The notes: generated from the letters alone by a model not told the origin. Shown: positions 1 to 64,000, numbered from the stretch's first letter. The stretch is DNA of 64,000 nt from Halalkalicoccus jeotgali B3 (GCF_000196895.1 NC_014298.1:310001-374000), one strand, 5' to 3'. Numbers and translations are program-made.

Positions 1-265
1 CGACCACCGTTCGGAGTGCAGTTCGCTTGTTTCCATCGACGAACGGATGATCCACGACGAGGAGTCGCATGAGATGGACCGCCTTCTCGTGGAGTGTCTG
101 CGGCACTTCACTGAAGTACCCCTCCGAAACGTACTGAAGTGCGGACTCGATCGCGTCCTCCGATCGAACTCCTGATTCCGTGTTGTCGCCTTCCTCGACA
201 ATCTGCTCGTGGAGATCGAGGATGAGTTCGACGGAGGGATACGCGATGTCGTCAGCCACATTCAC
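1..265 (-). CDS. Fic/Doc family toxin, 3' end cut by window edge
   Basis: The visible 88 residues form the N-terminal part of a Fic/Doc protein. Members transfer AMP, or phosphate in the case of Doc, to target proteins and often act as toxins. The diagnostic motif HPFVDGNKRTA is read near residues 73-83 and supplies the catalytic His and the phosphate-binding loop. The preceding helices (AIESALQYV, ALxxxAxHLMRLLVVD) fit the family. The start is taken as GTG at 265; a second GTG lies two codons downstream, so it is uncertain. No convincing antitoxin gene is visible immediately upstream, where only a short spurious ORF is found. The family is clear; the function as a toxin is inferred from Doc relatives. 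Confidence 0.85.
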   Translation of the reverse strand, partial: MNVADDIAYPSVELILDLHEQIVEEGDNTESGVRSEDAIESALQYVSEGYFSEVPQTLHEKAVHLMRLLVVDHPFVDGNKRTALRTVV

Positions 266-300
266 GGCTTACTCGCGCTCTCCGATAATCATGCTGATCT

Positions 301-528
301 CTCCGACAGGGTGAACAGAACATCCGCCTCTGCCCGCACTGTAACGTCCAGGTCGGGATGAGCGCGTGGCCCCAACACGTCCGGGCGTGTACGAGTGATC
401 CGACCGACGCCGCCCAAGAGACCGATCCCGACGGCGACCCCGCGATCACCAACAGGGACACCCACCGCGCGACGAGCCCGGCTACACGCACGGGTGTTCG
501 TACACAGCTCCACCAGCCCCAGGAGTAA
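301..528 (+). pseudogene. C2HC zinc-finger protein remnant
   Basis: This reading frame encodes a compact Cys2-His-Cys finger: CPHC, then QHVRAC sixteen residues later, followed by a polar, Pro/Thr-rich tail ending in TAA. Such small fingers are common in haloarchaeal proteins of unknown role. The frame is closed by TGA at 295, and no ATG, GTG or TTG precedes the first Cys pair; the only ATG (358) lies inside the finger. The 5' end has therefore probably been lost. It could instead be a gene using an unusual start. Confidence 0.45.
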
Positions 529-701
529 CCCGCGCCAGCAATGGGCGGGTTCTCTCACAGCGCCAGCGTTGTGCGCCCATCGAGAACCCTGCCTCTCCCA
601 GTCCGCAGTAAGAGTGTAGTCACCCCGCTGAGCCACGCCGCCGAATCGTTCGCGAGCCCCGAGACGGGCACCACGATCGTCTCACCATCATCCTGTTTCC
701 A

Positions 702-866
702 ATGACCGACAGTAGTACGACCGAGAGCACCGCCACCGACCAGCCCGCGACACCTGATGAGCCATCTCTCGAATCCGTCTCCGAACAACTCGAGACACTC
801 ACCGATCGCGTCGAGGAACTCGAAGCCGAAATCGAACGCAAAGATGATCGCTCTCAAGAGCGATAG
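702..866 (+). CDS. Small acidic coiled-coil protein (54 aa)
   Basis: A 54-residue ORF starts at ATG 702 and ends at TAG 864-866. Its first 24 residues are Ser/Thr-rich and disordered-looking. The rest (LESVSEQLETLTDRVEEL and onward) has heptad spacing of Leu/Val and would form a short coiled coil, ending in a charged tail. Codon use and acidic composition are typical of haloarchaeal genes. No family can be assigned. It lies 50 bp upstream of the LtrA gene on the same strand and could be co-transcribed with it. Confidence 0.5.
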   Translation: MTDSSTTESTATDQPATPDEPSLESVSEQLETLTDRVEELEAEIERKDDRSQER

Positions 867-915
867 TAATTAGCGATTAGTAGGCTGCAATGGTAGGTAA
901 CACTGACTGAGATTG

Positions 916-2079
916 ATGAGCACAAAGGAACCACTAGCAGGTGATTCGGGTGGTGCGACTCCGATGCCAGAGCAGGACGTCACCCCACTAGAGCTGTTTT
1001 TCGATCTGGTGTTCGTGTTTGCATTTACGCAGGTCACAGGATTTCTCGTCGACCATCTCACCTGGACCGGTATGATACGCGGTGCGGCGTTGTTCGCAGC
1101 GTTGTGGTGGGCATGGGTCACCTATTCATGGCTCACTGGTGCCGTTCCTGCTGAAGAACGACTCCCCGCGCGGCTAGTGATCCTCACTGCAATGAGTGCG
1201 ATGCTTATCGTCGCACTTGCCGTTCCTGATGCGTTCGGTGATGATGGCGTACTCTTCGGCGTCGCCTACTTTGTCGTTCGGGCGCTACACGTCGTTCTCT
1301 ATGCTGTTGCAACCCCACCTGAGACGCGCGATGCAGTCCTCCGGGCTGCACCCGGATTTCTCGGCGGGCCGGCGCTTCTCGTCGTCGCTGGTTTGTTCGA
1401 TGGTCCTCTTGCAGGCGGTCTCTGGATCGCAGCACTCGCGATCGACTATGGGATTGTGTTCGTTCGGGGTGTCGAGGGATTTCACGTCAATGTGGGTCAT
1501 TTCGTCGAGCGACATCGGCTCGTCCTGATTATCGCCCTGGGCGAGTCGCTTATAGCGATCGGCGTCGGCGCGGAAGAGCTCCTCCTCAGCACCGATGTGG
1601 TCCTCGCAGCCCTGTTTGGCATCGCCCTCATTATCGCGCTCTGGTGGCTTTACTTCGACTACGTCGTCCTCGCTGCAGAGCAAACCCTCGCCGCGGCCAG
1701 CGGCCATGATCAAACACGGATGGCACGCGATTCATACAGCTACATTCACCTCTTGATGGTGGGGAGTATCATTTTCATCGCGCTCGGTATCGAGCAGACG
1801 GTCGCTCATGTCAGTGAACCGCTTGGGACAGTCGCTGCGGCCGCTCTCTTTGGGGGCGCTGCCCTCTATCTACTCGGGCATAACGCCTTCCGATATCGTG
1901 ATCACGGGAATATTAGCCTCGAACGGCTCGTCGTGACGATCATTACCCTCATGTTACTCCCCGTCGCAGTGCGGGTGCCCGCCATCGTCGCCCTTGGAGG
2001 CATCACGATGTTGTTCATCGGGCTTGCGGCGTATGAGACAGTGCGGAATGAACACCGACACAAATTCCGAACAAGCTGA
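916..2079 (+). CDS. Low temperature requirement A (LtrA) family membrane protein
   Basis: This polytopic membrane protein of about 387 residues belongs to the LtrA family, named after a Listeria gene needed for growth in the cold; its biochemical activity is not established. The N-terminal signature ELFFDLVFVFAFTQVT is near residues 25-42, and a second conserved segment, HFVERHRLVLIIALGESLI, is near residue 200. Roughly ten to twelve hydrophobic helices follow each other, with a charged C-terminus. ATG 916 is preferred to the adjacent TTG at 913. It appears to be a single gene or to follow the small coiled-coil gene. The length is normal for the family and no damage is seen. Confidence 0.88.
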   Translation: MSTKEPLAGDSGGATPMPEQDVTPLELFFDLVFVFAFTQVTGFLVDHLTWTGMIRGAALFAALWWAWVTYSWLTGAVPAEERLPARLVILTAMSAMLIVALAVPDAFGDDGVLFGVAYFVVRALHVVLYAVATPPETRDAVLRAAPGFLGGPALLVVAGLFDGPLAGGLWIAALAIDYGIVFVRGVEGFHVNVGHFVERHRLVLIIALGESLIAIGVGAEELLLSTDVVLAALFGIALIIALWWLYFDYVVLAAEQTLAAASGHDQTRMARDSYSYIHLLMVGSIIFIALGIEQTVAHVSEPLGTVAAAALFGGAALYLLGHNAFRYRDHGNISLERLVVTIITLMLLPVAVRVPAIVALGGITMLFIGLAAYETVRNEHRHKFRTS

Positions 2080-2105
2080 AACCAGATTCTACTATTCGAA
2101 CACTC

Positions 2106-2264
2106 ATGGCTAACCTGCACCGCGTCCGCTTCATTTTACAGGACGTGCAGGAGTACGCTGAGAAGGCGCCTGCTGAGCTTGTGCCCCATCTGAGCAGTTC
2201 ACGGGCGAGCCCCGTCCGCCGTTTTATATGTACGACCTCTACGCTAGTCAGATGCGTGAGCTAG
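2106..2264 (+). other. Short ORF with duplicated YAEKAPA segment
   Basis: A 52-codon ORF contains the segment EYAEKAPAELV. The same motif (NYAEKAPAGLV) recurs about 1.2 kb downstream near 3288-3325, on the other side of the VapBC-like genes, with similar DNA. Both look like decayed pieces of one helical-repeat-like protein. Nothing shows that either is still a gene. The toxin-antitoxin pair lies between the two pieces. Confidence 0.3.
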
Positions 2265-2435
2265 CCTTTGCTCGTGAACATAAGCGCGGGTGCAATAAGG
2301 TGGCCGATACGTCGTCGACTACTCCAGCACCCGTATCCACTTACTTATAACCGAAGCGCAAAGTCGAAAGCCTATCAGTGGGTAAAGCTACTATTCAGGG
2401 GAAATCTTTTGATTGTTCCCATCATAGAGCAGTAT

Positions 2436-2666
2436 ATGTCGAACACAAGGCTTGACGAACGTGGTCGTCTCACCCTCCCAAAGGAGATTCGGGAGCGATA
2501 TGGCGAGCGCTATCATATCGTTGAGCTCCACGACGGTATTAAACTCATCCCAGTCGCAGACAATCCGCTCGATGCACTTCGTGACGAGTTTGCGGATGTC
2601 GAAAAATCCGCTACTGAACTTCGCGATGAGGCACGGGAAGCAGCTCTTGACGAGGCTGGCCGCTAA
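2436..2666 (+). CDS. VapB-type antitoxin, AbrB/SpoVT fold
   Basis: A 76-residue protein. The N-terminal half has the swapped-hairpin AbrB signature (LDERGRLTLPKEIRERYG, residues 5-22), which binds DNA as a dimer. The acidic helical C-terminal half would wrap and neutralise the partner toxin. ATG 2436 begins just before the AbrB motif; a longer in-frame extension to 2268 lacks domain similarity. An A/T-rich box near 2401-2412 lies about 25-35 bp upstream, consistent with a leaderless transcript. The stop codon directly abuts the start of the PIN-domain gene, as in VapBC operons. AbrB-like antitoxins usually repress their own operon. Confidence 0.85.
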   Translation: MSNTRLDERGRLTLPKEIRERYGERYHIVELHDGIKLIPVADNPLDALRDEFADVEKSATELRDEAREAALDEAGR

Positions 2667-3041
2667 ATGTACGCCGAAGTGGATTTCCTTCTTGCCCTTA
2701 TCAAAGATGACGATTGGCTGGGCGATGCTGCTGAGGAAGTGTATCGAGAGCATCGAGACGAGCTGTGGACGTCCCAGTTCACACTCATTGAACTGCTCTT
2801 AGTCGCGTATCGCGAGGAACGAAATACGGAACACGTTATTGCGAACGCTGCCTCCCTCCTTGAAGTACGTGGCGACGTAGAGACCGTCGTCGCCGCGGCA
2901 ACCTACATCGAAGACCACGGGTTCACCCCCTTTGACGCGCTCCATCTCGTGGAATCTGCAGGCGATACCATCGTTTCCAGCGACAGCACGTATGAGGGAT
3001 TCGCACCACGACTCGATCTTGGAGACGTTCAGAAGGAGTGA
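2667..3041 (+). CDS. VapC-type PIN-domain ribonuclease toxin
   Basis: A 124-residue PIN-domain protein. Acidic residues expected for the Mg2+ site are visible: Asp near residue 6 (YAEVDFLLALIK), a Glu in LIELLLV, Asp in FTPFDALHL and Asp in VSSDSTY. VapC toxins cut RNA, often tRNA or rRNA, when not bound by the antitoxin. The ATG follows the antitoxin TAA without a gap, so translation is probably coupled. The length is usual for VapC and no damage is seen. The target RNA cannot be deduced. Confidence 0.88.
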   Translation: MYAEVDFLLALIKDDDWLGDAAEEVYREHRDELWTSQFTLIELLLVAYREERNTEHVIANAASLLEVRGDVETVVAAATYIEDHGFTPFDALHLVESAGDTIVSSDSTYEGFAPRLDLGDVQKE

Positions 3042-3573
3042 CGCTAGCTCCATCTTCTCGCGTCGATTTGGAATCTCCCATCAGTCGTTCATCGAATGTC
3101 TCCGGCGTGGGCACGGGAAGTTCATCGACCGTGCTCTGAATCCGAACGACAGAACCCGGATCGAGATCCTATTGCTAGAACGAAAGCCACGAGGGATCGA
3201 GGGCGTTTGTTTTTTTCGAGCACCTCGCCGATCGCGAGCTCACACCAACCAGGAACGCACTCGGTTTATCACACAGAACATATAGAACTACGCCGAAAAA
3301 GCGCCTGCTGGCCTCGTGCTCGATAGCCAGACGATCACGAAGGTCATCACCGCCCTCAGAGGAACCTGTGGCTCGCGTTATGGACCTCCTCGCAACACAC
3401 CTGTTGCACCTTGTTCGTACAGATACATCGTCTCCCGACGGGTCTGTTCTGAACTCTGTTTGGCCATCAACGGGGTTTAGACACTGGAAAATCCGGGTCG
3501 TCGAGTCAATTGGGTGATTAGTGTTCAATCACCGCCAGCTCTTATAGAGTGGTTACGTGGCTGTAGCCGTCTC
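3042..3573. other. Intergenic region with decayed sequence
   Basis: About 530 bp without a supported gene. It contains the second YAEKAPA-like fragment (about 3288-3325) and otherwise only short broken frames. It separates the VapBC genes from the convergent hyu operon. No terminator or RNA gene could be recognised. Confidence 0.4.
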
Positions 3574-5544
3574 TTAGCTCCACGCAGATGCAGATCGTTC
3601 TTTCAACATACTCCGGAACTGTTCGGTCGTTCTTTCGAGTAATTCCCCAGTATCCCATTCTACAATGACACCGTATCGACGGATTAGATCCAGTTTGCTT
3701 AGCTCGCCAGCCCGATACTGCTCAGCAACCATTTCAGGATTTTCGCGAAGCCAGTCACCTCGATTCTGCCGAATATACTCCCGCTGAGTATCCGTAGCTT
3801 CCTGATCAATCGTATACTCGCATCGATCAGGGTCGACTGCGTGAATTACGATCCCGTAATCTTTCTTCGCGCGGTCAATGGACACGTACTCATCAATCAC
3901 GTCTTCAAGGACAGCTTCGGGATCTCGCTCAAGTGGGTCACCGAACCCACCACCACCTGAGGACGGGCGAACAAACATATCGTCTTCGCTAATCGGGATG
4001 TTCGAGAATACAGTCCCCATCTCGTTGACCTCGCCATCTCTTTCGAGTGTCACTCCATGCGGGATTCCTGGTAGCCCACCTTCACTCCCCCAAGTAATCG
4101 ACCGGTTCCGATCAGAACAGTAGGAGATAACGCTATTCTCACACTGAAGTAGGTTGCCTCCTTTCCGGACACCACACCCGCCACGGAACCGACCAGGACC
4201 CGCTGAGTCAGTCACAATCGCATGCTCGCTCGTGATCAAGGGTGTGTCCCGTTCTTGACCCTCAAGGGATTGTACGGCGAGTCCCGCTCCGAAAACAGGC
4301 GACGTTGCATTCGCCCCGTCTTTTCCATCACGGCCACCCCATCCACCCGCCATCCAATCATACCACATGAACTCCTCTCCATCACGTCCTGGGCGGCGAT
4401 CCGTCCCACCAGCAAGAAGATACTCTAGATTGAACGCGCCAGCCATCGCCCGCTCAGGGAGCACTTCAGACCACAGATCGAAAATCGCGTTCATGACCTT
4501 CTCGTATGCACCAGCAACCGACCCGGTTACAGCGACTGGCTCAGGGGCATTGACGACAGTCCCTTCCGGTAGCGTCGCGTTGATCACTCGGTACATCCCC
4601 GAGTTGAGTGGGACATCCGGAAAGAACATTTTCGTACCTGCAATGACCGCCGAGAAAGACGTGCCGTACGTCGAGTTCAAGAAATTCCCAACATACTCGT
4701 CAGAACCGGATAGATCATAATATACTTCGTCTCCATCGATAGTCATCTCGACGTCAACAGTAACGAATCCTTCGTCCTTGTTCGGGTCTGCATCGATGTA
4801 ATCCTGTGTCCGCCATGATCCATCAGGGAGATTACTGATCCGGTCACGCATAATGCGTTCAACGTAGTTCTTCGATTCGCTGAACGCGGTTTTCACTGTT
4901 TCCACTCCGTACTTGTCGATGAGTTCCAACAACCGTTCCTCGGCGATTCGAGTCGCTTCGGTCTGTGCTCGCATATCACCACGTCGGTCCTCAGATAGTC
5001 GCATATTGACTGTCAGGAGATTCGCGACGTCCTCACGGAATTCGCCGGCATCCCAGAGCTTCACAGGCGGGATCCGCATGCCCTCGGCGAAATGACTCGC
5101 TGCATCAATGTTGAACGAGCCCGGTGCTGGACCACCGACATCAGCCCAGTGTCCATTCGACTGCGTTACGGCGATAAGTTCACCATCGTAGAACACAGGA
5201 CGCATGATTCGAACGTCGTTGATGTGTGTCCCGCCGAGATACGGGTCGTTGACAATGTAGACGTCACCCGGATTGATATCGCCTTCAAAATACTCGAGTG
5301 TCTCTTTGCAAGTGTAATGGAGGGTGCCGACGTGAACGGCGATATCTTGTGAGCCCTGCATCACCGTGTTCCCTTCAGCGTCGTTCAAGCAGTTACTGAA
5401 GTCTCGATTGTAAATCACGAACGAGTAGCACGTTCGCTGAATCTGTTCTGCCATTCGGTCGACGAGGTTTGTAAAGGAGCTACGCAGAACCTCGAACGTA
5501 ACGGGGTCGAGATCTATTTCGGATTGTGGCTGGGTTTCTGACAT
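3574..5544 (-). CDS. hyuB: Hydantoinase B / oxoprolinase family protein
   Basis: A 656-residue homologue of the B subunit of ATP-dependent N-methylhydantoinase and of the C-terminal half of 5-oxoprolinase. It probably provides the hydrolytic half of a reaction opening a cyclic amide with ATP energy supplied by the A subunit. Family landmarks include PVTFEVLRSSFTNLVDRM near the N-terminus, GDVYIVNDPYLGGTHINDV (about 92-110) and the Gly-rich RPSSGGGGFGDPLERDP towards the C-terminus. It starts 2 bp after the stop of hyuA, so the two form an operon. The length is slightly above typical (about 550-600 aa), with extra charged sequence at the end. The natural substrate (hydantoin, oxoproline or a related lactam) cannot be read from sequence. 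Confidence 0.93.
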   Translation of the reverse strand: MSETQPQSEIDLDPVTFEVLRSSFTNLVDRMAEQIQRTCYSFVIYNRDFSNCLNDAEGNTVMQGSQDIAVHVGTLHYTCKETLEYFEGDINPGDVYIVNDPYLGGTHINDVRIMRPVFYDGELIAVTQSNGHWADVGGPAPGSFNIDAASHFAEGMRIPPVKLWDAGEFREDVANLLTVNMRLSEDRRGDMRAQTEATRIAEERLLELIDKYGVETVKTAFSESKNYVERIMRDRISNLPDGSWRTQDYIDADPNKDEGFVTVDVEMTIDGDEVYYDLSGSDEYVGNFLNSTYGTSFSAVIAGTKMFFPDVPLNSGMYRVINATLPEGTVVNAPEPVAVTGSVAGAYEKVMNAIFDLWSEVLPERAMAGAFNLEYLLAGGTDRRPGRDGEEFMWYDWMAGGWGGRDGKDGANATSPVFGAGLAVQSLEGQERDTPLITSEHAIVTDSAGPGRFRGGCGVRKGGNLLQCENSVISYCSDRNRSITWGSEGGLPGIPHGVTLERDGEVNEMGTVFSNIPISEDDMFVRPSSGGGGFGDPLERDPEAVLEDVIDEYVSIDRAKKDYGIVIHAVDPDRCEYTIDQEATDTQREYIRQNRGDWLRENPEMVAEQYRAGELSKLDLIRRYGVIVEWDTGELLERTTEQFRSMLKERSASAWS

Positions 5545-5546
5545 GG

Positions 5547-7574
5547 TTAGACGGTGATGATGAGATTGCCTGTTTGTTCGACTTCAGCTTCAGCAGCGGG
5601 CGGTACAATAACGGTCGAATCCATCTGCTCGACAATCGCTGGTCCAGAAATAGTTGTGCCAGCTCCTAGCCGACGGCGGTCGTACACGGTCGTCTCGATG
5701 AACTCGCCGACTTCTTCGAAATACGCTTCGCGAGTCCCGGTTGCAGCGTCTTCAGACGTACCACGTGACTCGATTTCTGGGAATGATGGCTTATCGACGA
5801 CGCCACGACCGGTGACTCGCAGACTGTAGATCTCTACGGTCTGCTCAGTATCGGAGTAAGCGTACACTCGTTCGTGCTCGTCGTGGAACCGCTGACGGAT
5901 CGAGTCCATCTCTGCGATTGGACGTGAACACGGTACCTTGAGTGACCGCCACTGACCAGCATACCGCATCTGGATCGTATAGTCGATCCGGATATCCTCG
6001 TCGCTGATTCCTTCTTCATGAAGCCGTTCAATGATTTCGGTTTCCATCTCGCTGAAGTTGTCTTCAACGTCGTCGACGATTTCTTCTGTCGCCTCAGCAA
6101 TGAACGTCTTCGACAGGTCGTGTTCAACGTCGACAAGCAGACAGCCAAGGGCAGAGTTGATACCGGGATATGGAGGAACGATTACGGTCGGGATATTCAT
6201 CTCTCGTGCAACGTGGGCGGCATGCATTGGACCAGCACCGCCGAATGCAACAAGTGCGAAATCCCGTGGATCATATCCTTTACTGGTTGAGACGAGTCGA
6301 ACAGCATTGCACATGTTCGCGACAGCGATCTGTTCGATTGCCGATGCCGCATCCACTAACGAGAGGCCGAGAGGGTCGGCGATATCTCGTTCAATAACTC
6401 GTTTTGCAGGATCGGCAGTGGCTTCCATATCTCCGCCAAGGAATGCATCCGGATCAACCCATCCGAGAACCACGTTGGCATCGGTAGTCGTCGGTTTATC
6501 ACCACCACGGAGGTAGCAAGCTGGTCCTGGATCTGCTCCTTGACTTTTCGGACCAACACGGAGCGAGCCACCTTCGTCGATCCAGGCGACTGAGCCCCCG
6601 CCAGCACCAATCGTTTCGAGATCGGTGGACGGGAACATGATCGGGTACCCGTATTCGACGGCCCATTCGTCCGTCATCTCGATCTCGCTTTGGTATGTGA
6701 GTGAGACGTCGGCACTCGTTCCTCCCATATCGAAGCCGATCGCGTTCTCAAACCCACACTGCTCTGCGATGTACTGGCCAGCAATCGCACCGGCAGTTGG
6801 CCCCGAGTTCGCAATTCGAGCAGCATAGAACGCGATTGCATCAGTTGTCATCACTCCACCACCGGAATGCATCGCAAGAACGTCGCCATCGTACCCTCGT
6901 TTGGAGAGCTGGTTCGAGAGATCCGTGAGATACTCACGGACAACAGGCACGAGTGCGGCGTTGATGACCGTTGTACTCGTTCGTTCGTGTTCGAACATCT
7001 CCGGGAGGATTTCGTGTGACTGGCAGACGAATGCCTCCGGGTATTCCTCAGCAACGATATCTGCTACTCGTTGCTCGTTGTCGCCATTTACATAGGCGTT
7101 GACGAGGGAGACAGCGATAGTATCGATCCCGCGTTTCTTGAAGATGTGAGTGACGTCTCGAACGTCGTCTTCGTTGAGCGGTGTAACGATATTTCCTTTG
7201 TAATCGATGCGTTCTCGTACTTCGAGTCGGTCACGCCGTTGTACGTACGGGTCGGCGACGTCTTCGTATGCATCCCAGATCGCGGCTTTTGTCCCATCCC
7301 GGATTTCATGGACATCTCTGAATCCATTAGTTGTGATGAGTCCAATTCGAGGTAATTCCCGTTCGATAAGTGCGTTTGTCCCGACGGTTGACCCATGTGA
7401 GAAGAAATCGAGATCTTCGATGTTCGTCTCTGCTTTCGTGAGGCCGTTGATAACGCCTTGAGCGGGATTTTCTGGTGTGGATGGTGTTTTTGCTACTTCG
7501 ATGGTTCGTGTTTCTTCGTCGAAGATAATAACGTCAGTAAAGGTACCGCCGATATCGACACCGGATCGAGTCAT
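5547..7574 (-). CDS. hyuA: Hydantoinase A / oxoprolinase ATPase subunit
   Basis: A 675-residue homologue of the A subunit of N-methylhydantoinase, an acetate/sugar kinase-fold ATPase that phosphorylates the cyclic amide. The N-terminal phosphate loop SGVDIGGTFTDVI (about 4-16), the second nucleotide-binding motif GFDMGGTSADVSL (about 280-292) and the third Gly-rich segment LVAFGGAGPMHA (about 450-461) are all present, and the length is normal. It is the first gene of the hyuA-hyuB operon. The start ATG 7574 directly precedes the nucleotide-binding loop. Promoter sequence is expected in the 250-bp gap before the divergent-side SprT gene, but no clear box was pinned down. Confidence 0.94.
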   Translation of the reverse strand: MTRSGVDIGGTFTDVIIFDEETRTIEVAKTPSTPENPAQGVINGLTKAETNIEDLDFFSHGSTVGTNALIERELPRIGLITTNGFRDVHEIRDGTKAAIWDAYEDVADPYVQRRDRLEVRERIDYKGNIVTPLNEDDVRDVTHIFKKRGIDTIAVSLVNAYVNGDNEQRVADIVAEEYPEAFVCQSHEILPEMFEHERTSTTVINAALVPVVREYLTDLSNQLSKRGYDGDVLAMHSGGGVMTTDAIAFYAARIANSGPTAGAIAGQYIAEQCGFENAIGFDMGGTSADVSLTYQSEIEMTDEWAVEYGYPIMFPSTDLETIGAGGGSVAWIDEGGSLRVGPKSQGADPGPACYLRGGDKPTTTDANVVLGWVDPDAFLGGDMEATADPAKRVIERDIADPLGLSLVDAASAIEQIAVANMCNAVRLVSTSKGYDPRDFALVAFGGAGPMHAAHVAREMNIPTVIVPPYPGINSALGCLLVDVEHDLSKTFIAEATEEIVDDVEDNFSEMETEIIERLHEEGISDEDIRIDYTIQMRYAGQWRSLKVPCSRPIAEMDSIRQRFHDEHERVYAYSDTEQTVEIYSLRVTGRGVVDKPSFPEIESRGTSEDAATGTREAYFEEVGEFIETTVYDRRRLGAGTTISGPAIVEQMDSTVIVPPAAEAEVEQTGNLIITV

Positions 7575-7757
7575 GATATCATCTCACATGAAGTGACTTC
7601 CTAGGGGTCATAGTCTTTCTCTTCTGGCGGGACTGCCACTGGTGAGCACAGTATTGGAACTTCTTCGTCTTTCACCACCCTTCCAGGGTAAAAGCTCACG
7701 AAGTCTACTCTCTCGCTCTTCTCTCTATCCAGCTTCGTCCATCGTAGACTGCAAGCA

Positions 7758-7802
7758 CCTTGTGCACACCATAACCCATTGAGAGTGATCTGTTGAACAA
7801 GG
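7758..7802. repeat. 45-bp palindrome family, degenerate copy 1
   Basis: The left arm CCTTGTGCAC and right arm TGTTGAACAAGG bracket about 22 bp. This is the most diverged member of a family of 44-47 bp hyphenated palindromes also found near 12038, 15727, 25061, 52100 and 55079. It lies between hyuA and the SprT-like gene. Confidence 0.55.
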
Positions 7803-7825
7803 CTGAAAGCCGAACGAAACTCTCG

Positions 7826-8410
7826 CTATACGTTCTCAATCGAGATCGCCCCACCACACTGTCCACAAGAATATTTCTCGGGTTGCTTCACGACCTTCGA
7901 CCGACGATATCGGGGATTACGACTCTCACACCTCTCACAGACAACCCAGTAGTTCGGCTCAGTGTACTGCTCGCAATGGCGATCCGTCTCCAGTGGTTCA
8001 ACCCACTGGCGAAACGTAGATCCGTGATCGGCTTCACCGTACTCGTGATATTGCCAGGCGTGGATCAACTCATGGCGAATGACTCGAGAAAACTGCTCCC
8101 ACCCATACGATTCATAGGCATCCCACGAGAGGCGAATCGTGACCTGCTCACTCTGCTGGTCATAGATCGCAACGCCCGCGGAGCGCTGCATCCGCGTTGA
8201 GGTCTCCCAGTCGATCATCCCAACAGATATCTCTGGAAAATGCTCAGCCGCAATCTTAGTAGCATGGGCCGCTGCACGCTCACACAACGCCGCTTTCGTA
8301 GTCGGGAGACTCTCCCCACTTTTTTCGTCTGTATCACTCTGCGCGGGTACTGGCTGGCTCTCAGCCGTTGAGGCAGTCCAATCGTCGTCCGTCAGTCGTG
8401 TTTGTTTCAT
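7826..8410 (-). CDS. SprT-like zinc metalloprotease domain protein
   Basis: A 194-residue protein with a SprT-like metallopeptidase signature: HELIHAWQYHEYGEADHG (about 108-125) gives the HExxH-type zinc site and a downstream His. A C-terminal zinc ribbon follows, with Cys pairs in VCERCESR and SCGQCGGAI. SprT/Spartan-related proteins act in DNA-protein crosslink repair in eukaryotes; the archaeal role is unknown. The N-terminal 60 residues are polar and probably disordered. ATG 8410 is the only good start. It is expressed towards hyuA but separated by 250 bp and a palindrome. No damage is visible. Confidence 0.85.
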   Translation of the reverse strand: MKQTRLTDDDWTASTAESQPVPAQSDTDEKSGESLPTTKAALCERAAAHATKIAAEHFPEISVGMIDWETSTRMQRSAGVAIYDQQSEQVTIRLSWDAYESYGWEQFSRVIRHELIHAWQYHEYGEADHGSTFRQWVEPLETDRHCEQYTEPNYWVVCERCESRNPRYRRSKVVKQPEKYSCGQCGGAISIENV

Positions 8411-8466
8411 CGATCAAATACTATCGTCGCGTTTGCTTGCGAGCGATTCAACCACCGAATGCCGCT

Positions 8467-8916
8467 TTAATCCTCGGTAGTAGCCTCCATGCTTGGATTC
8501 GGCATGCGGAACCCATCACGGTAGCAGGGCCAGCAGGGAAGATCCTCGAACATCGGCAGACAGCCACAATCGGTCGGGCGGTTCTTCGCACAGTACTCAT
8601 TGCTTCCTGACCGCTCGACAGTCGTCCCGCCGTCGGTCGCGACTTCCTGCTCCTCGCCGCTCTCGTAGTCGCTTGCGGCTTTGAGCACAGGCTCGCGAAT
8701 CGCCACTGCGACCCGGTGGTTGCAGGCTCCGTCGTGATACGTATCAGACGGACATTCACAGGCGACCGGAAACCCCTCCTCAACGTTCACGCGATAGCTG
8801 TGCTCGTCGGCGTTCTCGTGCCTCTCGTTCGTGCCATTCAGTCGTTCGGTAGACTGGCACAGCCGACTCGCTGACTGGGTTGTCCTTCGTCGTTGGGACG
8901 CTAACTGATAGCTCAC
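8467..8916 (-). CDS. SWIM zinc-finger protein, recombinant N-terminus
   Basis: The core CECPSDTYHDGACNHRVAV (about 53-71) matches the SWIM zinc finger (CxC...CxH). A Cys-rich tail follows (CGCLPMFEDLPCWPCYRDG), also resembling a metal site. SWIM domains bind DNA or protein and are frequent in haloarchaeal accessory genes. The first 30 residues before NERHENADEHSYRV do not look conserved and overlap the reading frame of an out-of-frame nuoC fragment, so the 5' end seems to have been created by recombination. ATG 8916 is the only upstream start. The gene may still be translated. Confidence 0.65.
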   Translation of the reverse strand: MSYQLASQRRRTTQSASRLCQSTERLNGTNERHENADEHSYRVNVEEGFPVACECPSDTYHDGACNHRVAVAIREPVLKAASDYESGEEQEVATDGGTTVERSGSNEYCAKNRPTDCGCLPMFEDLPCWPCYRDGFRMPNPSMEATTED

Positions 8917-9121
8917 ACGTTCGATTGTCGTAGCTGGTGAGGTGATACACCGTCTCGAAGCGGTCTTCGTACTCTTGGGCGGTCACACATGAGCAGTGGT
9001 CAAGCCCCGCTTCCGAACGAAACGTTGAAAGGACCCTACGAACTTGATCGGCCCGGATTACGACTGCAGGGGCGTTCTCGTGTGATTCACGGTCGATGCC
9101 GGCCTCAAATGTCAACTCCAC
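8780..9121 (-). pseudogene. nuoC (complex I 30-kDa subunit) fragment
   Basis: The 113-residue frame reads like the N-terminal part of archaeal NuoC/NuoCD: a helical start, HCSCVTAQEYEDRFETVYHL, then SYDNRTCELSVSVPT and finally TEWHEREA, the conserved WHERE signature. Directly after that signature the sequence departs into Arg-rich out-of-frame codons of the neighbouring SWIM gene and stops, so the rest of NuoC and all of NuoD are missing. No other complex I gene is in the window. It is almost certainly a relic of a recombination event rather than a working subunit. Confidence 0.75.
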
Positions 9122-9287
9122 CGCTGACTATCGATTACACTTTTACTAATTAGAAACCCTCTCCAGCCTGGAGCGGTCGATCATGAACAAGGGGAAGGGG
9201 GATATATGTCAGAGCCCTATGAGCTCCGCGACCGCAGTAGCTCTATGAATGTCACTGGTATTACTTATACACTGACTATCGCTTGCG

Positions 9288-9301
9288 AGAATCATGATTC
9301 T
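9288..9301. promoter_or_regulatory. Perfect 14-bp palindrome in intergenic region
   Basis: AGAATCATGATTCT is a perfect palindrome inside a 400-bp gene-free stretch (9122-9522). It is followed about 15 bp later by an A/T-rich box (AGATTTTATTT). It could be an operator, but no transcript start beside it leads directly to a gene. Confidence 0.35.
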
Positions 9302-9452
9302 GTCGGAAAGATTTTATTTCTGTAGAATATCTGATTTTACTAAAGTTCTCATTGGCAAGATGGCTGCAGGCGTCGTTCTCGATGGATTCGTACACTTGCC
9401 TCTGTCTAGATATATCCCCATACATATCATCCCAAAGTAACAAATTACAGGG

Positions 9453-9488
9453 GTGTTGTAGGTGATGACAACACGCAATTATAAATAT
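9453..9488 (+). promoter_or_regulatory. Inverted repeat and TATA-like box before Tat-exported protein gene
   Basis: GTGTTGT and ACAACAC form a 7-bp inverted repeat separated by 8 bp (9453-9474), immediately followed by the TATA-like TTATAAATA (about 9480-9488). The start codon of the downstream gene is at 9523. The arrangement suggests an operator just upstream of the core promoter. Confidence 0.5.
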
Positions 9489-9522
9489 TCAGGTAATTAA
9501 AGCTACATTGCAAATCAGAATA

Positions 9523-10224
9523 ATGACATCCGACTCAAACTCACAACAAGATAGTACAACCCCCCAAGCAGACGCGAGTGCAGCAGCACCATTCTTCACT
9601 CGTCGACGTCTCATCAAAGGAACTGCCGGAGTGGCCGGTGCCGGTGCAATGGTCGGTCTTGGACTCTGGTACGGTGCTCAGCCCTCACTTGCCGAAACGT
9701 TCTCTGAAAACGAAAATGGAACCGTTGAAGTCGTGACCAATGATGGAGAACTCACCGATGTTAGTGTGGCACCGGTTTTCGAAATGAATTGGTCCGATTT
9801 CGGCGATGGTGTTGCCGATTTCACCTTCACTATTGACGCGCAGGTTGGCACTGATGGCCCGACAGAGACAATCTATGATGTGACAGGGATGACTGATGCC
9901 AGCGATGCCACTGTCGATTCGTTCACTAGTGACGATCTTTCCAGTTATAATGGAACTGCTACTATCACTTGCGCACAACAATCAATTCTTGGAACGGGAA
10001 TTACGGCCGATAGTTTCCCATCCGCTGTTTCTGATGGCGCGACGGAAACGCAGGATGTGACATTGACGCTTTCAGCTAGCGGAACAACGAACTCCGGTGG
10101 ATCAGCCAGTGGTGATCCTGTTGATGCTACGTTTACTGTCTCCATCGAGAATCCTGACTCAGCCGTTACAACGTCGCTCAACGAGACCAACGCCGAAGTC
10201 GAAGCGAACAACAGCAGTACCTGA
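9523..10224 (+). CDS. Tat-exported haloarchaeal protein of unknown function
   Basis: A 233-residue protein. A long polar N-terminus precedes a twin-arginine motif (TRRRLIKGTAGVAGAGAM, about 31-48), then a hydrophobic stretch with Ala-rich cleavage region (PSLAETF). The mature part is rich in Thr, Ser, Asp and Gly with alternating hydrophobics, consistent with a beta-sandwich surface protein; Cys appears once. ATG 9523 is chosen because the in-frame TTG at 9508 lies upstream of the natural start and closer to the promoter. A membrane protein gene follows after 27 bp and may be a partner. No catalytic motif is recognised. Confidence 0.7.
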   Translation: MTSDSNSQQDSTTPQADASAAAPFFTRRRLIKGTAGVAGAGAMVGLGLWYGAQPSLAETFSENENGTVEVVTNDGELTDVSVAPVFEMNWSDFGDGVADFTFTIDAQVGTDGPTETIYDVTGMTDASDATVDSFTSDDLSSYNGTATITCAQQSILGTGITADSFPSAVSDGATETQDVTLTLSASGTTNSGGSASGDPVDATFTVSIENPDSAVTTSLNETNAEVEANNSST

Positions 10225-10251
10225 TTACGGTATTCATTCAATATATATTTT

Positions 10252-10677
10252 ATGAATAACTTTACATACACTCTCCGAGTGTCAGGGTTTGTTGGATTAG
10301 CCAGCGGATTTAGCGTCCGACTGTATACCGCTGTTCTTCGCGATCCGATTATCTATCCTGAGGTCCAGCTGATTCCCGGGTGGCTTAGTACAGTCTCAAA
10401 TATGCTTTTGATTGGATCGCTCGCAGTACTATTCTATAGTCAGGTACTAGACGAGGCAATCGCTGGCTGGAAGGATCTCGTCACCCTCTGTGCGATTGGT
10501 GGTCAATGGGGAACTCCCCTCGGTGTCTATTTAAGTGCGACTGTTACTGCGACCACTCTCCTAGACTTGCTTACACTCTTTGGTCACATGTTGCACGTTT
10601 TCGCCGCGGTCGGTGTGAGTATCGCCTATCTTCGCCACAGAACCGAGGTAACTACCACTCGAACAGAGGCCGCCTAA
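10252..10677 (+). CDS. Small four-helix membrane protein
   Basis: A 141-residue protein with about four hydrophobic helices: VSGFVGLASGFSVRLYTAVL, a second around TVSNMLLIGSLAVLFY, a third in LVTLCAIGGQWGTPLGVYL and a fourth in LFGHMLHVFAAVGVSIAYL. The family is not recognised. A TATA-like AATATATATTTT lies just upstream, so it may have its own promoter besides read-through from the preceding Tat-exported protein gene. The pairing with a secreted protein suggests an envelope role (inference). Confidence 0.6.
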   Translation: MNNFTYTLRVSGFVGLASGFSVRLYTAVLRDPIIYPEVQLIPGWLSTVSNMLLIGSLAVLFYSQVLDEAIAGWKDLVTLCAIGGQWGTPLGVYLSATVTATTLLDLLTLFGHMLHVFAAVGVSIAYLRHRTEVTTTRTEAA

Positions 10678-10939
10678 AGTAGATATTTTGTATTAGAGTG
10701 TCGACAGACACAATAGGGGGTTCTCCGATTGGGGAGCCCCGCCAAAGTGCTCTCGGAGGTGCCGTACTTCCTCAGATAAAACGTTTCAGTTGATATTACT
10801 CAATCGTTGCCTACTATACTCCTCTTTCTAATTAGCCGTTTTACTGAATGTACGATTAAAAAGATAATATTAATTATATTATAGTACGATATCTACTGTA
10901 ACAGGCTGGAAACGAACCACACACTCCAAATATCTCGAT

Positions 10940-11221
10940 ATGCAAAAACCGACAACCACTGAAGAACTCCAGGCTGCGCTGACAGACGATCGCTATCGAA
11001 TCCTCGAAGTTCTTGCTGAACACGATGAACTGCGCTCAAGCAAGATTCGAGACTATGCCGAAATCCCGGAGGGGAGTACGCATTATCAGCTCTCGATGCT
11101 TGAGTCGTGGAACCTTATTACAGCAGTCGGAACCAAATACGTTGGCGAACATGAGACCGGAATTCCAGCGACGCTCTACACGCTGACTGACGAGGGGCAC
11201 GCACTTCTTGAGGATAGCTGA
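10940..11221 (+). CDS. Winged-helix regulator (repeat copy A)
   Basis: A 93-residue protein with a winged-helix fold of the kind found in the PhiH1-repressor-like haloarchaeal regulators. A recognition helix is likely in SSKIRDYAEIPEGSTHYQLSM-like sequence (about 32-52), and the wing in TGIPATLYTLTDEGHALL. It is closely related to the product at 51003-51284 and to a decayed copy near 56151-56441. ATG 10940 follows an A/T-rich region with TATA-like sequence (about 10858-10890). It probably regulates the repeat module itself or nearby genes; the target is unknown. Confidence 0.75.
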   Translation: MQKPTTTEELQAALTDDRYRILEVLAEHDELRSSKIRDYAEIPEGSTHYQLSMLESWNLITAVGTKYVGEHETGIPATLYTLTDEGHALLEDS

Positions 11222-11376
11222 ACGATAAGACACTAACACAGTTAACCGACGCCACTGGGGAACTGACCGTCAAGCTCGGGAATCCCACGCAGCAGTCGAC
11301 AGGTCATGTTCCTTCTTCGCGAGACAATCGGGACGTCTTTCGAGCAATATATCCGAAATTCAGAATCTGTGACTAT

Positions 11377-11646
11377 ATGCCGAGTGAAAGCGAAGAGAAA
11401 GAGGAGTATCATCTCGCGAAGGGCTACCGTCGGTGCTTCGGCGCGGGGGAAGCGGTAATCTGCCGCCAGGTGAAAGGGATGGCTCACGGTCAGATGACGC
11501 TGCTCGAGGAATCGACTCGTGTTTTTCCCTTGTACCATATCGTTCGAATGAGTTTTACAGCTTCTATCCGACAACGTGTGAAACGCAGGCTCCCGGCCCT
11601 GAGGCCACGGCCGGGAGCGGAAGGGGGTGGCCCTCCCGTGAAATAG
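11377..11646 (+). CDS. Short repeat-borne ORF, possibly remnant
   Basis: An 89-codon frame with a conserved centre (SESEEKEEYHLAKGYRR, FGAGEAVICR), matched in copy B at 51393-51635 by nearly the same residues, but with different N- and C-terminal ends in the two copies. The end of the frame runs through the GC hairpins. No family recognised. Conservation of the centre argues for a former gene; the divergent ends argue that it is no longer intact. Confidence 0.35.
   Translation: MPSESEEKEEYHLAKGYRRCFGAGEAVICRQVKGMAHGQMTLLEESTRVFPLYHIVRMSFTASIRQRVKRRLPALRPRPGAEGGGPPVK
11590..11640 (+). other. Pair of GC-rich hairpins (transposon-end-like)
   Basis: CTCCCGGC (11590-11597) pairs with GCCGGGAG (11610-11617); a second G-rich/C-rich hairpin follows directly (about 11620-11638). 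Copy B keeps both (near 51651-51705) and in the second hairpin has the stem GGGAGAGG/CCTCTCCC instead. Such paired hairpins resemble IS200/IS605 right ends or RNA 3' scaffolds, but no tnpB reading frame leads into them here. Confidence 0.4.
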
Positions 11647-11786
11647 TAATCACGAATAGATGTTAGTTACTAGTAGGGTAACGAGTGTTTTGTGATCTTT
11701 TCCTGTCTTTCAAAGAGATCAATACTCCATAAGGATATGTCGCTGCGACCAGATTCAAACGATATATATTCCCGTGAGTGCTATTA

Positions 11787-11990
11787 GTACATGCACAGGC
11801 GTGGATACTCTCTGATCTAGATCCTCACCGCAGGGGCTACAATTCAGTCCCTGGGTGGGTTCTGGAGAAGGGGTATCCACGCCTGAGCGACCGCAGTGGA
11901 GTGCAGGAGTCAACTATGGCCTCAGTCCTTCACTCTCATTTGGGCGTAGACCCTACCAACCAGTAGCATCTTGCTAGCTATTAAATCTAT
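11787..11990 (+). ncRNA. Putative structured RNA, copy A
   Basis: A TATA-like box (ATATATATT, about 11762-11770) lies 20-25 bp before a conserved TAGTACATGC start region. A perfect 13-bp stem follows: CAGGCGTGGATAC (11796-11808) with GTATCCACGCCTG (11873-11885), enclosing 64 nt. A second stem pairs GAGTGCAGGA with TCCTTCACTC downstream. Copy B (51848-52050) keeps both stems, and the closing pair changes from C-G to T-A. No reading frame is preserved between copies. The boundaries are estimates, and no known RNA family is recognised. Confidence 0.5.
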
Positions 11991-12037
11991 CATGATATGA
12001 CGTATTTGTGATCTTTGTCAGTCTTTCCTTCCTCCAG

Positions 12038-12082
12038 CCTTGTGCACAATCCTTTCATAGCAAGTTGGTTGTTGCACAAGGG
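12038..12082. repeat. 45-bp palindrome family, copy 2
   Basis: CCTTGTGCAC and GTTGCACAAGG flank about 24 bp at the right edge of repeat copy A, matching the position of the equivalent palindrome at the edge of copy B. Confidence 0.65.
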
Positions 12083-12166
12083 CACCCCCATTACTTCTCT
12101 AACTCTTCGACCGCTCACCAATGGCGCTATTCGTCATACATATAATTCTATCTTTTTATCACCAGA

Positions 12167-12178
12167 AAAATTATATAT
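12167..12178 (+). promoter_or_regulatory. TATA-like box for exported protein gene
   Basis: AAATTATATATAC is centred about 25 bp before the ATG at 12200, the spacing expected for a leaderless haloarchaeal transcript. Confidence 0.55.
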
Positions 12179-12199
12179 ACGTAGCTTGATGGGTACGGT

Positions 12200-12763
12200 A
12201 TGAAGCGCCGACAGATGCTCATCGGAACCGGTGGCCTGCTCACAACTACCCTCGTTGGCTATTCCAGTATTAGCTCAGCACACGACACTGAGGATGAGCA
12301 CACGAAATCAGAAAAGGACGGGCACACAAAGCACGAAGACGGGGAAGAAAAGGACGATGAGTACGACGGAATCCCTGGATTCGATCGCGAGGAGTTCGAG
12401 CTCGATAGCGACGTCCTTTCCGTGAAAAATCTCGAGTTCTACAAGGGAACACTCAAACTCAGTGTTGTCGTTGAGACGACTGATGAGGACGTTCTCGCTG
12501 AGGAATTACGAGCCCTGGTCCCTGCGTTCAACCAAGCGATTCGTGAGGCAGATGCTGATGACTTTTTCGAAGCGGTTGAGGAATTCAAATTCGCCCTTTA
12601 CGACGAGTGTGACGTCCGGCGGGCCGCACTCTACCTGGATGTGGAGTGGCTGCGTGAGTGTCTGTTCGGAGATCTCACGACGGAGGAATTCGTGAATCGG
12701 ATTCTTATAATCCTTGGAGCTGTCGAAGACGACGGCGGACCAGAAGGTAATGATACTGAATAG
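12200..12763 (+). CDS. Exported acidic protein of unknown function
   Basis: A 187-residue protein with an N-terminal export signal (KRRQMLIGTGGLLTTTLVG, twin Arg at 3-4, cleavage likely after SSAHD). A His/Lys/Glu-rich linker (about 30-55) follows, then a globular helical domain containing two Cys (DECDVRRAALYLDVEWLREC). This domain type occurs widely in haloarchaea without known function. The linker is rich in His and acidic residues and could bind metal (inference). It is a single-gene unit with its own TATA box and no obvious partner. Confidence 0.7.
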   Translation: MKRRQMLIGTGGLLTTTLVGYSSISSAHDTEDEHTKSEKDGHTKHEDGEEKDDEYDGIPGFDREEFELDSDVLSVKNLEFYKGTLKLSVVVETTDEDVLAEELRALVPAFNQAIREADADDFFEAVEEFKFALYDECDVRRAALYLDVEWLRECLFGDLTTEEFVNRILIILGAVEDDGGPEGNDTE

Positions 12764-13011
12764 GTAGAAATAGACCAGCTTTTCGCTCCGGGCAAGTAAT
12801 CCCAGAAGAAATCCAGACGACACTTCTCATAGACTGAACCCCATATATTGTCATAGACAACGCAGGGATATCTGGAAAGTATCCTACGGTATATCTCTCG
12901 TCTGTATCTATCGGTTCCTCAGGTTGCGATCGAAAGGTGTGAGATAGCCTCTGATACGTGCCACAGTTCACGATCAGAATCCCCCTCGAGATCGTACCCA
13001 CACATTCTATA

Positions 13012-13410
13012 TTAGTAACTCATCTGAAATATAATACTATTCGATTGGTTATATCTCCCAACTATAGCACGAACTAGTAGAATCAGTAATAGTGAGAAAG
13101 CTGCGCTATAGAATCGTCCTAATACTTGAAATACAATTATGAAGCCAAGGATAAATGCGAACCGGAGAGAAAATTTGTTCCACATCTGTGACACCCACTC
13201 ATTACGACGAAAGAGAAACACAGTACCACTCCCGATAGCTGCACCTGCAATAATCAATAGTCCATTCTCGATAATAGCTAGTGGAGAACTAACAAGGCCT
13301 GTAGCGAATGACGCTATAAAGAGAGCAAGAAATACTCCATTGGTAATAATTCCGTAGAGAAGACCCTTTTGTGACGTGGGACTGGTATAGTCAGGAAAGT
13401 CGTTTCTCAT
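13012..13410 (-). CDS. Small membrane protein, four helices
   Basis: A 132-residue protein with four predicted membrane helices (YGIITNGVFLALFIASFA; LAIIENGLLIIAGAAIGS; FAFILGFIIVFQVLG; FSLLLILLVRAIVG). The start is ATG 13410 (MRNDFPDY), preferred to the in-frame TTG at 13422. Its base composition is A/T-richer than that of neighbours, with many ATA/TTA codons, suggesting a different origin. Family and function are unknown. Confidence 0.55.
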   Translation of the reverse strand: MRNDFPDYTSPTSQKGLLYGIITNGVFLALFIASFATGLVSSPLAIIENGLLIIAGAAIGSGTVFLFRRNEWVSQMWNKFSLRFAFILGFIIVFQVLGRFYSAAFSLLLILLVRAIVGRYNQSNSIIFQMSY

Positions 13411-13547
13411 AATATTATACAATTATATTCGGACAAGTTCTTTCCTATCTTCTATAATAGAATATATATGGTCAACCGATTCAGTAGAATTGTTGGAGGC
13501 TAATTGTCAAGTATATTCTCTGTATGTATCGCTGCACGTCGAGTAAG

Positions 13548-14469
13548 CTATCGTTCTTCCGACTGCACGACGAATCGGTTACCAATCAACGGTGCACCAA
13601 TGACACCGCCGACAGCAATAGCAGCGCCGAAAAACGTGACCGAAAGCGGCGGTTTGAGGAAATACAAAAGCGCGAAGAAACCGCCAGCAAGTCCGAAGAC
13701 AGCGAGACCGGCAACAACCTCCCGGCGATTCAATGGGTGAGCTGGCGTCAAATCACCGATGGCACGCCAAGTGAGCCACGCCCCAACAGCGCTCCCGACA
13801 GCAGCGACGCTATCGAAGGTAACTCCGTGAATCAATCCCAGCACTCCGATACCCGCGGCGAACGCGAGTACCCGGCCAGGGGCACTGCCGTGATCAGTGA
13901 TCTTGTAGAGTCCTCCCAGAACGACGATCCCGATGACGGTTCCGACTACGACGTCGATGACATAGTGAACCCCCAAGACGACTCTCGAAAGCGAGACAGT
14001 GACGATTACGACGCTCGCGAGCGCGAGCCACGCATAACGAACGTTTGCCTTTTCCGACCACCAGCGCGAACCCACCCCACACCAGCGTACTCCCGAGGGC
14101 ATGGCCGCTCGGAAACCCATACCCCGTCCCCGTCGAAATACTAGCGAACACCCCTTGAAGGGCGGAGGGAATCCACTGAATATCCGGTGGGATCCCCGCT
14201 CCCGGCGGTCGGGGGAGCATAAAGGACTGCTTGAGCACCCCCACAAGAGCAACGTAGGTCAGTAAGAGTCCGAGAACGAACAGACCACGTCGTCGGTCGA
14301 TACCCCACTTCGGGAACTTGTCGCCGGAGACGTAGTGTACGCCGGCTAGTAAAAAGAGATACCAGACATCGCCAAGTTGGGTCAACAGCGTAAAGAAAAC
14401 GAGAATCGGGTCCTGTGCCGACCCGTGAAGTGCCTCGCTGATGCCGATTCCACGGTCATTGCTGAGCAT
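13548..14469 (-). pseudogene. PAP2-superfamily phosphatase, frameshifted
   Basis: Two overlapping frames together give one PAP2-type lipid phosphatase. The first (from ATG 14469) carries motif 1 (LKQSFMLPRPP) and motif 2 (GFPSGHALGS). The second carries motif 3 (SLSRVVLGVHYVIDV) and further membrane helices to the end. The switch lies near 14050, in a region with an AAAA/GGAAAAGG run, where one base is missing or two are added. Either the gene is inactivated or the read has an indel. PAP2 enzymes dephosphorylate lipid phosphates or pyrophosphates at the membrane. All catalytic residues are otherwise present. Confidence 0.75.
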
Positions 14470-14615
14470 CTCTATGCGGCAGTGTGTCGCTCCGATCACT
14501 GTTAATACTTCGACCCGATCTTCACCTGATCTCGATACCAGTTCGCACACATCCAAGTGGTGGACACAAACGATCTATTCAGCCTCGGTATGCTGAATGT
14601 CTCCGATCCTGATAG

Positions 14616-14909
14616 ACTATCCAACGGTCAATACGCTCGGTCTACGTATCCGGCGTTGTATCGGTCGCTGATGCTGGCGCATACAAACCACACCGAGCGT
14701 CGTACGACCTCTGCTGTGACGAATACGATGTCGCACCCCATGAGGTCGTATTCGTCACCGCTCACACGTTCGATCTCGTAGGGGCGAAGGCGATCGGAAT
14801 GCGTGGGGCGTTTCTTAACAGACACGAGAATCCGTATGGAAGCTGGATTCACCAACCGGATATCACCGTCGCCGATACAGGAGAGTTAGCAGATGTACTG
14901 CTGTCATAG
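14616..14909 (+). pseudogene. C-terminal fragment of HAD hydrolase (haloacid dehalogenase type)
   Basis: The frame reads VVSVADAGAYKPHRASYDL, then VVFVTAHTFDLVGAKAIGMRG, FLNRHENPYGSW and ends ELADVLLS. The first part contains the Lys of HAD motif 3 and the next the Asp-containing motif 4, as in type II 2-haloacid dehalogenases. The N-terminal catalytic Asp region is missing and an in-frame stop (14613) precedes. It is a relic of a gene whose 5' part has been lost. Confidence 0.65.
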
Positions 14910-15005
14910 GGCGGCCAGTTAACTCTCAGCGGTTCTAATTGGACGTTCACCGTCTATTTCCTCATCGTACCTGAAACTGGTGTTTGGGCCTACACAGAGA
15001 TATCA

Positions 15006-15380
15006 TCAGTACCGGCGTGGCTGCATCGCGGTAATAGGGGCGAGTACGAGTTCATGAGCCATGTACTGATGGGCGAGAAATTCGGCAATTTCCCGCGAGG
15101 TTGGTCCAGCAGTTAGACTAAGGTCAACCTCTTCGCCATCGATAAGTGCAGGTTTTGCTCTGGTCATCCATGCATTCTCATACTGTTGAGTGCAGACGAC
15201 GAGCTGGCGAGTCGTATCGTTGCACCACACTGTCTGAATAGGGGTGCGCTCAACGCGCTGCCACTCGCCTAATTCTTCGTCCTTGGATTCGTCGCGATGC
15301 GGAAGAATCCATCCGAGTACACGACTCATCACATCCTGGCCAGGAATTGGTATAGAGTTGAGTAAGGCCATAGTGGCCAT
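15006..15380 (-). CDS. Hypothetical protein
   Basis: A 125-residue protein starting at ATG 15380 (alternatives at 15371 and 15329, the latter giving MSRVLGWILPHRDES). The central part alternates beta-like segments (TPIQTVWCNDTTRQLVVCTQQ) and a helical end (SREIAEFLAHQYMAHELVL). No family recognised. Two Cys are present but no metal motif. It lies alone between the HAD remnant and a possible miniature element. Confidence 0.4.
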   Translation of the reverse strand: MATMALLNSIPIPGQDVMSRVLGWILPHRDESKDEELGEWQRVERTPIQTVWCNDTTRQLVVCTQQYENAWMTRAKPALIDGEEVDLSLTAGPTSREIAEFLAHQYMAHELVLAPITAMQPRRY

Positions 15381-15558
15381 TAACACGGATTTGAACCCCT
15401 TGATAATACCGGGGCCATTCTACTGAACAGGATCAATCAGAATTGGACGACTATTTGGAGCCGTGAGATCCTCCCCGCGGTAAACGATGGGTCCTCTCGC
15501 TATTGAGAGATAGTTGCGCAGCACAAATAGACCCTGTGTACTCTGTACAGAGAGTTTA

Positions 15559-15772
15559 CCTTGTGCAACATTCGGCTTCCTCATCGTAGAAGCCCATCAA
15601 TGAAGTTTTGGACATTCGTAGTGGGCAGCCGTGTGGGTTTCGTTTAGTAGTATTCGTGCCGCCAGTTATGTACGCGCTCGCCTGTTGAATTTCGTCTCAA
15701 GAATCCGAATGTCATACGATCAAGGGCCTTGTGCAACGAGTATTATTTGGACGCTATAGCTGTTGCACAAGG
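15559..15772. repeat. Possible 214-bp miniature element plus 46-bp palindrome
   Basis: CCTTGTGCAACA at 15559-15570 faces TGTTGCACAAGG at 15761-15772, giving terminal inverted repeats around about 214 bp with no gene. Inside the right end another left arm (15727) forms the usual 46-bp palindrome with the same right arm. The 100-bp interior seen between 15575 and 15720 has no coding potential. This is the only place where the arms could define a larger element. Confidence 0.5.
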
Positions 15773-15876
15773 TTGCAGAGCATCCTCTTAGGGACAGTCG
15801 ACACGGTCAATATTCCACAGGAAAGGAAACTATTCCGTAGAGCAAGAACTATATCTCCCACTGTATAAGACTAAGT

Positions 15877-16410
15877 ATGTCCAATACAGAAGCGCCAGAT
15901 TCTCCACCGTCGTTCGAAGATCCATTTCGCGGTGATGACGTCGAACAACGTATCTACGGGACGATCCTGCAGACACGGAAGCCGACGACAGCAAGTGATA
16001 TCGCCACACGAGTCGAGTGCGATCCAAAAACTGCCCGGAAATACTTGGGCTGGTTTGCCGATCTCGGAATCGTCACACAGTATGACGGTCATCCGACCAC
16101 ATACGAGCGCAACGATGCATACTTTGAGTGGCGACGTGTCAACCAGCTTGCTGCCGAACACTCCGTCGAATCACTCCAAGAGCACGTCCACCAGCTAACG
16201 ACGCGAATCGCTACATACGAAGAGACATACGACGCCAAGACGCCGGCAGCCGTCGACGCTCTCAGAGTCGCGGAGGAGAACGACGACAGGACGATCGACG
16301 ATGTCTACAGCGACCTCGGTGACTGGGCGACCGCTCACGAGGAGCGAAAGCGCTACGAACGTGCTCGCCAGCAACGAGTTAGTACCGAGACCGAGCAGGC
16401 ATCTGGGTAG
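15877..16410 (+). CDS. Haloarchaeal winged-helix protein, possible antitoxin
   Basis: A 177-residue protein. A winged-helix DNA-binding domain (about 23-75: TASDIATRVECDPKTARKYL as recognition region) precedes a coiled-coil-like C-terminal half (SVESLQEHVHQLTTRIATYEETY). The domain resembles the N-terminal part of TrmB-like haloarchaeal regulators. Its stop is 8 bp before the start of the next gene, which codes for a TumE-like protein, so the pair could be a toxin-antitoxin operon with this as the DNA-binding antitoxin (inference). A TATA-like stretch (ACTATATCTC) lies about 25-30 bp upstream. Confidence 0.65.
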   Translation: MSNTEAPDSPPSFEDPFRGDDVEQRIYGTILQTRKPTTASDIATRVECDPKTARKYLGWFADLGIVTQYDGHPTTYERNDAYFEWRRVNQLAAEHSVESLQEHVHQLTTRIATYEETYDAKTPAAVDALRVAEENDDRTIDDVYSDLGDWATAHEERKRYERARQQRVSTETEQASG

Positions 16411-16418
16411 CCATATCC

Positions 16419-16853
16419 ATGGTTCCGCCGACAAGTGATGGAGGGAGCCCCGCCCCCATCGATCGCCCGATCCTCGAATTTCTACAGACGCGTCTCCAAG
16501 CTACGAGTCAAGTTGCCCGAACAACGATTACGAGCACAAGCGGCCATCTTGAACTCCGAGTCGTATTCACACCAACCTACTATCCCGTCACCGTCGACGA
16601 AGCACAGCTGACAGTTCGTTGGTATACAAACGACGACTTCAAACTCCACTATCGAGAGGTGCATTCAGAGCACACCTGGGAATGCCGGTGGGACCGACAT
16701 CCGAACCCTCACAATACGCGGGACCATTTTCATCCTCCTCCCACTGCCGCAACACCCGGCAACGATGAATCCTGGCCGGCCGATCATCGCGACGTACTGG
16801 CGCTCGTCCTCGAGGAGATTGAAGACCGAATCGCGGTCTTGTGGGACACGTGA
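16419..16853 (+). CDS. TumE-like (DUF6516-type) protein, possible toxin
   Basis: A 144-residue protein. The central motif WECRWDRHPNPHNTRDHFHP (about 88-107) follows the pattern of TumE/DUF6516 proteins, in which a Trp/Tyr, Arg-Trp-Asp and paired His residues make up the likely active site, and which act with an HTH partner as toxin-antitoxin pairs. It directly follows an HTH gene. The assignment rests on motif pattern only; a search against PF20126 would decide. ATG 16419 is preferred. No truncation is obvious. Confidence 0.55.
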   Translation: MVPPTSDGGSPAPIDRPILEFLQTRLQATSQVARTTITSTSGHLELRVVFTPTYYPVTVDEAQLTVRWYTNDDFKLHYREVHSEHTWECRWDRHPNPHNTRDHFHPPPTAATPGNDESWPADHRDVLALVLEEIEDRIAVLWDT

Positions 16854-16855
16854 GG

Positions 16856-17185
16856 AATTATGAACGGATAATAAAAGGCCGGCAAGCCCCGACATTCAAT
16901 GTTGAGTGGCGGTTTGTCGAAAATGAATCGTATTATCGCATCCACTACGCCGACTCGAACACCGGATTCAATTGTGGCTGGCATCGTGACGACGACCATC
17001 CTGAACTAGGACCGATTTATTTCCAATATCACGACCCACTGAGAGATGGACAACACTACGAATGTACCCGGTTCAAAAAGACGGTCCCAACCGAAATCTG
17101 CCCTATCGCGATCCACATACTGCAGCCCCCTGTCTCTGGGCCATCAGGCATGAGGCCGGCCCCGCTCTCGAAGTATCACACGTAA
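16856..17185 (+). pseudogene. Second TumE-like fragment
   Basis: Starting just after the previous gene, the frame reads FNVEWRFVENESYYRIHYAD and then FNCGWHRDDDHPELGPIYFQ. This is the same arrangement of aromatic residues, Trp-His-Arg-Asp and His as in the upstream TumE-like gene. No standard start lies before the conserved part except GTG within the stop region of the upstream gene, and the C-terminus runs into repeat sequence. It is probably a 5'-truncated paralogue. Confidence 0.45.
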
Positions 17186-17523
17186 GTGCCACAGAGTTAG
17201 AAGATGAGCAACAGCGAAAGGGACTAGAAACGACATTCATTACCCTCCATCGGCACGCGACCGATCGGAGTCCGACCGCCAACTTCGGCCGAATAACCGA
17301 CGGCTACAAACAATCCTCGTACAGCTATAGCGACCCACCATTCAAAGGCGGTCTCCTCGCCGAAGGCGACGAGGAGCCAAACGCAGAACGTGGTATTGAG
17401 CCGCCCAGCTGGCATCAATGGAAAACGCCACGAGCTCGAGGTCCAATAGATCGGAGCCATAGAACACAGACAACGGAGTTCACGATTTTTAGCCGCATAC
17501 TCCTCCCGCCAGAGTTCTACTAA
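17186..17523. other. Dispersed repeat sequences shared with the parA/IS region
   Basis: Two short stretches recur elsewhere. The segment 17186-17275 (peptide ELEDEQQRKGLET) matches 47294-47390. The segment 17428-17495 (GCTCGAGGTCCAA, then a shared ATAGAACACAGACAACGG) matches 49427-49492. The stretch codes for no recognised protein in either direction. These are probably ends of a lost element. Confidence 0.5.
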
Positions 17524-17649
17524 CCGAACGAAATCAGCCGCTTTCACCAACCGAATATCGACACCACTGACCTGCATTTCGAGCCTGTTCGCATCTGTCC
17601 GGGCTGTCTCAGTAAAATCGGGCGTCGGTAACTCCAACTCGAGATAGAA

Positions 17650-17940
17650 CTATTTGGGACGAGGAGGCGTTCGTGTCTCAGAAGGTTCGTTTACAGCTTC
17701 TATACCGACTGTCACGCCATCCGCGATCACCTTGTAGAGAATCCCCATCATGCCGGCATAAAAGGCAAGAAAACTCGCAAGAGCAATGAGTCCACCAACC
17801 AGTGAAAAGACCATATTATCGACACCGCCAATGGCAATCCCAAGAAGGAGACCAAGTCCAGTCGCGAGACCGATGACGAAAATGTAGATGATCAGATCGA
17901 GGCCATACCGTACTCCGCCAATGACATTGACTGTTGCCAT
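17650..17940 (-). CDS. Small membrane protein, three helices
   Basis: A 96-residue protein from ATG 17940 (MATVNVIGGVRYGLDL). Three hydrophobic helices follow (LIIYIFVIGLATGLGLLLG; FSLVGGLIALASFLAFY; GMMGILYKVIADGVTV) and the tail is charged and Pro-rich. A longer frame upstream to 18054 is not supported. The family is common in haloarchaea without function. It lies head-on beside the repeat sequences. Confidence 0.55.
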   Translation of the reverse strand: MATVNVIGGVRYGLDLIIYIFVIGLATGLGLLLGIAIGGVDNMVFSLVGGLIALASFLAFYAGMMGILYKVIADGVTVGIEAVNEPSETRTPPRPK

Positions 17941-18076
17941 AGCAGGAGTGTAGTTTGGTACCACTCCGATATATCCTTGGATTCTATCAAAATGGTGCCA
18001 AGACACACTGAGAGCAGGAGAACTTTCGTTGAAGCGCCTCTTCTGCGATCTCACGGTCCACTGAATAAAGAATGCG

Positions 18077-19302
18077 TTATGATACAGGGCCAGTGCCGGC
18101 AGTTCGCATATATTCGTCGAGTTTCTCAGCGATAGTGGTGGCGAAAGTCTCGTCGTTGATGTCCGTCTCCAGTTCGATGAGTTCTATATTCTCGTGGATG
18201 TGGTCTCGGAGTGCCTCAAAGAGCGCTGTGTCGGCCTCGGGGTCGTGAAAGTCCTCCCCTTCGATGTCGATCATGGAAACTCCACCAAGCGGTATCGTGA
18301 GTGCCGTCGGTCCTGTGGCAGTATTGAGCTTCTCGGCGATAATTTTCCCCAGTTCGGCGTTTTCCTCAGGTTTAGTTCGCATGAGAGTAACCTGTGGATT
18401 GTGGATGTAGAATTGCCGTCCCTCGAATTCTTCGGGCACCGAATCACGAGGGCCGAAGTTGACCATATCAAGCGCACCGGTGGAAACGACCTGTGGAATC
18501 CCTGCCGCTCCCGCGGCCTCAAGGCGGTCTGGACCGGCGTTAAGGACACCACCGATGAGTTCGTCCGCCCATTCTGTCGTCGTCACGTCGAGAACGCCGT
18601 CGATGATACCCTCCTCGACGAGCGACTCCATCGCCCGCCCTCCAGTTCCCGTAGCGTGAAAAACAATAGTTTCATACCCCATTTCTTCGAGATGCTCCCG
18701 CGCAGTCTGTACACACGGCGTTGTAACGCCGAACATCGTGATACCGACAGTCGGTCTGTCCTTGAGTTCGACATCGGGTTCGTTAGCGACCATTCCGACC
18801 ATCGCCAGCGCAGCGTTGGCGATGATCTTCTGTGAGAGCTGGTTCAGACCCTCGATGTCCGCAACAGAGTACAGCATAGCAATATCCCGGGCGCCAACGT
18901 ACGGTTCGGTGTCGCCAGACGCCATAGTCGATACCATCAGTTTGGGGACGCCAACGGGTAACGTCCGCATGGCAGTTGTCGCGACGGACGTATTACCCGA
19001 CCCACCGAGACCGAGAATTCCGTCAAGTTCCTCCTCCTCATAGAGCTGTTGGGCGACGACGGCTGCTCCCTCACCCATAGCTTCCATAGCTTCACCTCGG
19101 TTGCCCTCATCACGGAGGTGATCGAGCGTTGTGTCCGTCGCTTTGGCTACTTCACTCGCACTTGTGTCCGGTTCGAACTCTGGCTCGCTCATTACGCCAA
19201 CGTCGACAACGTGGACGTCCACGCCCTGAGCTTCGATAATGTCTTTGGCGAAGCCGATCTCCTCACCTTTTGTATCCAGCGTACCGACGATGACAACGGC
19301 CA
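18077..19302 (-). CDS. Tm-1-like ATP-binding protein (UPF0261)
   Basis: A protein of about 408 residues homologous to the Tm-1/UPF0261 family. The N-terminus VVIVGTLDTKGEEIGF and the segment GILGLGGSGNTSVATTAMR are the family nucleotide-binding signatures, followed by CVQTAREHLEEMGYETIVFHATGTGGRAM. In plants Tm-1 blocks tobamovirus replication; in microbes the function is unknown. ATG 19302 directly precedes the conserved start; a longer N-terminus in frame is not conserved. It is the second gene of a tight pair after the PEP-hydrolase-family gene (2 bp between stop and start), the usual partner of this family. Confidence 0.9.
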
Positions 19303-19304
19303 TA

Positions 19305-20138
19305 CTAAAACTCGATCTCCTTGAATTCGTGGGCCTGCTTCTCAATCGCCTCCTCCGTGGGAAGCCGTTCAATACTAGACGCGCCGAAAAAGCCGACGAC
19401 GCCCGTAGTATTGTTCAAGACGTATTCGGCGTCGTCGGGCCAGGCAATCGGACCGCCGTGGCAGATGACCAGTACGTCGTCGTTGACGTCCGTTGCGGCA
19501 TCGTGATGTGCCTGCACGCGCTCGGCTGCGGTCTCAAGGTCGAGGGCGGTTGCCGCACCGATGTCGCCGGAGGTCGTTAATCCCATGTGCGAGACGATGA
19601 CGTCGGCACCCGCTTCGGCCATCTCGCGGGCCTGTTCCTCGGTGAAGACGTATGGACAAGTGAGCATATCCTGCTCCGCAGCTTCCTGTATCATGTCGAC
19701 CTCCTTGTCGTAGCCCATCCCGGTCTCTTCGATGTTCTGGCGAAACTGACTGTCCTCGTCGATAAGCCCAACGGTCGGGAAGTTCTGAACGCCGGAGAAT
19801 CCACGTCGTTGCAGGTCCTCGATGAACACGTCCATTTGGCGGAAGGGGTCAGTTCCGTTAACACCTGCGAGCACAGGGGTATCTTCAACGACGGGGATCA
19901 CCTCGTGACCCATTTCGACGACGATCTCGTTTGCATCACCATACGGAAGTAATCCGGCCAGCGACCCTCGGCCATTCATGCGGTATCTCCCGGAGTTATA
20001 GATAATGAGCAGATCTACGCCGCCGAGCTCGGCGAACTTTGCGGAGATACCGGTTCCTGCACCGGCACCGATTATTGGTTCCCCGTTCGATACTGTTTCT
20101 TCGAGTCGTGCGAGCGACTCGTCCCGAGTAAATTGCAT
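19305..20138 (-). CDS. Phosphoenolpyruvate hydrolase family TIM-barrel protein
   Basis: A 277-residue TIM-barrel protein of the PF09370-type PEP hydrolase/signal transduction family. Conserved segments include GAGAGTGISAKFAELGGVDL near the N-terminus, NSGRYRMNGRGSLAGLLPYG and DVIVSHMGLTTSG, and at the end a His-containing VICHGGPI. It is the first gene of a two-gene operon with the Tm-1-like gene, and in plant-associated fungi the two domains are fused. This conserved partnership suggests a joint enzyme, probably acting on a small carbonyl substrate (inference). The length is normal. Confidence 0.9.
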   Translation of the reverse strand: MQFTRDESLARLEETVSNGEPIIGAGAGTGISAKFAELGGVDLLIIYNSGRYRMNGRGSLAGLLPYGDANEIVVEMGHEVIPVVEDTPVLAGVNGTDPFRQMDVFIEDLQRRGFSGVQNFPTVGLIDEDSQFRQNIEETGMGYDKEVDMIQEAAEQDMLTCPYVFTEEQAREMAEAGADVIVSHMGLTTSGDIGAATALDLETAAERVQAHHDAATDVNDDVLVICHGGPIAWPDDAEYVLNNTTGVVGFFGASSIERLPTEEAIEKQAHEFKEIEF

Positions 20139-20360
20139 AGCAGTCGTTGGCTACTCGTAGCACCCTATTAACATTACTGCGAGATAACAACTGTGGGTCG
20201 CGTTTCCCGGTAGTACGGCGTAGTTGGAGGGACGACTATGGCCATTATCGACACCGTAGTAGCGAGTTTTGTCAATGGGATCGAAATCGATCTTTCATAG
20301 TGCATGGACTACGGGATAGCCAATGGATTCATGATGATATCGACCAGTCTGAGACACAGC

Positions 20361-20942
20361 ATGACCGCAGCAACGGATTACGATATCACCGGAATCGAAC
20401 TCACCGATGAGCAGTATACCGTCGACCAGAGCCTCTTCCGGAACAGATACACCGTTCGTGACGCCGCTGGCACCACCGTTCTCAAGAGCAAACAGAAGAT
20501 GCTCAAAATGAAAGAGGAGTTCCCGTTTGTCGATGCCAACGGCACTATTGTCTTTACCGTGAAAGCAAGCGGCATCCTTGACGTTGCGGGCAAGTACCTA
20601 CTCACGGATGCACAAACAGGGAAAGATCTCGTAATCCTCGATAACGACTATTCGCTGCTCCAAGATACCTGGACGATTCGTGATAGCGAGACGGGCGCTA
20701 CACTCGCCAAAATCACCTCCCGTGGTGCACTCGCAACACTGGCTCGGAAGAAGCTGCCACTCAGCGGATTGATTCAGTACAAATACGAAATTACTGATAC
20801 AGACAGTGGACATGTCGGGACGATTCGTAGCAAACTCTCGCTCCGTGACCGCTACGAAATCACTATCGACGATGCGAGTACGGTCCCGAAAGAGCCGATT
20901 GTTGCTGCGGCAATCGTCATTGACGCGATTCAAGGCAACTAA
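20361..20942 (+). CDS. LURP-one-related family protein
   Basis: A 193-residue protein with the LURP-one fold (DUF567), a closed beta-barrel around a central helix related to tubby and phospholipid scramblases. Repeated beta-hairpins are visible (YTVRDAAGTTVLKSKQ; TWTIRDSETGATLAKI; RDRYEITIDDASTVP). The start ATG 20361 (MTAATDYDITGIEL) is chosen; in-frame codons upstream are not conserved. Haloarchaea carry several such genes; the role is unknown, possibly lipid or cofactor binding. It is transcribed away from the PEP-hydrolase gene. No damage is seen. Confidence 0.8.
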   Translation: MTAATDYDITGIELTDEQYTVDQSLFRNRYTVRDAAGTTVLKSKQKMLKMKEEFPFVDANGTIVFTVKASGILDVAGKYLLTDAQTGKDLVILDNDYSLLQDTWTIRDSETGATLAKITSRGALATLARKKLPLSGLIQYKYEITDTDSGHVGTIRSKLSLRDRYEITIDDASTVPKEPIVAAAIVIDAIQGN

Positions 20943-20956
20943 GGACCAACCGCAGT

Positions 20957-21253
20957 TTAGACGTTGAGCGCCCGTACAGCGTCCGCAGAAACGATGACGT
21001 TCCGATCCGAGCGCGTCACGCGTTCGCCGCTCACATCCGCGATCAGCGCCACCAGCGCGTTGAGGTACTCCGTCGACGGTTCCTCCCGGAAGTGGATCGT
21101 CGCCTTGTGATCGTAGCGATGGCCCCGATTCCTGAGATAGACGTCGACGAACTCCCGTCGAATCGACTCGGGAACGCCCTCAAGGTACGCTGGAATCGTG
21201 ATCGTGGCGTCGATGTTCTTGGTCCCAGTCAGCGCACTCAACAAAGACAGCAC
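20957..21253 (-). CDS. Hypothetical protein, C-terminus duplicated elsewhere
   Basis: A 98-residue protein of mixed alpha/beta pattern (IPAYLEGVPESIRREFVDVY; EPSTEYLNALVALIADVSG). Its last codons (SDRNVIVSA-AVRAL) are found again, inverted, near 29855-29905, next to a ferredoxin fragment. The N-terminus MLSLLSAL may not be native. No family is assigned. It lies tail to tail with the LURP-one gene, 14 bp between stops. Confidence 0.45.
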   Translation of the reverse strand: MLSLLSALTGTKNIDATITIPAYLEGVPESIRREFVDVYLRNRGHRYDHKATIHFREEPSTEYLNALVALIADVSGERVTRSDRNVIVSADAVRALNV

Positions 21254-21529
21254 ACGACTAAGAACCGAGGCAGCCCGCGTAGGGCGGTATCAAAGGCGGT
21301 ACAAGGCAAGAACCCAGTCCTTGTAATCGGGATTGTTCACGCCGGCTCGTCAGTCGACCGTATTGCACGCTCTGAGGACTGTATCAGGAGCGTCAGCAAG
21401 GTAGATAGCCCGATAGGTCCCTTTTTCCCAGCTCCTTTGCGTCGCTGGTCGAGTACGTCCAGATCTTCGTTTACAACGGAAATACGCGCTTTTCCTAGTG
21501 CCTGGTTCCGCTGTATGGGACATGAGTGA

Positions 21530-21893
21530 GTGTACGTTTCCGCTGTAAACAGTACGGCTGAAGGCATCGAGAAGAGAGTCCTCAAGTGCACGTTTCCGCT
21601 GTAAGAGGATAGTCCTTCCATGAGCAAGATGAATCATTTCTGTAAGAAGCTGTGCTTCTAAACGGTTCCTGCTCAAAACCTCTGGTGAAGTTATGTCTGT
21701 ATTATACAGAAGTTTTATCAGGAGATCAAGAAAACAGCTCCTCAAGCGGGAGCAACAATCGAAGTAGGAACGTTCCCACTCCCATTTAGCTGCTAGCAGG
21801 AATCTCAGGTAGAGTCTTACAGCGGAAACGTACACTGGAAGGGTTGGGAATCTTGTCGGGTGTAGCTGTACTCCTTACAGCGGAAACGTGCAC
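21530..21893. repeat. Interlocked inverted-repeat element
   Basis: The core ACGTTTCCGCTGTAA occurs twice forward (21530-21550 and 21586-21605) and twice inverted (21816-21835 and 21874-21893). Flanking bases pair the first with the third (GTGTAC/GTACAC) and the second with the fourth (GTGCAC/GTGCAC). This gives two overlapping units of 306 and 308 bp offset by about 57 bp. No clear gene lies inside. It may be a tandemly nested miniature transposon or a multi-site operator. Confidence 0.65.
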
Positions 21894-22073
21894 CTAGTCC
21901 ACTGGTACAAGGATGTCCCTGATTTGGATCTCATGGTTTTCGGACTCGTGGATTCGAGCTACCTCGAGTCTGGATCCACAGAGAAGATTACATGAAGTAA
22001 GTCACATCCCTGTCTGTGTCGCTAAGCCGAGGAAGATCAAGGTTACTTCCCACAGATAGAGGAGTCTTAGTAG

Positions 22074-22560
22074 TAGTACGTGATGCTGAGTCCCTGATAG
22101 ACTACTATGGACCACGACGCGATCAAACAATGGAGCGAGCACTACAACGCGAACTAGGATCCAACCCTCAAAGAGGTGTCGAGGAGACACTCACCACAGC
22201 CCTCGGAGAACAACACTACATAACACAGGAAGAGCTCGAGAAGGTAATGCAGTGGAAGCTAAACACCCAACATGGACGACGTGATCGATACATCAAGTGG
22301 ATGTCCGAGGTTCCTACAGCGTTCGTCCAGCGAATAAGCGAAGCGGCCCTCCTCGTCGACGATCCGAAGCTCCAGCTGAAACCCTCACGTCAATCCATGG
22401 GATCGGGCCTGCGACCGCCACAGTTGTTCTCGCAGTTCATGATCCAACGACCTACGTAGCCGGTGATCGATACATGATTATAGCCCTCCTCGGTGAGGGC
22501 CGAGTACTACAACTTTCTGACTACCCGCGAATTTCACCGAACGCCGTAAACAGAACTCAG
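22074..22560 (+). pseudogene. HhH-domain protein pseudogene, copy 1 (5' part)
   Basis: The first frame reads VRDAESLIDYYG, VEETLTTALGEQHYITQEEL, HGRRDRYIKWMSEV and EAALLVDDPKLQL. After a one-base deletion near 22380 the next frame reads TLTSIHGIGPATATVVLAVH and GDRYMIIALLG. The Gly-Ile-Gly helix-hairpin-helix resembles DNA glycosylase-like haloarchaeal proteins. A second copy lies at 54611-55019. The C-terminal end of this copy is absent here, but a matching tail is found after the GH97 gene at 24833-25003. Confidence 0.65.
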
Positions 22561-22733
22561 GTAAGTCGTACTCAATTGCGGTTTTCTTGTTCTAATACAT
22601 AGCTGAGAACACCTAAACAATGTAGTAATTAATTATAATAGCCATGAATAGAGAAATAGTAGTGGACGATGGTTGGTATCGTAGGACACAATTCGTCACT
22701 ACGTACCGATCATATCTGAAGAAAGGAAACACA

Positions 22734-24755
22734 ATGTCTGATAAAAACAAAACAGCAGGATCAGAGTGGTTTGGTTCAGTGAATAAATTTCGACCTATCG
22801 TCGCGAGTACTCGCCGGTCAGTACTGAAAGGAGCAACCGCTCTTGGGGTCGGGAGTGCTGCTGGTACTGGGATCGGAGCGAGTGAATCTTCGTCCTCCGA
22901 GATGGCATCACTTCACGAAGCGGATCCTTGGACTGTCATCAGTCCGGATGGATCGATCGAAGCAACGATTGCGCGGAATGACGTTGCCGACGTAGATTCG
23001 GATTTGCCTGATGGAGAGGGATTTACTCTTACAGTTGAGCATGATGGGACTACCGTACTCGAACCATCTCCACTCGGAATCAGCACGTTTTCAGCGGATT
23101 TCGTCACTGAGTTATCCGTAACCGGAGTCGAGGTTGAAACGATTTCGGAGACGATCAATATCAATGGCGGACAGCGCTCACAGTTCCAGCATGAGGCAAA
23201 ACAAGCAACGCTGACGCTTGAATCGGAGGCCGGAACACTACAAATCGACTTGCGCGTGGCGAACGATGGTGCTGCCTATCGGTATCGACTCCCCGGCGAT
23301 GGGGATGTTGTCGTTACTAATGAAGCAAGTTCATTTCGATTACCCAACGATTCCCAAACGTGGCTGGCTCCATTCGGCGAAGCCTATGAGGGACTGTGGA
23401 ACGAGACATCGGCTGAGTCCGCAAGCGGCGCCTATGGCTTCCCGGTTCTATCTGAGGTTGGTAACGATTCATGGCTGTTGCTGACCGAGGCTGATGTCAC
23501 GGGCCGGTACGGTGCATCACATCTATTCGTCGATGACGCGGACGACGAGGGTTCGGATGAAGCGACTGACGAGAACGAAGATACGGATTACGATGATAAT
23601 CCCTATCTCTTCGAGTTGGTCTTCGCCGACACATTCGGGCTTTCCGAGACGATCAGCAGCACACTCCCGCTCGCAACACCGTGGCGGACAGCAATCATTG
23701 GTGATTTGGCTTCCGTAACGGAGTCGAATCTCGTACTCGCTCTCAATGATCCCTCGAATGTCGAAGACACATCATGGATAGAGCCTGGGCGAGTCGCCTG
23801 GTCATGGTGGTCCGACAGCGGGAGCCCACAGGACCTCGAGGTACAGAAACAGTACGTCGACTATGCCAGTGAACAAGGATGGGAATTCTCACTGGTTGAT
23901 CGCGGGTGGGATCGCGACTGGATGTCCGAACTTGTCGAGTACGCGGATGATCAGAGTGTCGACATCATTGCGTGGCTCCCTTGGTACTACGTAAATGACG
24001 AAACCAAGCGCGAAGCGGTGTTATCCCGATTGGCCGACTGGGGCGTCAGTGGAATCAAGGTCGATTATATGAACGCTGATTTCCAGCAGTATATGGAGTT
24101 TTATGACGAGATTCTTGAAGCCACTGCGGACTGTGAATTGATGATTAATTTTCATGGTTCAACCCTTCCGAGAGGCCGGCGTCGCCAGTGGCCACATCTA
24201 ATGACAAATGAAGCGGGGCGGGGCGCGGAGTACTACAAGTTCGGTGAACTCACACCGACCCACAATGTGATTCTTCCATTCACGCGCAATGTTGTTGGAC
24301 CGCTAGACTATACACCGGTTACGTTCTCTGCTGACGATCGTGAAACAAGCGATGGCCACGAGTTGGCGCTCTCGGTTGTCTATCAGTCCGACTGGCAACA
24401 CTTCGCCGATAGTGTTGAGAGCTACCGGGACCGGCCGATCGCAGAACGCTTCTTGAGTGAAGTTCCCGCCGTTTGGGATGAGTCTACGCTTGTTAATGGG
24501 CGACCGGGCGAGGAAGCGACAATCGCCCGTCGATCGAACAACGAGTGGTACGTCGGATCAATCATTGCCGGGGAAGCACGAACTGTCGACGTTCCTCTCT
24601 CATTCCTTCAAGATGATGACGAATACACGGCGGAGTTGATTCATGATAGTTCCGGTGGAAACGGTCTTGAAGCCACAGAGACGACTGTCACAGCTGACGA
24701 TACTCTTTCCCTTGATGTGCCAGTAAACGGAGGATTCACCCTGCATATTCGCTAA
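22734..24755 (+). CDS. Exported glycoside hydrolase family 97 protein
   Basis: A 673-residue protein. A Tat signal (STRRSVLKGATALGVG, about 26-41) is followed by a beta-sandwich (PWTVISPDGSIEATI onward), a TIM barrel (RVAWSWWSDSGSPQDLEVQ; GIKVDYMNADFQQYMEFYDE; MINFHGSTLPRG; MTNEAGRGAEYYKF) and a C-terminal beta domain. This is the three-domain layout of GH97 alpha-glucosidases/alpha-galactosidases. An Asp in KVDYM suggests the retaining (alpha-galactosidase-like) type; the acid residues near TNEAG fit. An acidic insert (about 265-285) is an adaptation to salt. ATG 22734 follows a GAAAGGA purine stretch. It sits between the two parts of a disrupted HhH gene, so it may have arrived by insertion. 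Confidence 0.92.
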   Translation: MSDKNKTAGSEWFGSVNKFRPIVASTRRSVLKGATALGVGSAAGTGIGASESSSSEMASLHEADPWTVISPDGSIEATIARNDVADVDSDLPDGEGFTLTVEHDGTTVLEPSPLGISTFSADFVTELSVTGVEVETISETININGGQRSQFQHEAKQATLTLESEAGTLQIDLRVANDGAAYRYRLPGDGDVVVTNEASSFRLPNDSQTWLAPFGEAYEGLWNETSAESASGAYGFPVLSEVGNDSWLLLTEADVTGRYGASHLFVDDADDEGSDEATDENEDTDYDDNPYLFELVFADTFGLSETISSTLPLATPWRTAIIGDLASVTESNLVLALNDPSNVEDTSWIEPGRVAWSWWSDSGSPQDLEVQKQYVDYASEQGWEFSLVDRGWDRDWMSELVEYADDQSVDIIAWLPWYYVNDETKREAVLSRLADWGVSGIKVDYMNADFQQYMEFYDEILEATADCELMINFHGSTLPRGRRRQWPHLMTNEAGRGAEYYKFGELTPTHNVILPFTRNVVGPLDYTPVTFSADDRETSDGHELALSVVYQSDWQHFADSVESYRDRPIAERFLSEVPAVWDESTLVNGRPGEEATIARRSNNEWYVGSIIAGEARTVDVPLSFLQDDDEYTAELIHDSSGGNGLEATETTVTADDTLSLDVPVNGGFTLHIR

Positions 24756-24832
24756 GAGTGATTTAGAGGGTAGAGTATTCCGACGATGAAATCTTTGTTC
24801 GGCGGGACACGGTAGCTATCCATGATACCGAT

Positions 24833-25003
24833 ATGGCTGAGCGTCGGCGATTTTCTATGCGATCCGACATCATCAGAAATAGTGTGGTTGGTCGACGTTA
24901 TTTATTGACGAGACAGAACTGTGAAGGCGAGTTCGATCTCTGGACTGCCGAGAAGGCGTATCATCAGCAGTATTGAAATCCGTTTGATATCGGCCGTCGG
25001 TAA
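24833..25003 (+). pseudogene. HhH-domain protein pseudogene, displaced C-terminal tail
   Basis: The frame ends TAEKAYHQQY, a stop, then NPFDIGRR. It corresponds to TVEKAFYQQYRDTSDVGRW in the second HhH pseudogene (54.9 kb). The following 100 bp, up to and past the 45-bp palindrome, also match downstream sequence of that second copy. The tail is thus separated from its 5' part by the GH97 gene. Confidence 0.55.
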
Positions 25004-25060
25004 AGGGCGGATCCGTTGATGAGAACCAATAGAGAGTAGTCACTCCACAAAGAAATTTTA

Positions 25061-25104
25061 CCTTGTGCAACACCTCGTATCCAAGGATGGTTTGTTGCAC
25101 AAGG
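25061..25104. repeat. 45-bp palindrome family, copy 4
   Basis: CCTTGTGCAACA and TTGTTGCACAAGG flank about 20 bp, which itself contains the small palindrome ATCCAAGGAT. Surrounding sequence is related to that around the copy at 55079-55123. Confidence 0.7.
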
Positions 25105-25116
25105 CAGGCCACATTA

Positions 25117-25203
25117 GGAGAGGCAACCCTTGCTCGAATCGGGTTTATCAGCGTGATTCTCGTCGGTATCGTCGGTCTCCACTCCGTTTCCGGTGGTCAC
25201 TAA
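25117..25203 (+). pseudogene. C-terminal tail of small multidrug-resistance transporter
   Basis: The frame reads GEATLARIGFISVILVGIVG and ends VSGGH before TAA. This is the last helix of SMR-family (EmrE/QacE/SugE-type) exporters. The rest is missing and the fragment begins 13 bp after the palindrome, suggesting that recombination at the palindrome removed the gene. Confidence 0.5.
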
Positions 25204-25437
25204 CTTCTGCTAGTGCCGTCCGTCTGGTGATAATTCGGCTGTAGATGGCTACACTTGTACACATCGACCCAATGGTCCTTCTACCAGCCTGAATTTATAT
25301 AATTGTAGTGATACACGAGAAAAAGTCGCTCGTTGTATTATTTCTAACTTCTAGATATTAGTCTAATAATCTACCTTAGAAGTCATAGAATCTACACGAA
25401 AAATACTATCAAACCAGCGCGCGAGAAATTAGACGGA

Positions 25438-28400
25438 ATGAGAGATAATACCACACATAGAGAAGAAAAATTCACACATACCCGACGGGATCATCTAAAA
25501 GGAGTTCTGGGTGGTGTAGCACTGTCGGGGCTTTCGGCTGGTGGATTTGCGTACACTGCGGCAGGTCATGCAGATAACGAAGATATACGCGAAGGAACGG
25601 AGGTGACAGTGACAGACGGCACTAATATTGCGCTCACTGCATCACCTGATGGAGAATCGGTTGTGATGGATCTCCATGGGCTCCTCTTTCGCCTGCCAAG
25701 AGAAGGGGGCGAAGCAGAACAACTGACTGATGTCGAATTAGAACCTACTCAGCCCGACTATGCGCCAGATGGAGCGCGTATTGCATTTCAAGGCTATGGA
25801 GATGGGAACTTCGATATCTGGACGATGGCTGCCGACGGCAGCGATATCCAACAGATAACTGATGGGTTTTGGGACGATCGAAAACCTCAATGGTCTCCTG
25901 ATGGCACTCAAATCGCTTTTTCCTCTGATCGGAACGAAAACTATGACATTTGGACAGTAGATATCGAGACTGGCGACCTACAGCAATGGACGGACGATTC
26001 CAGTGAGAATTTCGAACCAACGTGGTCTCCTGATGGAACTGAAATCGCGTACGTCGCCGATCCTACCGGAGAATATGGTGATGGCGACGATTCGCCAATA
26101 ACAATCGAAGCAGTCAATCAGGACGGTGAGACCCGGACGCTTGTCTCCGGCCAAATGGGACAAACGCTCCATTCGCCATCGTGGTCTCCAAACGGAGAAG
26201 ACCTTGCCTACGTTCGCATTAACGAACAGGAGAACCGAACAGGGGACATCGATCTAATGGTCTCCGAGTCACCGGTAACCGACGGAGAAGACGTCTTCAT
26301 CTTTACTCCTCACTGGTTGTCCACAGATGAGATCTTGTATTCTGCTGATGGCAACGTCAGAACACTGGATCTGGACTCTGGTACGTCATCTAATGTTCCA
26401 TTCAGCGCTACTTTTGACGTGCCCGCGCTCGATTATGACCAGAAGTCATATGACTTTGACAATACGGGTGCGTGTGAGGTACAGGGAATTCTAACCCCAC
26501 GGCTGAGCCCGGATGGCGAGCATGTGGCGTTTATCGCGTTGAACGATCTCTGGCTAATGCGTATTGGGCAACCACCGCAACGCATTACAGACGACTCATT
26601 CTATCAGGCCGACCCAGCGTGGTCTCCTGATGGCCGATATGTAACCTACTCATCCGATGAAAATGGAACGCAAGATCTGTACGTACACGATCTGCAAACC
26701 GGTGAGAATCAGCAAGTCACTGCGCGGGACGATGCTGTAGTAGCGGCGACGTGGTCCCCGGACGGCTCCAAAATCGCATTTCAGAACCAACATAGAACGA
26801 CCCTAATTGCCGAGGTAGAACGTAGCGAGAACGAGATAGAACTCAGTGATGGTCAGGAGGCCATACGACCACTGTTTCTTCCAGGCCGTCCAACGTGGTC
26901 AGCGGATGGAAATACAGTGGCTGTGGCGGCTGTTAAACAGTATTCGGACCGATTCCGGTCGGGCACAAGCCAGATCTTGACTGTCGATATCGAAACTGGG
27001 GAAGAGACCTTTTATCCGCCGGGTGAGGAGTTCAAATCGCTCTCAACACGGGGTAATGACGGTCCTGTTTGGTCACCAGACGGACGCTGGATGGCCTTCG
27101 TGGTTGAAAGCACCTTACGTGTCATGCCAGTCGATGAAGCCGGTGAACCGACCGGCCCGGCAACACAGATCACAGAGGAAGCCACAGATGCACCGACATG
27201 GAGTGGTGATTCGGAGTGGCTCTTATACTTGAACAATGGAACACTGAAAAAGGTCAGGCGTGACGGGAGCGAAACACAGGATGTTCCAATTCACCAACTC
27301 AACTATCATCGCGATCAACCGGCCGGTCGTACCGTCATCCATGTCGGAAAGTTGTGGGATGGTACGAGCCAAGACGTTCAAGAGGACGTCAATATCACCG
27401 TCGTCAACAATCGAATTCAGAAGGTTGTGCCAGATAGTGAGCCGCCGAATGGTGACTATGTAGATGCATCCGATCTCACAGTAATCCCAGGCCTCTGGGA
27501 TTCGCACGTTCACCAGACGTTTAGTGATTGCTTCTTCGGGGACCGAATGGGACGGATCAATCTCGCGTACGGGATTACATCAACAGTCTCTCCCGGTGAC
27601 CGTGTTTACAGTGCCATCGAACAGCGCGAAGCGATAGAGTCTGGAGATCGGACCGGACCGCGTTTCTTTGCAAGCGGTGAACCGATCGACGGCTCGCGCG
27701 TCTATTATGGCTTTATCGGTCGGCCCACTACGAGTCTGGAACAAATCCCCTTAGAACTGTCACGGGCAATAGAGCTCAATTACGACTTCGTGAAAACATA
27801 CGTTCGATTAAACGCTAAACGTATGGCTGCGGTTACCGATGCCGCCCATGAAGAACTCGGCGTACCAGTCAAATCGCACTACCTTGCTCCAGGTGGTCTT
27901 GTTGGGCAAGACGGAACAACACATCTGTCCGCAACCCAACGCCTTGGCTATGCCCGAACGGAATCCGCGACAAGCCAAACCTATGATGATGTCATCAACC
28001 TCTACGGTGAAGGAGAACGGTCAGTCATAACGACAGTCTTCACGTCCGATTTTATTCTTGCTGACGATGTCGAGGACGACCCTCGATTGCAGCTATTTAT
28101 TCCTGGAGAAAGTATCGACACACCGGGTCCAACTGGACTGGCGGCCCGTGATGATTTACGAGAGAGCGTCGCGGATAACACAGAATTCCCCTCGGATCCT
28201 GATTGTGAGACTAGCCTATGTAGAAATGTAACGACCTTCAAAAATATATTTGATGCGGGTGGAGTAGTGCTTACGGGCACGGATATGCCATTGGACTATC
28301 CTGGTATTGGAGTACACGGAAATCTGCGTCCCTTGGCTGCGTATGGGTTCTCCCCATACGAGGCCCTCTTGACAGCAACGCGATATGCCGCTGAAGAGCA

Positions 28401-28578
28401 AGGAGTTGCCGATGATCTTGGAACACTTGAATCGGGGAAACTAGCTGATATGGTCTTTGTTGAGGGGAATCCACTCGAACAAATCGAAGACGCAACAGAT
28501 GTGAGAATGACAATGAAAAACGGAGAGTTGTTTACTATTCAGGATCTTGTAGAGCCGTTTTCAGCTGACGAGACATAA
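25438..28578 (+). CDS. Exported TolB-type beta-propeller/amidohydrolase fusion
   Basis: A 1046-residue protein. A Tat-like signal (HTRRDHLKGVLGGVALSGL, about 13-31) is followed by a propeller of PD40/TolB-type blades to about residue 620, recognised by repeated WSPDG-K/R-IAF elements. The amidohydrolase domain (about 635-1030) has the metal motif DSHVHQTF (about 687-694), a Lys in FVKTYVRL, a His in VKSHYLAP and the Asp in LTGTDMPLDYPG. The end GTLESGKLADMVFVEGNPLE is typical for amidohydrolases. Such fusions are known in bacteria and archaea; substrates are probably peptides or cyclic amides outside the cell. ATG 25438 has a TATA-like AAAATACTA about 30 bp upstream. The gene stands alone. 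Confidence 0.9.
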   Translation: MRDNTTHREEKFTHTRRDHLKGVLGGVALSGLSAGGFAYTAAGHADNEDIREGTEVTVTDGTNIALTASPDGESVVMDLHGLLFRLPREGGEAEQLTDVELEPTQPDYAPDGARIAFQGYGDGNFDIWTMAADGSDIQQITDGFWDDRKPQWSPDGTQIAFSSDRNENYDIWTVDIETGDLQQWTDDSSENFEPTWSPDGTEIAYVADPTGEYGDGDDSPITIEAVNQDGETRTLVSGQMGQTLHSPSWSPNGEDLAYVRINEQENRTGDIDLMVSESPVTDGEDVFIFTPHWLSTDEILYSADGNVRTLDLDSGTSSNVPFSATFDVPALDYDQKSYDFDNTGACEVQGILTPRLSPDGEHVAFIALNDLWLMRIGQPPQRITDDSFYQADPAWSPDGRYVTYSSDENGTQDLYVHDLQTGENQQVTARDDAVVAATWSPDGSKIAFQNQHRTTLIAEVERSENEIELSDGQEAIRPLFLPGRPTWSADGNTVAVAAVKQYSDRFRSGTSQILTVDIETGEETFYPPGEEFKSLSTRGNDGPVWSPDGRWMAFVVESTLRVMPVDEAGEPTGPATQITEEATDAPTWSGDSEWLLYLNNGTLKKVRRDGSETQDVPIHQLNYHRDQPAGRTVIHVGKLWDGTSQDVQEDVNITVVNNRIQKVVPDSEPPNGDYVDASDLTVIPGLWDSHVHQTFSDCFFGDRMGRINLAYGITSTVSPGDRVYSAIEQREAIESGDRTGPRFFASGEPIDGSRVYYGFIGRPTTSLEQIPLELSRAIELNYDFVKTYVRLNAKRMAAVTDAAHEELGVPVKSHYLAPGGLVGQDGTTHLSATQRLGYARTESATSQTYDDVINLYGEGERSVITTVFTSDFILADDVEDDPRLQLFIPGESIDTPGPTGLAARDDLRESVADNTEFPSDPDCETSLCRNVTTFKNIFDAGGVVLTGTDMPLDYPGIGVHGNLRPLAAYGFSPYEALLTATRYAAEEQGVADDLGTLESGKLADMVFVEGNPLEQIEDATDVRMTMKNGELFTIQDLVEPFSADET

Positions 28579-28731
28579 GGTAGAGATTCAAGTTCCTCAC
28601 TAAGATCTCGTTCCTCCAAAGCACATACACAGTAGTACAGTGGGATTTGACGGGTTCAAGCACGTCCCAAATTCCTTGCTATATTTGCAACTCTAAGATG
28701 GTTTATGATGGTTCACTATCTATAACGGATA

Positions 28732-29592
28732 ATGAAAGTATTGTCGTGGAATGTACAGGGGGCTTTCCCGTGGCAGGGAAGTACAGACCGAATCCAATCT
28801 CAAGTCAAGTTTATTGCCGAACGACAACCGGACCTTTTTCTACTAAATGAGGTAACGACGAAGAAGCGAGATCTCTGGCTAGACTCGCTTCAGGATATTG
28901 GCTACTCGGAGATTGAAGATTCAATGGAATGGGCGGAGACACTAGGAAATAGCGATATCCCTCCCCACGAAGACATCAACCACGTCAATGGGAATCTGAC
29001 AGCACTCTATGACGGATTTCGTGGTACGAACCTTACCCGTCAGTCACCGAGTATCCGAGATGGACCATGGAAAAACTCCGAGCTGAAGAACTGGAACACT
29101 AACTTCCCAGAAAAGATACTACCTACAGCTTTCAAACTAGGAGAGACAAAAGTAGCAGTCTGGAATGTCCGTGCTGTCCCAGGGACTAACTGGGGAGAGG
29201 AAAAGGTGAAGATCCTTGAGACAGCGTCCAGGCGCATCCTCAAAGCAGGTGAGCCACCGATAATTTTGGCTGGTGACTTTAACGCGCCAAAGGGCGAACG
29301 AGAAGACGGAACACTGATTCCGTGGCGTTCAGAGACCCAAGGTCAGCTGTCAGAACGGTGGATTGCTGCAGAGCGAAATATTCTCTGTGGATTAACAGAG
29401 ATAGGGATGGTAAATGTCTTTCGGCATATCCATGGGTATGAGGGAGTGGAGGTAGCGGAAACCAGTCATACTACCTTCCGATTCGACCATCTAATCGCTT
29501 CAGAGGATCTTAGCCCAATTGACTGCTACTACGATCACAGCGGCTTTGAGTGTAGTGATCATGCTCTGATTATCGGGGAATTCGATTTATGA
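28732..29592 (+). CDS. Endonuclease/exonuclease/phosphatase family protein
   Basis: A 286-residue EEP-fold hydrolase. The catalytic set is visible: Asn in SWNVQG (about 5-10), Glu in FLLNEVTT (about 36-43), Asp and Asn in LAGDFNAPKG (about 181-190) and the terminal Asp-His in CSDHALIIG (about 271-279). Enzymes of this fold cleave nucleic acids or phosphodiesters with Mg2+. There is no signal peptide, so it is cytoplasmic, unlike its neighbours. ATG 28732 begins directly with the first strand MKVLSWNV. The substrate is not predictable. It is a single gene with no clear promoter assigned. Confidence 0.88.
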   Translation: MKVLSWNVQGAFPWQGSTDRIQSQVKFIAERQPDLFLLNEVTTKKRDLWLDSLQDIGYSEIEDSMEWAETLGNSDIPPHEDINHVNGNLTALYDGFRGTNLTRQSPSIRDGPWKNSELKNWNTNFPEKILPTAFKLGETKVAVWNVRAVPGTNWGEEKVKILETASRRILKAGEPPIILAGDFNAPKGEREDGTLIPWRSETQGQLSERWIAAERNILCGLTEIGMVNVFRHIHGYEGVEVAETSHTTFRFDHLIASEDLSPIDCYYDHSGFECSDHALIIGEFDL

Positions 29593-29854
29593 TGGCTACA
29601 CAAAACTGATCTATATTTGCCAAATTGATTCTAATCTAGCTTTCATGAATACAGTGACCGATATACTTGTTCTATTCAGTATATTCTGAAAAATCATCGC
29701 TGTGGGTTTCAATGAGTCTATCGGGCAAAATGTAGAGAATGTGCACAATGCCCGTGACTTGGCGGCTATTCAACGGTTAACACCGATGTTCTTGCTGGTC
29801 TTGCGCTTCACGACTGGGCGGGCGCCAACAATCAGTACCGTTACTCAGTCGCCA

Positions 29855-29995
29855 AGCGCCCGTACGGCGGCCGCAGAAACGATGACGTTTCGATCCGAAC
29901 GCGACGGTCTCGGCGTCCCGTATGGCTGTCTGTACGGCGCCTGTGGCACCTGTACTGGGCGTCTACTGAAGGGTGACCTCGTTCAAAAAGAGTAA
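29855..29995 (+). pseudogene. 2Fe-2S ferredoxin fragment joined to foreign sequence
   Basis: The frame DGLGVPYGCLYGACGTCTGR contains the three-Cys cluster (CLYGACGTC) of plant-type ferredoxin domains and then stops after LLKGDLVQKE. The rest of the domain, with the fourth Cys, is missing. The sequence just before (29855-29908) instead matches, on the other strand, the C-terminal end of the gene at 20957-21253. The join lies at a shared CGATCCGAACGCGAC-like stretch. It is a recombination relic. Confidence 0.6.
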
Positions 29996-30055
29996 CCAGT
30001 AGGAGCTTGCCGATACGCAAACTCCTTTGCTATCGTAGGTTTCGGATCGATACAT

Positions 30056-31321
30056 ATGACAGATGACTCGAAGTACCGCCAGCTCGTAGCGGACATGATG
30101 GGTGGCATTGGGTGGCGCGACCTACGCAAGACGGATCAGCGCCGCGCGCCCGAACGCGACGTAGAGATCACGAATATCAAAACTGTGGTCGTAGAGGGCA
30201 ACTTCCCGTGGGTACTCGTGAAGGTCGAAACCGACGCCGATGTTTATGGGTTGGGGGAGGCGTTTCCTGGTCCGGCCGGCGAGTACGTCGAGTTCCTCAA
30301 GCCTGGTCTCGTCGGACAGAACCCGCTCGATATCGACCGCTTGGTGGAGCACATGACACAGCTGCTCTCGGGCTTGGGCGGATCAACTGGGTACTCCCAG
30401 GCGGCGGTATCGGGAATCGAAATCGCACTCTGGGACATTGCAGGTAAGCTCACCGGACTTCCGGTATACCAGCTGCTCGGTGGGAAGTATCGCGACGAGG
30501 TCCAGATCTACGCTGACTGCCACGCCGGCGAGAACCTGGCGGAAGCCACATCGGTGGACCCACGTGACGTGTACTCGCCCGACTCATACGCTCAGGCAGC
30601 GCGCGAGGTCGTCAACGAGGGATTCGATGCACTGAAATTCGACCTTGACGTGAAAGTCGAGGAAGCTGACACCGCGACTCGGCGGCTGTCCCGCCCAGCA
30701 ATTCAACACAAGGTCGACATCGTGCGCGCGGTGCGCGAGGAGATCGGCTATGAGCCCACCCTGGGATTTGACCTCCACTGGAACTTCTCGGTGGAGACTG
30801 CGACCAAGATCGCCCAAGAGGTCGAGGAGTACGACCTCGACTGGCTGGAGGACCCGGTGCCGCCGGAGAGCGCCGAGACCCACCACAAGGTGGTCGAGAG
30901 CACGTCGACGCCCATCCTAGCAGGCGAGAACCTCACCCGTGTCGAGGACTTTCTTCCCTTTTTCACTCAGCAGGCGCTCGATATCGTCGCGCCAGACATC
31001 CAAAAGTGCGGCGGGCTGCTTGAGTTTCGGAAGATCGCGGCCGTGGCTGATGCATTCGATGTGCCTATCGCGCCGCACAATATCTCGAGCCCCATTGGAA
31101 CGATGGCGAGCGTCCACGTCTGCGCCACCGTTCCTAACGCATTCGCGCTTGAGTGGCACGCCCGTGAAGTGCCATGGTGGGAGGACATGCATGCCGAGGA
31201 CGAAGACGTTATCCAAGACGGCGTGATCCAAGTGCCTGAGAAGCCTGGTATCGGCGTCATGCTTGATCCCGACACGATCGAGGAACATCTCGCGTCTGGC
31301 GAGGAGCTGTTCGAACTGTAA
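30056..31321 (+). CDS. Enolase-superfamily sugar-acid dehydratase
   Basis: A 421-residue mandelate racemase/muconate lactonizing enzyme family protein. The capping domain begins ITNIKTVVVEGNFPWVLVKV. Metal ligands are in LGFDLHWNFSV (Asp), DWLEDPVPPE (Glu) and ILAGENLTRVEDF (Glu), and the His base in IAPHNISSPIGT. A Lys in ALKFDLD can serve as the second base. This set matches gluconate/galactonate-dehydratase-like enzymes, which form 2-keto-3-deoxy sugar acids. The N-terminal 40 residues (MMGGIGWRDLRKTDQ) extend beyond the usual start and recur in haloarchaeal homologues. The exact sugar acid is not deducible. It lies between fragments and secreted hydrolases. Confidence 0.9.
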   Translation: MTDDSKYRQLVADMMGGIGWRDLRKTDQRRAPERDVEITNIKTVVVEGNFPWVLVKVETDADVYGLGEAFPGPAGEYVEFLKPGLVGQNPLDIDRLVEHMTQLLSGLGGSTGYSQAAVSGIEIALWDIAGKLTGLPVYQLLGGKYRDEVQIYADCHAGENLAEATSVDPRDVYSPDSYAQAAREVVNEGFDALKFDLDVKVEEADTATRRLSRPAIQHKVDIVRAVREEIGYEPTLGFDLHWNFSVETATKIAQEVEEYDLDWLEDPVPPESAETHHKVVESTSTPILAGENLTRVEDFLPFFTQQALDIVAPDIQKCGGLLEFRKIAAVADAFDVPIAPHNISSPIGTMASVHVCATVPNAFALEWHAREVPWWEDMHAEDEDVIQDGVIQVPEKPGIGVMLDPDTIEEHLASGEELFEL

Positions 31322-31398
31322 TATTGAAGAGAGTTCATCATCGATGACCGAATAAAGGAGTCATTTATTCGATAATATATAATTTTATAGATAATAGT

Positions 31399-31410
31399 AA
31401 AATATTTAAC
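31399..31410 (+). promoter_or_regulatory. TATA-like box of CocE/NonD gene
   Basis: AAAATATTTAAC lies about 25-30 bp upstream of ATG 31434 within a very A/T-rich 60 bp, in line with a leaderless transcript. Confidence 0.55.
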
Positions 31411-31433
31411 TCCTTGGTGCGGGTATTGTTCTC

Positions 31434-33359
31434 ATGAGGCGGAGACAGCTTCTGAAATCAATCGGGATCGGAACAGTCGGAATCGCAAGTAGTGGCGCCG
31501 TCAGTGCTGAGCCAAATCAACTCTATACACAGGCGGATGGAGACATCGACTACGACGACACGTTCGCGAAAAAAGAGTGGGGATACGTTCGCCACGATTG
31601 GAACCCGCCAACTGGTACGGATCGGCCCGTCGTGTACACGCACGACGGGTATGTAGGCGCAAGTTTCGCAGCCGACGGCCCGACCCACTATATTCGAATG
31701 CCAGACGACACACTCATCGCGACGAGCGTTGGCGTTTATAGTGCTATTCCGTCGCCGGATCTCGGCGATGAGTACGTCCACGTCCAATCAAGCGTCCGAG
31801 CAACAGCATGCTCAGCCGGCGATGCAGCAGATTTCGGTGAAGTCTACGATAAACGGAGTCATGGCTTGGATGGATATGAGATCATTGAGTGGCTTGCGGA
31901 TCGTCCGTGGTCGCTTGATCGGATCGGTTTGTTCGGACTCTCGTATTCAGGAATGACATCCATTCGGGTCGCCTCCACCCAGCCACCATCATTAGCCTGT
32001 GTCTCCGCGAACGTGATCATGGGTGATCTACTCCGAGGCCGCACCTTCCCCGGCGGTGTCGATAACCTCGCGTTCGATAACTGGCTTAACAACCTCCCAA
32101 CGTTGTGGTGGGATGAAGAATCACAAGACATCATCCCAGAACAGGAGGATCCGTTCTGCAGACAGCATCGGGCAAACCGTGATCCACAAGCGATCATCGA
32201 TCAACATCCCACGTGGTATCGGGAGCGAACGGAGAACGATGGCTATCGGCGAATCAATTTCGTCGAAATGGCGAAGCAAATCAAGGTTCCAACCTATATT
32301 AGCGTCGCGTGGCAGGATGGTCAAGTCGGGCAGCGCGGCGGTCCCACAGTGTACAACGCTCTCGATCCGGATCCAATTCATCCTGGAGATTTCCCGGGCC
32401 GACGCCCACCGAGCCCCGAACTCCGCGAGTCGCCGAAATTCCTGCGGGCAACGAACGGGGTCCACGGCACTGCATGGCGGGCACTTGGTCGCGATCGGGA
32501 TGGTCGACGCTGGTTCGACTACTGGCTCCGCGGGAAAAATACCGATATCATGCAGGAAGCTCCTGTTCGGTTGGACTTCGGGATGGATACCGAAGACAGC
32601 CACGGCACGATGAGTTTTGATGGCTTCCCAGCATCAAACACGGACTGGACACGCTATTACATCGCTGGTGACCACGAGTTGACGACCGAACGACCGTCAA
32701 CTGCGGGTGAGGAGACGTATACGAGTTCAAGCCCAGACTACTGGTATATCGATGATCTGACTGACGAGACGCTCCTCAGTTACTGGTCAACCCCATTCGA
32801 TGATCCACGTGTGATTGCTGGTCCAATTACTGCGACCCTCTATTTGCAGTCATCGGCAGAGAACACCGAGATGTATGTCTCACTGGCCGATGTTGAGCCA
32901 GAGGATGAAGCCGTAACGTATCTCCAGCGGGGTATGTTGCGCGCAAGTCACCGCGAACTCGATGACTCGCAAACGCTTCGAAATGAAGCTGGGGAGATCA
33001 TTCGCCCGTATCATACAATGGTCAATCCAACACCGATTGTCCCTGGGGAACTCTATCGCTACGATATCGAAATCTTCCCGCTTGGCCATATCATCTACCC
33101 AGGGCATCGACTACTGGTCAATATTCACGCTCCACCCCAAGAGGAAGGTCCGGACCCAGCCCGCTACTGGGAGTATGATCCACTCGATAGCGGCAGTGAG
33201 AATTCCCTGTCCTATGGTGGGGATACGCCGTCAAGCATCCTCTGGCCGATGCTCGAATGGGGATCGAAACGAGGAAATCGGGGTACGTCGTTACCGCCCG
33301 AACCGGCATGTGGCGAACCAGATGGCTACACCTGTACGGAGGTCACTCTCCCCCGGTAA
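31434..33359 (+). CDS. Exported CocE/NonD family hydrolase
   Basis: A 641-residue alpha/beta hydrolase of the cocaine esterase/X-Pro dipeptidyl peptidase (S15) type. The Tat signal is MRRRQLLKSIGIGTVG. The nucleophile motif GLFGLSYSGMTS places Ser at about 170; the Asp/His of the triad should lie around GVHGTAW (about 343-350) and before. The C-terminal beta-sandwich (PGELYRYDIEIFPLGHII) is the galactose-binding-like domain of this family. It probably hydrolyses acylated peptides or esters outside the cell. Its last 110 bp and following 40 bp are partially duplicated at 36594-36740. Confidence 0.9.
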   Translation: MRRRQLLKSIGIGTVGIASSGAVSAEPNQLYTQADGDIDYDDTFAKKEWGYVRHDWNPPTGTDRPVVYTHDGYVGASFAADGPTHYIRMPDDTLIATSVGVYSAIPSPDLGDEYVHVQSSVRATACSAGDAADFGEVYDKRSHGLDGYEIIEWLADRPWSLDRIGLFGLSYSGMTSIRVASTQPPSLACVSANVIMGDLLRGRTFPGGVDNLAFDNWLNNLPTLWWDEESQDIIPEQEDPFCRQHRANRDPQAIIDQHPTWYRERTENDGYRRINFVEMAKQIKVPTYISVAWQDGQVGQRGGPTVYNALDPDPIHPGDFPGRRPPSPELRESPKFLRATNGVHGTAWRALGRDRDGRRWFDYWLRGKNTDIMQEAPVRLDFGMDTEDSHGTMSFDGFPASNTDWTRYYIAGDHELTTERPSTAGEETYTSSSPDYWYIDDLTDETLLSYWSTPFDDPRVIAGPITATLYLQSSAENTEMYVSLADVEPEDEAVTYLQRGMLRASHRELDDSQTLRNEAGEIIRPYHTMVNPTPIVPGELYRYDIEIFPLGHIIYPGHRLLVNIHAPPQEEGPDPARYWEYDPLDSGSENSLSYGGDTPSSILWPMLEWGSKRGNRGTSLPPEPACGEPDGYTCTEVTLPR

Positions 33360-33566
33360 GGAGCGTACGAGACAGTCAGAAGCCACCCACCTACTGCAAA
33401 TCTAAGATGATCGTGTGTCGGCGATGGCTGTGACGCTAATGCCGACTACTACATGCTGACTGATGACCTGCTCTCAGCGTACGCCTGCGAAGAGCATCTC
33501 GAGGGGACAGTCGAGCGGGTACAGGCCTAAGGGATCCGTTTTGTCCGGAAAAGGAATACTAGTAGG

Positions 33567-34805
33567 CTACGAATCAGCCTCCTCAAGCGCCAGTATAACA
33601 GATTCATCAGCAAGTATTGAGTGTTTCTCGACCAACACGAGACCGTCGGTAACAATGGGATCGGAAAACAACGTGTCCTCCGCGTCATCGACTTCCCAGC
33701 GAAGGGTGCCATCGTCGGCATCAAGTGCAATCGCTCTCCCCGCTTCTACGGTCCCACGCTCGCTGGGGAAATCAGCAAATCCAGCTACGTGACTGTAGAG
33801 GACACCATCAGCAACCGCTGGTGCCCCAACGACAATGTCGCGCTCGAACAATGTCGTCCACTGTTCGCTTCCAGTAGTCGCAGAAAGCGCGTACATCGCC
33901 GTTGCATCCTCACGGGCATAGTCGGTCAACCCGAAGTAGATCGTTTCATCGACGATTGCCGGTGCTGACGGAAACGCATACTCAGCCGGCCGATCGTCAA
34001 CGGTAGCGACGTACTCCCATTGCTCAAAGCCATCACTCGCCGACAGCGCACGCACGCCTGGCGAAAAAGTCACATAGACCGTGTCATTCGCTACAGCGGG
34101 AGTACCTCCACCGGCAGGGTTCCGCCACATTTCTTCACCATCTGTGTCAATCGCAACCACCTCAGAACCGGCGATATAGATGGTGTCGTTGGCAACTGCT
34201 GGTGCAGTCGGTTCCTCCATATCGAGTGGTTGGGTCCACTGAACCGTTCCATCGGCCGCAGAAAGAGCAACTAACGATGAGGACGTCTCCTCGTCATTAG
34301 CGTCAGATTCCTCAACGATCGAATACAGGTCGTCACCAACCGTAGGCACGAATATCGATTGGAACTGTTCGTTGCGCCATCGTTCAGTGCCATCAGCTAC
34401 TGACAGCGCGAGGAGACTCGACCAATTATTGCCACCGACGGCAGCATAGATCGTTTCATCGCCGGCAGACAAACTCACTCTCGACCCTGCAGTCTGCACT
34501 CGCCACCGTTCGGATCCGTCTGCAAGCCGAATGGCTCGAATAATACCGGAATCTCCAATATAGATACAGTCACCGACAACAACACCGTTACTGTCCCCTG
34601 TTACCGACCAGCGGGTTTGTACCGTATCTTTCGGTCCGCTTGCGGCCGTAGAGGCTGTACGTGCGGCGTTAGCCCGCGGCTGAGGCCAGTCCGCACTTGG
34701 GTCTGCACTCGCGGTCCCAATGAACGCGCTGGCGGCAACGGCACCCCCACTCAATCGAAGGAAATCACGTCGATCAATCTTACTAACTGGTAGTTCTTGA
34801 CCCAC
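33567..34805 (-). CDS. Exported PQQ-like beta-propeller protein
   Basis: A 412-residue protein with a Tat signal (KIDRRDFLRLSGGAVAASAF, about 9-28) and seven to eight blades of PQQ/WD-like type, each with a pattern such as ALSVADGTERWRNEQF, ALSAADGTVQWTQPL or ALDADDGTLRWEV. Such proteins in haloarchaea bind no PQQ that is known and may be scaffolds or substrate-binding factors. It converges on the CocE/NonD gene; the 200 bp between the two hold a short fragment of unknown protein (ends LEGTVERVQA before TAA near 33530). ATG 34805 is plausible. Intact. Confidence 0.85.
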   Translation of the reverse strand: MGQELPVSKIDRRDFLRLSGGAVAASAFIGTASADPSADWPQPRANAARTASTAASGPKDTVQTRWSVTGDSNGVVVGDCIYIGDSGIIRAIRLADGSERWRVQTAGSRVSLSAGDETIYAAVGGNNWSSLLALSVADGTERWRNEQFQSIFVPTVGDDLYSIVEESDANDEETSSSLVALSAADGTVQWTQPLDMEEPTAPAVANDTIYIAGSEVVAIDTDGEEMWRNPAGGGTPAVANDTVYVTFSPGVRALSASDGFEQWEYVATVDDRPAEYAFPSAPAIVDETIYFGLTDYAREDATAMYALSATTGSEQWTTLFERDIVVGAPAVADGVLYSHVAGFADFPSERGTVEAGRAIALDADDGTLRWEVDDAEDTLFSDPIVTDGLVLVEKHSILADESVILALEEADS

Positions 34806-34913
34806 GGTACTTCGGTTCTCTCTGTATAAATAAACTTAATCCTCAAATAGCTAAGGAATTACTGACGCGTCTTGCAATCCATAGCAACGGAATACTGGCT
34901 ACTCCAGTCGAGA

Positions 34914-36254
34914 TCAGGCGACCAAAGCGTTCGTCTGCTCCTCCTCGTCTCTCGATTCATCCGAGGCTGCGTCGAGTTCGATTGTCATTTCATCGTCGTC
35001 TGGGATGTTGATGACGGAAATCGTAGTCGACTCGTATTCATCGGCCTCGACGAGGACACCGTGGCACACACTCGGCGAAATCACGCTCGTCTCGATCACG
35101 CCATCGGCGTTCGACTCACCAGTGATGTACGCGTCGCCACTCGAGAAGTACCAATCGCAGACACCGCTGATCTCCGCGCCCTCAATAGGGTCGCCGGTTT
35201 CGGCGTCGACGACGTTCACCGTGAACTCGTCGTATCCGCCCTGAAGTTCGATCTCCGTGTGTCCGGGAACGTTGGTCGGCATCAGAACCGAGGCGTGTTC
35301 ATCGGCATGGATGGTATACATGCCCGGGGCGAGTTCGAACGTTACCGAGCCGTTGGTGGCGTTCTTGGTCCATTCCTCACGCGTATCGTCGTTCCTGACG
35401 GTGACCGAGACGTCTTCTTGAGTGTAGACCGTGAAGTCGTACGTCTCAGGCTCCGGTTCGGGCTCCTCTTGCGCACCGATCACGAAGCGCTCGGTCTGTG
35501 CCGATTGGTTCACCGGAAGGCCGCGCGTGTCGTGGCGAACGGTGATCTCGTACTCGACGGCCTTCGCGATGGTCGATTCGGTGGTGACGTTGACCGTCCC
35601 GTCCTCGCCGGTTAGGTACTCAGTCGTCTCGCCGTTGACCGTTGCGGTCACGGGTTCGTCCGCAATTGGGTTTCCGTCCGCGTCGACTACCTCAACAGTC
35701 ACGGTGTAGGTGTAGCTTGGTGGCAGAAGCTCCTCTTCGCCCTCACTGTCGTCTGTATCGTCGCTGTCGTCACTATCATTATCGCCGCCCGTGTTGTCAG
35801 TCGAGCCGTTGTCGTCGGTCGAATCACTGTCGTTGGACGACGATTCATCGGTACTGGTGTTCTCATCGGCAGATCGACTAGAGTCGTCGGGCGATCCGCT
35901 ATCGCAGGGATCTGTCTCTGATGAGTCTCCACAGGGGTCGCTTGCCGAACTCGTCGAGGCGTCTGTGTCGGAGTTAGAACTGGACTCAGATGTGGAGTCC
36001 GACGCAGATTCTGACGCAGAATCGCTGTCTGAGGTTTCGTGTTCGGCCTCACTGTCAGTGTCGGCACTGCTGTTGTTGCCCTCCGCACTGTCCTGTTCGT
36101 CTTCGAGGTCGTCGCTTTGGTCTGGCGAGTCGGTACCGGTGTCGTCTGCTGGCTCGCCGGCCCCGAAGCCGGCGCAGCCGGCCATGATGACGGAGACGCA
36201 GACTAGTAGGGTGATTATCGTGTGGTTCTGTAGCCGTTGGCGTTGTACGGTCAT
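34914..36254 (-). CDS. Acidic lipoprotein with Ser/Asp-rich stalk and Ig-like domains
   Basis: A 446-residue protein. An N-terminal signal ends in a lipobox (VIMAGCAG, Cys about 27). Then comes a low-complexity stalk of about 135 residues made of Ser, Asp, Glu and Thr, with CGDSSETDPC and similar Cys pairs inside. After that come beta-rich domains: YTVTVEVVDADGNPIADEPV (Ig/CNA-B-like, about 185-270), a PEGA-like part and VNVVDAETGDPIEGAEI. It ends in a highly acidic tail. This is a surface-anchored protein with a spacer that holds the domains away from the membrane (inference). Partner and ligand are unknown. Start ATG 36254. Confidence 0.75.
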   Translation of the reverse strand: MTVQRQRLQNHTIITLLVCVSVIMAGCAGFGAGEPADDTGTDSPDQSDDLEDEQDSAEGNNSSADTDSEAEHETSDSDSASESASDSTSESSSNSDTDASTSSASDPCGDSSETDPCDSGSPDDSSRSADENTSTDESSSNDSDSTDDNGSTDNTGGDNDSDDSDDTDDSEGEEELLPPSYTYTVTVEVVDADGNPIADEPVTATVNGETTEYLTGEDGTVNVTTESTIAKAVEYEITVRHDTRGLPVNQSAQTERFVIGAQEEPEPEPETYDFTVYTQEDVSVTVRNDDTREEWTKNATNGSVTFELAPGMYTIHADEHASVLMPTNVPGHTEIELQGGYDEFTVNVVDAETGDPIEGAEISGVCDWYFSSGDAYITGESNADGVIETSVISPSVCHGVLVEADEYESTTISVINIPDDDEMTIELDAASDESRDEEEQTNALVA

Positions 36255-36292
36255 GTTGTCCTCACTCCATGTGATATGACTGAGATATCGCG

Positions 36293-36590
36293 CTATACGA
36301 TCTTAACCTTTGCAGATCGAAAACAAGTGTCAGCAAACGGCTCAGTTCGGATATCGAGGAGAGTGGACTGGCTGTCATCCTGTTCAGTGTCGTCTTCAAG
36401 CAATTCTCCAGTCCGGTGGCGGTATTTGAAGTACTTGAGTCCGATCTCACGCCAGGTGCAGGGGTTGTAATTGTAGCATGCTTCGAACTCGAAGGCTTGC
36501 CTATCGTTAAGCAGCGAGAGATCCCGCCGTAAACGGCAGGCGCGAATCGCGTAAGTCTCGTGATGGGGACACGCCGTCAGGTGTCCTCCT
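36293..36590 (-). pseudogene. 5'-truncated Cys/His-rich protein
   Basis: The frame reads TACPHHETYAIRACRLRRDL, then FEFEACYNYNPCTWREIGLK and YFKYRHRTGELLEDD before TAG at 36293-36295. Several Cys/His residues (CPHH, C, C, NPC) could bind zinc. No start codon precedes CPHH, and the sequence before it is the duplicated CocE/NonD end, so the 5' end was removed by that rearrangement. The family is unknown. A run of small hairpins overlaps the coding sequence at 36520-36590. Confidence 0.5.
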
Positions 36591-36593
36591 GCA

Positions 36594-36740
36594 ATGCTCG
36601 AATGGAATCGAAACGACGAAAGCGGGGTACGCCCTTACCGCCCGGACCTGCATGCGGCGAGCCGGATGGCCACACCTGTACGGAGGTTACCCTCCCCCCG
36701 TAAGGAGCATACGAGTGAACTCAAAAGCCACTGCAAACAA
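36594..36740 (+). repeat. Partial duplication of CocE/NonD gene end
   Basis: This stretch matches 33247-33400: both begin ATGCTCGAATGG, keep the region around CACACCTGTACGGAGGT and continue about 40 bp beyond the stop (GTAAGGAGC, CAAAAGCCAC or equivalent). A base is missing near 36605, so the frame is broken. Divergence shows the duplication is not recent. Confidence 0.75.
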
Positions 36741-36940
36741 GGCGGATCACGACCCAGAACACACGAAATGATGGTTGTGCCTCGAGACGGCATTGATCGC
36801 GAACTATCCCAGCAGGTAGCCAGTCCCCATCTTGGTATTGGCATCGGTATCGGAATTCCGAAAACAACCGTTTAAGCCCCTCTAACCCCCAAAATCCTTG
36901 GTTTTATGTTCCTGGAGCGTTATGAGAATTAGTGCCGGTT

Positions 36941-37191
36941 GGAGCCCCGATCTGTATGCACGGGATTCTGCCGGCATGAGTTACAACTATGGCCGCAGAA
37001 AACGCAACCGAAACGAACAGTCCGTCCACGTCGTGTGAATGCGGACGTCGAGAACAGCTCGAACGAATCGTCCTCGGATCACGGGCGCTATACCTACTGG
37101 CAGGAGCGCTCGTCTCCGTAGCAACAGCGATGACTCTCCTCGGTGTTATCAGCGGGTCTCCCTAAGCTCGGGAGCCCCGATCTGTATGCAC
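36941..37191. repeat. 21-bp perfect direct repeats flanking a small gene
   Basis: The same 21 bp (GGAGCCCCGATC, then TGTATGCAC) occurs at 36941-36961 and 37171-37191. Between them lies a 58-aa gene. The right copy begins just after the stop codon. It could be an attachment-site duplication, the target duplication of a lost element, or a regulatory site. Confidence 0.6.
36989..37165 (+). CDS. Small membrane protein (58 aa)
   Basis: The frame MAAENATETNSPSTSCECGR begins at ATG 36989. A short Cys pair (CEC) precedes a basic stretch and one hydrophobic helix (ALYLLAGALVSVATAMTLLG). It resembles many small haloarchaeal single-helix proteins. A 21-bp direct repeat flanks it. The start ATG lies 28 bp after the left repeat. 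Function unknown. Confidence 0.5.
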   Translation: MAAENATETNSPSTSCECGRREQLERIVLGSRALYLLAGALVSVATAMTLLGVISGSP

Positions 37192-37336
37192 CTATAGACT
37201 GGAGGTAGAACATCATAATCCTTACGCAACGGAAGAGTGATTCGCAAGGTTGTTCATTGGCGACTGTATCGATCGAGTGGTCTCTACTCAGCCATCATAC
37301 AAAGCGGTAGCAGTACGCTCGCTTACGCCACAACTC

Positions 37337-39472
37337 TCAGTTCTGAAACGCTGCCAACGAGCTGTCTTGGTGGTCCGACAGATACGCTTCGATATCGCTC
37401 CGCTGCCACCCGAGTGGCGAGCAGACACTTTCGGCAGCTCGGAGCAATAGATCCGCGTAAAATTCGGCATCATACTGCTGAGACAATTCATGAGTGAGCT
37501 GAACGCGGTCTCGAGAGCGCTTTGAGTCGTCGACCACCACGTATGAAACGTCCTGTCCAGGCTGTGGATCAAGTCCCTCATCCTGTGCACGCTGCAGTGC
37601 AGCAACCGTTCGCGTGGTCCGGGTATACTCCTCGACGTGCTTTGAGGGTCGATTATCGATTGTAAGCACCTCCGGGTCGACCCGCCCGGCATGAAGTTCC
37701 GCGAGTTGACGCTGCAGGCGAGCACACACTACTTCTGGCGATCGAGACTGATCAAGCGTCACGATCAGCTCCTGTTGGGCGTTCGTGATCCAGTCCGGCG
37801 TTGATCGCTGGCGACACTCGATACCCCGATACTTGTACTCGGGCTCATCACCCGTTGCAGACGCGACCTTTCCGAAGTATTTCGTGAGCGCTCCCTCGTC
37901 ACGATCACGCAGAGGAACGAGTGCAAGCCACTCGAAGGCCGATTCGTACTCAAGTCGAATCCCAACACGGTCGGAAATCACCGTCGCAAGCTCGGTAAGC
38001 GGTGTCTGTTTCTGACCCTCAATCGCGGTCACCCAGAGGCTATCGACGATTCCATGCAGAAGGTGCCACCCATTGGCCTCAAACGTCTCCTTTGTATCGA
38101 GCAGAATCTCGCGAGCATAGGCGTTGATCGCTTCGTGACATTCGATGCGACCGAACTTCGCATTACTAAATCCCTGATAGCCAAAACAGCTTACCAGAAT
38201 CCACTTGATCGCGTCCGCACGCGACTTCAGGACTGCAACTCGCTCCTCATCATCGATCTCTCGGATCTCTCTTTTCATCGTATCACGGGCGTCGATCAAC
38301 GGCTGTAGGACGTCGGGGAGATACCCACGCTCATCACAGATCGAATACTCCAAGCCCGGCACGTCTGCCCGATCGGCGTGACAGTCACACCGGATCGTCT
38401 CAGGGCTTACGTTGAACTGGCAGATGATGTTCGGATACAACGAGGAGAAATCGAGCTCGTGGACGTTCTCGTGAAAGCCGGCTTCCGGAGAAAACGTGTA
38501 CCCACCCCGGTCAGCATCGTGAAGCGTTGAGAGTGGCTTGAAAAACTCGTGGCGCCAGGAGTTCCACGGCACTAACACCTCCCGATCTCGGGCCTCACGA
38601 ATCTGCATCGCCGTCAGAACGTTGCCGATCGATGCCCACCCGAGTTCCTGCAGTGGTTTCCCCGAGCGACGAACCATATCCAGACAGCCATCCAACCCCG
38701 ATTGGGAGTGAAAGAACGTATTTGAGCGATCGATAATCACCCGTCCTGGAACGTTATATCGCGCTGGAGAGTGGCCAACGCTGCCATAACTCTCGTAGGT
38801 CGACCGCCCGGCAAGTCGCTCCCAGCCGGGTCGTCGTCCAAGCTGGAGGTCGACATCGTGCTGGTCGGCCATCTCGGAGAGCGTCGGTATGAGTTCACCC
38901 GAAGAGAGGACCAACACATCCGGGTCAACCTGCCTGAGTCGCCGCTGAATCGCGTACAGTATGGCCTCCGGTGAGCCTGTCACCGTCTCCTCATTGATCT
39001 GAAGCTCAGTGAGCGGTGGATTCGAGAGGGCGGGTGGTTCAGCATCGATCGCAAGCACCGATGGAACGCGGGTTGGAGTGGGGTCACGGCCACGCTCCAA
39101 GCAGTAGCGAAACTCCCGTGAAAAATCCACGTTGTAGAGTTTGTACTCACCAGGCCAGCCGAGTTTGCGGATTTGTGAGGCTAACGGACGGACAGCAGCA
39201 AGCTCTCGAACATCAATTCGAAGTATCGACTCGTGTTCATGGCGAAACCCCTGCCGCCACTGTTCGATCGCCATCGAGGCGACTGTCGGAGAGGACGCAA
39301 GACGCTCCTGAAGGTCAGAAAGCCCATCCTCGGCCCGGCCATCGTAGGTCACGTAGATCGTCGGCGTATAGTCGGTCACTCGTTCGTACTCAGCACCAGT
39401 GGGAGTGATCGACCACTCGTAGACGTCCCCAGAGTCGAGAAAATCGATCGTATAGACCATCTCCCTGGTCAC
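37337..39472 (-). CDS. Minor family-B DNA polymerase (PolB2-like), altered catalytic motifs
   Basis: A 711-residue protein, shorter than replicative PolB (about 780-1300). The exonuclease region has a DxE-type start (LAIDAE, about 141-146) but no clear Exo II/III. Polymerase motif A DFSSLYPNI (341-349) is intact. Motif B is KWILVSCFGYQGFS, where the usual Asn and Tyr are Val and Phe. Motif C reads GIVDSLW (474-480), so the first Asp of the usual DTDS is not conserved (Ile) and only the second remains. Such changes are typical of minor archaeal PolB2 proteins, some of which are thought to be weak or inactive. It overlaps the upstream small gene by 4 bp (GTG start; ATG 39460 is possible). Confidence 0.85.
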   Translation of the reverse strand: MTREMVYTIDFLDSGDVYEWSITPTGAEYERVTDYTPTIYVTYDGRAEDGLSDLQERLASSPTVASMAIEQWRQGFRHEHESILRIDVRELAAVRPLASQIRKLGWPGEYKLYNVDFSREFRYCLERGRDPTPTRVPSVLAIDAEPPALSNPPLTELQINEETVTGSPEAILYAIQRRLRQVDPDVLVLSSGELIPTLSEMADQHDVDLQLGRRPGWERLAGRSTYESYGSVGHSPARYNVPGRVIIDRSNTFFHSQSGLDGCLDMVRRSGKPLQELGWASIGNVLTAMQIREARDREVLVPWNSWRHEFFKPLSTLHDADRGGYTFSPEAGFHENVHELDFSSLYPNIICQFNVSPETIRCDCHADRADVPGLEYSICDERGYLPDVLQPLIDARDTMKREIREIDDEERVAVLKSRADAIKWILVSCFGYQGFSNAKFGRIECHEAINAYAREILLDTKETFEANGWHLLHGIVDSLWVTAIEGQKQTPLTELATVISDRVGIRLEYESAFEWLALVPLRDRDEGALTKYFGKVASATGDEPEYKYRGIECRQRSTPDWITNAQQELIVTLDQSRSPEVVCARLQRQLAELHAGRVDPEVLTIDNRPSKHVEEYTRTTRTVAALQRAQDEGLDPQPGQDVSYVVVDDSKRSRDRVQLTHELSQQYDAEFYADLLLRAAESVCSPLGWQRSDIEAYLSDHQDSSLAAFQN

Positions 39473-39750
39473 TCCCCGCTGTCGATTGAGTCGGTCTCAC
39501 TCTCTAACTGCGCAAGTCGACTTTCGAGCTCGTCGAGCCGTGCTTCCTGTTCGAGATCGATCGACACCAGTGCGGGGTAGAACGGTTCCGTATGGTTGAG
39601 ATACCCGCTCGCGTCAGCGTGAGCACGAATATATGCAAAGAGCTGATCGAAGTGCTGTTGATCCTCTCGGCGAAGCCCGCGACGATAGTCCGACCACTGG
39701 TTGTCGAGTGCTCGTAAAACGTCGCGATAGGTCGGGTTAGTACGACCCAT
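39469..39750 (-). CDS. Small partner protein of PolB/RecA-like module
   Basis: A 93-residue protein starting at ATG 39750 (MGRTNPTYRDVLRALDNQW). It is mostly helical and ends in a coiled coil (RLDELESRLAQLESETDS). The N-terminal motif GRTNPTYRD is found in homologues beside minor PolB genes in haloarchaea, as I recall. It overlaps the upstream RecA-like gene by 14 bp and the polymerase gene by 4 bp, so all three are translationally coupled. Its function is unknown; it may tether the two partners (inference). Confidence 0.7.
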   Translation of the reverse strand: MGRTNPTYRDVLRALDNQWSDYRRGLRREDQQHFDQLFAYIRAHADASGYLNHTEPFYPALVSIDLEQEARLDELESRLAQLESETDSIDSGE

Positions 39751-40426
39751 CGGCAGGCACCTCCGGAGACTGCAGGCCGGCTTGCGCGGCATCATAAACC
39801 GGCTGTCGGGCCTCTAGTATCCGCTCCCAGAAGGCAAGCGTCGTCTGAAGCTGTCCGTTCCCGAGTGGGTAAACGAGTGTCTCGAAGCCGTCGCTGTGGA
39901 ATCGTGGACCCATCCGGGTCTGCTCACACGCAATGATATCGCCGGCAGCATTCGTGATGGGCTCAGAGAACGCATCCTTCCGAGTTCGGGTGAGCACCAC
40001 CGTAAGATCGTACTCTCGAGCCACCCCCGAGAGCATCGCGAGAGCCCGAACGAGCATCGCCTGGCGGTCGTCCTCTCGAAGTGCGTCGTCGCGATACAGG
40101 CCGTCGATCGCCGGACAGATAATCAGCGAAGCAGTGTCATCAACCATCGTCGAAAGCGTCTCGGTGAGTCCGTAATGCTGAAAAGCAGTGAACCCACGTG
40201 CAACGCGAATGCGATCAAGCACCTGTGGATCCGGTGCGAGTCGCGCAAGTAGGTGGGTCGTTACGTGGCCGTGGGTATCGACCCAGTAGGCTGGCCCGCG
40301 AGTCGTGAGGATGTGATCCAGTACGAGCGTGTGTAAGGGGCCGCGAACAGAGTCGCTGTCGAGCAGATAGACCCCACTCGACAAGGATGGTAACTCCGGG
40401 ATACGGTCCGATCGATAGGATTCCAT
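39737..40426 (-). CDS. RecA/RadA-like protein without Walker motifs
   Basis: A 229-residue protein with the alternating strands of a RecA-fold core (TLVLDHILTTRGPAYWVDT; SLIICPAIDGLYR; YDLTVVLTRTRKDAF). The position of the Walker A loop (about LSSGVYLLDSDSVRGPLHT) has no GKT/S, and the Walker B-like strand lacks the usual hydrophobic-Asp ending, so ATP hydrolysis is doubtful. It heads a three-gene unit with a small protein and the PolB-like gene. It may act as a structural paralogue of RadA, for example in recombination or repair (inference). ATG 40426. Confidence 0.65.
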   Translation of the reverse strand: MESYRSDRIPELPSLSSGVYLLDSDSVRGPLHTLVLDHILTTRGPAYWVDTHGHVTTHLLARLAPDPQVLDRIRVARGFTAFQHYGLTETLSTMVDDTASLIICPAIDGLYRDDALREDDRQAMLVRALAMLSGVAREYDLTVVLTRTRKDAFSEPITNAAGDIIACEQTRMGPRFHSDGFETLVYPLGNGQLQTTLAFWERILEARQPVYDAAQAGLQSPEVPADGSY

Positions 40427-40535
40427 GGCGAGCTAATGTATCACAACTGGAATAAGTACAGGCGTGTCAGTACCAATACTGCCGAAAGAAGATCGTACGG
40501 TCGCCGAACCTCAACGCAGTCAGTCGATTCTTGGA

Positions 40536-41564
40536 TTAGGAATTTCGGGCTCCGAAAGCGCTTTCCGAAAGTCGGTAGACCCGGGCGCGTTTCTCGCCGT
40601 CGGCATCGATCAGATGATAGTGTTCCATCTTCCCAAGGTAGTTCCGGACGCTCCGTCTGGACTTTGGATCGTCACAGCGCTGCTCGTACTCTTCATACAG
40701 CGTCCCCGGTGTCGTCTCACCATGGTCTTCGATGATCTCATAGAGGACCTGCTGATCATGCGAAAGCTGCTCGATCGTTTTCTGCCGAAGCTCCGAGCGA
40801 GTATCGGGAACCGCCGCGTCGATGATCTCGGTTGTGAGCGACTCGGCGCCGCCGCGAGAGGCTTTGCGAGCGGCCGTTCGGAGAATCCCGATCGCAACCC
40901 GAGCGTCCCCAGCGGCTCGATCAGCGATCAATTCCATCTGTTCACGTGAAACGACGCCGTCTGCAAGCCCCGAATTTGCTCTCGCATCGAGGATCGCGAC
41001 AATTTCATCAAGAGAATAGGGGTCAAACTGGACCCGCTCGCTGCCGGTGAGGCGACTGTAGAGGCGATCGCCGAGGTTCGAGTAAAACTCCTGCTCGTCG
41101 TTTGCGATGAGAATCAGCGAGATATGAGACAGGGTGTAGAGATCATAGAGGACGTCTTTTTCCTCGAGTTGGTCGACCTCATCGAGGACGACAACATAGG
41201 GATCATCGTTCGCCTCGCAAATGCGATCGTAGAGAACATCACGGGGCGTCGATTGGCGATGGATGTCGAGTGTGCGATCGAGCCCTTCGAGGAGCCGATA
41301 GAGCACACGATAGCGGTTATAATCCTGCCAACAGTTAACATACTGTGTCCGGACGTTGAACGAGTTCTCACGAAGTTGTTCGACAGCGTAGCGAGCACAG
41401 CAGGTCTTCCCGACACCGGTCGGACCGAAGATAGCGGCCGTTTCAGCAGGCTCTCCACGCAGGACAGGCGCAAGGATCCCGGAGAGGTGGGTGAGCTCCG
41501 TATTGCGGTGGACGACCTCTTCTGGGACGAACGTATCCTGGAACACTCGAGCGTCCGTGATCAC
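40536..41564 (-). CDS. Orc1/Cdc6 replication initiator
   Basis: A 342-residue AAA+ protein. Walker A FGPTGVGKTCC (about 46-56), Walker B VVVLDEVDQL, sensor 1 LILIANDEQEF and sensor 2 region (DARVAIGILRTAA) are present. The C-terminal winged helix (VLYEIIEDHGETTPGTLYEEY) binds origin DNA. GTG 41564 is the only upstream start. Several haloarchaeal plasmids carry such a gene beside their origin; the intergenic 41565-41700 holds short direct TTCCGA-type repeats but no recognised ORB element. It is transcribed towards the PolB module, separated by about 110 bp. Confidence 0.9.
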   Translation of the reverse strand: MITDARVFQDTFVPEEVVHRNTELTHLSGILAPVLRGEPAETAAIFGPTGVGKTCCARYAVEQLRENSFNVRTQYVNCWQDYNRYRVLYRLLEGLDRTLDIHRQSTPRDVLYDRICEANDDPYVVVLDEVDQLEEKDVLYDLYTLSHISLILIANDEQEFYSNLGDRLYSRLTGSERVQFDPYSLDEIVAILDARANSGLADGVVSREQMELIADRAAGDARVAIGILRTAARKASRGGAESLTTEIIDAAVPDTRSELRQKTIEQLSHDQQVLYEIIEDHGETTPGTLYEEYEQRCDDPKSRRSVRNYLGKMEHYHLIDADGEKRARVYRLSESAFGARNS

Positions 41565-41733
41565 ATTGCAGAATGAGTTGCAAATGAAGGGTAATAAACG
41601 GTACTGGGGTGGTTCCGAAAGTTCCGATAAGTAGTGGGTTGATCAGCAATGGATACTCGTATTCGATTCGACTGGTCGCATTCGCGACTGAGACACCACC
41701 TTTTCGGACATGCGAGCCGAAGCCATCGGTGAC

Positions 41734-41919
41734 ATGAGCATGAAAGACAAACTCCGTCGACTCATTGGTCTCGTAGAGGGCCACGAAGACAAGGTGGCCG
41801 AGCAAGTCGGCAAGCGTACCAGTATGGACAAAAAGCAGGCCAAGGATCGTATTCATAAAATTCAGGAAAAGGTCAATGAAGACTCAAACACCGACGACAG
41901 AGACCGAAACCAGAAGTGA
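41734..41919 (+). CDS. Small charged protein (61 aa)
   Basis: The frame starts MSMKDKLRRLIGLVEGHEDK at ATG 41734 and ends at TGA 41917-41919. It has an amphipathic Lys/Glu-rich sequence similar in style to small antitoxin-like or CsbD-like haloarchaeal proteins. An upstream in-frame ATG at 41710 would add eight residues. No partner toxin is beside it. Function unknown. Confidence 0.5.
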   Translation: MSMKDKLRRLIGLVEGHEDKVAEQVGKRTSMDKKQAKDRIHKIQEKVNEDSNTDDRDRNQK

Positions 41920-41924
41920 CGACA

Positions 41925-42045
41925 GCGAACAGTTCCTGAGTAAGGTCACATCCGTATGGGATGAGACAACCGTCGTGAGTGGAAATCCCACAGAGGAGGC
42001 GACATTGGCGAGGTGCGATGGTGAACAATGGAGAATTCGTTGCTC
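41925..42045 (+). pseudogene. GH97 C-terminal fragment
   Basis: The frame reads SEQFLSKVTSVWDETTVVSG and EEATLARCDGEQW. It corresponds to AERFLSEVPAVWDESTLVNG and EEATIARRSNNEW of the complete GH97 enzyme at 22.7 kb. It has lost its frame beyond TRP and everything upstream. The piece is related but not identical, so it stems from another GH97 gene that once lay beside the LacZ gene. Confidence 0.65.
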
Positions 42046-42176
42046 GTCTGTGGCCATCTCGATAAGAGGCAGAAAAACGGAATCACAGCATACGGCGTTT
42101 TTGCGCTCAGAGGATGGCTGTCGGCCTCATCTAGGCCGACTTGCGGGCGCTCGCCGAGCCCAATTTCATCGGTCAG

Positions 42177-45100
42177 CTACTCTCGGTTGGGTTTCGGAAG
42201 GCGCCGCTTTGCTAGTTCCATCGGATCTTCGTTAGCGAACGGCCGAAGCGAGACTGTGAAAGCCATCGTTTCGGGCTGAACCTGGTACTCAGGCAATGGA
42301 GTAGTCGGTGTTCCACCGACACCAGTCACTGCATGATCGAGGTTGAATCCGATAGAGCCGCGCTCTTCGAGTTCGTACTGGTGGTTCGCCTCATCTAGAT
42401 TTGCGTACTGCTCGAGACTGACATGCATCTCAGGATGTGCACTTGCCGCGATACCAACGCCGTCGTCGTTCGAAACGGCAGCCCAGCGGGTCTCAGCCTT
42501 ATTTCCGTTGTCCTGCGGTGGGAGATAAGGGACATACTGGTCAGCGACCGACCCCGAGTACCGACCGACGCGTACGCCCCACTTGCGGTCAGGCATCGTC
42601 TCCTGGGGGCCACGGCCGTACCACTCGAACTCGCCGAACGATTCGGGCAGTTCAAGCTGGACGCCTACCTTGGGTAACCAGCCGCTGATCGCACTCTGGA
42701 GTCGGTCATTAGGATCGGATTCGACATTAAGGACGATCTCGCCAGTCCCGAAGACCGTGTAGGTGTACCGCGTCGCGAATCCAGGCCCGTAGCCTTCGTC
42801 CTCAGCCTCTTCGAATTCATCAAGGTCGTACCACAGTACCGCATTCTCCGGCGGTTCGTCGAATTCCGTCGCGAGTTCCTCATCATTGAGTGCGGTATCG
42901 TAGACGGCCACCGAATCGATCGTCGTTTCGGTGTAGCGGTCCTGATCAGCGTTCTGTCCGATTCGGACCGGCGCGCCACTTGAGTCGATATTCCCGATCG
43001 AGTGGCTCTCGGCGGCCAACCGTTCGCCGTCGAGGTACAACCGAAATTCGTCGTCAGCACAGACGCTCGTGAGCGTGTGCCACCCTTCACGAGCCTCGTC
43101 GGGGATCGGCGCCTGCATCGAGACCCAGTTACCGTCATAGACGAAGAACTCGAAGGCATCGCCGCCAGCGGTCTTCAACGCGTATTGGTAATCACCCTTA
43201 GCGACCAATGGACCGTGCTCAGCGTCGTCGATTCCTTGGAAGGTGACCTCAAGGGTGAATCCCGGCTCGGTGAAATCGAGGGCATCGGGCGTACCGACCT
43301 CGATGTAGTCGTCTTCTCCATCCAGCGCAACTGCGCTGCCGGAAACGCCCTCAACGATCTCAGGACTGCCTCGGAGTACGCCATCAGCCTCCGTTGAAGA
43401 CGAATCAGGTGTAACAAGCCCTTCGTCTTCGGCGGTTCCCTCTGCGAAGCCTTCGACAGCGACGCGAGCGAGTGCGTCCTCCGGTTGATCGACATCGATC
43501 GACTCGACAACGTAGTTCAGATCGTTGAGCCCGGCATCGTACCAATCGGGCGCCTGTGCGCCGCCCCAATCCTGAAGTTCGTTCATGATCGGCGCTCGCC
43601 AGGCGTTCAGCAGCGGGCCGCGATCGAGCAACTCGGTTCCATTGTACTCCATCGAGGCGAGCGTCCCAAGCTCCGTGTCGAAAGCATACTCAAAGCTCTC
43701 GCCGCCGACCGTGATTGTCTCGTCAGATTCCGAGACCGACAGCGCTGGCATGTCCTCTATGCTCTCGGTTTCCGGATCGGGGACGTCGAACGGTACCGCA
43801 ACCTGCTCGAAGGCGACTTCGTGGCCGGCGTCTGCGTAGTCGGTCGCTTCGGTGAGACAAGCCGAGACATCAAGCCAATACTCGACGCCTGCCTCGAGGT
43901 CGGGTTCCTCGAAGGGGACGGTGACGGAGCAGGTCTCGCCTGGCGGGACGTCAAGATCGAGCTCGCCCGACTCGACAGTTTCGTCGTCAGCGGTGAGCTC
44001 CCATGTCACGTCCAACTCGTCGAGGTCGGTGAACCCGAAGTAATTTGTGATATAAATCTCGCCGTTCTCGACCGCGCGCGCAGCGAAGCCGACAGGCTGG
44101 TGGCTCTTCTTGAGTTCCCACATCTCGGGCTGGGGGGTGCGATCCGACCAGAGGGTGCCGTTGAGGCAGAACGCTCCATCGGGCCCTTCGAGGTGGTAGA
44201 ACTGAAACGGTTCGCCGTCCTCAGTCTCGTCGTTCAGGTCTTGGTTCACCCAGTCCCAAATCCACCCACCCTGCAGACTCTTATCGCGCGCGAGCTCGGC
44301 GAAGTCGTATGACAGCGTCGCGTCTCCTGGCGAAGAATACTCATCTCCATCGGGGACGACGTCGTAGAGGGCCACCGAATCGAGCGTGACGCCCGTGTCG
44401 TTATCGGTATTGGGATCGCCGGCGATCCACAAGTCACTACTGGCTTCGAGGTCCTCGCCCGAATGACCCTCGGTACCTACCTGTTCGTCGTTGACGTATA
44501 GCTGCAGTTCGTCACCCGTGTAGACGCCCACAAGGGTGTGCCAGCCGTCCCCGTCCGGCGCCGACGCCGAGACTGACGCATCGCCGACTGAGAACTCGAT
44601 CCCATCATCGGAGACCGCCAGCGCGTAGCCATCGGCAACAACGAGCGGAGTCCCATCAGTGATCTCCCGGACGACGATTTCGACAGTGAATCCCGATTCG
44701 GAAGATGCGATTCCCTCGATGCCGAGAACCTCGATGTGATCGTCGCCTTGGAAAACGATCTGGCCGTCGCCAGTGACCTCTGGATTGCCGATGAGGACGC
44801 CATCGTTTTCACCCGCACCGTCGCGTGCCTGGCGGACTGGAGGCTGGATATACTCGGACCACATCTCGTGAATCAGCCCGAGACTGTTGCCCATCGCGTG
44901 GTTATACTCACCCATCATCACAGGTCGCAGGCCATCGCCGAGTCCGGAGCCGTCACCCTCGCTTACCATCCCATCGGGCATGGGATAGCGCGGCCCCAGC
45001 ATATCGCTGTAATCGATGGTCCAACCGCCGCCGTTGGGCTGGTGGTAAAGCTGTCGAGTGGTATCGACTCCGCGGGGCTCGAGGTCGAGCTCCTCGCCGA

Positions 45101-46994
45101 CGCGATCTGCGTCGTCGGCCCCTGAAAGGTGGTAAGCTTCGAACGTATCGGGGATCCTGTCCGCGTTCTCCTCGCCGAGATTATAGGCAGCCATCGCAAG
45201 GTGTGGTGGACCCGTACCGGCCTCGTTACCCGTCGAGTAGACGAACACGGAGGCGTGGTTCTTGTCGCGCTGGACCATGCGGCGCCACCGAGTGAGCATC
45301 TGCTCATCAAATACGTCGACGTTGGCGGCCATCTGCTCCCACCAGTGAGTCTCGACGTTGATCTCGTCCTGCACATAGATCCCGTACTCGTCAGCCAGCC
45401 GGTAAAACGTCGGATCATTCGGATAGTGAGAGGTCCGTACTGAATTGACATTGAACCGCTTCATGACCTCAAAGTCCGTTCGGAGAGTCTCGATTGGGAC
45501 GTACCGGCCGTAATCGGGGTCGGTTTCATGGCGGTTCACTCCCCGGATGTTCATCGCTTCGCCGTTAACGTGCCACGTGGAACTCAACTCGCCGCGCTCG
45601 CTCTCATATGCTCGAAATCCGACCTTCTCAAGTAGTACTTCACAGGGATCGTCCTTGCTGTCAGGCTTGTCGAGCGGAACGAGTTCCAAAACCAGTGTAT
45701 ACAGCGTCGGATCCTCTGCAGACCACTTTTCAGGGTCGCTCACCTCGGTTTCGAGCGAGACGTGGGCACCCTCAGCGTCGACCGTGGCTAATCCAGACAG
45801 CGTTGCGACCTCTCGACCGACTGATCCGTTTTTCGGCGAACTGTGACCGGAGGCTTTGGAAGGGCTTCTACCCGCGTCACCTGCAGGTGGCCCACGACCT
45901 GGGAAGTCATTAGACCGATTGTGGCCCGATCTGTCGTCCGGTGGTCCGCGTCCGGGCGTTTCCTTAGGTGGACCGCGTCGGGGCTGGTCCGAATCAGGCG
46001 CATAGAGATGCCCTCGAAGTTCGTACTCACAGATTTCCTCACCGTTATTAGTAAGTTCGGCGTCGACTCGCAGCGTTGCATCCTCGTAGTCGTCGTCGAG
46101 ATCAGTCCGGACAAAGAAATCGCGCACATGAACCGCCGGCGTCGAGTACAGAGAGACGCTTCGGAAGATCCCTGAGTAACGGAACATGTCCTGGGTTTCG
46201 ATAGCCTCGCCGTCCGAGAAACGATACACTTGCAGGGTAACGGTGTGTGTTCCACCGGGCGTGACGTACTCAGTAACGTCGAATTCGCCGGGCGTCATCG
46301 ATCCTTGGTGATAGCCGACGTATTGACCATCGATCCAAACGAAGTACGCCTGCTTCACGCCGGCAAAATGGAGAAACGTCTGGCGACCGTCCCAGTCAGC
46401 GGGTACATCGAACGAGCGCCGATAGACACCGACTGGATTATTTTCTAGCGGAACCTCCTCGACGGGATTCGCATCGGAGGGGGGATCGTAGTGGTTCCAA
46501 GTCAAATCAGAGTTGATGTACAGCCGTTGGCCGAATCCTTGGGTCTGCCAACTGCTCGGGACAGCAATTTCATCCCAGTCAATAGCGTCGTGAGAATCTG
46601 GAACCGCCGCATGGTTCTCATACCGTTTGAATCGCCAGTCTCCATCAAGCAATTGAAAATATGGCGACTGACCGAATCGAGTCTCTAAGCGTTCATAAGG
46701 GGAATCCGCGTCTATGGCCTGATCAACCGACTCAAATGGTACGGTCGTCGTAACGTGTGGCGATGCATGATTCTCTTCAAAGACCGCTGGATCGTCGATA
46801 TACGACGAGAGTGTTCTTTCGTCAATTGTCCCCGGAGGAATGGTGGAGGAAGACTCGTGTACTCCTACAGCAGTTCCCACAGCACCCCCAGTAGCTAGTG
46901 TTGCCATACCTGTCGCCTGTAGGAAGCGTCGTCGGGAGGTTGAAATTCGGTGTTCTATCGACTCATCCTCTAATGAATTATCTATTCTACTCAT
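42177..46994 (-). CDS. Exported beta-galactosidase (GH2) with two LamG-like inserts
   Basis: A 1605-residue protein, far longer than LacZ (about 1024). A Tat signal (STSRRRFLQATGMATLATGG, about 19-38) is followed by GH2 sugar-binding and Ig-like domains, a low-complexity Arg/Gly/Pro-rich insert (about 334-392), and the TIM barrel with acid/base Glu in VYSTGNEAGTG (about 591) and nucleophile Glu in VMMGEYNHAMGNS (about 696). A LamG-like unit (about 726-903, 44286-44819) interrupts the barrel between the nucleophile and GGWIWDWVNQDL. A second LamG-like unit (about 1200-1393, 42816-43397) splits the C-terminal beta-sandwich. Both inserts share signatures (GWHTLVGVYTGDELQLYVND; GWHTLTSVCADDEFRLYLDG). 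It is probably surface or secreted and binds polysaccharide. ATG 46994. Confidence 0.92.
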   Translation of the reverse strand: MSRIDNSLEDESIEHRISTSRRRFLQATGMATLATGGAVGTAVGVHESSSTIPPGTIDERTLSSYIDDPAVFEENHASPHVTTTVPFESVDQAIDADSPYERLETRFGQSPYFQLLDGDWRFKRYENHAAVPDSHDAIDWDEIAVPSSWQTQGFGQRLYINSDLTWNHYDPPSDANPVEEVPLENNPVGVYRRSFDVPADWDGRQTFLHFAGVKQAYFVWIDGQYVGYHQGSMTPGEFDVTEYVTPGGTHTVTLQVYRFSDGEAIETQDMFRYSGIFRSVSLYSTPAVHVRDFFVRTDLDDDYEDATLRVDAELTNNGEEICEYELRGHLYAPDSDQPRRGPPKETPGRGPPDDRSGHNRSNDFPGRGPPAGDAGRSPSKASGHSSPKNGSVGREVATLSGLATVDAEGAHVSLETEVSDPEKWSAEDPTLYTLVLELVPLDKPDSKDDPCEVLLEKVGFRAYESERGELSSTWHVNGEAMNIRGVNRHETDPDYGRYVPIETLRTDFEVMKRFNVNSVRTSHYPNDPTFYRLADEYGIYVQDEINVETHWWEQMAANVDVFDEQMLTRWRRMVQRDKNHASVFVYSTGNEAGTGPPHLAMAAYNLGEENADRIPDTFEAYHLSGADDADRVGEELDLEPRGVDTTRQLYHQPNGGGWTIDYSDMLGPRYPMPDGMVSEGDGSGLGDGLRPVMMGEYNHAMGNSLGLIHEMWSEYIQPPVRQARDGAGENDGVLIGNPEVTGDGQIVFQGDDHIEVLGIEGIASSESGFTVEIVVREITDGTPLVVADGYALAVSDDGIEFSVGDASVSASAPDGDGWHTLVGVYTGDELQLYVNDEQVGTEGHSGEDLEASSDLWIAGDPNTDNDTGVTLDSVALYDVVPDGDEYSSPGDATLSYDFAELARDKSLQGGWIWDWVNQDLNDETEDGEPFQFYHLEGPDGAFCLNGTLWSDRTPQPEMWELKKSHQPVGFAARAVENGEIYITNYFGFTDLDELDVTWELTADDETVESGELDLDVPPGETCSVTVPFEEPDLEAGVEYWLDVSACLTEATDYADAGHEVAFEQVAVPFDVPDPETESIEDMPALSVSESDETITVGGESFEYAFDTELGTLASMEYNGTELLDRGPLLNAWRAPIMNELQDWGGAQAPDWYDAGLNDLNYVVESIDVDQPEDALARVAVEGFAEGTAEDEGLVTPDSSSTEADGVLRGSPEIVEGVSGSAVALDGEDDYIEVGTPDALDFTEPGFTLEVTFQGIDDAEHGPLVAKGDYQYALKTAGGDAFEFFVYDGNWVSMQAPIPDEAREGWHTLTSVCADDEFRLYLDGERLAAESHSIGNIDSSGAPVRIGQNADQDRYTETTIDSVAVYDTALNDEELATEFDEPPENAVLWYDLDEFEEAEDEGYGPGFATRYTYTVFGTGEIVLNVESDPNDRLQSAISGWLPKVGVQLELPESFGEFEWYGRGPQETMPDRKWGVRVGRYSGSVADQYVPYLPPQDNGNKAETRWAAVSNDDGVGIAASAHPEMHVSLEQYANLDEANHQYELEERGSIGFNLDHAVTGVGGTPTTPLPEYQVQPETMAFTVSLRPFANEDPMELAKRRLPKPNRE

Positions 46995-47293
46995 ACTACC
47001 ACCTTGTTTTCAGATGTAATAGTATATTCATCAACGCTAATAACCATTGATATTGTCATACAATGCTGAAACTCTCAGGGGACTACTTAATAATAATGTA
47101 CAAGGAAGGGCATGCCTTCTTTACACGAAGAAATGACACCGAACTAGCTTGGTAAGCAGGAAGAGCAGTACGTAAGAGACACCCGGCGGCGGAAACGACT
47201 CCGCCACGGCTGACTGAGGCCTCCCGACCGGATCATCCATCGACGGACGACGGGTAGGGATGAGATCGGCCGCTCTCGACGTCTCATACGTGA

Positions 47294-47396
47294 GCACTAC
47301 AGCGTTAGAGGATGAACAACAACGAAAGGGGCTCGAAACGGCATTCATCGCTCTCCATCGGCGTGTGGCTGACCGGAGTCCAACGGGTGAACTGCC
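47294..47396. repeat. Short dispersed repeat beside IS right end
   Basis: The segment encoding ALEDEQQRKGLETAF matches 17186-17275. It stops about where the IS200/IS605 element begins, so the element was inserted into this repeat. Confidence 0.5.
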
Positions 47397-47401
47397 CTAC
47401 C

Positions 47402-48643
47402 CTACTCGCTCACGGCATCAGCCGTTCGCTCCTTGAGGGTAGGGCTTCCTGCTTCCACGACGCGCTTTGCAGATACAGGTGTATCCACAGGGAGCGCAGT
47501 CTCCACAGGCGTTGATTCGGAGTATCCCACTCCTATATCTTCGAGGCCGCGAGAAAGAATGTTCCACGCCGCGTTCGCGTCCCTGTCCGCCTCGAACCCG
47601 CAGGCAGGACAGGAGTGTTCACGGACCCACAACGATTTCTCCGTTGAGACGCCGCAGGACGCGCACTCTTTGGTCGTCCCTCTCGGGTTGACCGCCACGC
47701 AGTGCGTCCCCTCTCGCTTGCACTTGTATTCGAGCACCGAGAGGAACGTTCGCCACGCCGCAGACGCCGTATTGCGACTGTTCGACGGAGATTCAAGCAT
47801 CCCCTTCACATTCAAGTCTTCGACCGCCACGAGGTCGTACTCCCGTGCGTAGTACGCCGAGAGTTTGTGCAAGAAGTCGCGGCGCTTCCGACGGAGGTCG
47901 GCATAACACTCCGCAACTCGCCGACGTTGCTTCTCGTAGTTGTTCGACCCGTGTTGCTTCCGCGAGAGCTTCCGTTGCTCGCGCTCCAAGCGTTCACGTT
48001 CGTTCGAGAGGTCAAGCGACCTGACCGCCGTGCCGTCGGTGTCGTAGGCGTACTTGAGAATCCCCACGTCGATACCGACACACTTCTCGGGATTCTCAGG
48101 CGGCTCAGGCGGTTCTCGGTCGATTTGAACGCCGAAGGTGGCGAACCACTCGCCCGTCGGTTCCTTCTTGAGCGTGACTTGCTTGAGCTTTGCGTCGCCA
48201 GGGATGTCACGGTGGAGCCGAATCGATATGTCCGCAAGTTTCGAGAGCGACAGCACAGTCTGACCGCCCTTCTTGTCGAGCTTGAAGCCAGACTGACTGT
48301 ACGTGAAACTGCGGAATTCTCGTGGTGGCTTCCACTTGAGTTGGCCGACGCCGTAGCCATTCTTCTTGAGTTTGGAGAGTCCTTTGAGATTGTCGAACAG
48401 GCGTTCCACAACTGTTTGGAGAACCTTCGAATACACGTCGGAGAGGCCGTCCCACCACGTCTTGAGGTCGGGTAGTTCCGACCGCAGGGTGGTCATGGAC
48501 GGCAGTTCGCCGTGTTCGTCTTGGTACTCATTGAGTCGGTAAAGCGTATGGTTGTAGAGTTGCCTACAAATATCTCGGTGGCGGTCCAACTCCTCATGTT
48601 GGGCGTCGGACGGCTTGAGACGGTACTTGTAGGCGTAGTACAT
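47402..48643 (-). CDS. tnpB: TnpB RNA-guided endonuclease
   Basis: A 413-residue protein. RuvC-like motifs are complete: Asp192 in GIDVGILKYAY, Glu275 in VAVEDLNVKGM and Asp355 in EADRDANAAW. A zinc finger is formed by CASC and CPAC. The N-terminal wedge starts MYYAYKYRLKPSD; ATG 48643 follows the tnpA stop by 1 bp, so an upstream extension in frame is not used. TnpB uses an RNA derived from the right end of the element to cut donor sites. The right-end hairpin directly after the stop codon could supply that RNA. The C-terminus GSPTLKERTADAVSE is typical. Confidence 0.95.
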   Translation of the reverse strand: MYYAYKYRLKPSDAQHEELDRHRDICRQLYNHTLYRLNEYQDEHGELPSMTTLRSELPDLKTWWDGLSDVYSKVLQTVVERLFDNLKGLSKLKKNGYGVGQLKWKPPREFRSFTYSQSGFKLDKKGGQTVLSLSKLADISIRLHRDIPGDAKLKQVTLKKEPTGEWFATFGVQIDREPPEPPENPEKCVGIDVGILKYAYDTDGTAVRSLDLSNERERLEREQRKLSRKQHGSNNYEKQRRRVAECYADLRRKRRDFLHKLSAYYAREYDLVAVEDLNVKGMLESPSNSRNTASAAWRTFLSVLEYKCKREGTHCVAVNPRGTTKECASCGVSTEKSLWVREHSCPACGFEADRDANAAWNILSRGLEDIGVGYSESTPVETALPVDTPVSAKRVVEAGSPTLKERTADAVSE

Positions 48644-48644
48644 T

Positions 48645-49049
48645 CTACTCGCGTTGGTTCTCGATGTACTGGTGCAGCACATCCAGCGACACCTGCCCCG
48701 TCGAGATGAGGCAGTACGAGTCGTTCCAGAACGAGTCGCCCCACAGGTCGGTCTTCAGTTCGTCCGCGTACTCGTTGCGGATACGGCGGGCGGTTGCGCC
48801 CTTGACTGTGTTGATGAACTTCACGAGGTCTGTGGTTGGTTTTGCTCGGAACAGGATGTGAACGTGGTCGTCCTTTCCGTCGAGGTTCGTCAGTTCGACA
48901 CCGTAGTTGTCAGTGAACCCGCTGATGACCTCGCGAATGAATTGGGTTCGCTCCTCGGTTAGCACTCCGCACCGATACTTTGTGGTGAGTATCAGGTGGT
49001 AGTGCAGGGAAAACGTCGAGTGCGCTCCCGAGTCGAGGTCGTATTCCAT
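48645..49049 (-). CDS. tnpA: TnpA Y1 (HUH) transposase
   Basis: A 134-residue protein with the HUH motif DHVHILF (about 62-68) and the catalytic Tyr in HQYIENQ (about 128). It nicks and joins single-stranded ends of the element. The stop is 1 bp before the tnpB start. The length is normal. ATG 49049. Confidence 0.93.
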   Translation of the reverse strand: MEYDLDSGAHSTFSLHYHLILTTKYRCGVLTEERTQFIREVISGFTDNYGVELTNLDGKDDHVHILFRAKPTTDLVKFINTVKGATARRIRNEYADELKTDLWGDSFWNDSYCLISTGQVSLDVLHQYIENQRE

Positions 49050-49228
49050 TGGGTTCAGTCACTACTATGCTACCCTACTGAAAAAACGTTACGACTGCGT
49101 GGGTCTGTGGGCCTGCAACCGTAGAGTGTATGAAAACCGTGCGTCGCTGTATCCCCTCCCTGCTCGCGCCTTCCCTTCGGTCGGCGCTCGCTGAGGAAGG
49201 GGTCTTAGCGCCTCAATTCAGACAGAAC

Positions 49229-49311
49229 GTACATTGCTTACAAACTCCAAATTGCTCACAAAATCTACAAAATCTAGATTTCCCACACAATGTACAATAT
49301 CCCGATATTAT
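49229..49311. promoter_or_regulatory. Cluster of palindromes upstream of parA remnant
   Basis: GTACATTG (49229) and CAATGTAC (49288) form an 8-bp inverted repeat with about 50 bp between. Inside is a perfect AAATCTAGATTT and just outside AATATCCCGATATT. A/T-rich direct motifs (CACAAAATCTACAAAATCTA) complete the picture. The position before parA suggests a partition operator or centromere-like site. Confidence 0.5.
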
Positions 49312-49325
49312 CTTGGTGATGGCCA

Positions 49326-49442
49326 ATGAGTACTGGAGAGTTCGAAGGACTTCCTGGTGCAGCAATTTCCCTCCTGAAGGGAGGGGTGGGAAAGTCCACA
49401 ATCGCACTCAATATCGCGGATCGGCTCGCAGCTCGAGGTCCA
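49326..49442 (+). pseudogene. parA N-terminal fragment
   Basis: The frame from ATG 49326 reads MSTGEFEGLPGAAISLLKGG and then VGKSTIALNIADRLAAR, giving the deviant Walker A motif KGGVGKS of ParA/Soj ATPases. After about 38 residues it joins repeat sequence shared with 17.4 kb and ends. The remaining 200-plus residues are missing. It points to a plasmid origin for the region. Confidence 0.75.
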
Positions 49443-49492
49443 ACAGATCGGACCCATAGAACACAGACAACGGCATTTCACGATTCTCAGCC
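49427..49492. repeat. Dispersed 65-bp repeat (second copy)
   Basis: It matches 17428-17495: GCTCGAGGTCCAA, ATAGAACACAGACAACGG and a shared end before AGCCGCA. It marks the breakpoint in parA. Confidence 0.6.
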
Positions 49493-49658
49493 GCAAAGAC
49501 TCGTCGGTCAGGCGCTGCCAATATTACACGAGGGACTCCTCAGGTAGTCGCCACAAGCAACCCTATCCTAGTTCCACCTGATTCCAGCATCTCTCAGCAA
49601 AGTAGCCATAGTTAGAACCTATTCGAAGTGCTCAGCTTGCGTACTGATCGAAATATAA

Positions 49659-49809
49659 TGGGTGCACAGGGACTTGAACCCTGAGCCTCCTATCTTAGTG
49701 ACCTTGTTAATCGTATGAAATCAGGAGATGTCGCGCGTAGCACCCCCCACGCCATCATTTCACTACAAGGCCACCGAGTAGGTGTTCTTCCAGTCTGAAC
49801 TATACACCC
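49659..49809 (-). tRNA. Intron-containing tRNA-like gene, isotype unclear
   Basis: The acceptor stem pairs GGGTGTA with TGCACCC, the D-arm reads GTTC-AGACTGGAA-GAAC and the T-arm CAGGG-TTCAAGT-CCCTG. Between CCTAC (anticodon stem, 5' strand) and ATAGG (3' strand) lies about 75 bp more than needed. In it GGCCTTG can pair with CAAGGTC, consistent with a tRNA intron spliced at a bulge-helix-bulge. The anticodon stem has a mismatch or bulge, and the loop could not be read as a clear anticodon, so it may be a decayed or plasmid-borne tRNA. Confidence 0.6.
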
Positions 49810-49832
49810 GTGCGAATTGCTATCGATACTTA

Positions 49833-50228
49833 CTATAATAAACAATTCGAATTCGATTGGCTATACCCAAGGATCAGGTTTTCATTGTAGGACTGGTTAT
49901 CGAGTGTTTCGCCGTCTGGCCCCGTAAGCAGTGGCAGATCGTGCTTCTTTCGTGCCTTGTTGCTGGTGATCCGTATCCCAGCGTTCATAATCGTCGCCGT
50001 CGGACCGGCAAACGTCGCGATCGTTGGTTTTGGGCTCTTCGATTGATCTTCATCCGAAGACTCCTCCGGTTTCTCATCCGGAGAGTCCTGCGCCTGAACA
50101 GCGTTCGGCAGCATGTTAGCGGCACCCACCGCACCGACGGATTGCATAATTGATCGGCAGTTTATCCTGGTTTCGTCTCTACTAGCTATCTTTTTAAGAT
50201 ATCTGTTTGATTTATCTCTTTTTGACAT
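49833..50228 (-). CDS. Hypothetical protein, possibly 3'-truncated
   Basis: A 131-residue protein. After a basic start it has a hydrophobic segment (SIMQSVGAVGAANMLPNAVQ) that could be an atypical signal, an acidic linker, and PTIATFAGPTATIMNAGIRI with SNKARKKHDLPLLTG. The last part looks like the beginning of a larger conserved domain, cut off after about 60 residues. The terminal residues (NENLILGYSQSNSNCLL) appear non-native. No function can be assigned. Confidence 0.4.
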   Translation of the reverse strand: MSKRDKSNRYLKKIASRDETRINCRSIMQSVGAVGAANMLPNAVQAQDSPDEKPEESSDEDQSKSPKPTIATFAGPTATIMNAGIRITSNKARKKHDLPLLTGPDGETLDNQSYNENLILGYSQSNSNCLL

Positions 50229-50334
50229 TCACTCTGTGAACTAAATAGAGGGCAAATAAGACGCCTGTAGCTATGATATTTACAGATATAAATATACTAA
50301 GGATATAGATGGTAGGTATCTACAAGAGAATGAA

Positions 50335-50727
50335 TTAAACAATGGATCCCTCGCTTGAGCTGTCCGCATCTGATCCCATCCATTCGCAAAACCATTTACG
50401 AAGACACGAATCCTCAAACACGCGTATGAGAGCATGCCGAGGGTCACAGTCGATGACCCCCACGTCGTCAAGCACTGGGAGATGCCACTGGTAGAGATCC
50501 GCTGCAACGTCCTGATACCGTTCGCGAGTGAGCGCGTCCTCTGTGAGCTCTGCTTCAAGCGTCGCGACGTCCTCAATCAATGTCTTGAATTCGACGGATG
50601 GACTATCGGCAGTGAGGAGTGAGTAGAGCGCAAATCGCCTCCGTTTGTTAGCTAAGAGTTCTAAGATTGTATCCAGTGACAGCGACGAGAGTACCGCAGA
50701 ATCCGAGGGTGGCGAAGACGAAGTCAT
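50335..50727 (-). CDS. DUF7344-type haloarchaeal HTH protein
   Basis: A 130-residue protein with a winged-helix core: LDTILELLANKRRRFALYSL (about 18-37), then a beta-hairpin around ADLYQWHLPVLDDVGVIDCD. This pattern is the common haloarchaeal DUF7344 domain, often in regulators of unknown target. The start is ATG 50727, and a short Ser-rich stretch leads in. It faces away from repeat copy B, which starts about 90 bp upstream. Intact. Confidence 0.7.
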   Translation of the reverse strand: MTSSSPPSDSAVLSSLSLDTILELLANKRRRFALYSLLTADSPSVEFKTLIEDVATLEAELTEDALTRERYQDVAADLYQWHLPVLDDVGVIDCDPRHALIRVFEDSCLRKWFCEWMGSDADSSSEGSIV

Positions 50728-51002
50728 GTGCCGTTGGCGAGTCTACAATAACTGGAAGATATAACGCTGTTGTTTCAATCCGATGATTTGGACAGGCTCC
50801 CTCAAGGTCGACGAACAGGGTCAGTCTCGGAGGTGCCATACTTCCTCGGATAGAACGTCCCTGTCGATGGTACTCGATCGCTGATCACGTCTACTTGAGT
50901 ACTTGACTACATCACGATTAAAAGGGAAATATTGAGTGTATTGGCCTATGTTATCTCCTGTAACAGGCCAGAATCGAACCACACTCTCTCCAATACCGTA
51001 GT

Positions 51003-51284
51003 ATGCAAAAACCAACGACCGATGAAGAGCTTCGGACTGCACTAATAGGCGATCGCTATCGGATCCTCGAAGTCGTTGCTGAACACGATGAACTGCGCTC
51101 AAGTGAGATCCGTGATCGGGCCAAGATCCCGGAGGGAAGCAAACACTATCAGCTCTCGATGCTTGACTCGTGGGACCTCATTACGCCAGTCGGGACCCAA
51201 TACGTTGGCGAACATGAGACCGGGATTCCAGCGACGATCTACACGCTAACTGACGACGGACATGCACTTCTTGAGGATAGCTGA
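51003..51284 (+). CDS. Winged-helix regulator (repeat copy B)
   Basis: A 93-residue protein, collinear with the product at 10940-11221; most substitutions are conservative (e.g. SSEIRDRAKIPEGSKHYQLS for the recognition region and TGIPATIYTLTDDGHALLED for the wing). Both keep the same length, so the genes appear under selection. ATG 51003. It may bind the same DNA site as its paralogue. Confidence 0.75.
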   Translation: MQKPTTDEELRTALIGDRYRILEVVAEHDELRSSEIRDRAKIPEGSKHYQLSMLDSWDLITPVGTQYVGEHETGIPATIYTLTDDGHALLEDS

Positions 51285-51392
51285 GCGATAGACACTAACA
51301 CAGTTAACCGACGTCACTGAGGAACTGATCGCCCAACTCGAGGATCTCACGCAGTAGTCGACGGTCATATCCTTTTTCGCAAGGCGATCAGG

Positions 51393-51635
51393 ATGTCCTT
51401 TGAGCAACCTACTCGCAATGCAGGGAGTAATCAGACGCCGAGTGAAAGCGAGGAGAAAATGAAGTATCACCTCGCGAAGGGCTACCGTCGGCGCTTCGGC
51501 GCGGGGGAAGCGGTAATCTGCCGGCATGGAAAGGTGTGGATCCATGGTCGAATGACACTGCTCAAGGAGGAGTCGCCTCGGGTTTCTCCTTGTCCCATAT
51601 TGTTCGTATTGGTGTTGCAGCCTGTATTCGATTAA
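51393..51635 (+). CDS. Short repeat-borne ORF (copy B)
   Basis: The centre SESEEKMKYHLAKGYRRRFG and GAGEAVICR matches the ORF at 11377-11646. The ends differ and the reading frame closes at a different place. Probably a remnant. Confidence 0.35.
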   Translation: MSFEQPTRNAGSNQTPSESEEKMKYHLAKGYRRRFGAGEAVICRHGKVWIHGRMTLLKEESPRVSPCPILFVLVLQPVFD

Positions 51636-51847
51636 GTGTGAAACGCAGATTCCCGGCCCTGAGGCCATAGCCGGGAGCGGGAGAGGGTGCCTCTCCCGTA
51701 AGATAGTAATCACGGATAGATGTTAGTTACTAGGATAGTAACGAACGCCCTCGTGACTCTCGTCACCAGTTTGATTGATATCTAAAAGCATTTATCGTTA
51801 ATCTCGAATGCGAAGAATACATATTCCCTTGCGTGCTTCTAGTACAT

Positions 51848-52050
51848 GCAAAGGCGTGGATATTCCCGCTACTCTGGATCCTCACTGCAGGGGCTACACC
51901 CAGCCGTTAAGTGGGTTCTAGAGAAGGGATATCCACGCCTGCGCAACCGCAGTGGAGTGCATGGAGTGCAGGAATCAACTATGGCCTCAGTCCTTCACTC
52001 TCATTTGGGCGTGGACCCTACCGGACAGTAGCATCCTGCTAACTATTAAA
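51848..52050 (+). ncRNA. Putative structured RNA, copy B
   Basis: The TATA-like ATACATATTCCC lies about 20 bp before TAGTACATGCA. The main stem pairs AGGCGTGGATAT (51852-51863) with ATATCCACGCCT (51929-51940), enclosing 65 nt. The second stem GAGTGCAGGA/TCCTTCACTC is as in copy A. A 10-bp duplication (GAGTGCATG) is inserted between the stems. Boundaries are estimated. Confidence 0.5.
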
Positions 52051-52099
52051 TCTATATCATGATATGACGTATTAGTGACTATTACTCACCCTTCTCTCC

Positions 52100-52146
52100 C
52101 TCACCTTGTGCAACAATGCCGTTCAGAGGCCGTTGCACAAGGTGAG
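52100..52146. repeat. 45-bp palindrome family, copy 5
   Basis: CTCACCTTGTGCAAC and GTTGCACAAGGTGAG give a perfect 15-bp arm with 17 bp between, the longest perfect arm of the family. Confidence 0.75.
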
Positions 52147-52774
52147 TCATGTATATCACGTATAGAGCCATAGTAATTAATACAATTGAGATGCTATGAG
52201 TTACTGCGGCCAACTGACTCCCGGCCGCTCGAGACGATCGGACACCCCTCCCGTTCATGATGAGCCTCTCCAATTCAGGGAGGTTTTCAGGAACGAAGTA
52301 ATGGGTGACTCGGACAGAAAACGTGTGTCATCACGGAGACTGCACGACTGCATTGGGGTCGGCGTGAGGGTCTGTCCCTGAATCGGGCAGTCTATTTCTG
52401 ATCAAGTAGAAGAGCAACGCCGGTAAGAGATGTGTGGTTCCTAACATACTATACAAAGCATTGTATAAGCGAAGAGTTGCCCGGTGGAGGCCATAGACTC
52501 ATTCATGAATGGAGAGGGCGATGTCAGAGGCGCTCTCCGTCCCTCTCACTTTGTGGGCACCCACACGTCAACCATTGGTGCGCAATAGTTAGTGCCCAAG
52601 TGCAAGGGGACGCCCGATCAGTGAACGTCTTGAGCGGCAAACACTCGCGAGTTAACACACGAGCCTAGAGACACACATTCTCCGAACGAACCGACGCCTG
52701 AGAACCGACTACCGGCCTTATAGCGGTTCTTTCAAGGGCGTAACTTTATGTTATTTGATTAACTGAATCAAAAC
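52147..52774. other. Gene-free region
   Basis: About 630 bp with only short broken frames. A small perfect inverted repeat TATACAA-AGCA-TTGTATA lies near 52448-52465. No other structure, promoter or RNA is recognised. Confidence 0.4.
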
Positions 52775-52984
52775 ATGGCCAGCGAAATGAGTTACCAGGA
52801 CGTCCTTGCCAGGTTCGGCCACGATCTAGAGGGTTTACCAGAGGATCCCCCGAAAGACGACGAAGGCCAGCTAATTTGCGCGAGAGAGTGTCTTGACGGG
52901 AATCAGTGCCGCCAGCGAGTCGGCATGCCTGGCATCGCTTGCCTTCATCACGACTCCAGTGACCCACTCCTGTGGTGTTACTAG
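52775..52984 (+). CDS. Small Cys/His-containing protein (69 aa)
   Basis: A 69-residue protein with a Cys-rich centre (CARECLDGNQCRQRVGMPG and IACLHHD), which could bind zinc. The frame starts at ATG 52775 after a long A/T-rich leader. It is similar in style to small haloarchaeal zinc proteins in mobile DNA. Family not recognised; the acidic N-terminal half is typical. Confidence 0.5.
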   Translation: MASEMSYQDVLARFGHDLEGLPEDPPKDDEGQLICARECLDGNQCRQRVGMPGIACLHHDSSDPLLWCY

Positions 52985-53091
52985 TTTTAGAATTGTGAAT
53001 ATGTAAAAACCTTCTTCTAAGACGTGGGCGGTGCTCGATGCAGGCGTGAACACGTGGGGTTCTCGAGCGAGGTACTAAGCTCATCCATTCA

Positions 53092-53814
53092 GTGACGAGG
53101 ACTGATCGAGTCGATGAACTCGAGGCACAGCGGGATGAACTTGTAGAGATGGTTGAAGATCTCAAATCGACCGTCGAAACTGACGAGGATGACAAAGAAT
53201 TCCTCGTGGCGCAAAAACAAGTCACCCAGCTCGAACTTAAGCGTGATCGGCTTGCGCGCAAGAGCGATGCCCTCGTGGAGAATATCGAGAATCTCGAATC
53301 ACAACTTGACGAGCAGGGGAAACTTGAAGCCCGGCGTGAGGAAATCAACGCGGACCTCGAAGAGCTCCGGACGTGCATCGAACGGATCGAGCGTGAAGCG
53401 ATCGAGGCGTTCAATATGCATATGGAGACGGTCGTCGACCTTCTCGATTATGGAAATCTCGCGCGCATTTGGCTTGAGTACCGGAATCCGGACGGAAGAA
53501 GAGACGCAACCTTCGAGCTGCACGTAACGCACCAAACAGGCGATGGCACAACCTACGAGGATTCAGTCACGCACCTCAGCGAGAGCGAACGGGAGGTTAC
53601 CGGTTTAGTGCTGGCATTGGCGGGGTATCTCGTCCACGATGTGCACGAGGAAATACCGTTTATTTTGCTTGACTCGTTGGGAGCGATCGATTCGGAGCGT
53701 ATCGCACAGTTGGTCGAGTATCTCGAAGAATACGCCACCTATATTGTGGTTGCCCTCCTCCCGGAAGATGCCGATGCACTCAATGAGGAGTACCAGCGAA
53801 TCACAGCGATCTAG
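53092..53814 (+). pseudogene. C-terminal half of archaea-specific SMC-related protein
   Basis: About 240 residues: a coiled coil (ELEAQRDELVEMVEDLKS; LVENIENLESQLDEQGKLE), then the C-terminal ATPase lobe with LSESEREVTGLVLALAGYL (signature) and IPFILLDSLGAIDSERIAQL (Walker B with ILLDS). SMC-like ATPases need an N-terminal Walker A lobe, which is missing; full-length relatives are several hundred residues longer. The GTG at 53092 is only the first available start. Either the N-terminal half was deleted or it lies elsewhere. Without the first lobe ATP binding is not expected. Confidence 0.7.
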
Positions 53815-53875
53815 CGACTGAGTCACCTAGAGGTGAAGACAGGGATAGGGAGGTATCCTCATCGGCGGTGGCGCG

Positions 53876-54600
53876 ATGTCACTTCACGAACCGTCACTCA
53901 AGGACACGACCAAAGATATCGATCTCGTTGTTGTCGACAAGGCGGCTGAGAGCCGCCTGCTGGGGGTACTCGACGACCTCGGGTATGAGGAAGTTAGTGA
54001 TCTTGGTGACGAGTACGATCGGTTGGGTGCACGCCACTGCGTACGGAACGACGCTAGGTGCCAGTTCGACATCTTCTACCGACAGATCGCCGATAAGCTG
54101 CTCTTCAGCGACGGAATGCGTGCACGAAGCGAGCCGTTTCTCTCGGACAAGTACTTCTCGATCGGTCTCGTCTCGTTTGAGGACGTTTTTCTTTTCAAAG
54201 CCGTTGCAGAGCGTCCGGATGATATAAGCGACATGGCCACGCTCATCCAGACTGATCTCGACTTTGACGCCATCGAAGACGAAATCGAACACCAAGTAGA
54301 GCTCTTGGGCGGGGACCTCTTCGTCACGGTAGTGTCCGAATCGCTGGAGCGGCTCGATGAAAACGAGGGGATCCAGACGCCATCGACGGCGTTGTTCGGG
54401 AATACTATCAGCGGTATATGGATAGGTACGAACTCCGAATACACTTGGACGATACTGCTCCAAAACCTGTGAGCGAACTGGCCTCCGAATTAGGTGTTGC
54501 AGAAGACGAGATCGAACAGCGATTCGAGTACCTCAAGCAGTACGATTCGCCGAACGAACCTCTAAGGGGATTCGTGATACTGGCAAACACGATGATTTCC
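53876..54600 (+). pseudogene. DUF6036-like nucleotidyltransferase, frameshifted
   Basis: The first frame starts in IGGGAMSLHEPSLKDTTKDI and shows the nucleotidyltransferase core (GG, DIDLVVVD). It reads normally up to LERLDENEG (about 54367). The continuation DPDAIDGVVREYYQRYMDRY, with a C-terminal HTH (LASELGVAEDEIEQRFEYLK), is in the next frame, so a G has been lost from a run of four Gs. No start codon precedes GGGAM except the ATG inside it, so the 5' end is also short. Such proteins act as toxins of type IV-like modules in some genomes. The frameshift suggests inactivation. Confidence 0.65.
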
Positions 54601-54610
54601 AGCGATCCTA

Positions 54611-55019
54611 ATACCCCAACCGAAGGTAACGCAGTGGAAACTGACCGCCCAATGTGGACGGCGAGATCGATATATTGAGTGGCTGTACGAGGTCTCTGAG
54701 ATATTCATCCAGCGAATAAGTGAAGCGGCCTTCCTCGTCGACGATCCGAAGCTCCAGCTGGAAACTCTCACGTCGATCCCTGGAATAGGGCCTGCAACTG
54801 CCACAGTTATTCTCGCGTTTCACGATCCAATGAACTACGCAGTCGGTGATCGATACATGGTTGCGGCCCTCCTCGGTGACGACCGAGCACTATGACTCTC
54901 TGGCTACCCACGAATCCTCACTACACTCCGTGACCGAAACCCAGGTGTGTTCGATCACCGGACGGTTGAGAAGGCCTTCTACCAGCAGTATCGAGATACC
55001 TCTGATGTCGGTCGGTGGT
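54611..55019 (+). pseudogene. HhH-domain protein pseudogene, copy 2
   Basis: The frame contains GRRDRYIEWLYEVSEIFIQR, ISEAAFLVDDPKLQLETLTS and IPGIGPATATVILAFHDP, then a TGA stop near 54894, then LSGYPRILTTLRDRNPGVFD and TVEKAFYQQYRDTSDVGRW. Copy 1 (22.1 kb) matches the 5' part and the tail at 24.9 kb matches the end. The helix-hairpin-helix PGIGPATA is typical for glycosylase-like haloarchaeal proteins. The N-terminal part is missing. Confidence 0.6.
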
Positions 55020-55078
55020 GAGGAACGTATCCGTTGATTAGGGCTATTAGAGAATAGTCGCTCCGCAAAGAGAGACTA

Positions 55079-55123
55079 CCTTGTGCAACACTTCGCATCC
55101 AAGAAGCGTTTTGTTGCACAAGG
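55079..55123. repeat. 45-bp palindrome family, copy 6
   Basis: CCTTGTGCAACA and TTGTTGCACAAGG enclose about 20 bp. Flanking sequence on both sides resembles that of the copy at 25061. Confidence 0.7.
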
Positions 55124-55288
55124 CCGACCACGTCAAGAAAGGGGCTCTTGCGCACAACCGGAGATGATAAAGTCAGTACTCTGTTGAAATTTGCACACTG
55201 TGCTAAGAATATCGTGCTGGATAAAGAGATCGAATGCAGCAGATCTCGTTGGTTCAACCCACGCACCTAAAACAGCTGTTCGGTTCAA

Positions 55289-55661
55289 TCACGTAGAGTC
55301 ACTCGCAAAAGCCTCTGCAGGGGTTTCCTCATAGATCTCATTGATCCGCCCAATCAAAGAGTGGTTCGACACGACATGGTCGTCGACAACAGTGGCTAAT
55401 GTAGCAATATAGACAGTGAACAGGCTATCATATTCCTCAACATCGATCTCATAGGTGCCCTCGACGATGTTCGATTTTCGACTACGCGTTCAGATATCTC
55501 CGGGAGGGCAGCAGCAATTTCATCATCCGAATTGAACCGTTCCGCGAATCGCAGATAGAATTCATCGTTATGGAGGGCACATTCCGAAGGTAGAACGTCA
55601 ACTCATGATCGCCAAGCACGGTCTCTCGGTCGAACGTCGGGCGGTGAAGGAATCCGATACG
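55289..55661 (-). pseudogene. Frameshifted remnant of unknown protein
   Basis: Read on the minus strand, three successive frames give HRPTFDRETVLGDHELTFYL, then HNDEFYLRFAERFNSDDEIA, then VEGTYEIDVEEYDSLFTVYI, ending NEIYEETPAEAFASDST and TGA. At least two frameshifts separate them. The protein was probably a haloarchaeal accessory protein with no recognised domain. Confidence 0.45.
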
Positions 55662-55727
55662 TCATTCTATCTATGATCGGCCATAGACCGTGTGTCTACG
55701 AGAAAGAGTTCACGACACAAAAGGAGC

Positions 55728-55850
55728 GCTGAAGTAACGCATGACATCACGGAGGACGGACTGCATATTGATATCTACCGAGACGGGAAGAAGGTCGGTA
55801 GTCACGAACACCCACCACCGCTTTCAGCGAACAACGCAGTAGAATTATAG
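55728..55850 (+). pseudogene. Fragment of small haloarchaeal protein
   Basis: The frame VTHDITEDGLHIDIYRDGKK is followed by VGSHEHPPPLSANNAVEL and TAG. This acidic beta-like pattern is seen in small haloarchaeal proteins. It lacks a start codon and the likely C-terminal half. Confidence 0.35.
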
Positions 55851-55892
55851 AAGAGTGGTGCTAGTAGCTACACTACTGTTGTATTCGTCGAA

Positions 55893-56535
55893 TTTATCGA
55901 TATTTTGCATTAGAGTGTCGACAAACACAACAGGCAGTTCTCCGATTGGGAAGCCCTGCCAAAGTGCTCTCGGAGGTGCCGTACTTCCTCAGATAAAACG
56001 TTCAGTTGATATTACTCGGTCGTTACCTACTATACTTCTATTTCCAATTGGGCACTTGACTGAACACACGATTAAAGGGAAATATTGATTATATCGGTGT
56101 ACGTTATCTACCGTAATAGGCTGGAAGCGAACCACACCAACTCCGAGTAGCTCAGTAGGCAACAACCGACAACTGACAAAGAGCTTCAGGCTGCACTGAC
56201 AGATGATCGCTATCGGATCCTCAAAGTGCTTGCTGAACACGATGAACTACGTTCAAGAGAGATCCGAGACCATGCCGAGATTCCAGACGGAAGTACACGC
56301 ACTATCCGCTCTCAATTCTTGACTCGTAGGATCTCATCGTACAAGTTGGAACCCAGTACTTTGGTGAATATGAGACCGGGATTCCAGCAACACTCTTATA
56401 CGCTAACTGACGAAGGGCATGCACTTGTTGAGGACAACTGAGTCTTTGGAAGACGTCGATAAGGTATATCGACGCCTCTGAGGAACTGACCATCCACTCG
56501 AAGGTTTCACGCATCAGCCGACGGGTTATACTCCT
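55893..56535 (+). repeat. 1.4-kb repeat module, copy C (5' part only)
   Basis: It matches copy A from the A/T-rich leader (TTAGAGTGTCGACA) through the HTH region. The alignment fades near 56535, so neither the hairpins nor the putative RNA are present. The HTH gene in it is decayed. Confidence 0.6.
56151..56441 (+). pseudogene. Decayed winged-helix gene (repeat copy C)
   Basis: Relative to the HTH genes at 10940 and 51003 the start ATG is replaced by AGG. The region LQAALTDDRYRILKVLAEHD still reads, but frameshifts and a TAG follow before YTLTDEGHALVEDN. It is a clear pseudogene of the same regulator. Confidence 0.65.
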
Positions 56536-56611
56536 GCGCGTCATCGACAGAGGGTGCACCGATAGCGAGCACACGAACCTGTTCGTCTGCGGATTCAGGA
56601 TTGAATGCACG

Positions 56612-56851
56612 TTGTGGACTGAACAGCACAGGGACCCCGAGCCCGAGCCTCCTGTCACCGAAGGTGAGCACCGGACAGTCGATATTACCGATATTGGTGA
56701 TCAGGACGATGGTATCGCGCGTGTCGAACGCGGATACGTTGTGATCGTTTCAAACACAGAGTTGAATGAACGCGTTAAGATCGAAATCATTGACGTGACA
56801 CCAACCGTCGTCTTTGGCGACGTTATTGAGCGAGAGGAGTGCTATCAGTAG
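56612..56851 (+). CDS. TRAM-domain protein (possibly truncated)
   Basis: A 79-residue protein whose main part (HRTVDITDIGDQDDGIARVE; RGYVVIVSNTELNERVKIEI; VTPTVVFGDVIE) is the TRAM RNA-binding beta-barrel seen in many small archaeal proteins. Archaeal TRAM proteins act as RNA chaperones in cold adaptation in some methanogens. Haloarchaeal homologues often have an N-terminal zinc or beta part, absent here; the segment before EGEHRT is short and Pro/Glu-rich. ATG 56612 is the first start. It may thus be shortened. Confidence 0.7.
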   Translation: MWTEQHRDPEPEPPVTEGEHRTVDITDIGDQDDGIARVERGYVVIVSNTELNERVKIEIIDVTPTVVFGDVIEREECYQ

Positions 56852-57038
56852 CGAACAAAGGGATTATTTCGGATCTTGAAATCACCTGTTGAAGTATGTT
56901 CTCTGTATAGAGATACCAGCCGGCGCTCATAGAGTCGCCATTGCAGCTCGTTTTGGTGCACTGATGATGCGTCATCTTCGATTTGAGCGTTCATCCAGGA
57001 GTGCTTGACTCTTGTCGGTCAGCGTATAGATGGTTGTA

Positions 57039-57385
57039 GAAATACCAATGTTGTACTCGGATTCGGGGCAGAGCGCGACTTCAACGCCGCCTACAACATC
57101 CTTTCTCGTGCCTCAATCAACTAGGGGGTGATTCACTCCGATTCAATGTCACCAGAACGCTTCGCATTCTGGTTAGCAAACGAATCGCTTTGCGATTCGT
57201 CAACGCCTGCGGAGACGGCGCTTCCTCCGGGAATCGATTCGATTCCTGCACAGCGCGTTCATCAGATTTCTCCGGAATCTGATTGGCTGTCAGAGTTGAA
57301 GAGTCTGACAACGTCATCGAAACAGGAAGCCCCGTCCGCAGCGAGGCCGCCAGGCCAGCAGGGCGGGGTAGTTCACCCAGGACTC
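57039..57385 (+). pseudogene. TnpB C-terminal remnant
   Basis: The frame reads GAERDFNAAYNILSRASIN, containing the third RuvC Asp region and NAAYNIL. It then hits TAG at 57122-57124 and continues in frame with STPAETALPPGIDSIPAQRV, which parallels STPVETALPVDTPVSAKRV of the intact TnpB. It ends at a right-end-like hairpin (CCCCGTCC/GGGCGGGG) and GTAGTTCAC. The N-terminal two thirds are missing. Confidence 0.65.
57151..57369. other. Run of six hairpins
   Basis: Successive inverted repeats: ACCAGAACGC-TTCGCATTCTGGT type at 57151-57173; ACGAATCGC-TTT-GCGATTCGT at 57180-57200; GGAATCG-ATT-CGATTCC at 57230-57246; ATCAGATT and AATCTGAT at 57261-57283; TGTCAGA and TCTGACA at 57288-57310; CCCCGTCC with GGGCGGGG at 57329-57369. 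They lie within the TnpB remnant. The last is the usual right-end hairpin; the others are not expected for it. Confidence 0.6.
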
Positions 57386-57442
57386 TACGGGTTCGGACGG
57401 CAGAAAGGTGAGTACGACGAATCTGTGTTCGGATTTCAGTAG

Positions 57443-57849
57443 TACTACTTGATAAAACAATTTAAATTCGAATAGAACAATAATACTACACAAAGAAGTA
57501 TCTCCTTCAATGAATTTCTCTCAGTGAGTATAATTGTTGGGAGTATTATCATCTCTTCAATGAATGATCCGGCACTAGATAATAGAACTCTCTAATCAAA
57601 AGCAGCGGAATTGCAAGGAGGAAGTTGATACCTACAAATTAATCTATATCCATAGTACTCGGATTACAAAAGTATGCGTGTAAGGGAACGCATAGTTAGT
57701 TACGGATTATATCGAATTAAGTTCAACTAGAAAATCAAATTATTAAACTAGCTCCAGTAACACTTCATCACCAAACACCACTCAATATATGCCATCCAAC
57801 GCTTTTACAGTTCTATACTGGCGGCTATAGTAATATCTCCGTAGGATGC
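57443..57849. other. A/T-rich intergenic region
   Basis: About 400 bp of A/T-rich DNA. A short direct motif TTCAATGAAT occurs twice (near 57510 and 57558), and an inverted repeat TATGCGT/ACGCATA is at 57673-57694. No gene is recognised. It separates the pseudogene region from the catabolic cluster. Confidence 0.45.
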
Positions 57850-58944
57850 TCAAGAACCGCCGTTATCCAGGAGTCGGCTCAACGTATCATGCCGGTCGGT
57901 GGTCTTCTCTTGCTCGTACTCTAGGGAATCGATGAGTCGATTCGTCATTGAACGAAAGTCCGCAGTTGGGTCTCCCTCGACTTCTTCGAAGAAGTCTTGG
58001 TTCCGATCTTCACACTTCACTTTCCACTCTTTGCGAATTTCGTCAGCACCGTGAAGGGCTCCAGCAAGACTCCCTACGATCGTACCGACTGCATCGCTGT
58101 CACGCCCATAGTTGATTCCCTCTATAATTGATTGATTGACATCGTCGTTGCAAAGAGAAAGTATTGCGACAGCAACCGGTACTGTCTCGAGAGTGCTGGC
58201 ACTAAATATCTCTCCGTTGTGATATTTTTCGCGATCCCACTGAACTGCTGGCCAACGCCAATCGATAAATTGCTCGTAGAGCATGTCAATAAGCGCCTCA
58301 ACTGACTCCGCGTCTTCGGCGAATCCCATTGCGATATCTATAGCACGTGTTGCAAGTCCCGTTGAGTGTTCTACCATTGTGGCGATAACCGACTCAATAG
58401 TGGCGTTCGGCATAACAGCCTCTGCGATGCCGGCAGCCACTGTCGCGGTCATGTGCCGATGATAGCCGTCTTGGAGCATTGAGGCGATATTGAAGCCGTC
58501 TTGATAGGCCTGCCGAGGGTTTCCTGCGTTAACAATTCCAATGGGTGTGATCGCCGAGGCAGCCTTGTTATCCGGAATAGTACCCTGTCCCGTCGACCAC
58601 GGATCATCTCCAGTGCTCAACTTTTTCAGGATGATCTCTTGGGTGATCCACACTCTATCGGGATTGAGGTGTTCACGGAGAATATCAGCAAACTCGAATG
58701 GACTCACCCGGCCATTATTTTCTACAATTGTCAAGCAGAGATAATGCCGCATCGCTGTATCGCTCGTGATTGTTCCGGGTTCAGTGTTCGAGTACGGCAT
58801 GTAGTACTGTTTGAACTCTTCGAACGTCCCGTACTCCTCGGTGATTTGTTTTCGAGTCCATCCTTCGATCGGTGCTCCAAGTGCATCACCGATCGCACCG
58901 CCGATGAGACAGCCATACACCGTGTTTTGAATATCATATGTCAT
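57850..58944 (-). CDS. ADP-ribosylglycohydrolase family protein
   Basis: A 364-residue protein of the DraG/ADP-ribosylglycohydrolase family. GCLIGGAIGDALGAPIEGW is near the N-terminus. The metal-ligand segment TSDTAMRHYLC contains an Asp, and INYGRDSDAVGTIVGSLAGA contains Asp residues at the position of the usual GGDTDT motif. Relatives remove ADP-ribose from proteins or hydrolyse nucleoside-like compounds; several sit in catabolic operons without known substrate. Here it lies beside an IclR regulator and dehydratases, suggesting a role in nucleoside or sugar catabolism (inference). ATG 58944. Intact. Confidence 0.85.
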   Translation of the reverse strand: MTYDIQNTVYGCLIGGAIGDALGAPIEGWTRKQITEEYGTFEEFKQYYMPYSNTEPGTITSDTAMRHYLCLTIVENNGRVSPFEFADILREHLNPDRVWITQEIILKKLSTGDDPWSTGQGTIPDNKAASAITPIGIVNAGNPRQAYQDGFNIASMLQDGYHRHMTATVAAGIAEAVMPNATIESVIATMVEHSTGLATRAIDIAMGFAEDAESVEALIDMLYEQFIDWRWPAVQWDREKYHNGEIFSASTLETVPVAVAILSLCNDDVNQSIIEGINYGRDSDAVGTIVGSLAGALHGADEIRKEWKVKCEDRNQDFFEEVEGDPTADFRSMTNRLIDSLEYEQEKTTDRHDTLSRLLDNGGS

Positions 58945-59070
58945 AGTCGGCCGTTCGTGCGTATGGACTAAGATAGTTGTGCTCAGGTACCAGCACTACG
59001 GTCGAGTTCTATCAGCAGCCCCACCCGTTCTACAGAATAGAACAGCATCTGAGTCAATGTCGAGAGTCAG

Positions 59071-59862
59071 CTACAAATCTGCGAGGTTATCGCTCGCTAT
59101 TCGGGCTGCCTTCTGGACATGGCTGGGTAACTCATCGGAGAATCGGCGCGCTTTCGCATGCTTGTATGGGTTGTTAATATGCTTACTTGCATTGGTAATA
59201 CCGATTGTGCCAACGACCGTTCCCGTCGTGTCAAAGATCGGTGCTGCAATACTACTCATCTCCCGGTGAAACCCCCCTACACTGTAGGCAAAGCCGATTT
59301 CACGGATAACTTCTAACTGCTCCTCAAGATCGTCCGCTTCTGTGATCGTCTGGTCCGTTATCGCAGGCAATCCGAACCTCTCAATCAAGGCATTCACTCG
59401 TTCTTCTGGCATATATGCCAGGATGGCTTGCCCGTATGCCGTACAGTGCACGTAGGTCTCTCTTCCGACCTCTGTCTGGAGATCGGTGATCTTTCCGTCT
59501 GAGGATCGATATACCCACACCATCTTCTCACCCTCTTTAACGGCCACGTGCGCAATCGCATCAGTCTCGGCTGCGAGGTCGTCTGCATTCTTCTCAATGA
59601 TCCCATGCAGATCGCTTTCTCGTAATGCAAGGTCTCCGAGGCGTGCTACTCGAAGCCCAAGACGGAGCCCTTCGGTATCACGAATTACGTACCGATTCTG
59701 CTGGAGGGTTTTTAGATGATAGTGGGCGGTACTTCGAGAACAACCTACTTCAGCTGCAATCTCAGAGACACTTGGCCGGTCTGTTTCCGCAATATGTTCT
59801 ATAATGGCGAACGCAGTTTCAATCGATTGGATCGTTTTCCCGTCTGTGGCGTTCGATTCCAT
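59071..59862 (-). CDS. IclR family transcriptional regulator
   Basis: A 263-residue regulator. The winged HTH has SVSEIAAEVGCSRSTAHYHL (about 31-50). The ligand-binding GAF-like domain shows VGRETYVHCTAYGQAILAYM and IGFAYSVGGFHREMSSIAAP, the typical IclR effector domain. ATG 59862 (MESNATDGKTIQSI) is the likely start; a longer frame exists. It is divergent from the enolase-superfamily gene at 59996 with 133 bp between, and IclR proteins commonly control such a neighbour. An imperfect palindrome TATATT...AATATA (about 59951-59969) lies at the promoter of that neighbour and could be its operator. Confidence 0.9.
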   Translation of the reverse strand: MESNATDGKTIQSIETAFAIIEHIAETDRPSVSEIAAEVGCSRSTAHYHLKTLQQNRYVIRDTEGLRLGLRVARLGDLALRESDLHGIIEKNADDLAAETDAIAHVAVKEGEKMVWVYRSSDGKITDLQTEVGRETYVHCTAYGQAILAYMPEERVNALIERFGLPAITDQTITEADDLEEQLEVIREIGFAYSVGGFHREMSSIAAPIFDTTGTVVGTIGITNASKHINNPYKHAKARRFSDELPSHVQKAARIASDNLADL

Positions 59863-59950
59863 GGCACACACTCTCTTATCCATCACCATCAACCCCTGCC
59901 ATTCACCATCGTTGATAGAGCTCCGGAATAAAACAGATGTGTCGATGTTC

Positions 59951-59970
59951 TATATTATCCGAAAATATAA
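59951..59970 (+). promoter_or_regulatory. TATA-like box and palindrome before enolase-superfamily gene
   Basis: GAAAATATAA (59961-59970) ends 25 bp before ATG 59996, fitting a leaderless transcript. It overlaps the near-palindrome TATATT-ATCCGAA-AATATA, a candidate site for the divergent IclR regulator. Confidence 0.5.
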
Positions 59971-59995
59971 ATGCAATAGTCCTCCTCGACGTTGT

Positions 59996-61129
59996 ATGCG
60001 AATCGAGCAAATCGAGCCGATCGTCTTAGAGAGTGCTGTCGGGACTGTCTCGATGCCAGGTGGCAAGAACGCGTTTAATGCCACTGTTACGCCAGTCGTT
60101 GCCAAAGTACACACTGATGAAGGGATCATCGGTCTGGGTGAAACGTATCTCGACGATCCATCGGGACACAAAGCGATGACGACTGCAAAGGGAATCGAAG
60201 CACTCGGTCACGAACTGCAGGGAAGTGATCCACGTGATGTAACTGATCGGTGGCACGAGATGTACGTCCACGTCAAACGCGAAGGGTCGTATCGTGCGAT
60301 GAGTGCTATCGACGAGGCGCTTTGGGACATCAAGGGAAAGGACGTAGGAGAACCGGTGTATGAACTACTGGGAGGAAAGGTCGGTCAGGTCAAGGCCTAT
60401 GCGACGTTCCCGCTCTCGAAACCGGCTGATCAGCTTATCGAAGACGCACAATGGCTTTATGAAAAGGGGTTCCCGACGATGAAAATCGTTGCTGGCCGCG
60501 GTGTCACGGACGATCAAGAGAAGATCAAAGCCGTCGCAGAAAATATTCCGAAAACGATGGGTCTCGCGATCGACTCGAATACGACCTATGATGTGCAGGA
60601 TGCGATGAAGGTCGGCGAAGTAGCCAGCGATGTCGGTCTGGAGTGGTTCGAGGAGCCGGTCTCACATACAAATATCCAAGGCCAAGCACAGTTGAATCGG
60701 GACCTCTCCGTTCCTATCTCTGCTTACCAAAACCACCTGACGCATTATCCGGCCGTTGATCATCTAGAGGCCAACGCCCTCGAGATCTATCAACCTGCAT
60801 TGGACTTCTGTGGCGGAATCACTGCTGCCCAGCGTGTCGGTACTATGATCGAGCCGTACGACAAGAAGCTCGTACTCCATGCTTTCGGGCCCGTAATCAA
60901 CTATTCGGCGAGTCTCCACGTCGCAGCCGCATGCCCTGTCTCTCCACTGATCGAGTTCGGCGTGTACTCAGATGAGATCGATGATCCCGGTGAGTATCTC
61001 GCCAGTCCCTATGTCGACAACCAGACCGACATTTACGTCCAAGACGGTGGGATCATCGAGCCGCCCGAAAAACCCGGACTCGGATTAGAACTCGATGACG
61101 AGCTCGTCGAGGAGTACCGTCTCAACTGA
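59996..61129 (+). CDS. Enolase-superfamily dehydratase-like enzyme, paralogue 1
   Basis: A 377-residue protein of the mandelate racemase/muconate lactonizing enzyme group starting at ATG 59996 (MRIEQIEPIVLESAVG). Metal ligands: Asp in AIDSNTTYD and Glu in LEWFEEPVSH. The third site, normally Glu in AGEN-type motifs, reads PISAYQNH, so a Gln or nearby residue may replace it. Lys in TMKIVAGRG and His in VLHAFGPVIN can be the acid/base pair. The substrate is probably a sugar acid. Paralogue 2 lies in opposite orientation 143 bp downstream. Controlled probably by the IclR protein next door. Confidence 0.88.
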   Translation: MRIEQIEPIVLESAVGTVSMPGGKNAFNATVTPVVAKVHTDEGIIGLGETYLDDPSGHKAMTTAKGIEALGHELQGSDPRDVTDRWHEMYVHVKREGSYRAMSAIDEALWDIKGKDVGEPVYELLGGKVGQVKAYATFPLSKPADQLIEDAQWLYEKGFPTMKIVAGRGVTDDQEKIKAVAENIPKTMGLAIDSNTTYDVQDAMKVGEVASDVGLEWFEEPVSHTNIQGQAQLNRDLSVPISAYQNHLTHYPAVDHLEANALEIYQPALDFCGGITAAQRVGTMIEPYDKKLVLHAFGPVINYSASLHVAAACPVSPLIEFGVYSDEIDDPGEYLASPYVDNQTDIYVQDGGIIEPPEKPGLGLELDDELVEEYRLN

Positions 61130-61272
61130 GTCACCGTAGCCACTCCGGCCTAGACTCGTCCCAAACTGTGTCAGTATCCCACACACCTCTTCGATTGATC
61201 TCAGTGTGTCGGTGTTCCCGATGGCATTCAACCACCACTATCCGAAAAATAGCGTAGTAGACGGGCCGTCCG

Positions 61273-62409
61273 TCAGTTGATTCGATACTCTTCGATTACG
61301 TCCTCGTCGAGTTCGATACCGATTCCCGGTTTTTCGGGCGGCTCGATCGTTCCACCGTCCTGGACGTAGACGTCCTCTTGATTTGCGACGTAGGGACTGG
61401 TGAGATACTCCCCGGGGTCATCAACGTCATCCGAGTACACGGCGAACTCGATCAACGAACAGACCGGGCTCGCCACGGAGACATGGAGACTTGCTGCATA
61501 GTTGACCATTGGCCCATACGCATGGGGAAGGAACTCCTTGTTGTACGCCTCGACAAGCGTCGCAACCCGATTAGCTGCCGTGATCCCTCCAACGAGGTCG
61601 AACGCGGGCTGATAGATCTCGAGGGCATCGATCGAGAGGTGGTCGATCGCCGAGTACTGTGTGTGATGCGTCTGAAACCCGGATATCGGCACCGAAACCT
61701 GCTGGTTGAGGTTCGCTTGACCGTTGAGATCCGTGTGTGCGATCGGCTCCTCGAACCATTCGAGCCCGTACTCGCTTGCGGTCTCTGCGACGGCAAGTGC
61801 GTCTGAGAACTTGTAGGTCGTGTTCGCATCGATCGCGAGTCCGAAATCGTCTGGAATGTTGTCTGCAATCGCCCGTATCCGCTCGCGGTCTTTCTCCACC
61901 CCATACCCACCGACGATTTTCATATGAGAGAAACCCTTCTCGGAGAGCCACGTCGCATCCTCGATTAACTCGTCCGTCTCCTTAGGAAGGGGAAACGTTG
62001 CATACGCCTGTAGCTCACCGGCTTTCCCTCCAAACAACTGATAGAGCGGTTTTCCAGCGTCTTTTCCGACGATATCCCAGAGCGCTTCGTCGAGGGCACT
62101 GAGGGCGCGATACCCTTTCACGCCTCGTTTGACGTGGACGTAGAGCTCGTTCCAGAGCTGGGTTACGTTCCGAGGGTCCCGCCCGACTAAGTGATTGCCA
62201 AGCGCCTGCATTCCTGCTGCAGCCGACCGAGCGCTATCACCCGACGGATCGTCGAGATAGGTTTCACCGATCCCAGTAATCCCTTCGTCCGTATGTATCC
62301 TCACCAGTACTGGCTGTACAGTGGTGTCGAAATCTGACTTGCCGCCTGGAATCGATACTGTGCCGATAGCGCTCTCTAATGCGATGGGTTCGACCTCTGT
62401 TACTTCCAT
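61273..62409 (-). CDS. Enolase-superfamily dehydratase-like enzyme, paralogue 2
   Basis: A 378-residue protein collinear with paralogue 1, one residue longer (VKRGVKGYRAL against VKREGSYRAM). It keeps Asp in AIDANTTYK, Glu in LEWFEEPIAH, Lys in HMKIVGGYG and His in LPHAYGPMVN, and likewise has ISGFQTHH at the third ligand position. Both genes therefore share the same unusual site. It converges on paralogue 1. ATG 62409; a TATA-like TAAATTTATTATAG (minus strand, about 62430-62443) lies upstream. The substrate is probably the same or an isomer. Confidence 0.88.
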   Translation of the reverse strand: MEVTEVEPIALESAIGTVSIPGGKSDFDTTVQPVLVRIHTDEGITGIGETYLDDPSGDSARSAAAGMQALGNHLVGRDPRNVTQLWNELYVHVKRGVKGYRALSALDEALWDIVGKDAGKPLYQLFGGKAGELQAYATFPLPKETDELIEDATWLSEKGFSHMKIVGGYGVEKDRERIRAIADNIPDDFGLAIDANTTYKFSDALAVAETASEYGLEWFEEPIAHTDLNGQANLNQQVSVPISGFQTHHTQYSAIDHLSIDALEIYQPAFDLVGGITAANRVATLVEAYNKEFLPHAYGPMVNYAASLHVSVASPVCSLIEFAVYSDDVDDPGEYLTSPYVANQEDVYVQDGGTIEPPEKPGIGIELDEDVIEEYRIN

Positions 62410-62590
62410 GCACCCCCCGCTTCATACCACTCTATAATAAATTTACCCCACAGATGTAATCGTGAATAGTTGGATGTTCTTGGGCTCACTAGGGCTAGAT
62501 GGTTGATCTCGTACCACAACTTGAAATGTAGTATATAGAATTCCTATGAGAATATAAATATTAGATAACTATCGTGTACCGTGGGAAAGA

Positions 62591-62597
62591 TTTAAAT
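62591..62597 (+). promoter_or_regulatory. TATA-like box for tctC-like gene
   Basis: TTTAAAT lies 26 bp before ATG 62623 after a GTGGGAAAGA element that could be a BRE-like sequence, consistent with a leaderless transcript. Confidence 0.55.
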
Positions 62598-62622
62598 CGT
62601 TAATCCACACATTGCATATCGC

Positions 62623-63636
62623 ATGGTAGAGAATGGCAGTACTAGACGGAAGTTCCTAACGTATGGTGGCCTTGTTGGAATGGGTACACTGGCTGGCTGT
62701 GCTGGTGGAAGTAATAGTGGAGATTCAGACGAATGGACTCCGGATCAGAACGTTCGATTGATCGTTCCGTGGGGAGCTGGCGGTGGGACTGATACCGCTG
62801 TTCGTCAGGTGGCGCAACCGGCCCAAGAGTTACTCAGTGAAAGAGATATCAACGTTGAATTGAACGTAGAAAACATAACAGGAGCTAGTGGACAGAACGC
62901 TGCCACGACTGTTCTCAATCAACCTGCAGATGGGCACACAATCTTCGCCAACACGAACGTCATCGCACCATCGATTGCGCAGGGAACGGATGCGTTTACA
63001 TTAGATGACTGGGCTGGCATCGCCCGAATGCAGTATGATACGACCTGGATCTTCGGGAGCGGTAGACAAGGGACTGGGTTTGGGGACATCCAAGAATTAG
63101 TCGATACCGCCCAATCGGAAGCAATTAGCTTCGGGATCTCTGGCGGGCTTGATAGTGCTGCATTCCCGGTACAATTCGCCCAAGAAGCAGGATTCCTCAA
63201 TAATCTTGAGATTGTTGCCTATGATGACGCAGGACGGATGGAGAACGACGTTATCACCGGTGAGATCGACTGCGCGTACGGTGAATTGGTCGAGCTCGAG
63301 GGGCTCGTAGAAGAGGGCGAGATCGAACTTCTGTATGTGGGCTATGACGAAACTGTTGAAGGGTACGAAGACGTTCCGAACGTAGAGGACACCGGTTGGG
63401 ACGCACAGTTCGGCACCCAGCGGGGCCTGGTTGTCTTGAACGATACACCACAGGAAGCTATCGATTTCTGGGCGGAGTTAGTACAGGACGTTCTAGAGAC
63501 TGATGCGTATCAAGAATTCGAGTCAGCAAACTATCTCGACATTCGAGAGGGATATCTCTCTGGACCGGAGTACATGGATTCGCTACAGGAGATGGTCACT
63601 CTCTTTGAAGAAACTCTCTCGGCATATAATCCGTGA
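62623..63636 (+). CDS. Tripartite tricarboxylate transporter substrate-binding protein (TctC/Bug family)
   Basis: A 337-residue solute-binding lipoprotein. The N-terminus STRRKFLTYGGLVGMGTLAG, followed by Cys, combines a Tat motif with a lipobox (LAGC, Cys about 26). The mature part begins NVRLIVPWGAGGGTDTAVRQ, the typical Bug-family ligand loop, with ASGQNAATTVLNQPADG and FGISGGLDSAAFPVQFA following. Bug proteins bind carboxylates or related small acids. A TctA gene starts 64 bp downstream. Together with the dehydratases it suggests uptake of a sugar acid or dicarboxylate (inference). Confidence 0.92.
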   Translation: MVENGSTRRKFLTYGGLVGMGTLAGCAGGSNSGDSDEWTPDQNVRLIVPWGAGGGTDTAVRQVAQPAQELLSERDINVELNVENITGASGQNAATTVLNQPADGHTIFANTNVIAPSIAQGTDAFTLDDWAGIARMQYDTTWIFGSGRQGTGFGDIQELVDTAQSEAISFGISGGLDSAAFPVQFAQEAGFLNNLEIVAYDDAGRMENDVITGEIDCAYGELVELEGLVEEGEIELLYVGYDETVEGYEDVPNVEDTGWDAQFGTQRGLVVLNDTPQEAIDFWAELVQDVLETDAYQEFESANYLDIREGYLSGPEYMDSLQEMVTLFEETLSAYNP

Positions 63637-63699
63637 ATGTACTATCAATAATACCTCAACCACAATGAAGATGATTTATTATGGAGGAACAGATCTGCT

Positions 63700-64000
63700 A
63701 TGGTAATTGATCAGTTAGCCCAGGGGGCTTTGAATATCTTCACTCCTCTGAATTTAATGATATTTTCTATTGCCCTTCTAGTTGGGATGATGAGTGGAGC
63801 AATACCTGGGCTAAACGGAACGATGACTGTCGTGTTGCTCATTCCGCTAACGTACAGTATGGATCCTATTTCAGCGATCATGATGTTATCTGTGATTTAC
63901 GTTGGATCGGTCTATGCCGGGTCTATTAGCGCTATTATGTTCCGGGTTCCTGGCGCACCAGAAGCCATCATGACCACATTAGATGGCTATCCAATGAATC
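63700..64000 (+). CDS. Tripartite tricarboxylate transporter permease TctA, partial
   Basis: The first 100 residues are visible. The signature SGAIPGLNGTMTVVLLIPLT and the following YVGSVYAGSISAIMFRVPGA with PEAIMTTLDGYP match TctA permeases, large multi-helix subunits that move the substrate with sodium or protons. ATG 63700 overlaps a GGAGG-like sequence about 15 bp upstream. No small TctB gene lies between TctC and TctA; it may follow beyond the window. Confidence 0.92.
   Translation, partial: MVIDQLAQGALNIFTPLNLMIFSIALLVGMMSGAIPGLNGTMTVVLLIPLTYSMDPISAIMMLSVIYVGSVYAGSISAIMFRVPGAPEAIMTTLDGYPMN

Follow-up and report, generated by a model that had tools for sequence, protein, structure and literature searches.

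The PolB2 mutasome is described as an assembly of PolB2, PPB2 (arCOG07300) and iRadA (PMC11791011); its operon is described in PMC4104785, which also mentions additional iRadA-PPB2 pairs in haloarchaea. A 2008 study predicted a lack of activity for PolB2 (PMC2527604), a prediction that was later overturned. The purified Dpo2 of S. islandicus showed robust nucleotide incorporation, no exonuclease activity and efficient extension of mispaired ends after lesions (PMC8764526), and motif C of the S. islandicus PolB2 is given as IID, with the first Asp absent (PMC11791011). The position of polB2 beside an orc gene of the Orc5 clade in Halobacterium and other haloarchaea was noted in 2007 (PMC1906834), and the orc-polB2 linkage is already in the literature; a plasmid location of such an operon has also been published for Halobacterium and Haloarcula. 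In Sulfolobus, Orc1-2 binds its own promoter, and the induction of Dpo2 fails in strains with altered Orc1-2 supply (PMC9738581). With regard to haloarchaeal repair promoters, a UV-B study of Halobacterium names the radA1 UV motif TTTCACTTTCA, and its main text contains neither polB2 nor orc (PMC2556686).

The three genes analyzed here are almost certainly the haloarchaeal version of this PolB2/PPB2 (arCOG07300)/iRadA damage-tolerance operon. The module itself is already known, and the locus represents a further example of the known complex, which corrects the first-pass annotation of a dead polymerase.

Organization of the locus

The window is a 64,000-nucleotide stretch of Halalkalicoccus jeotgali B3. 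On its minus strand, an Orc1/Cdc6-family gene is followed, after 109 bp, by iRadA, PPB2 and PolB2 in this order:

40536-41564, minus strand: linked Orc1/Cdc6-family gene (342 aa), encoding an AAA+ protein with a lid, a winged helix, Walker A (GPTGVGKT) and Walker B (VVVLDEVD); score of 200 bits with TIGR02928 (cut-off 181)
39737-40426, minus strand: iRadA, Rad51/RadA fold, lacking both the N-terminal domain and Walker A/B; Pfam Rad51, profile match and AlphaFold model
39469-39750, minus strand: PPB2 (arCOG07300-like), start MGRTNPTYRD; GRT/GRS/GRA start kept in all aligned relatives
37337-39472, minus strand: PolB2, B-family DNA polymerase with exonuclease motifs lost and motif C HGIVD; score of 1240.9 bits with NF004418 (cut-off 692)

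The three overlapping intact frames proposed in the first-pass annotation (PolB2, a small-protein ORF at 39469-39795 and a RecA-like protein) are all open on the minus strand. The Orc1/Cdc6 gene, which had been placed after them on the same strand, does share their strand, but it precedes the operon. The small-protein ORF has 108 codons, and its real start is very likely the internal ATG at 39750, as judged from the MGRT sequence encoded there, with the upstream part of the ORF probably not translated. With this start, PPB2 would have overlaps of 14 bp with iRadA and 4 bp with PolB2. The protein thus begins with MGRT, and aligned relatives keep GRT, four of them in the form GRS or GRA; in the published mutasome work, the MGRT N-terminal arm is a hallmark of PPB2 and is modelled beside the polymerase active site.

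The order iRadA-PPB2-PolB2 was found in all 34 PolB2-holding loci examined, with intervening genes in some of them. Compared with the PolB2 mutasome (PMC11791011 and PMC4104785), the locus has in common this gene order, the missing first Asp of motif C, the D(K/R) loop, the MGRT start of PPB2, the Walker-less RadA homologue and the enriched orc1/cdc6 neighbour. No difference was seen at the protein level, and the promoter element described below is unmentioned in the text examined from the two papers. In the Halobacterium polB2-Orc5-clade linkage (PMC1906834), the two genes are divergent, whereas here they are co-directional with orc upstream. The operon sits on a 406-kb contig and is plasmid-borne in several relatives; among the named relatives found, Halalkalicoccus paucihalophilus is the nearest, with a PolB2 that is 88% identical.

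Several further features of these loci were observed. Four loci (L043, L044, L057 and L058) hold iRadA copies, one of them with PPB2, and have no PolB2 gene within the stretch examined. One contig (G066:C1) carries orc apparently in duplicate at ~1.326 and ~1.363 Mb, and another (G146:C1) carries iRadA apparently in duplicate at ~279 and ~316 kb; in each case, the copies have equal scores and lie ~37 kb apart, possibly reflecting recent segmental duplication. In the window, the ~1.1-kb gap downstream of polB2 contains a 21-nt exact direct repeat, GGAGCCCCGATCTGTATGCAC, at 36941-36961 and 37171-37191, 230 bp apart. On the other side of the module, positions 42177-46994 encode a secreted-looking, beta-galactosidase-like protein of 1605 aa with a Tat-type start and two laminin-G-like stretches, and an IS605 OrfB/TnpB-type transposase gene lies near the module at 47402-48682.

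A promoter element shared by orc and the polymerase operon

Side-by-side comparison of the sequences upstream of orc and iRadA revealed a direct repeat, CGGAA-N4-CGGAA, that ends 15 nt before TTAT and is in exact phase with the TATA box. This element, CGGAA-N4-CGGAA-N15-TTAT with variants, is found in many haloarchaea ahead of the linked orc and of the polB2 operon, and hardly anywhere else. The two copies in the window are as follows:

41594-41626, minus strand: orc promoter element, CGGAACTTTCGGAACCACCCCAGTACCGTTTAT; exact, with the end of the TATA box 29 nt ahead of the GTG start
40452-40483, minus strand: iRadA-PPB2-PolB2 operon promoter element, GGCAGTATTGGTACTGACACGCCTGTACTTAT; degenerate, with 2/12 mismatches

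A repeat just upstream of a TATA box, with the start codon ~25-30 nt after it, is the typical arrangement of a transcription-factor site on leaderless-type archaeal promoters; transcription is accordingly predicted to begin close to the start codon. At this stringency, the genome has no full site other than the orc copy. The two mismatches of the iRadA copy are common to its two congeners, and the iRadA-side element is exact in the next relative (L042).

A search of 194 genomes for GGAA-N5-GGAA-N15-TTAT gave 58 exact sites, against ~9 for the reversed control. Of these sites, 23 are located 25-34 nt ahead of an orc start and 11 ahead of iRadA, and later inspection assigned two more to iRadA, one more to an Orc and one to an Orc remnant. 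When the spacer was allowed to vary between 8 and 22, it was 15 in 43 of 75 sites. A second test covered 75 loci with enough upstream DNA, allowing a repeat gap of 3, 4 or 5 and at most one mismatch. On the coding strand, the region upstream of polB2 yielded 73 sites, while the three controls yielded 2 (other strand), 0 (reversed sequence) and 1 (downstream). An ORF begins within 80 nt of 69 of these 73 sites, on their downstream side (median 25 nt). A stricter form of the element occurred 52 times with a spacer of 15, and every other spacer gave 0 or 1. Under the 75-locus rule, 19 of the 75 loci had no site. Since the element pattern was derived from part of the same data and the 75-locus set shares some species with the 194-genome set, it is the spacer and strand controls that carry the argument. 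Where the genes are arranged differently, the element stands directly before polB2, with sites 28-49 nt ahead of the gene. We have little doubt that the element is a real promoter signal.

Further targets in this genome did not emerge, with a half-site search giving 12 matches against 9 in the control and the sole full site being that of orc; with this one full site in its own genome, no global regulon was found. The element probably acts as operator in a small regulon that is private to these genes. The DDRE hexamer ANTTTC is not conserved in the target promoters, in which the sequence between the repeats varies (CTATC, GATTC, CTTTC); it was rejected as a shared element, the ACTTTC in the orc promoter of the window being a chance occurrence unconserved in relatives. 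A description of the element was not found in a search of open-access literature. The Halobacterium radA1 UV motif TTTCACTTTCA (PMC2556686) is likewise a repeated short motif just upstream of TATA in repair promoters, but it differs in its sequence and in its gene set.

Element copies were also seen in other settings. In two genomes (loci L158 and L160), they are found ~200 nt ahead of genes for tyrosine recombinases of the phage integrase family, which may represent chance or mobile-element capture. At three further loci (L156, L168 and L157), orc-type promoter elements are not followed by a full orc, a situation that resembles gene loss, and L157 retains a short Orc remnant.

The linked Orc as a candidate regulator

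The linked Orc retains Walker A/B, the AAA+ domain and the winged helix, and its promoter contains a candidate site. A tree of 55 sequences, which has a midpoint root only and in which long branches were flagged, places it in a clade with other haloarchaeal Orcs, many of them near iRadA; the nine further Orc proteins of its genome that were included fall outside this clade (support 100/99). Among the matches listed, 61 of 84 related Orc genes share a strand with an iRadA and lie upstream of it at a distance of no more than 5 kb. A close relative of the linked Orc is present in 100 of 117 genomes with an iRadA match, compared with 31 of 77 without one (194 genomes, which are related to one another, so that a p-value is not to be taken literally). 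The locus resembles the Sulfolobus Orc1-2/DDRE switch (PMC9738581) in its non-initiator-like Orc, which has a candidate site in the promoter of its gene and a proposed role at the PolB2 gene. The sites differ, with a CGGAA-N4-CGGAA repeat phased to TATA here and ANTTTC there; moreover, the site here appears private to the orc and polB2 genes, while the Sulfolobus regulon is global. By analogy with Sulfolobus Orc1-2, the linked Orc is the leading candidate for the binder of the element, a role for which we consider the chances evenly balanced, and the same analogy makes it moderately probable that the module is damage-controlled.

The element also occurs at operons that lack a linked Orc, and a protein other than the Orc may therefore be its binder. 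The element would then be bound by a different conserved regulator, or would mark a special TFB/TBP promoter class, with the Orc merely being regulated. The 15-nt phasing to TATA could reflect contact with the basal machinery. Against this, the element tracks the Orc clade even where the Orc does not adjoin iRadA and is absent from the Orc's own paralogues, and Sulfolobus offers the precedent of an Orc that binds its own promoter. We regard another binder as a real but somewhat doubtful possibility.

The linked Orc might instead be a replication initiator, with the locus being, or having been, an origin and the polymerase operon inherited in an origin-proximal replication block. Haloarchaeal orc genes often flank origins, this Orc retains its AAA+ motifs and winged helix, and orc stands at the first coordinate in some complete genomes. 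However, a general repeat search of 40400-42300 and 36200-37400 gave weak pairs only and no origin-like inverted-repeat set, and the repeats that were found are promoter-phased, lying 15 nt from the TATA box. In addition, Halobacterium orc4 and polB2 are published as non-essential. We consider an origin at this locus unlikely.

The polymerase and its damage-tolerance complex

The window polymerase belongs to the PolB2 clade, according to its NF004418 score and its B-family fold. The sites that bear on its catalysis are the following:

38450-38452, minus strand: codon of the motif A Asp D341 (metal ligand, invariant), from the family alignment and profile
38042-38050, minus strand: motif C I475-V476-D477, first Asp replaced by Ile and second Asp retained, both invariant among relatives

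Comparison with the main PolB of the same genome, the one other PolB present and canonical in its motifs, bore out the first-pass description of the altered motifs. Motif C reads H473-G-I-V-D477 instead of YGDTD, and motif B reads K423-WILVSCFGY instead of KVIMNSLYG(V), with Asn replaced by Val and Tyr by Phe; motif A (DFSSLYP, with D341) is intact. HGIVD is present in 34 of 34 aligned PolB2 proteins (the window and all 33 relatives), and the altered motif B is nearly constant across the 33 relatives. Because motif C is invariant in all aligned relatives, the altered residues are a family signature rather than decay or a peculiarity of this genome. In the ADRGG loop before motif A, which matches the D(K/R) motif, D321-R322 is also invariant. 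In the exonuclease domain, the Exo II segment is deleted in 34 of 34 proteins and the Exo I acidic pair is unconserved, although the window protein retains D-x-E.

The motif-A Asp and the last motif-C Asp are the metal ligands of B-family polymerases. Both D341 and D477, as well as most of the palm, are invariant in the family alignment, and a family profile aligned with Pyrococcus PolB (5.8e-73) places D341 on the motif-A Asp and D477 on the last motif-C Asp. A catalytic Asp relocated elsewhere in PolB2 is unneeded, the two metal ligands being already in register. The AlphaFold model of PolB2 alone (pLDDT 85.7) has a B-family fold, with 9N DNA polymerase as the top PDB match and archaeal B-family polymerases matching best. 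S. islandicus Dpo2 (PMC8764526) shares with the window protein the PolB2 clade, the loss of exonuclease motifs and the replacement of the first motif-C Asp; the protein here differs in being a halophile sequence.

The RecA-like protein gave a Pfam Rad51 match (6.4e-07) and a profile match to solved RadA (7e-12), and its AlphaFold model (pLDDT 80.8) matches RadA/Rad51 structures. It has no P-loop and carries Pro at the position of the Walker B Asp, confirming a RecA fold without Walker A/B. From these residues, iRadA is plausibly catalytically dead, and loss of catalysis is also plausible for the exonuclease domain of PolB2.

The genes are kept, as the first-pass annotation had held, in a conserved operon and under purifying selection, with dN/dS values of ~0.09-0.11 for PolB2, 0.10-0.16 for PPB2, 0.19-0.29 for iRadA and 0.05-0.20 for Orc. 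Open frames in relatives and this dN/dS range (0.05-0.29) ruled out a pseudogene or recent decay. The idea of a non-catalytic repair complex fared differently in its two parts: joint action and a part in repair are supported by the conserved operon, the purifying selection and published models of the complex, whereas loss of catalysis is not supported for the polymerase, in which both metal-binding Asp residues are present and invariant and whose S. islandicus counterpart, lacking the same Asp, is a robust polymerase. A truly non-catalytic complex with PolB2 as a scaffold devoid of polymerase activity, which was also the reading of the 2008 literature, would account for the replaced first motif-C Asp, motif-B Asn and Tyr, exonuclease motifs and iRadA ATPase motifs, but is improbable given the invariance of both metal ligands and most of the palm and the activity of the Sulfolobus homologue with the same motif-C loss. 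By analogy with that homologue, the haloarchaeal PolB2 is most likely an active polymerase.

At the C-terminus of PolB2 (37337-37365), haloarchaeal tails tend to SLxxF/Y, resembling the main PolB tail QQTGLGSFM minus its Gln. It is possible that this is a weak PCNA-binding tail, but the absence of Gln makes such a box only a lead.

The overall explanation that we favor, with good confidence, is an active PolB2 mutasome operon and an Orc with a shared, TATA-phased promoter element, probably under the control of DNA damage. After damage, the linked Orc would act as a transcription regulator at the CGGAA repeats that lie just ahead of the TATA boxes, and would thereby increase the expression of its own gene and of the iRadA-PPB2-PolB2 operon. 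If the published models apply here, a single PolB2 and a single iRadA would join a PPB2 trimer in a complex in which iRadA, without ATP hydrolysis, would serve as a docking subunit and the MGRT arm of PPB2 would reach toward the active site. PolB2 would extend mismatched or lesion-bypassed primer ends by means of D341 and D477, without proofreading. That this amounts to a self-contained haloarchaeal switch, in which a dedicated Orc binds the TATA-phased repeat in its own and the polB2-gene promoters and controls the PolB2 mutasome, is a tentative proposal whose prospects fall slightly short of even.

What merits further attention is the promoter element common to orc and the operon; the proteins are known, and the proposed switch is a testable addition. 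If the proposal is true, the switch would be a haloarchaeal counterpart of LexA-umuDC or of Sulfolobus Orc1-2-dpo2 control, with a new operator, and binding of the element by the Orc would extend the regulatory role of the Orc family from Sulfolobus to euryarchaea.
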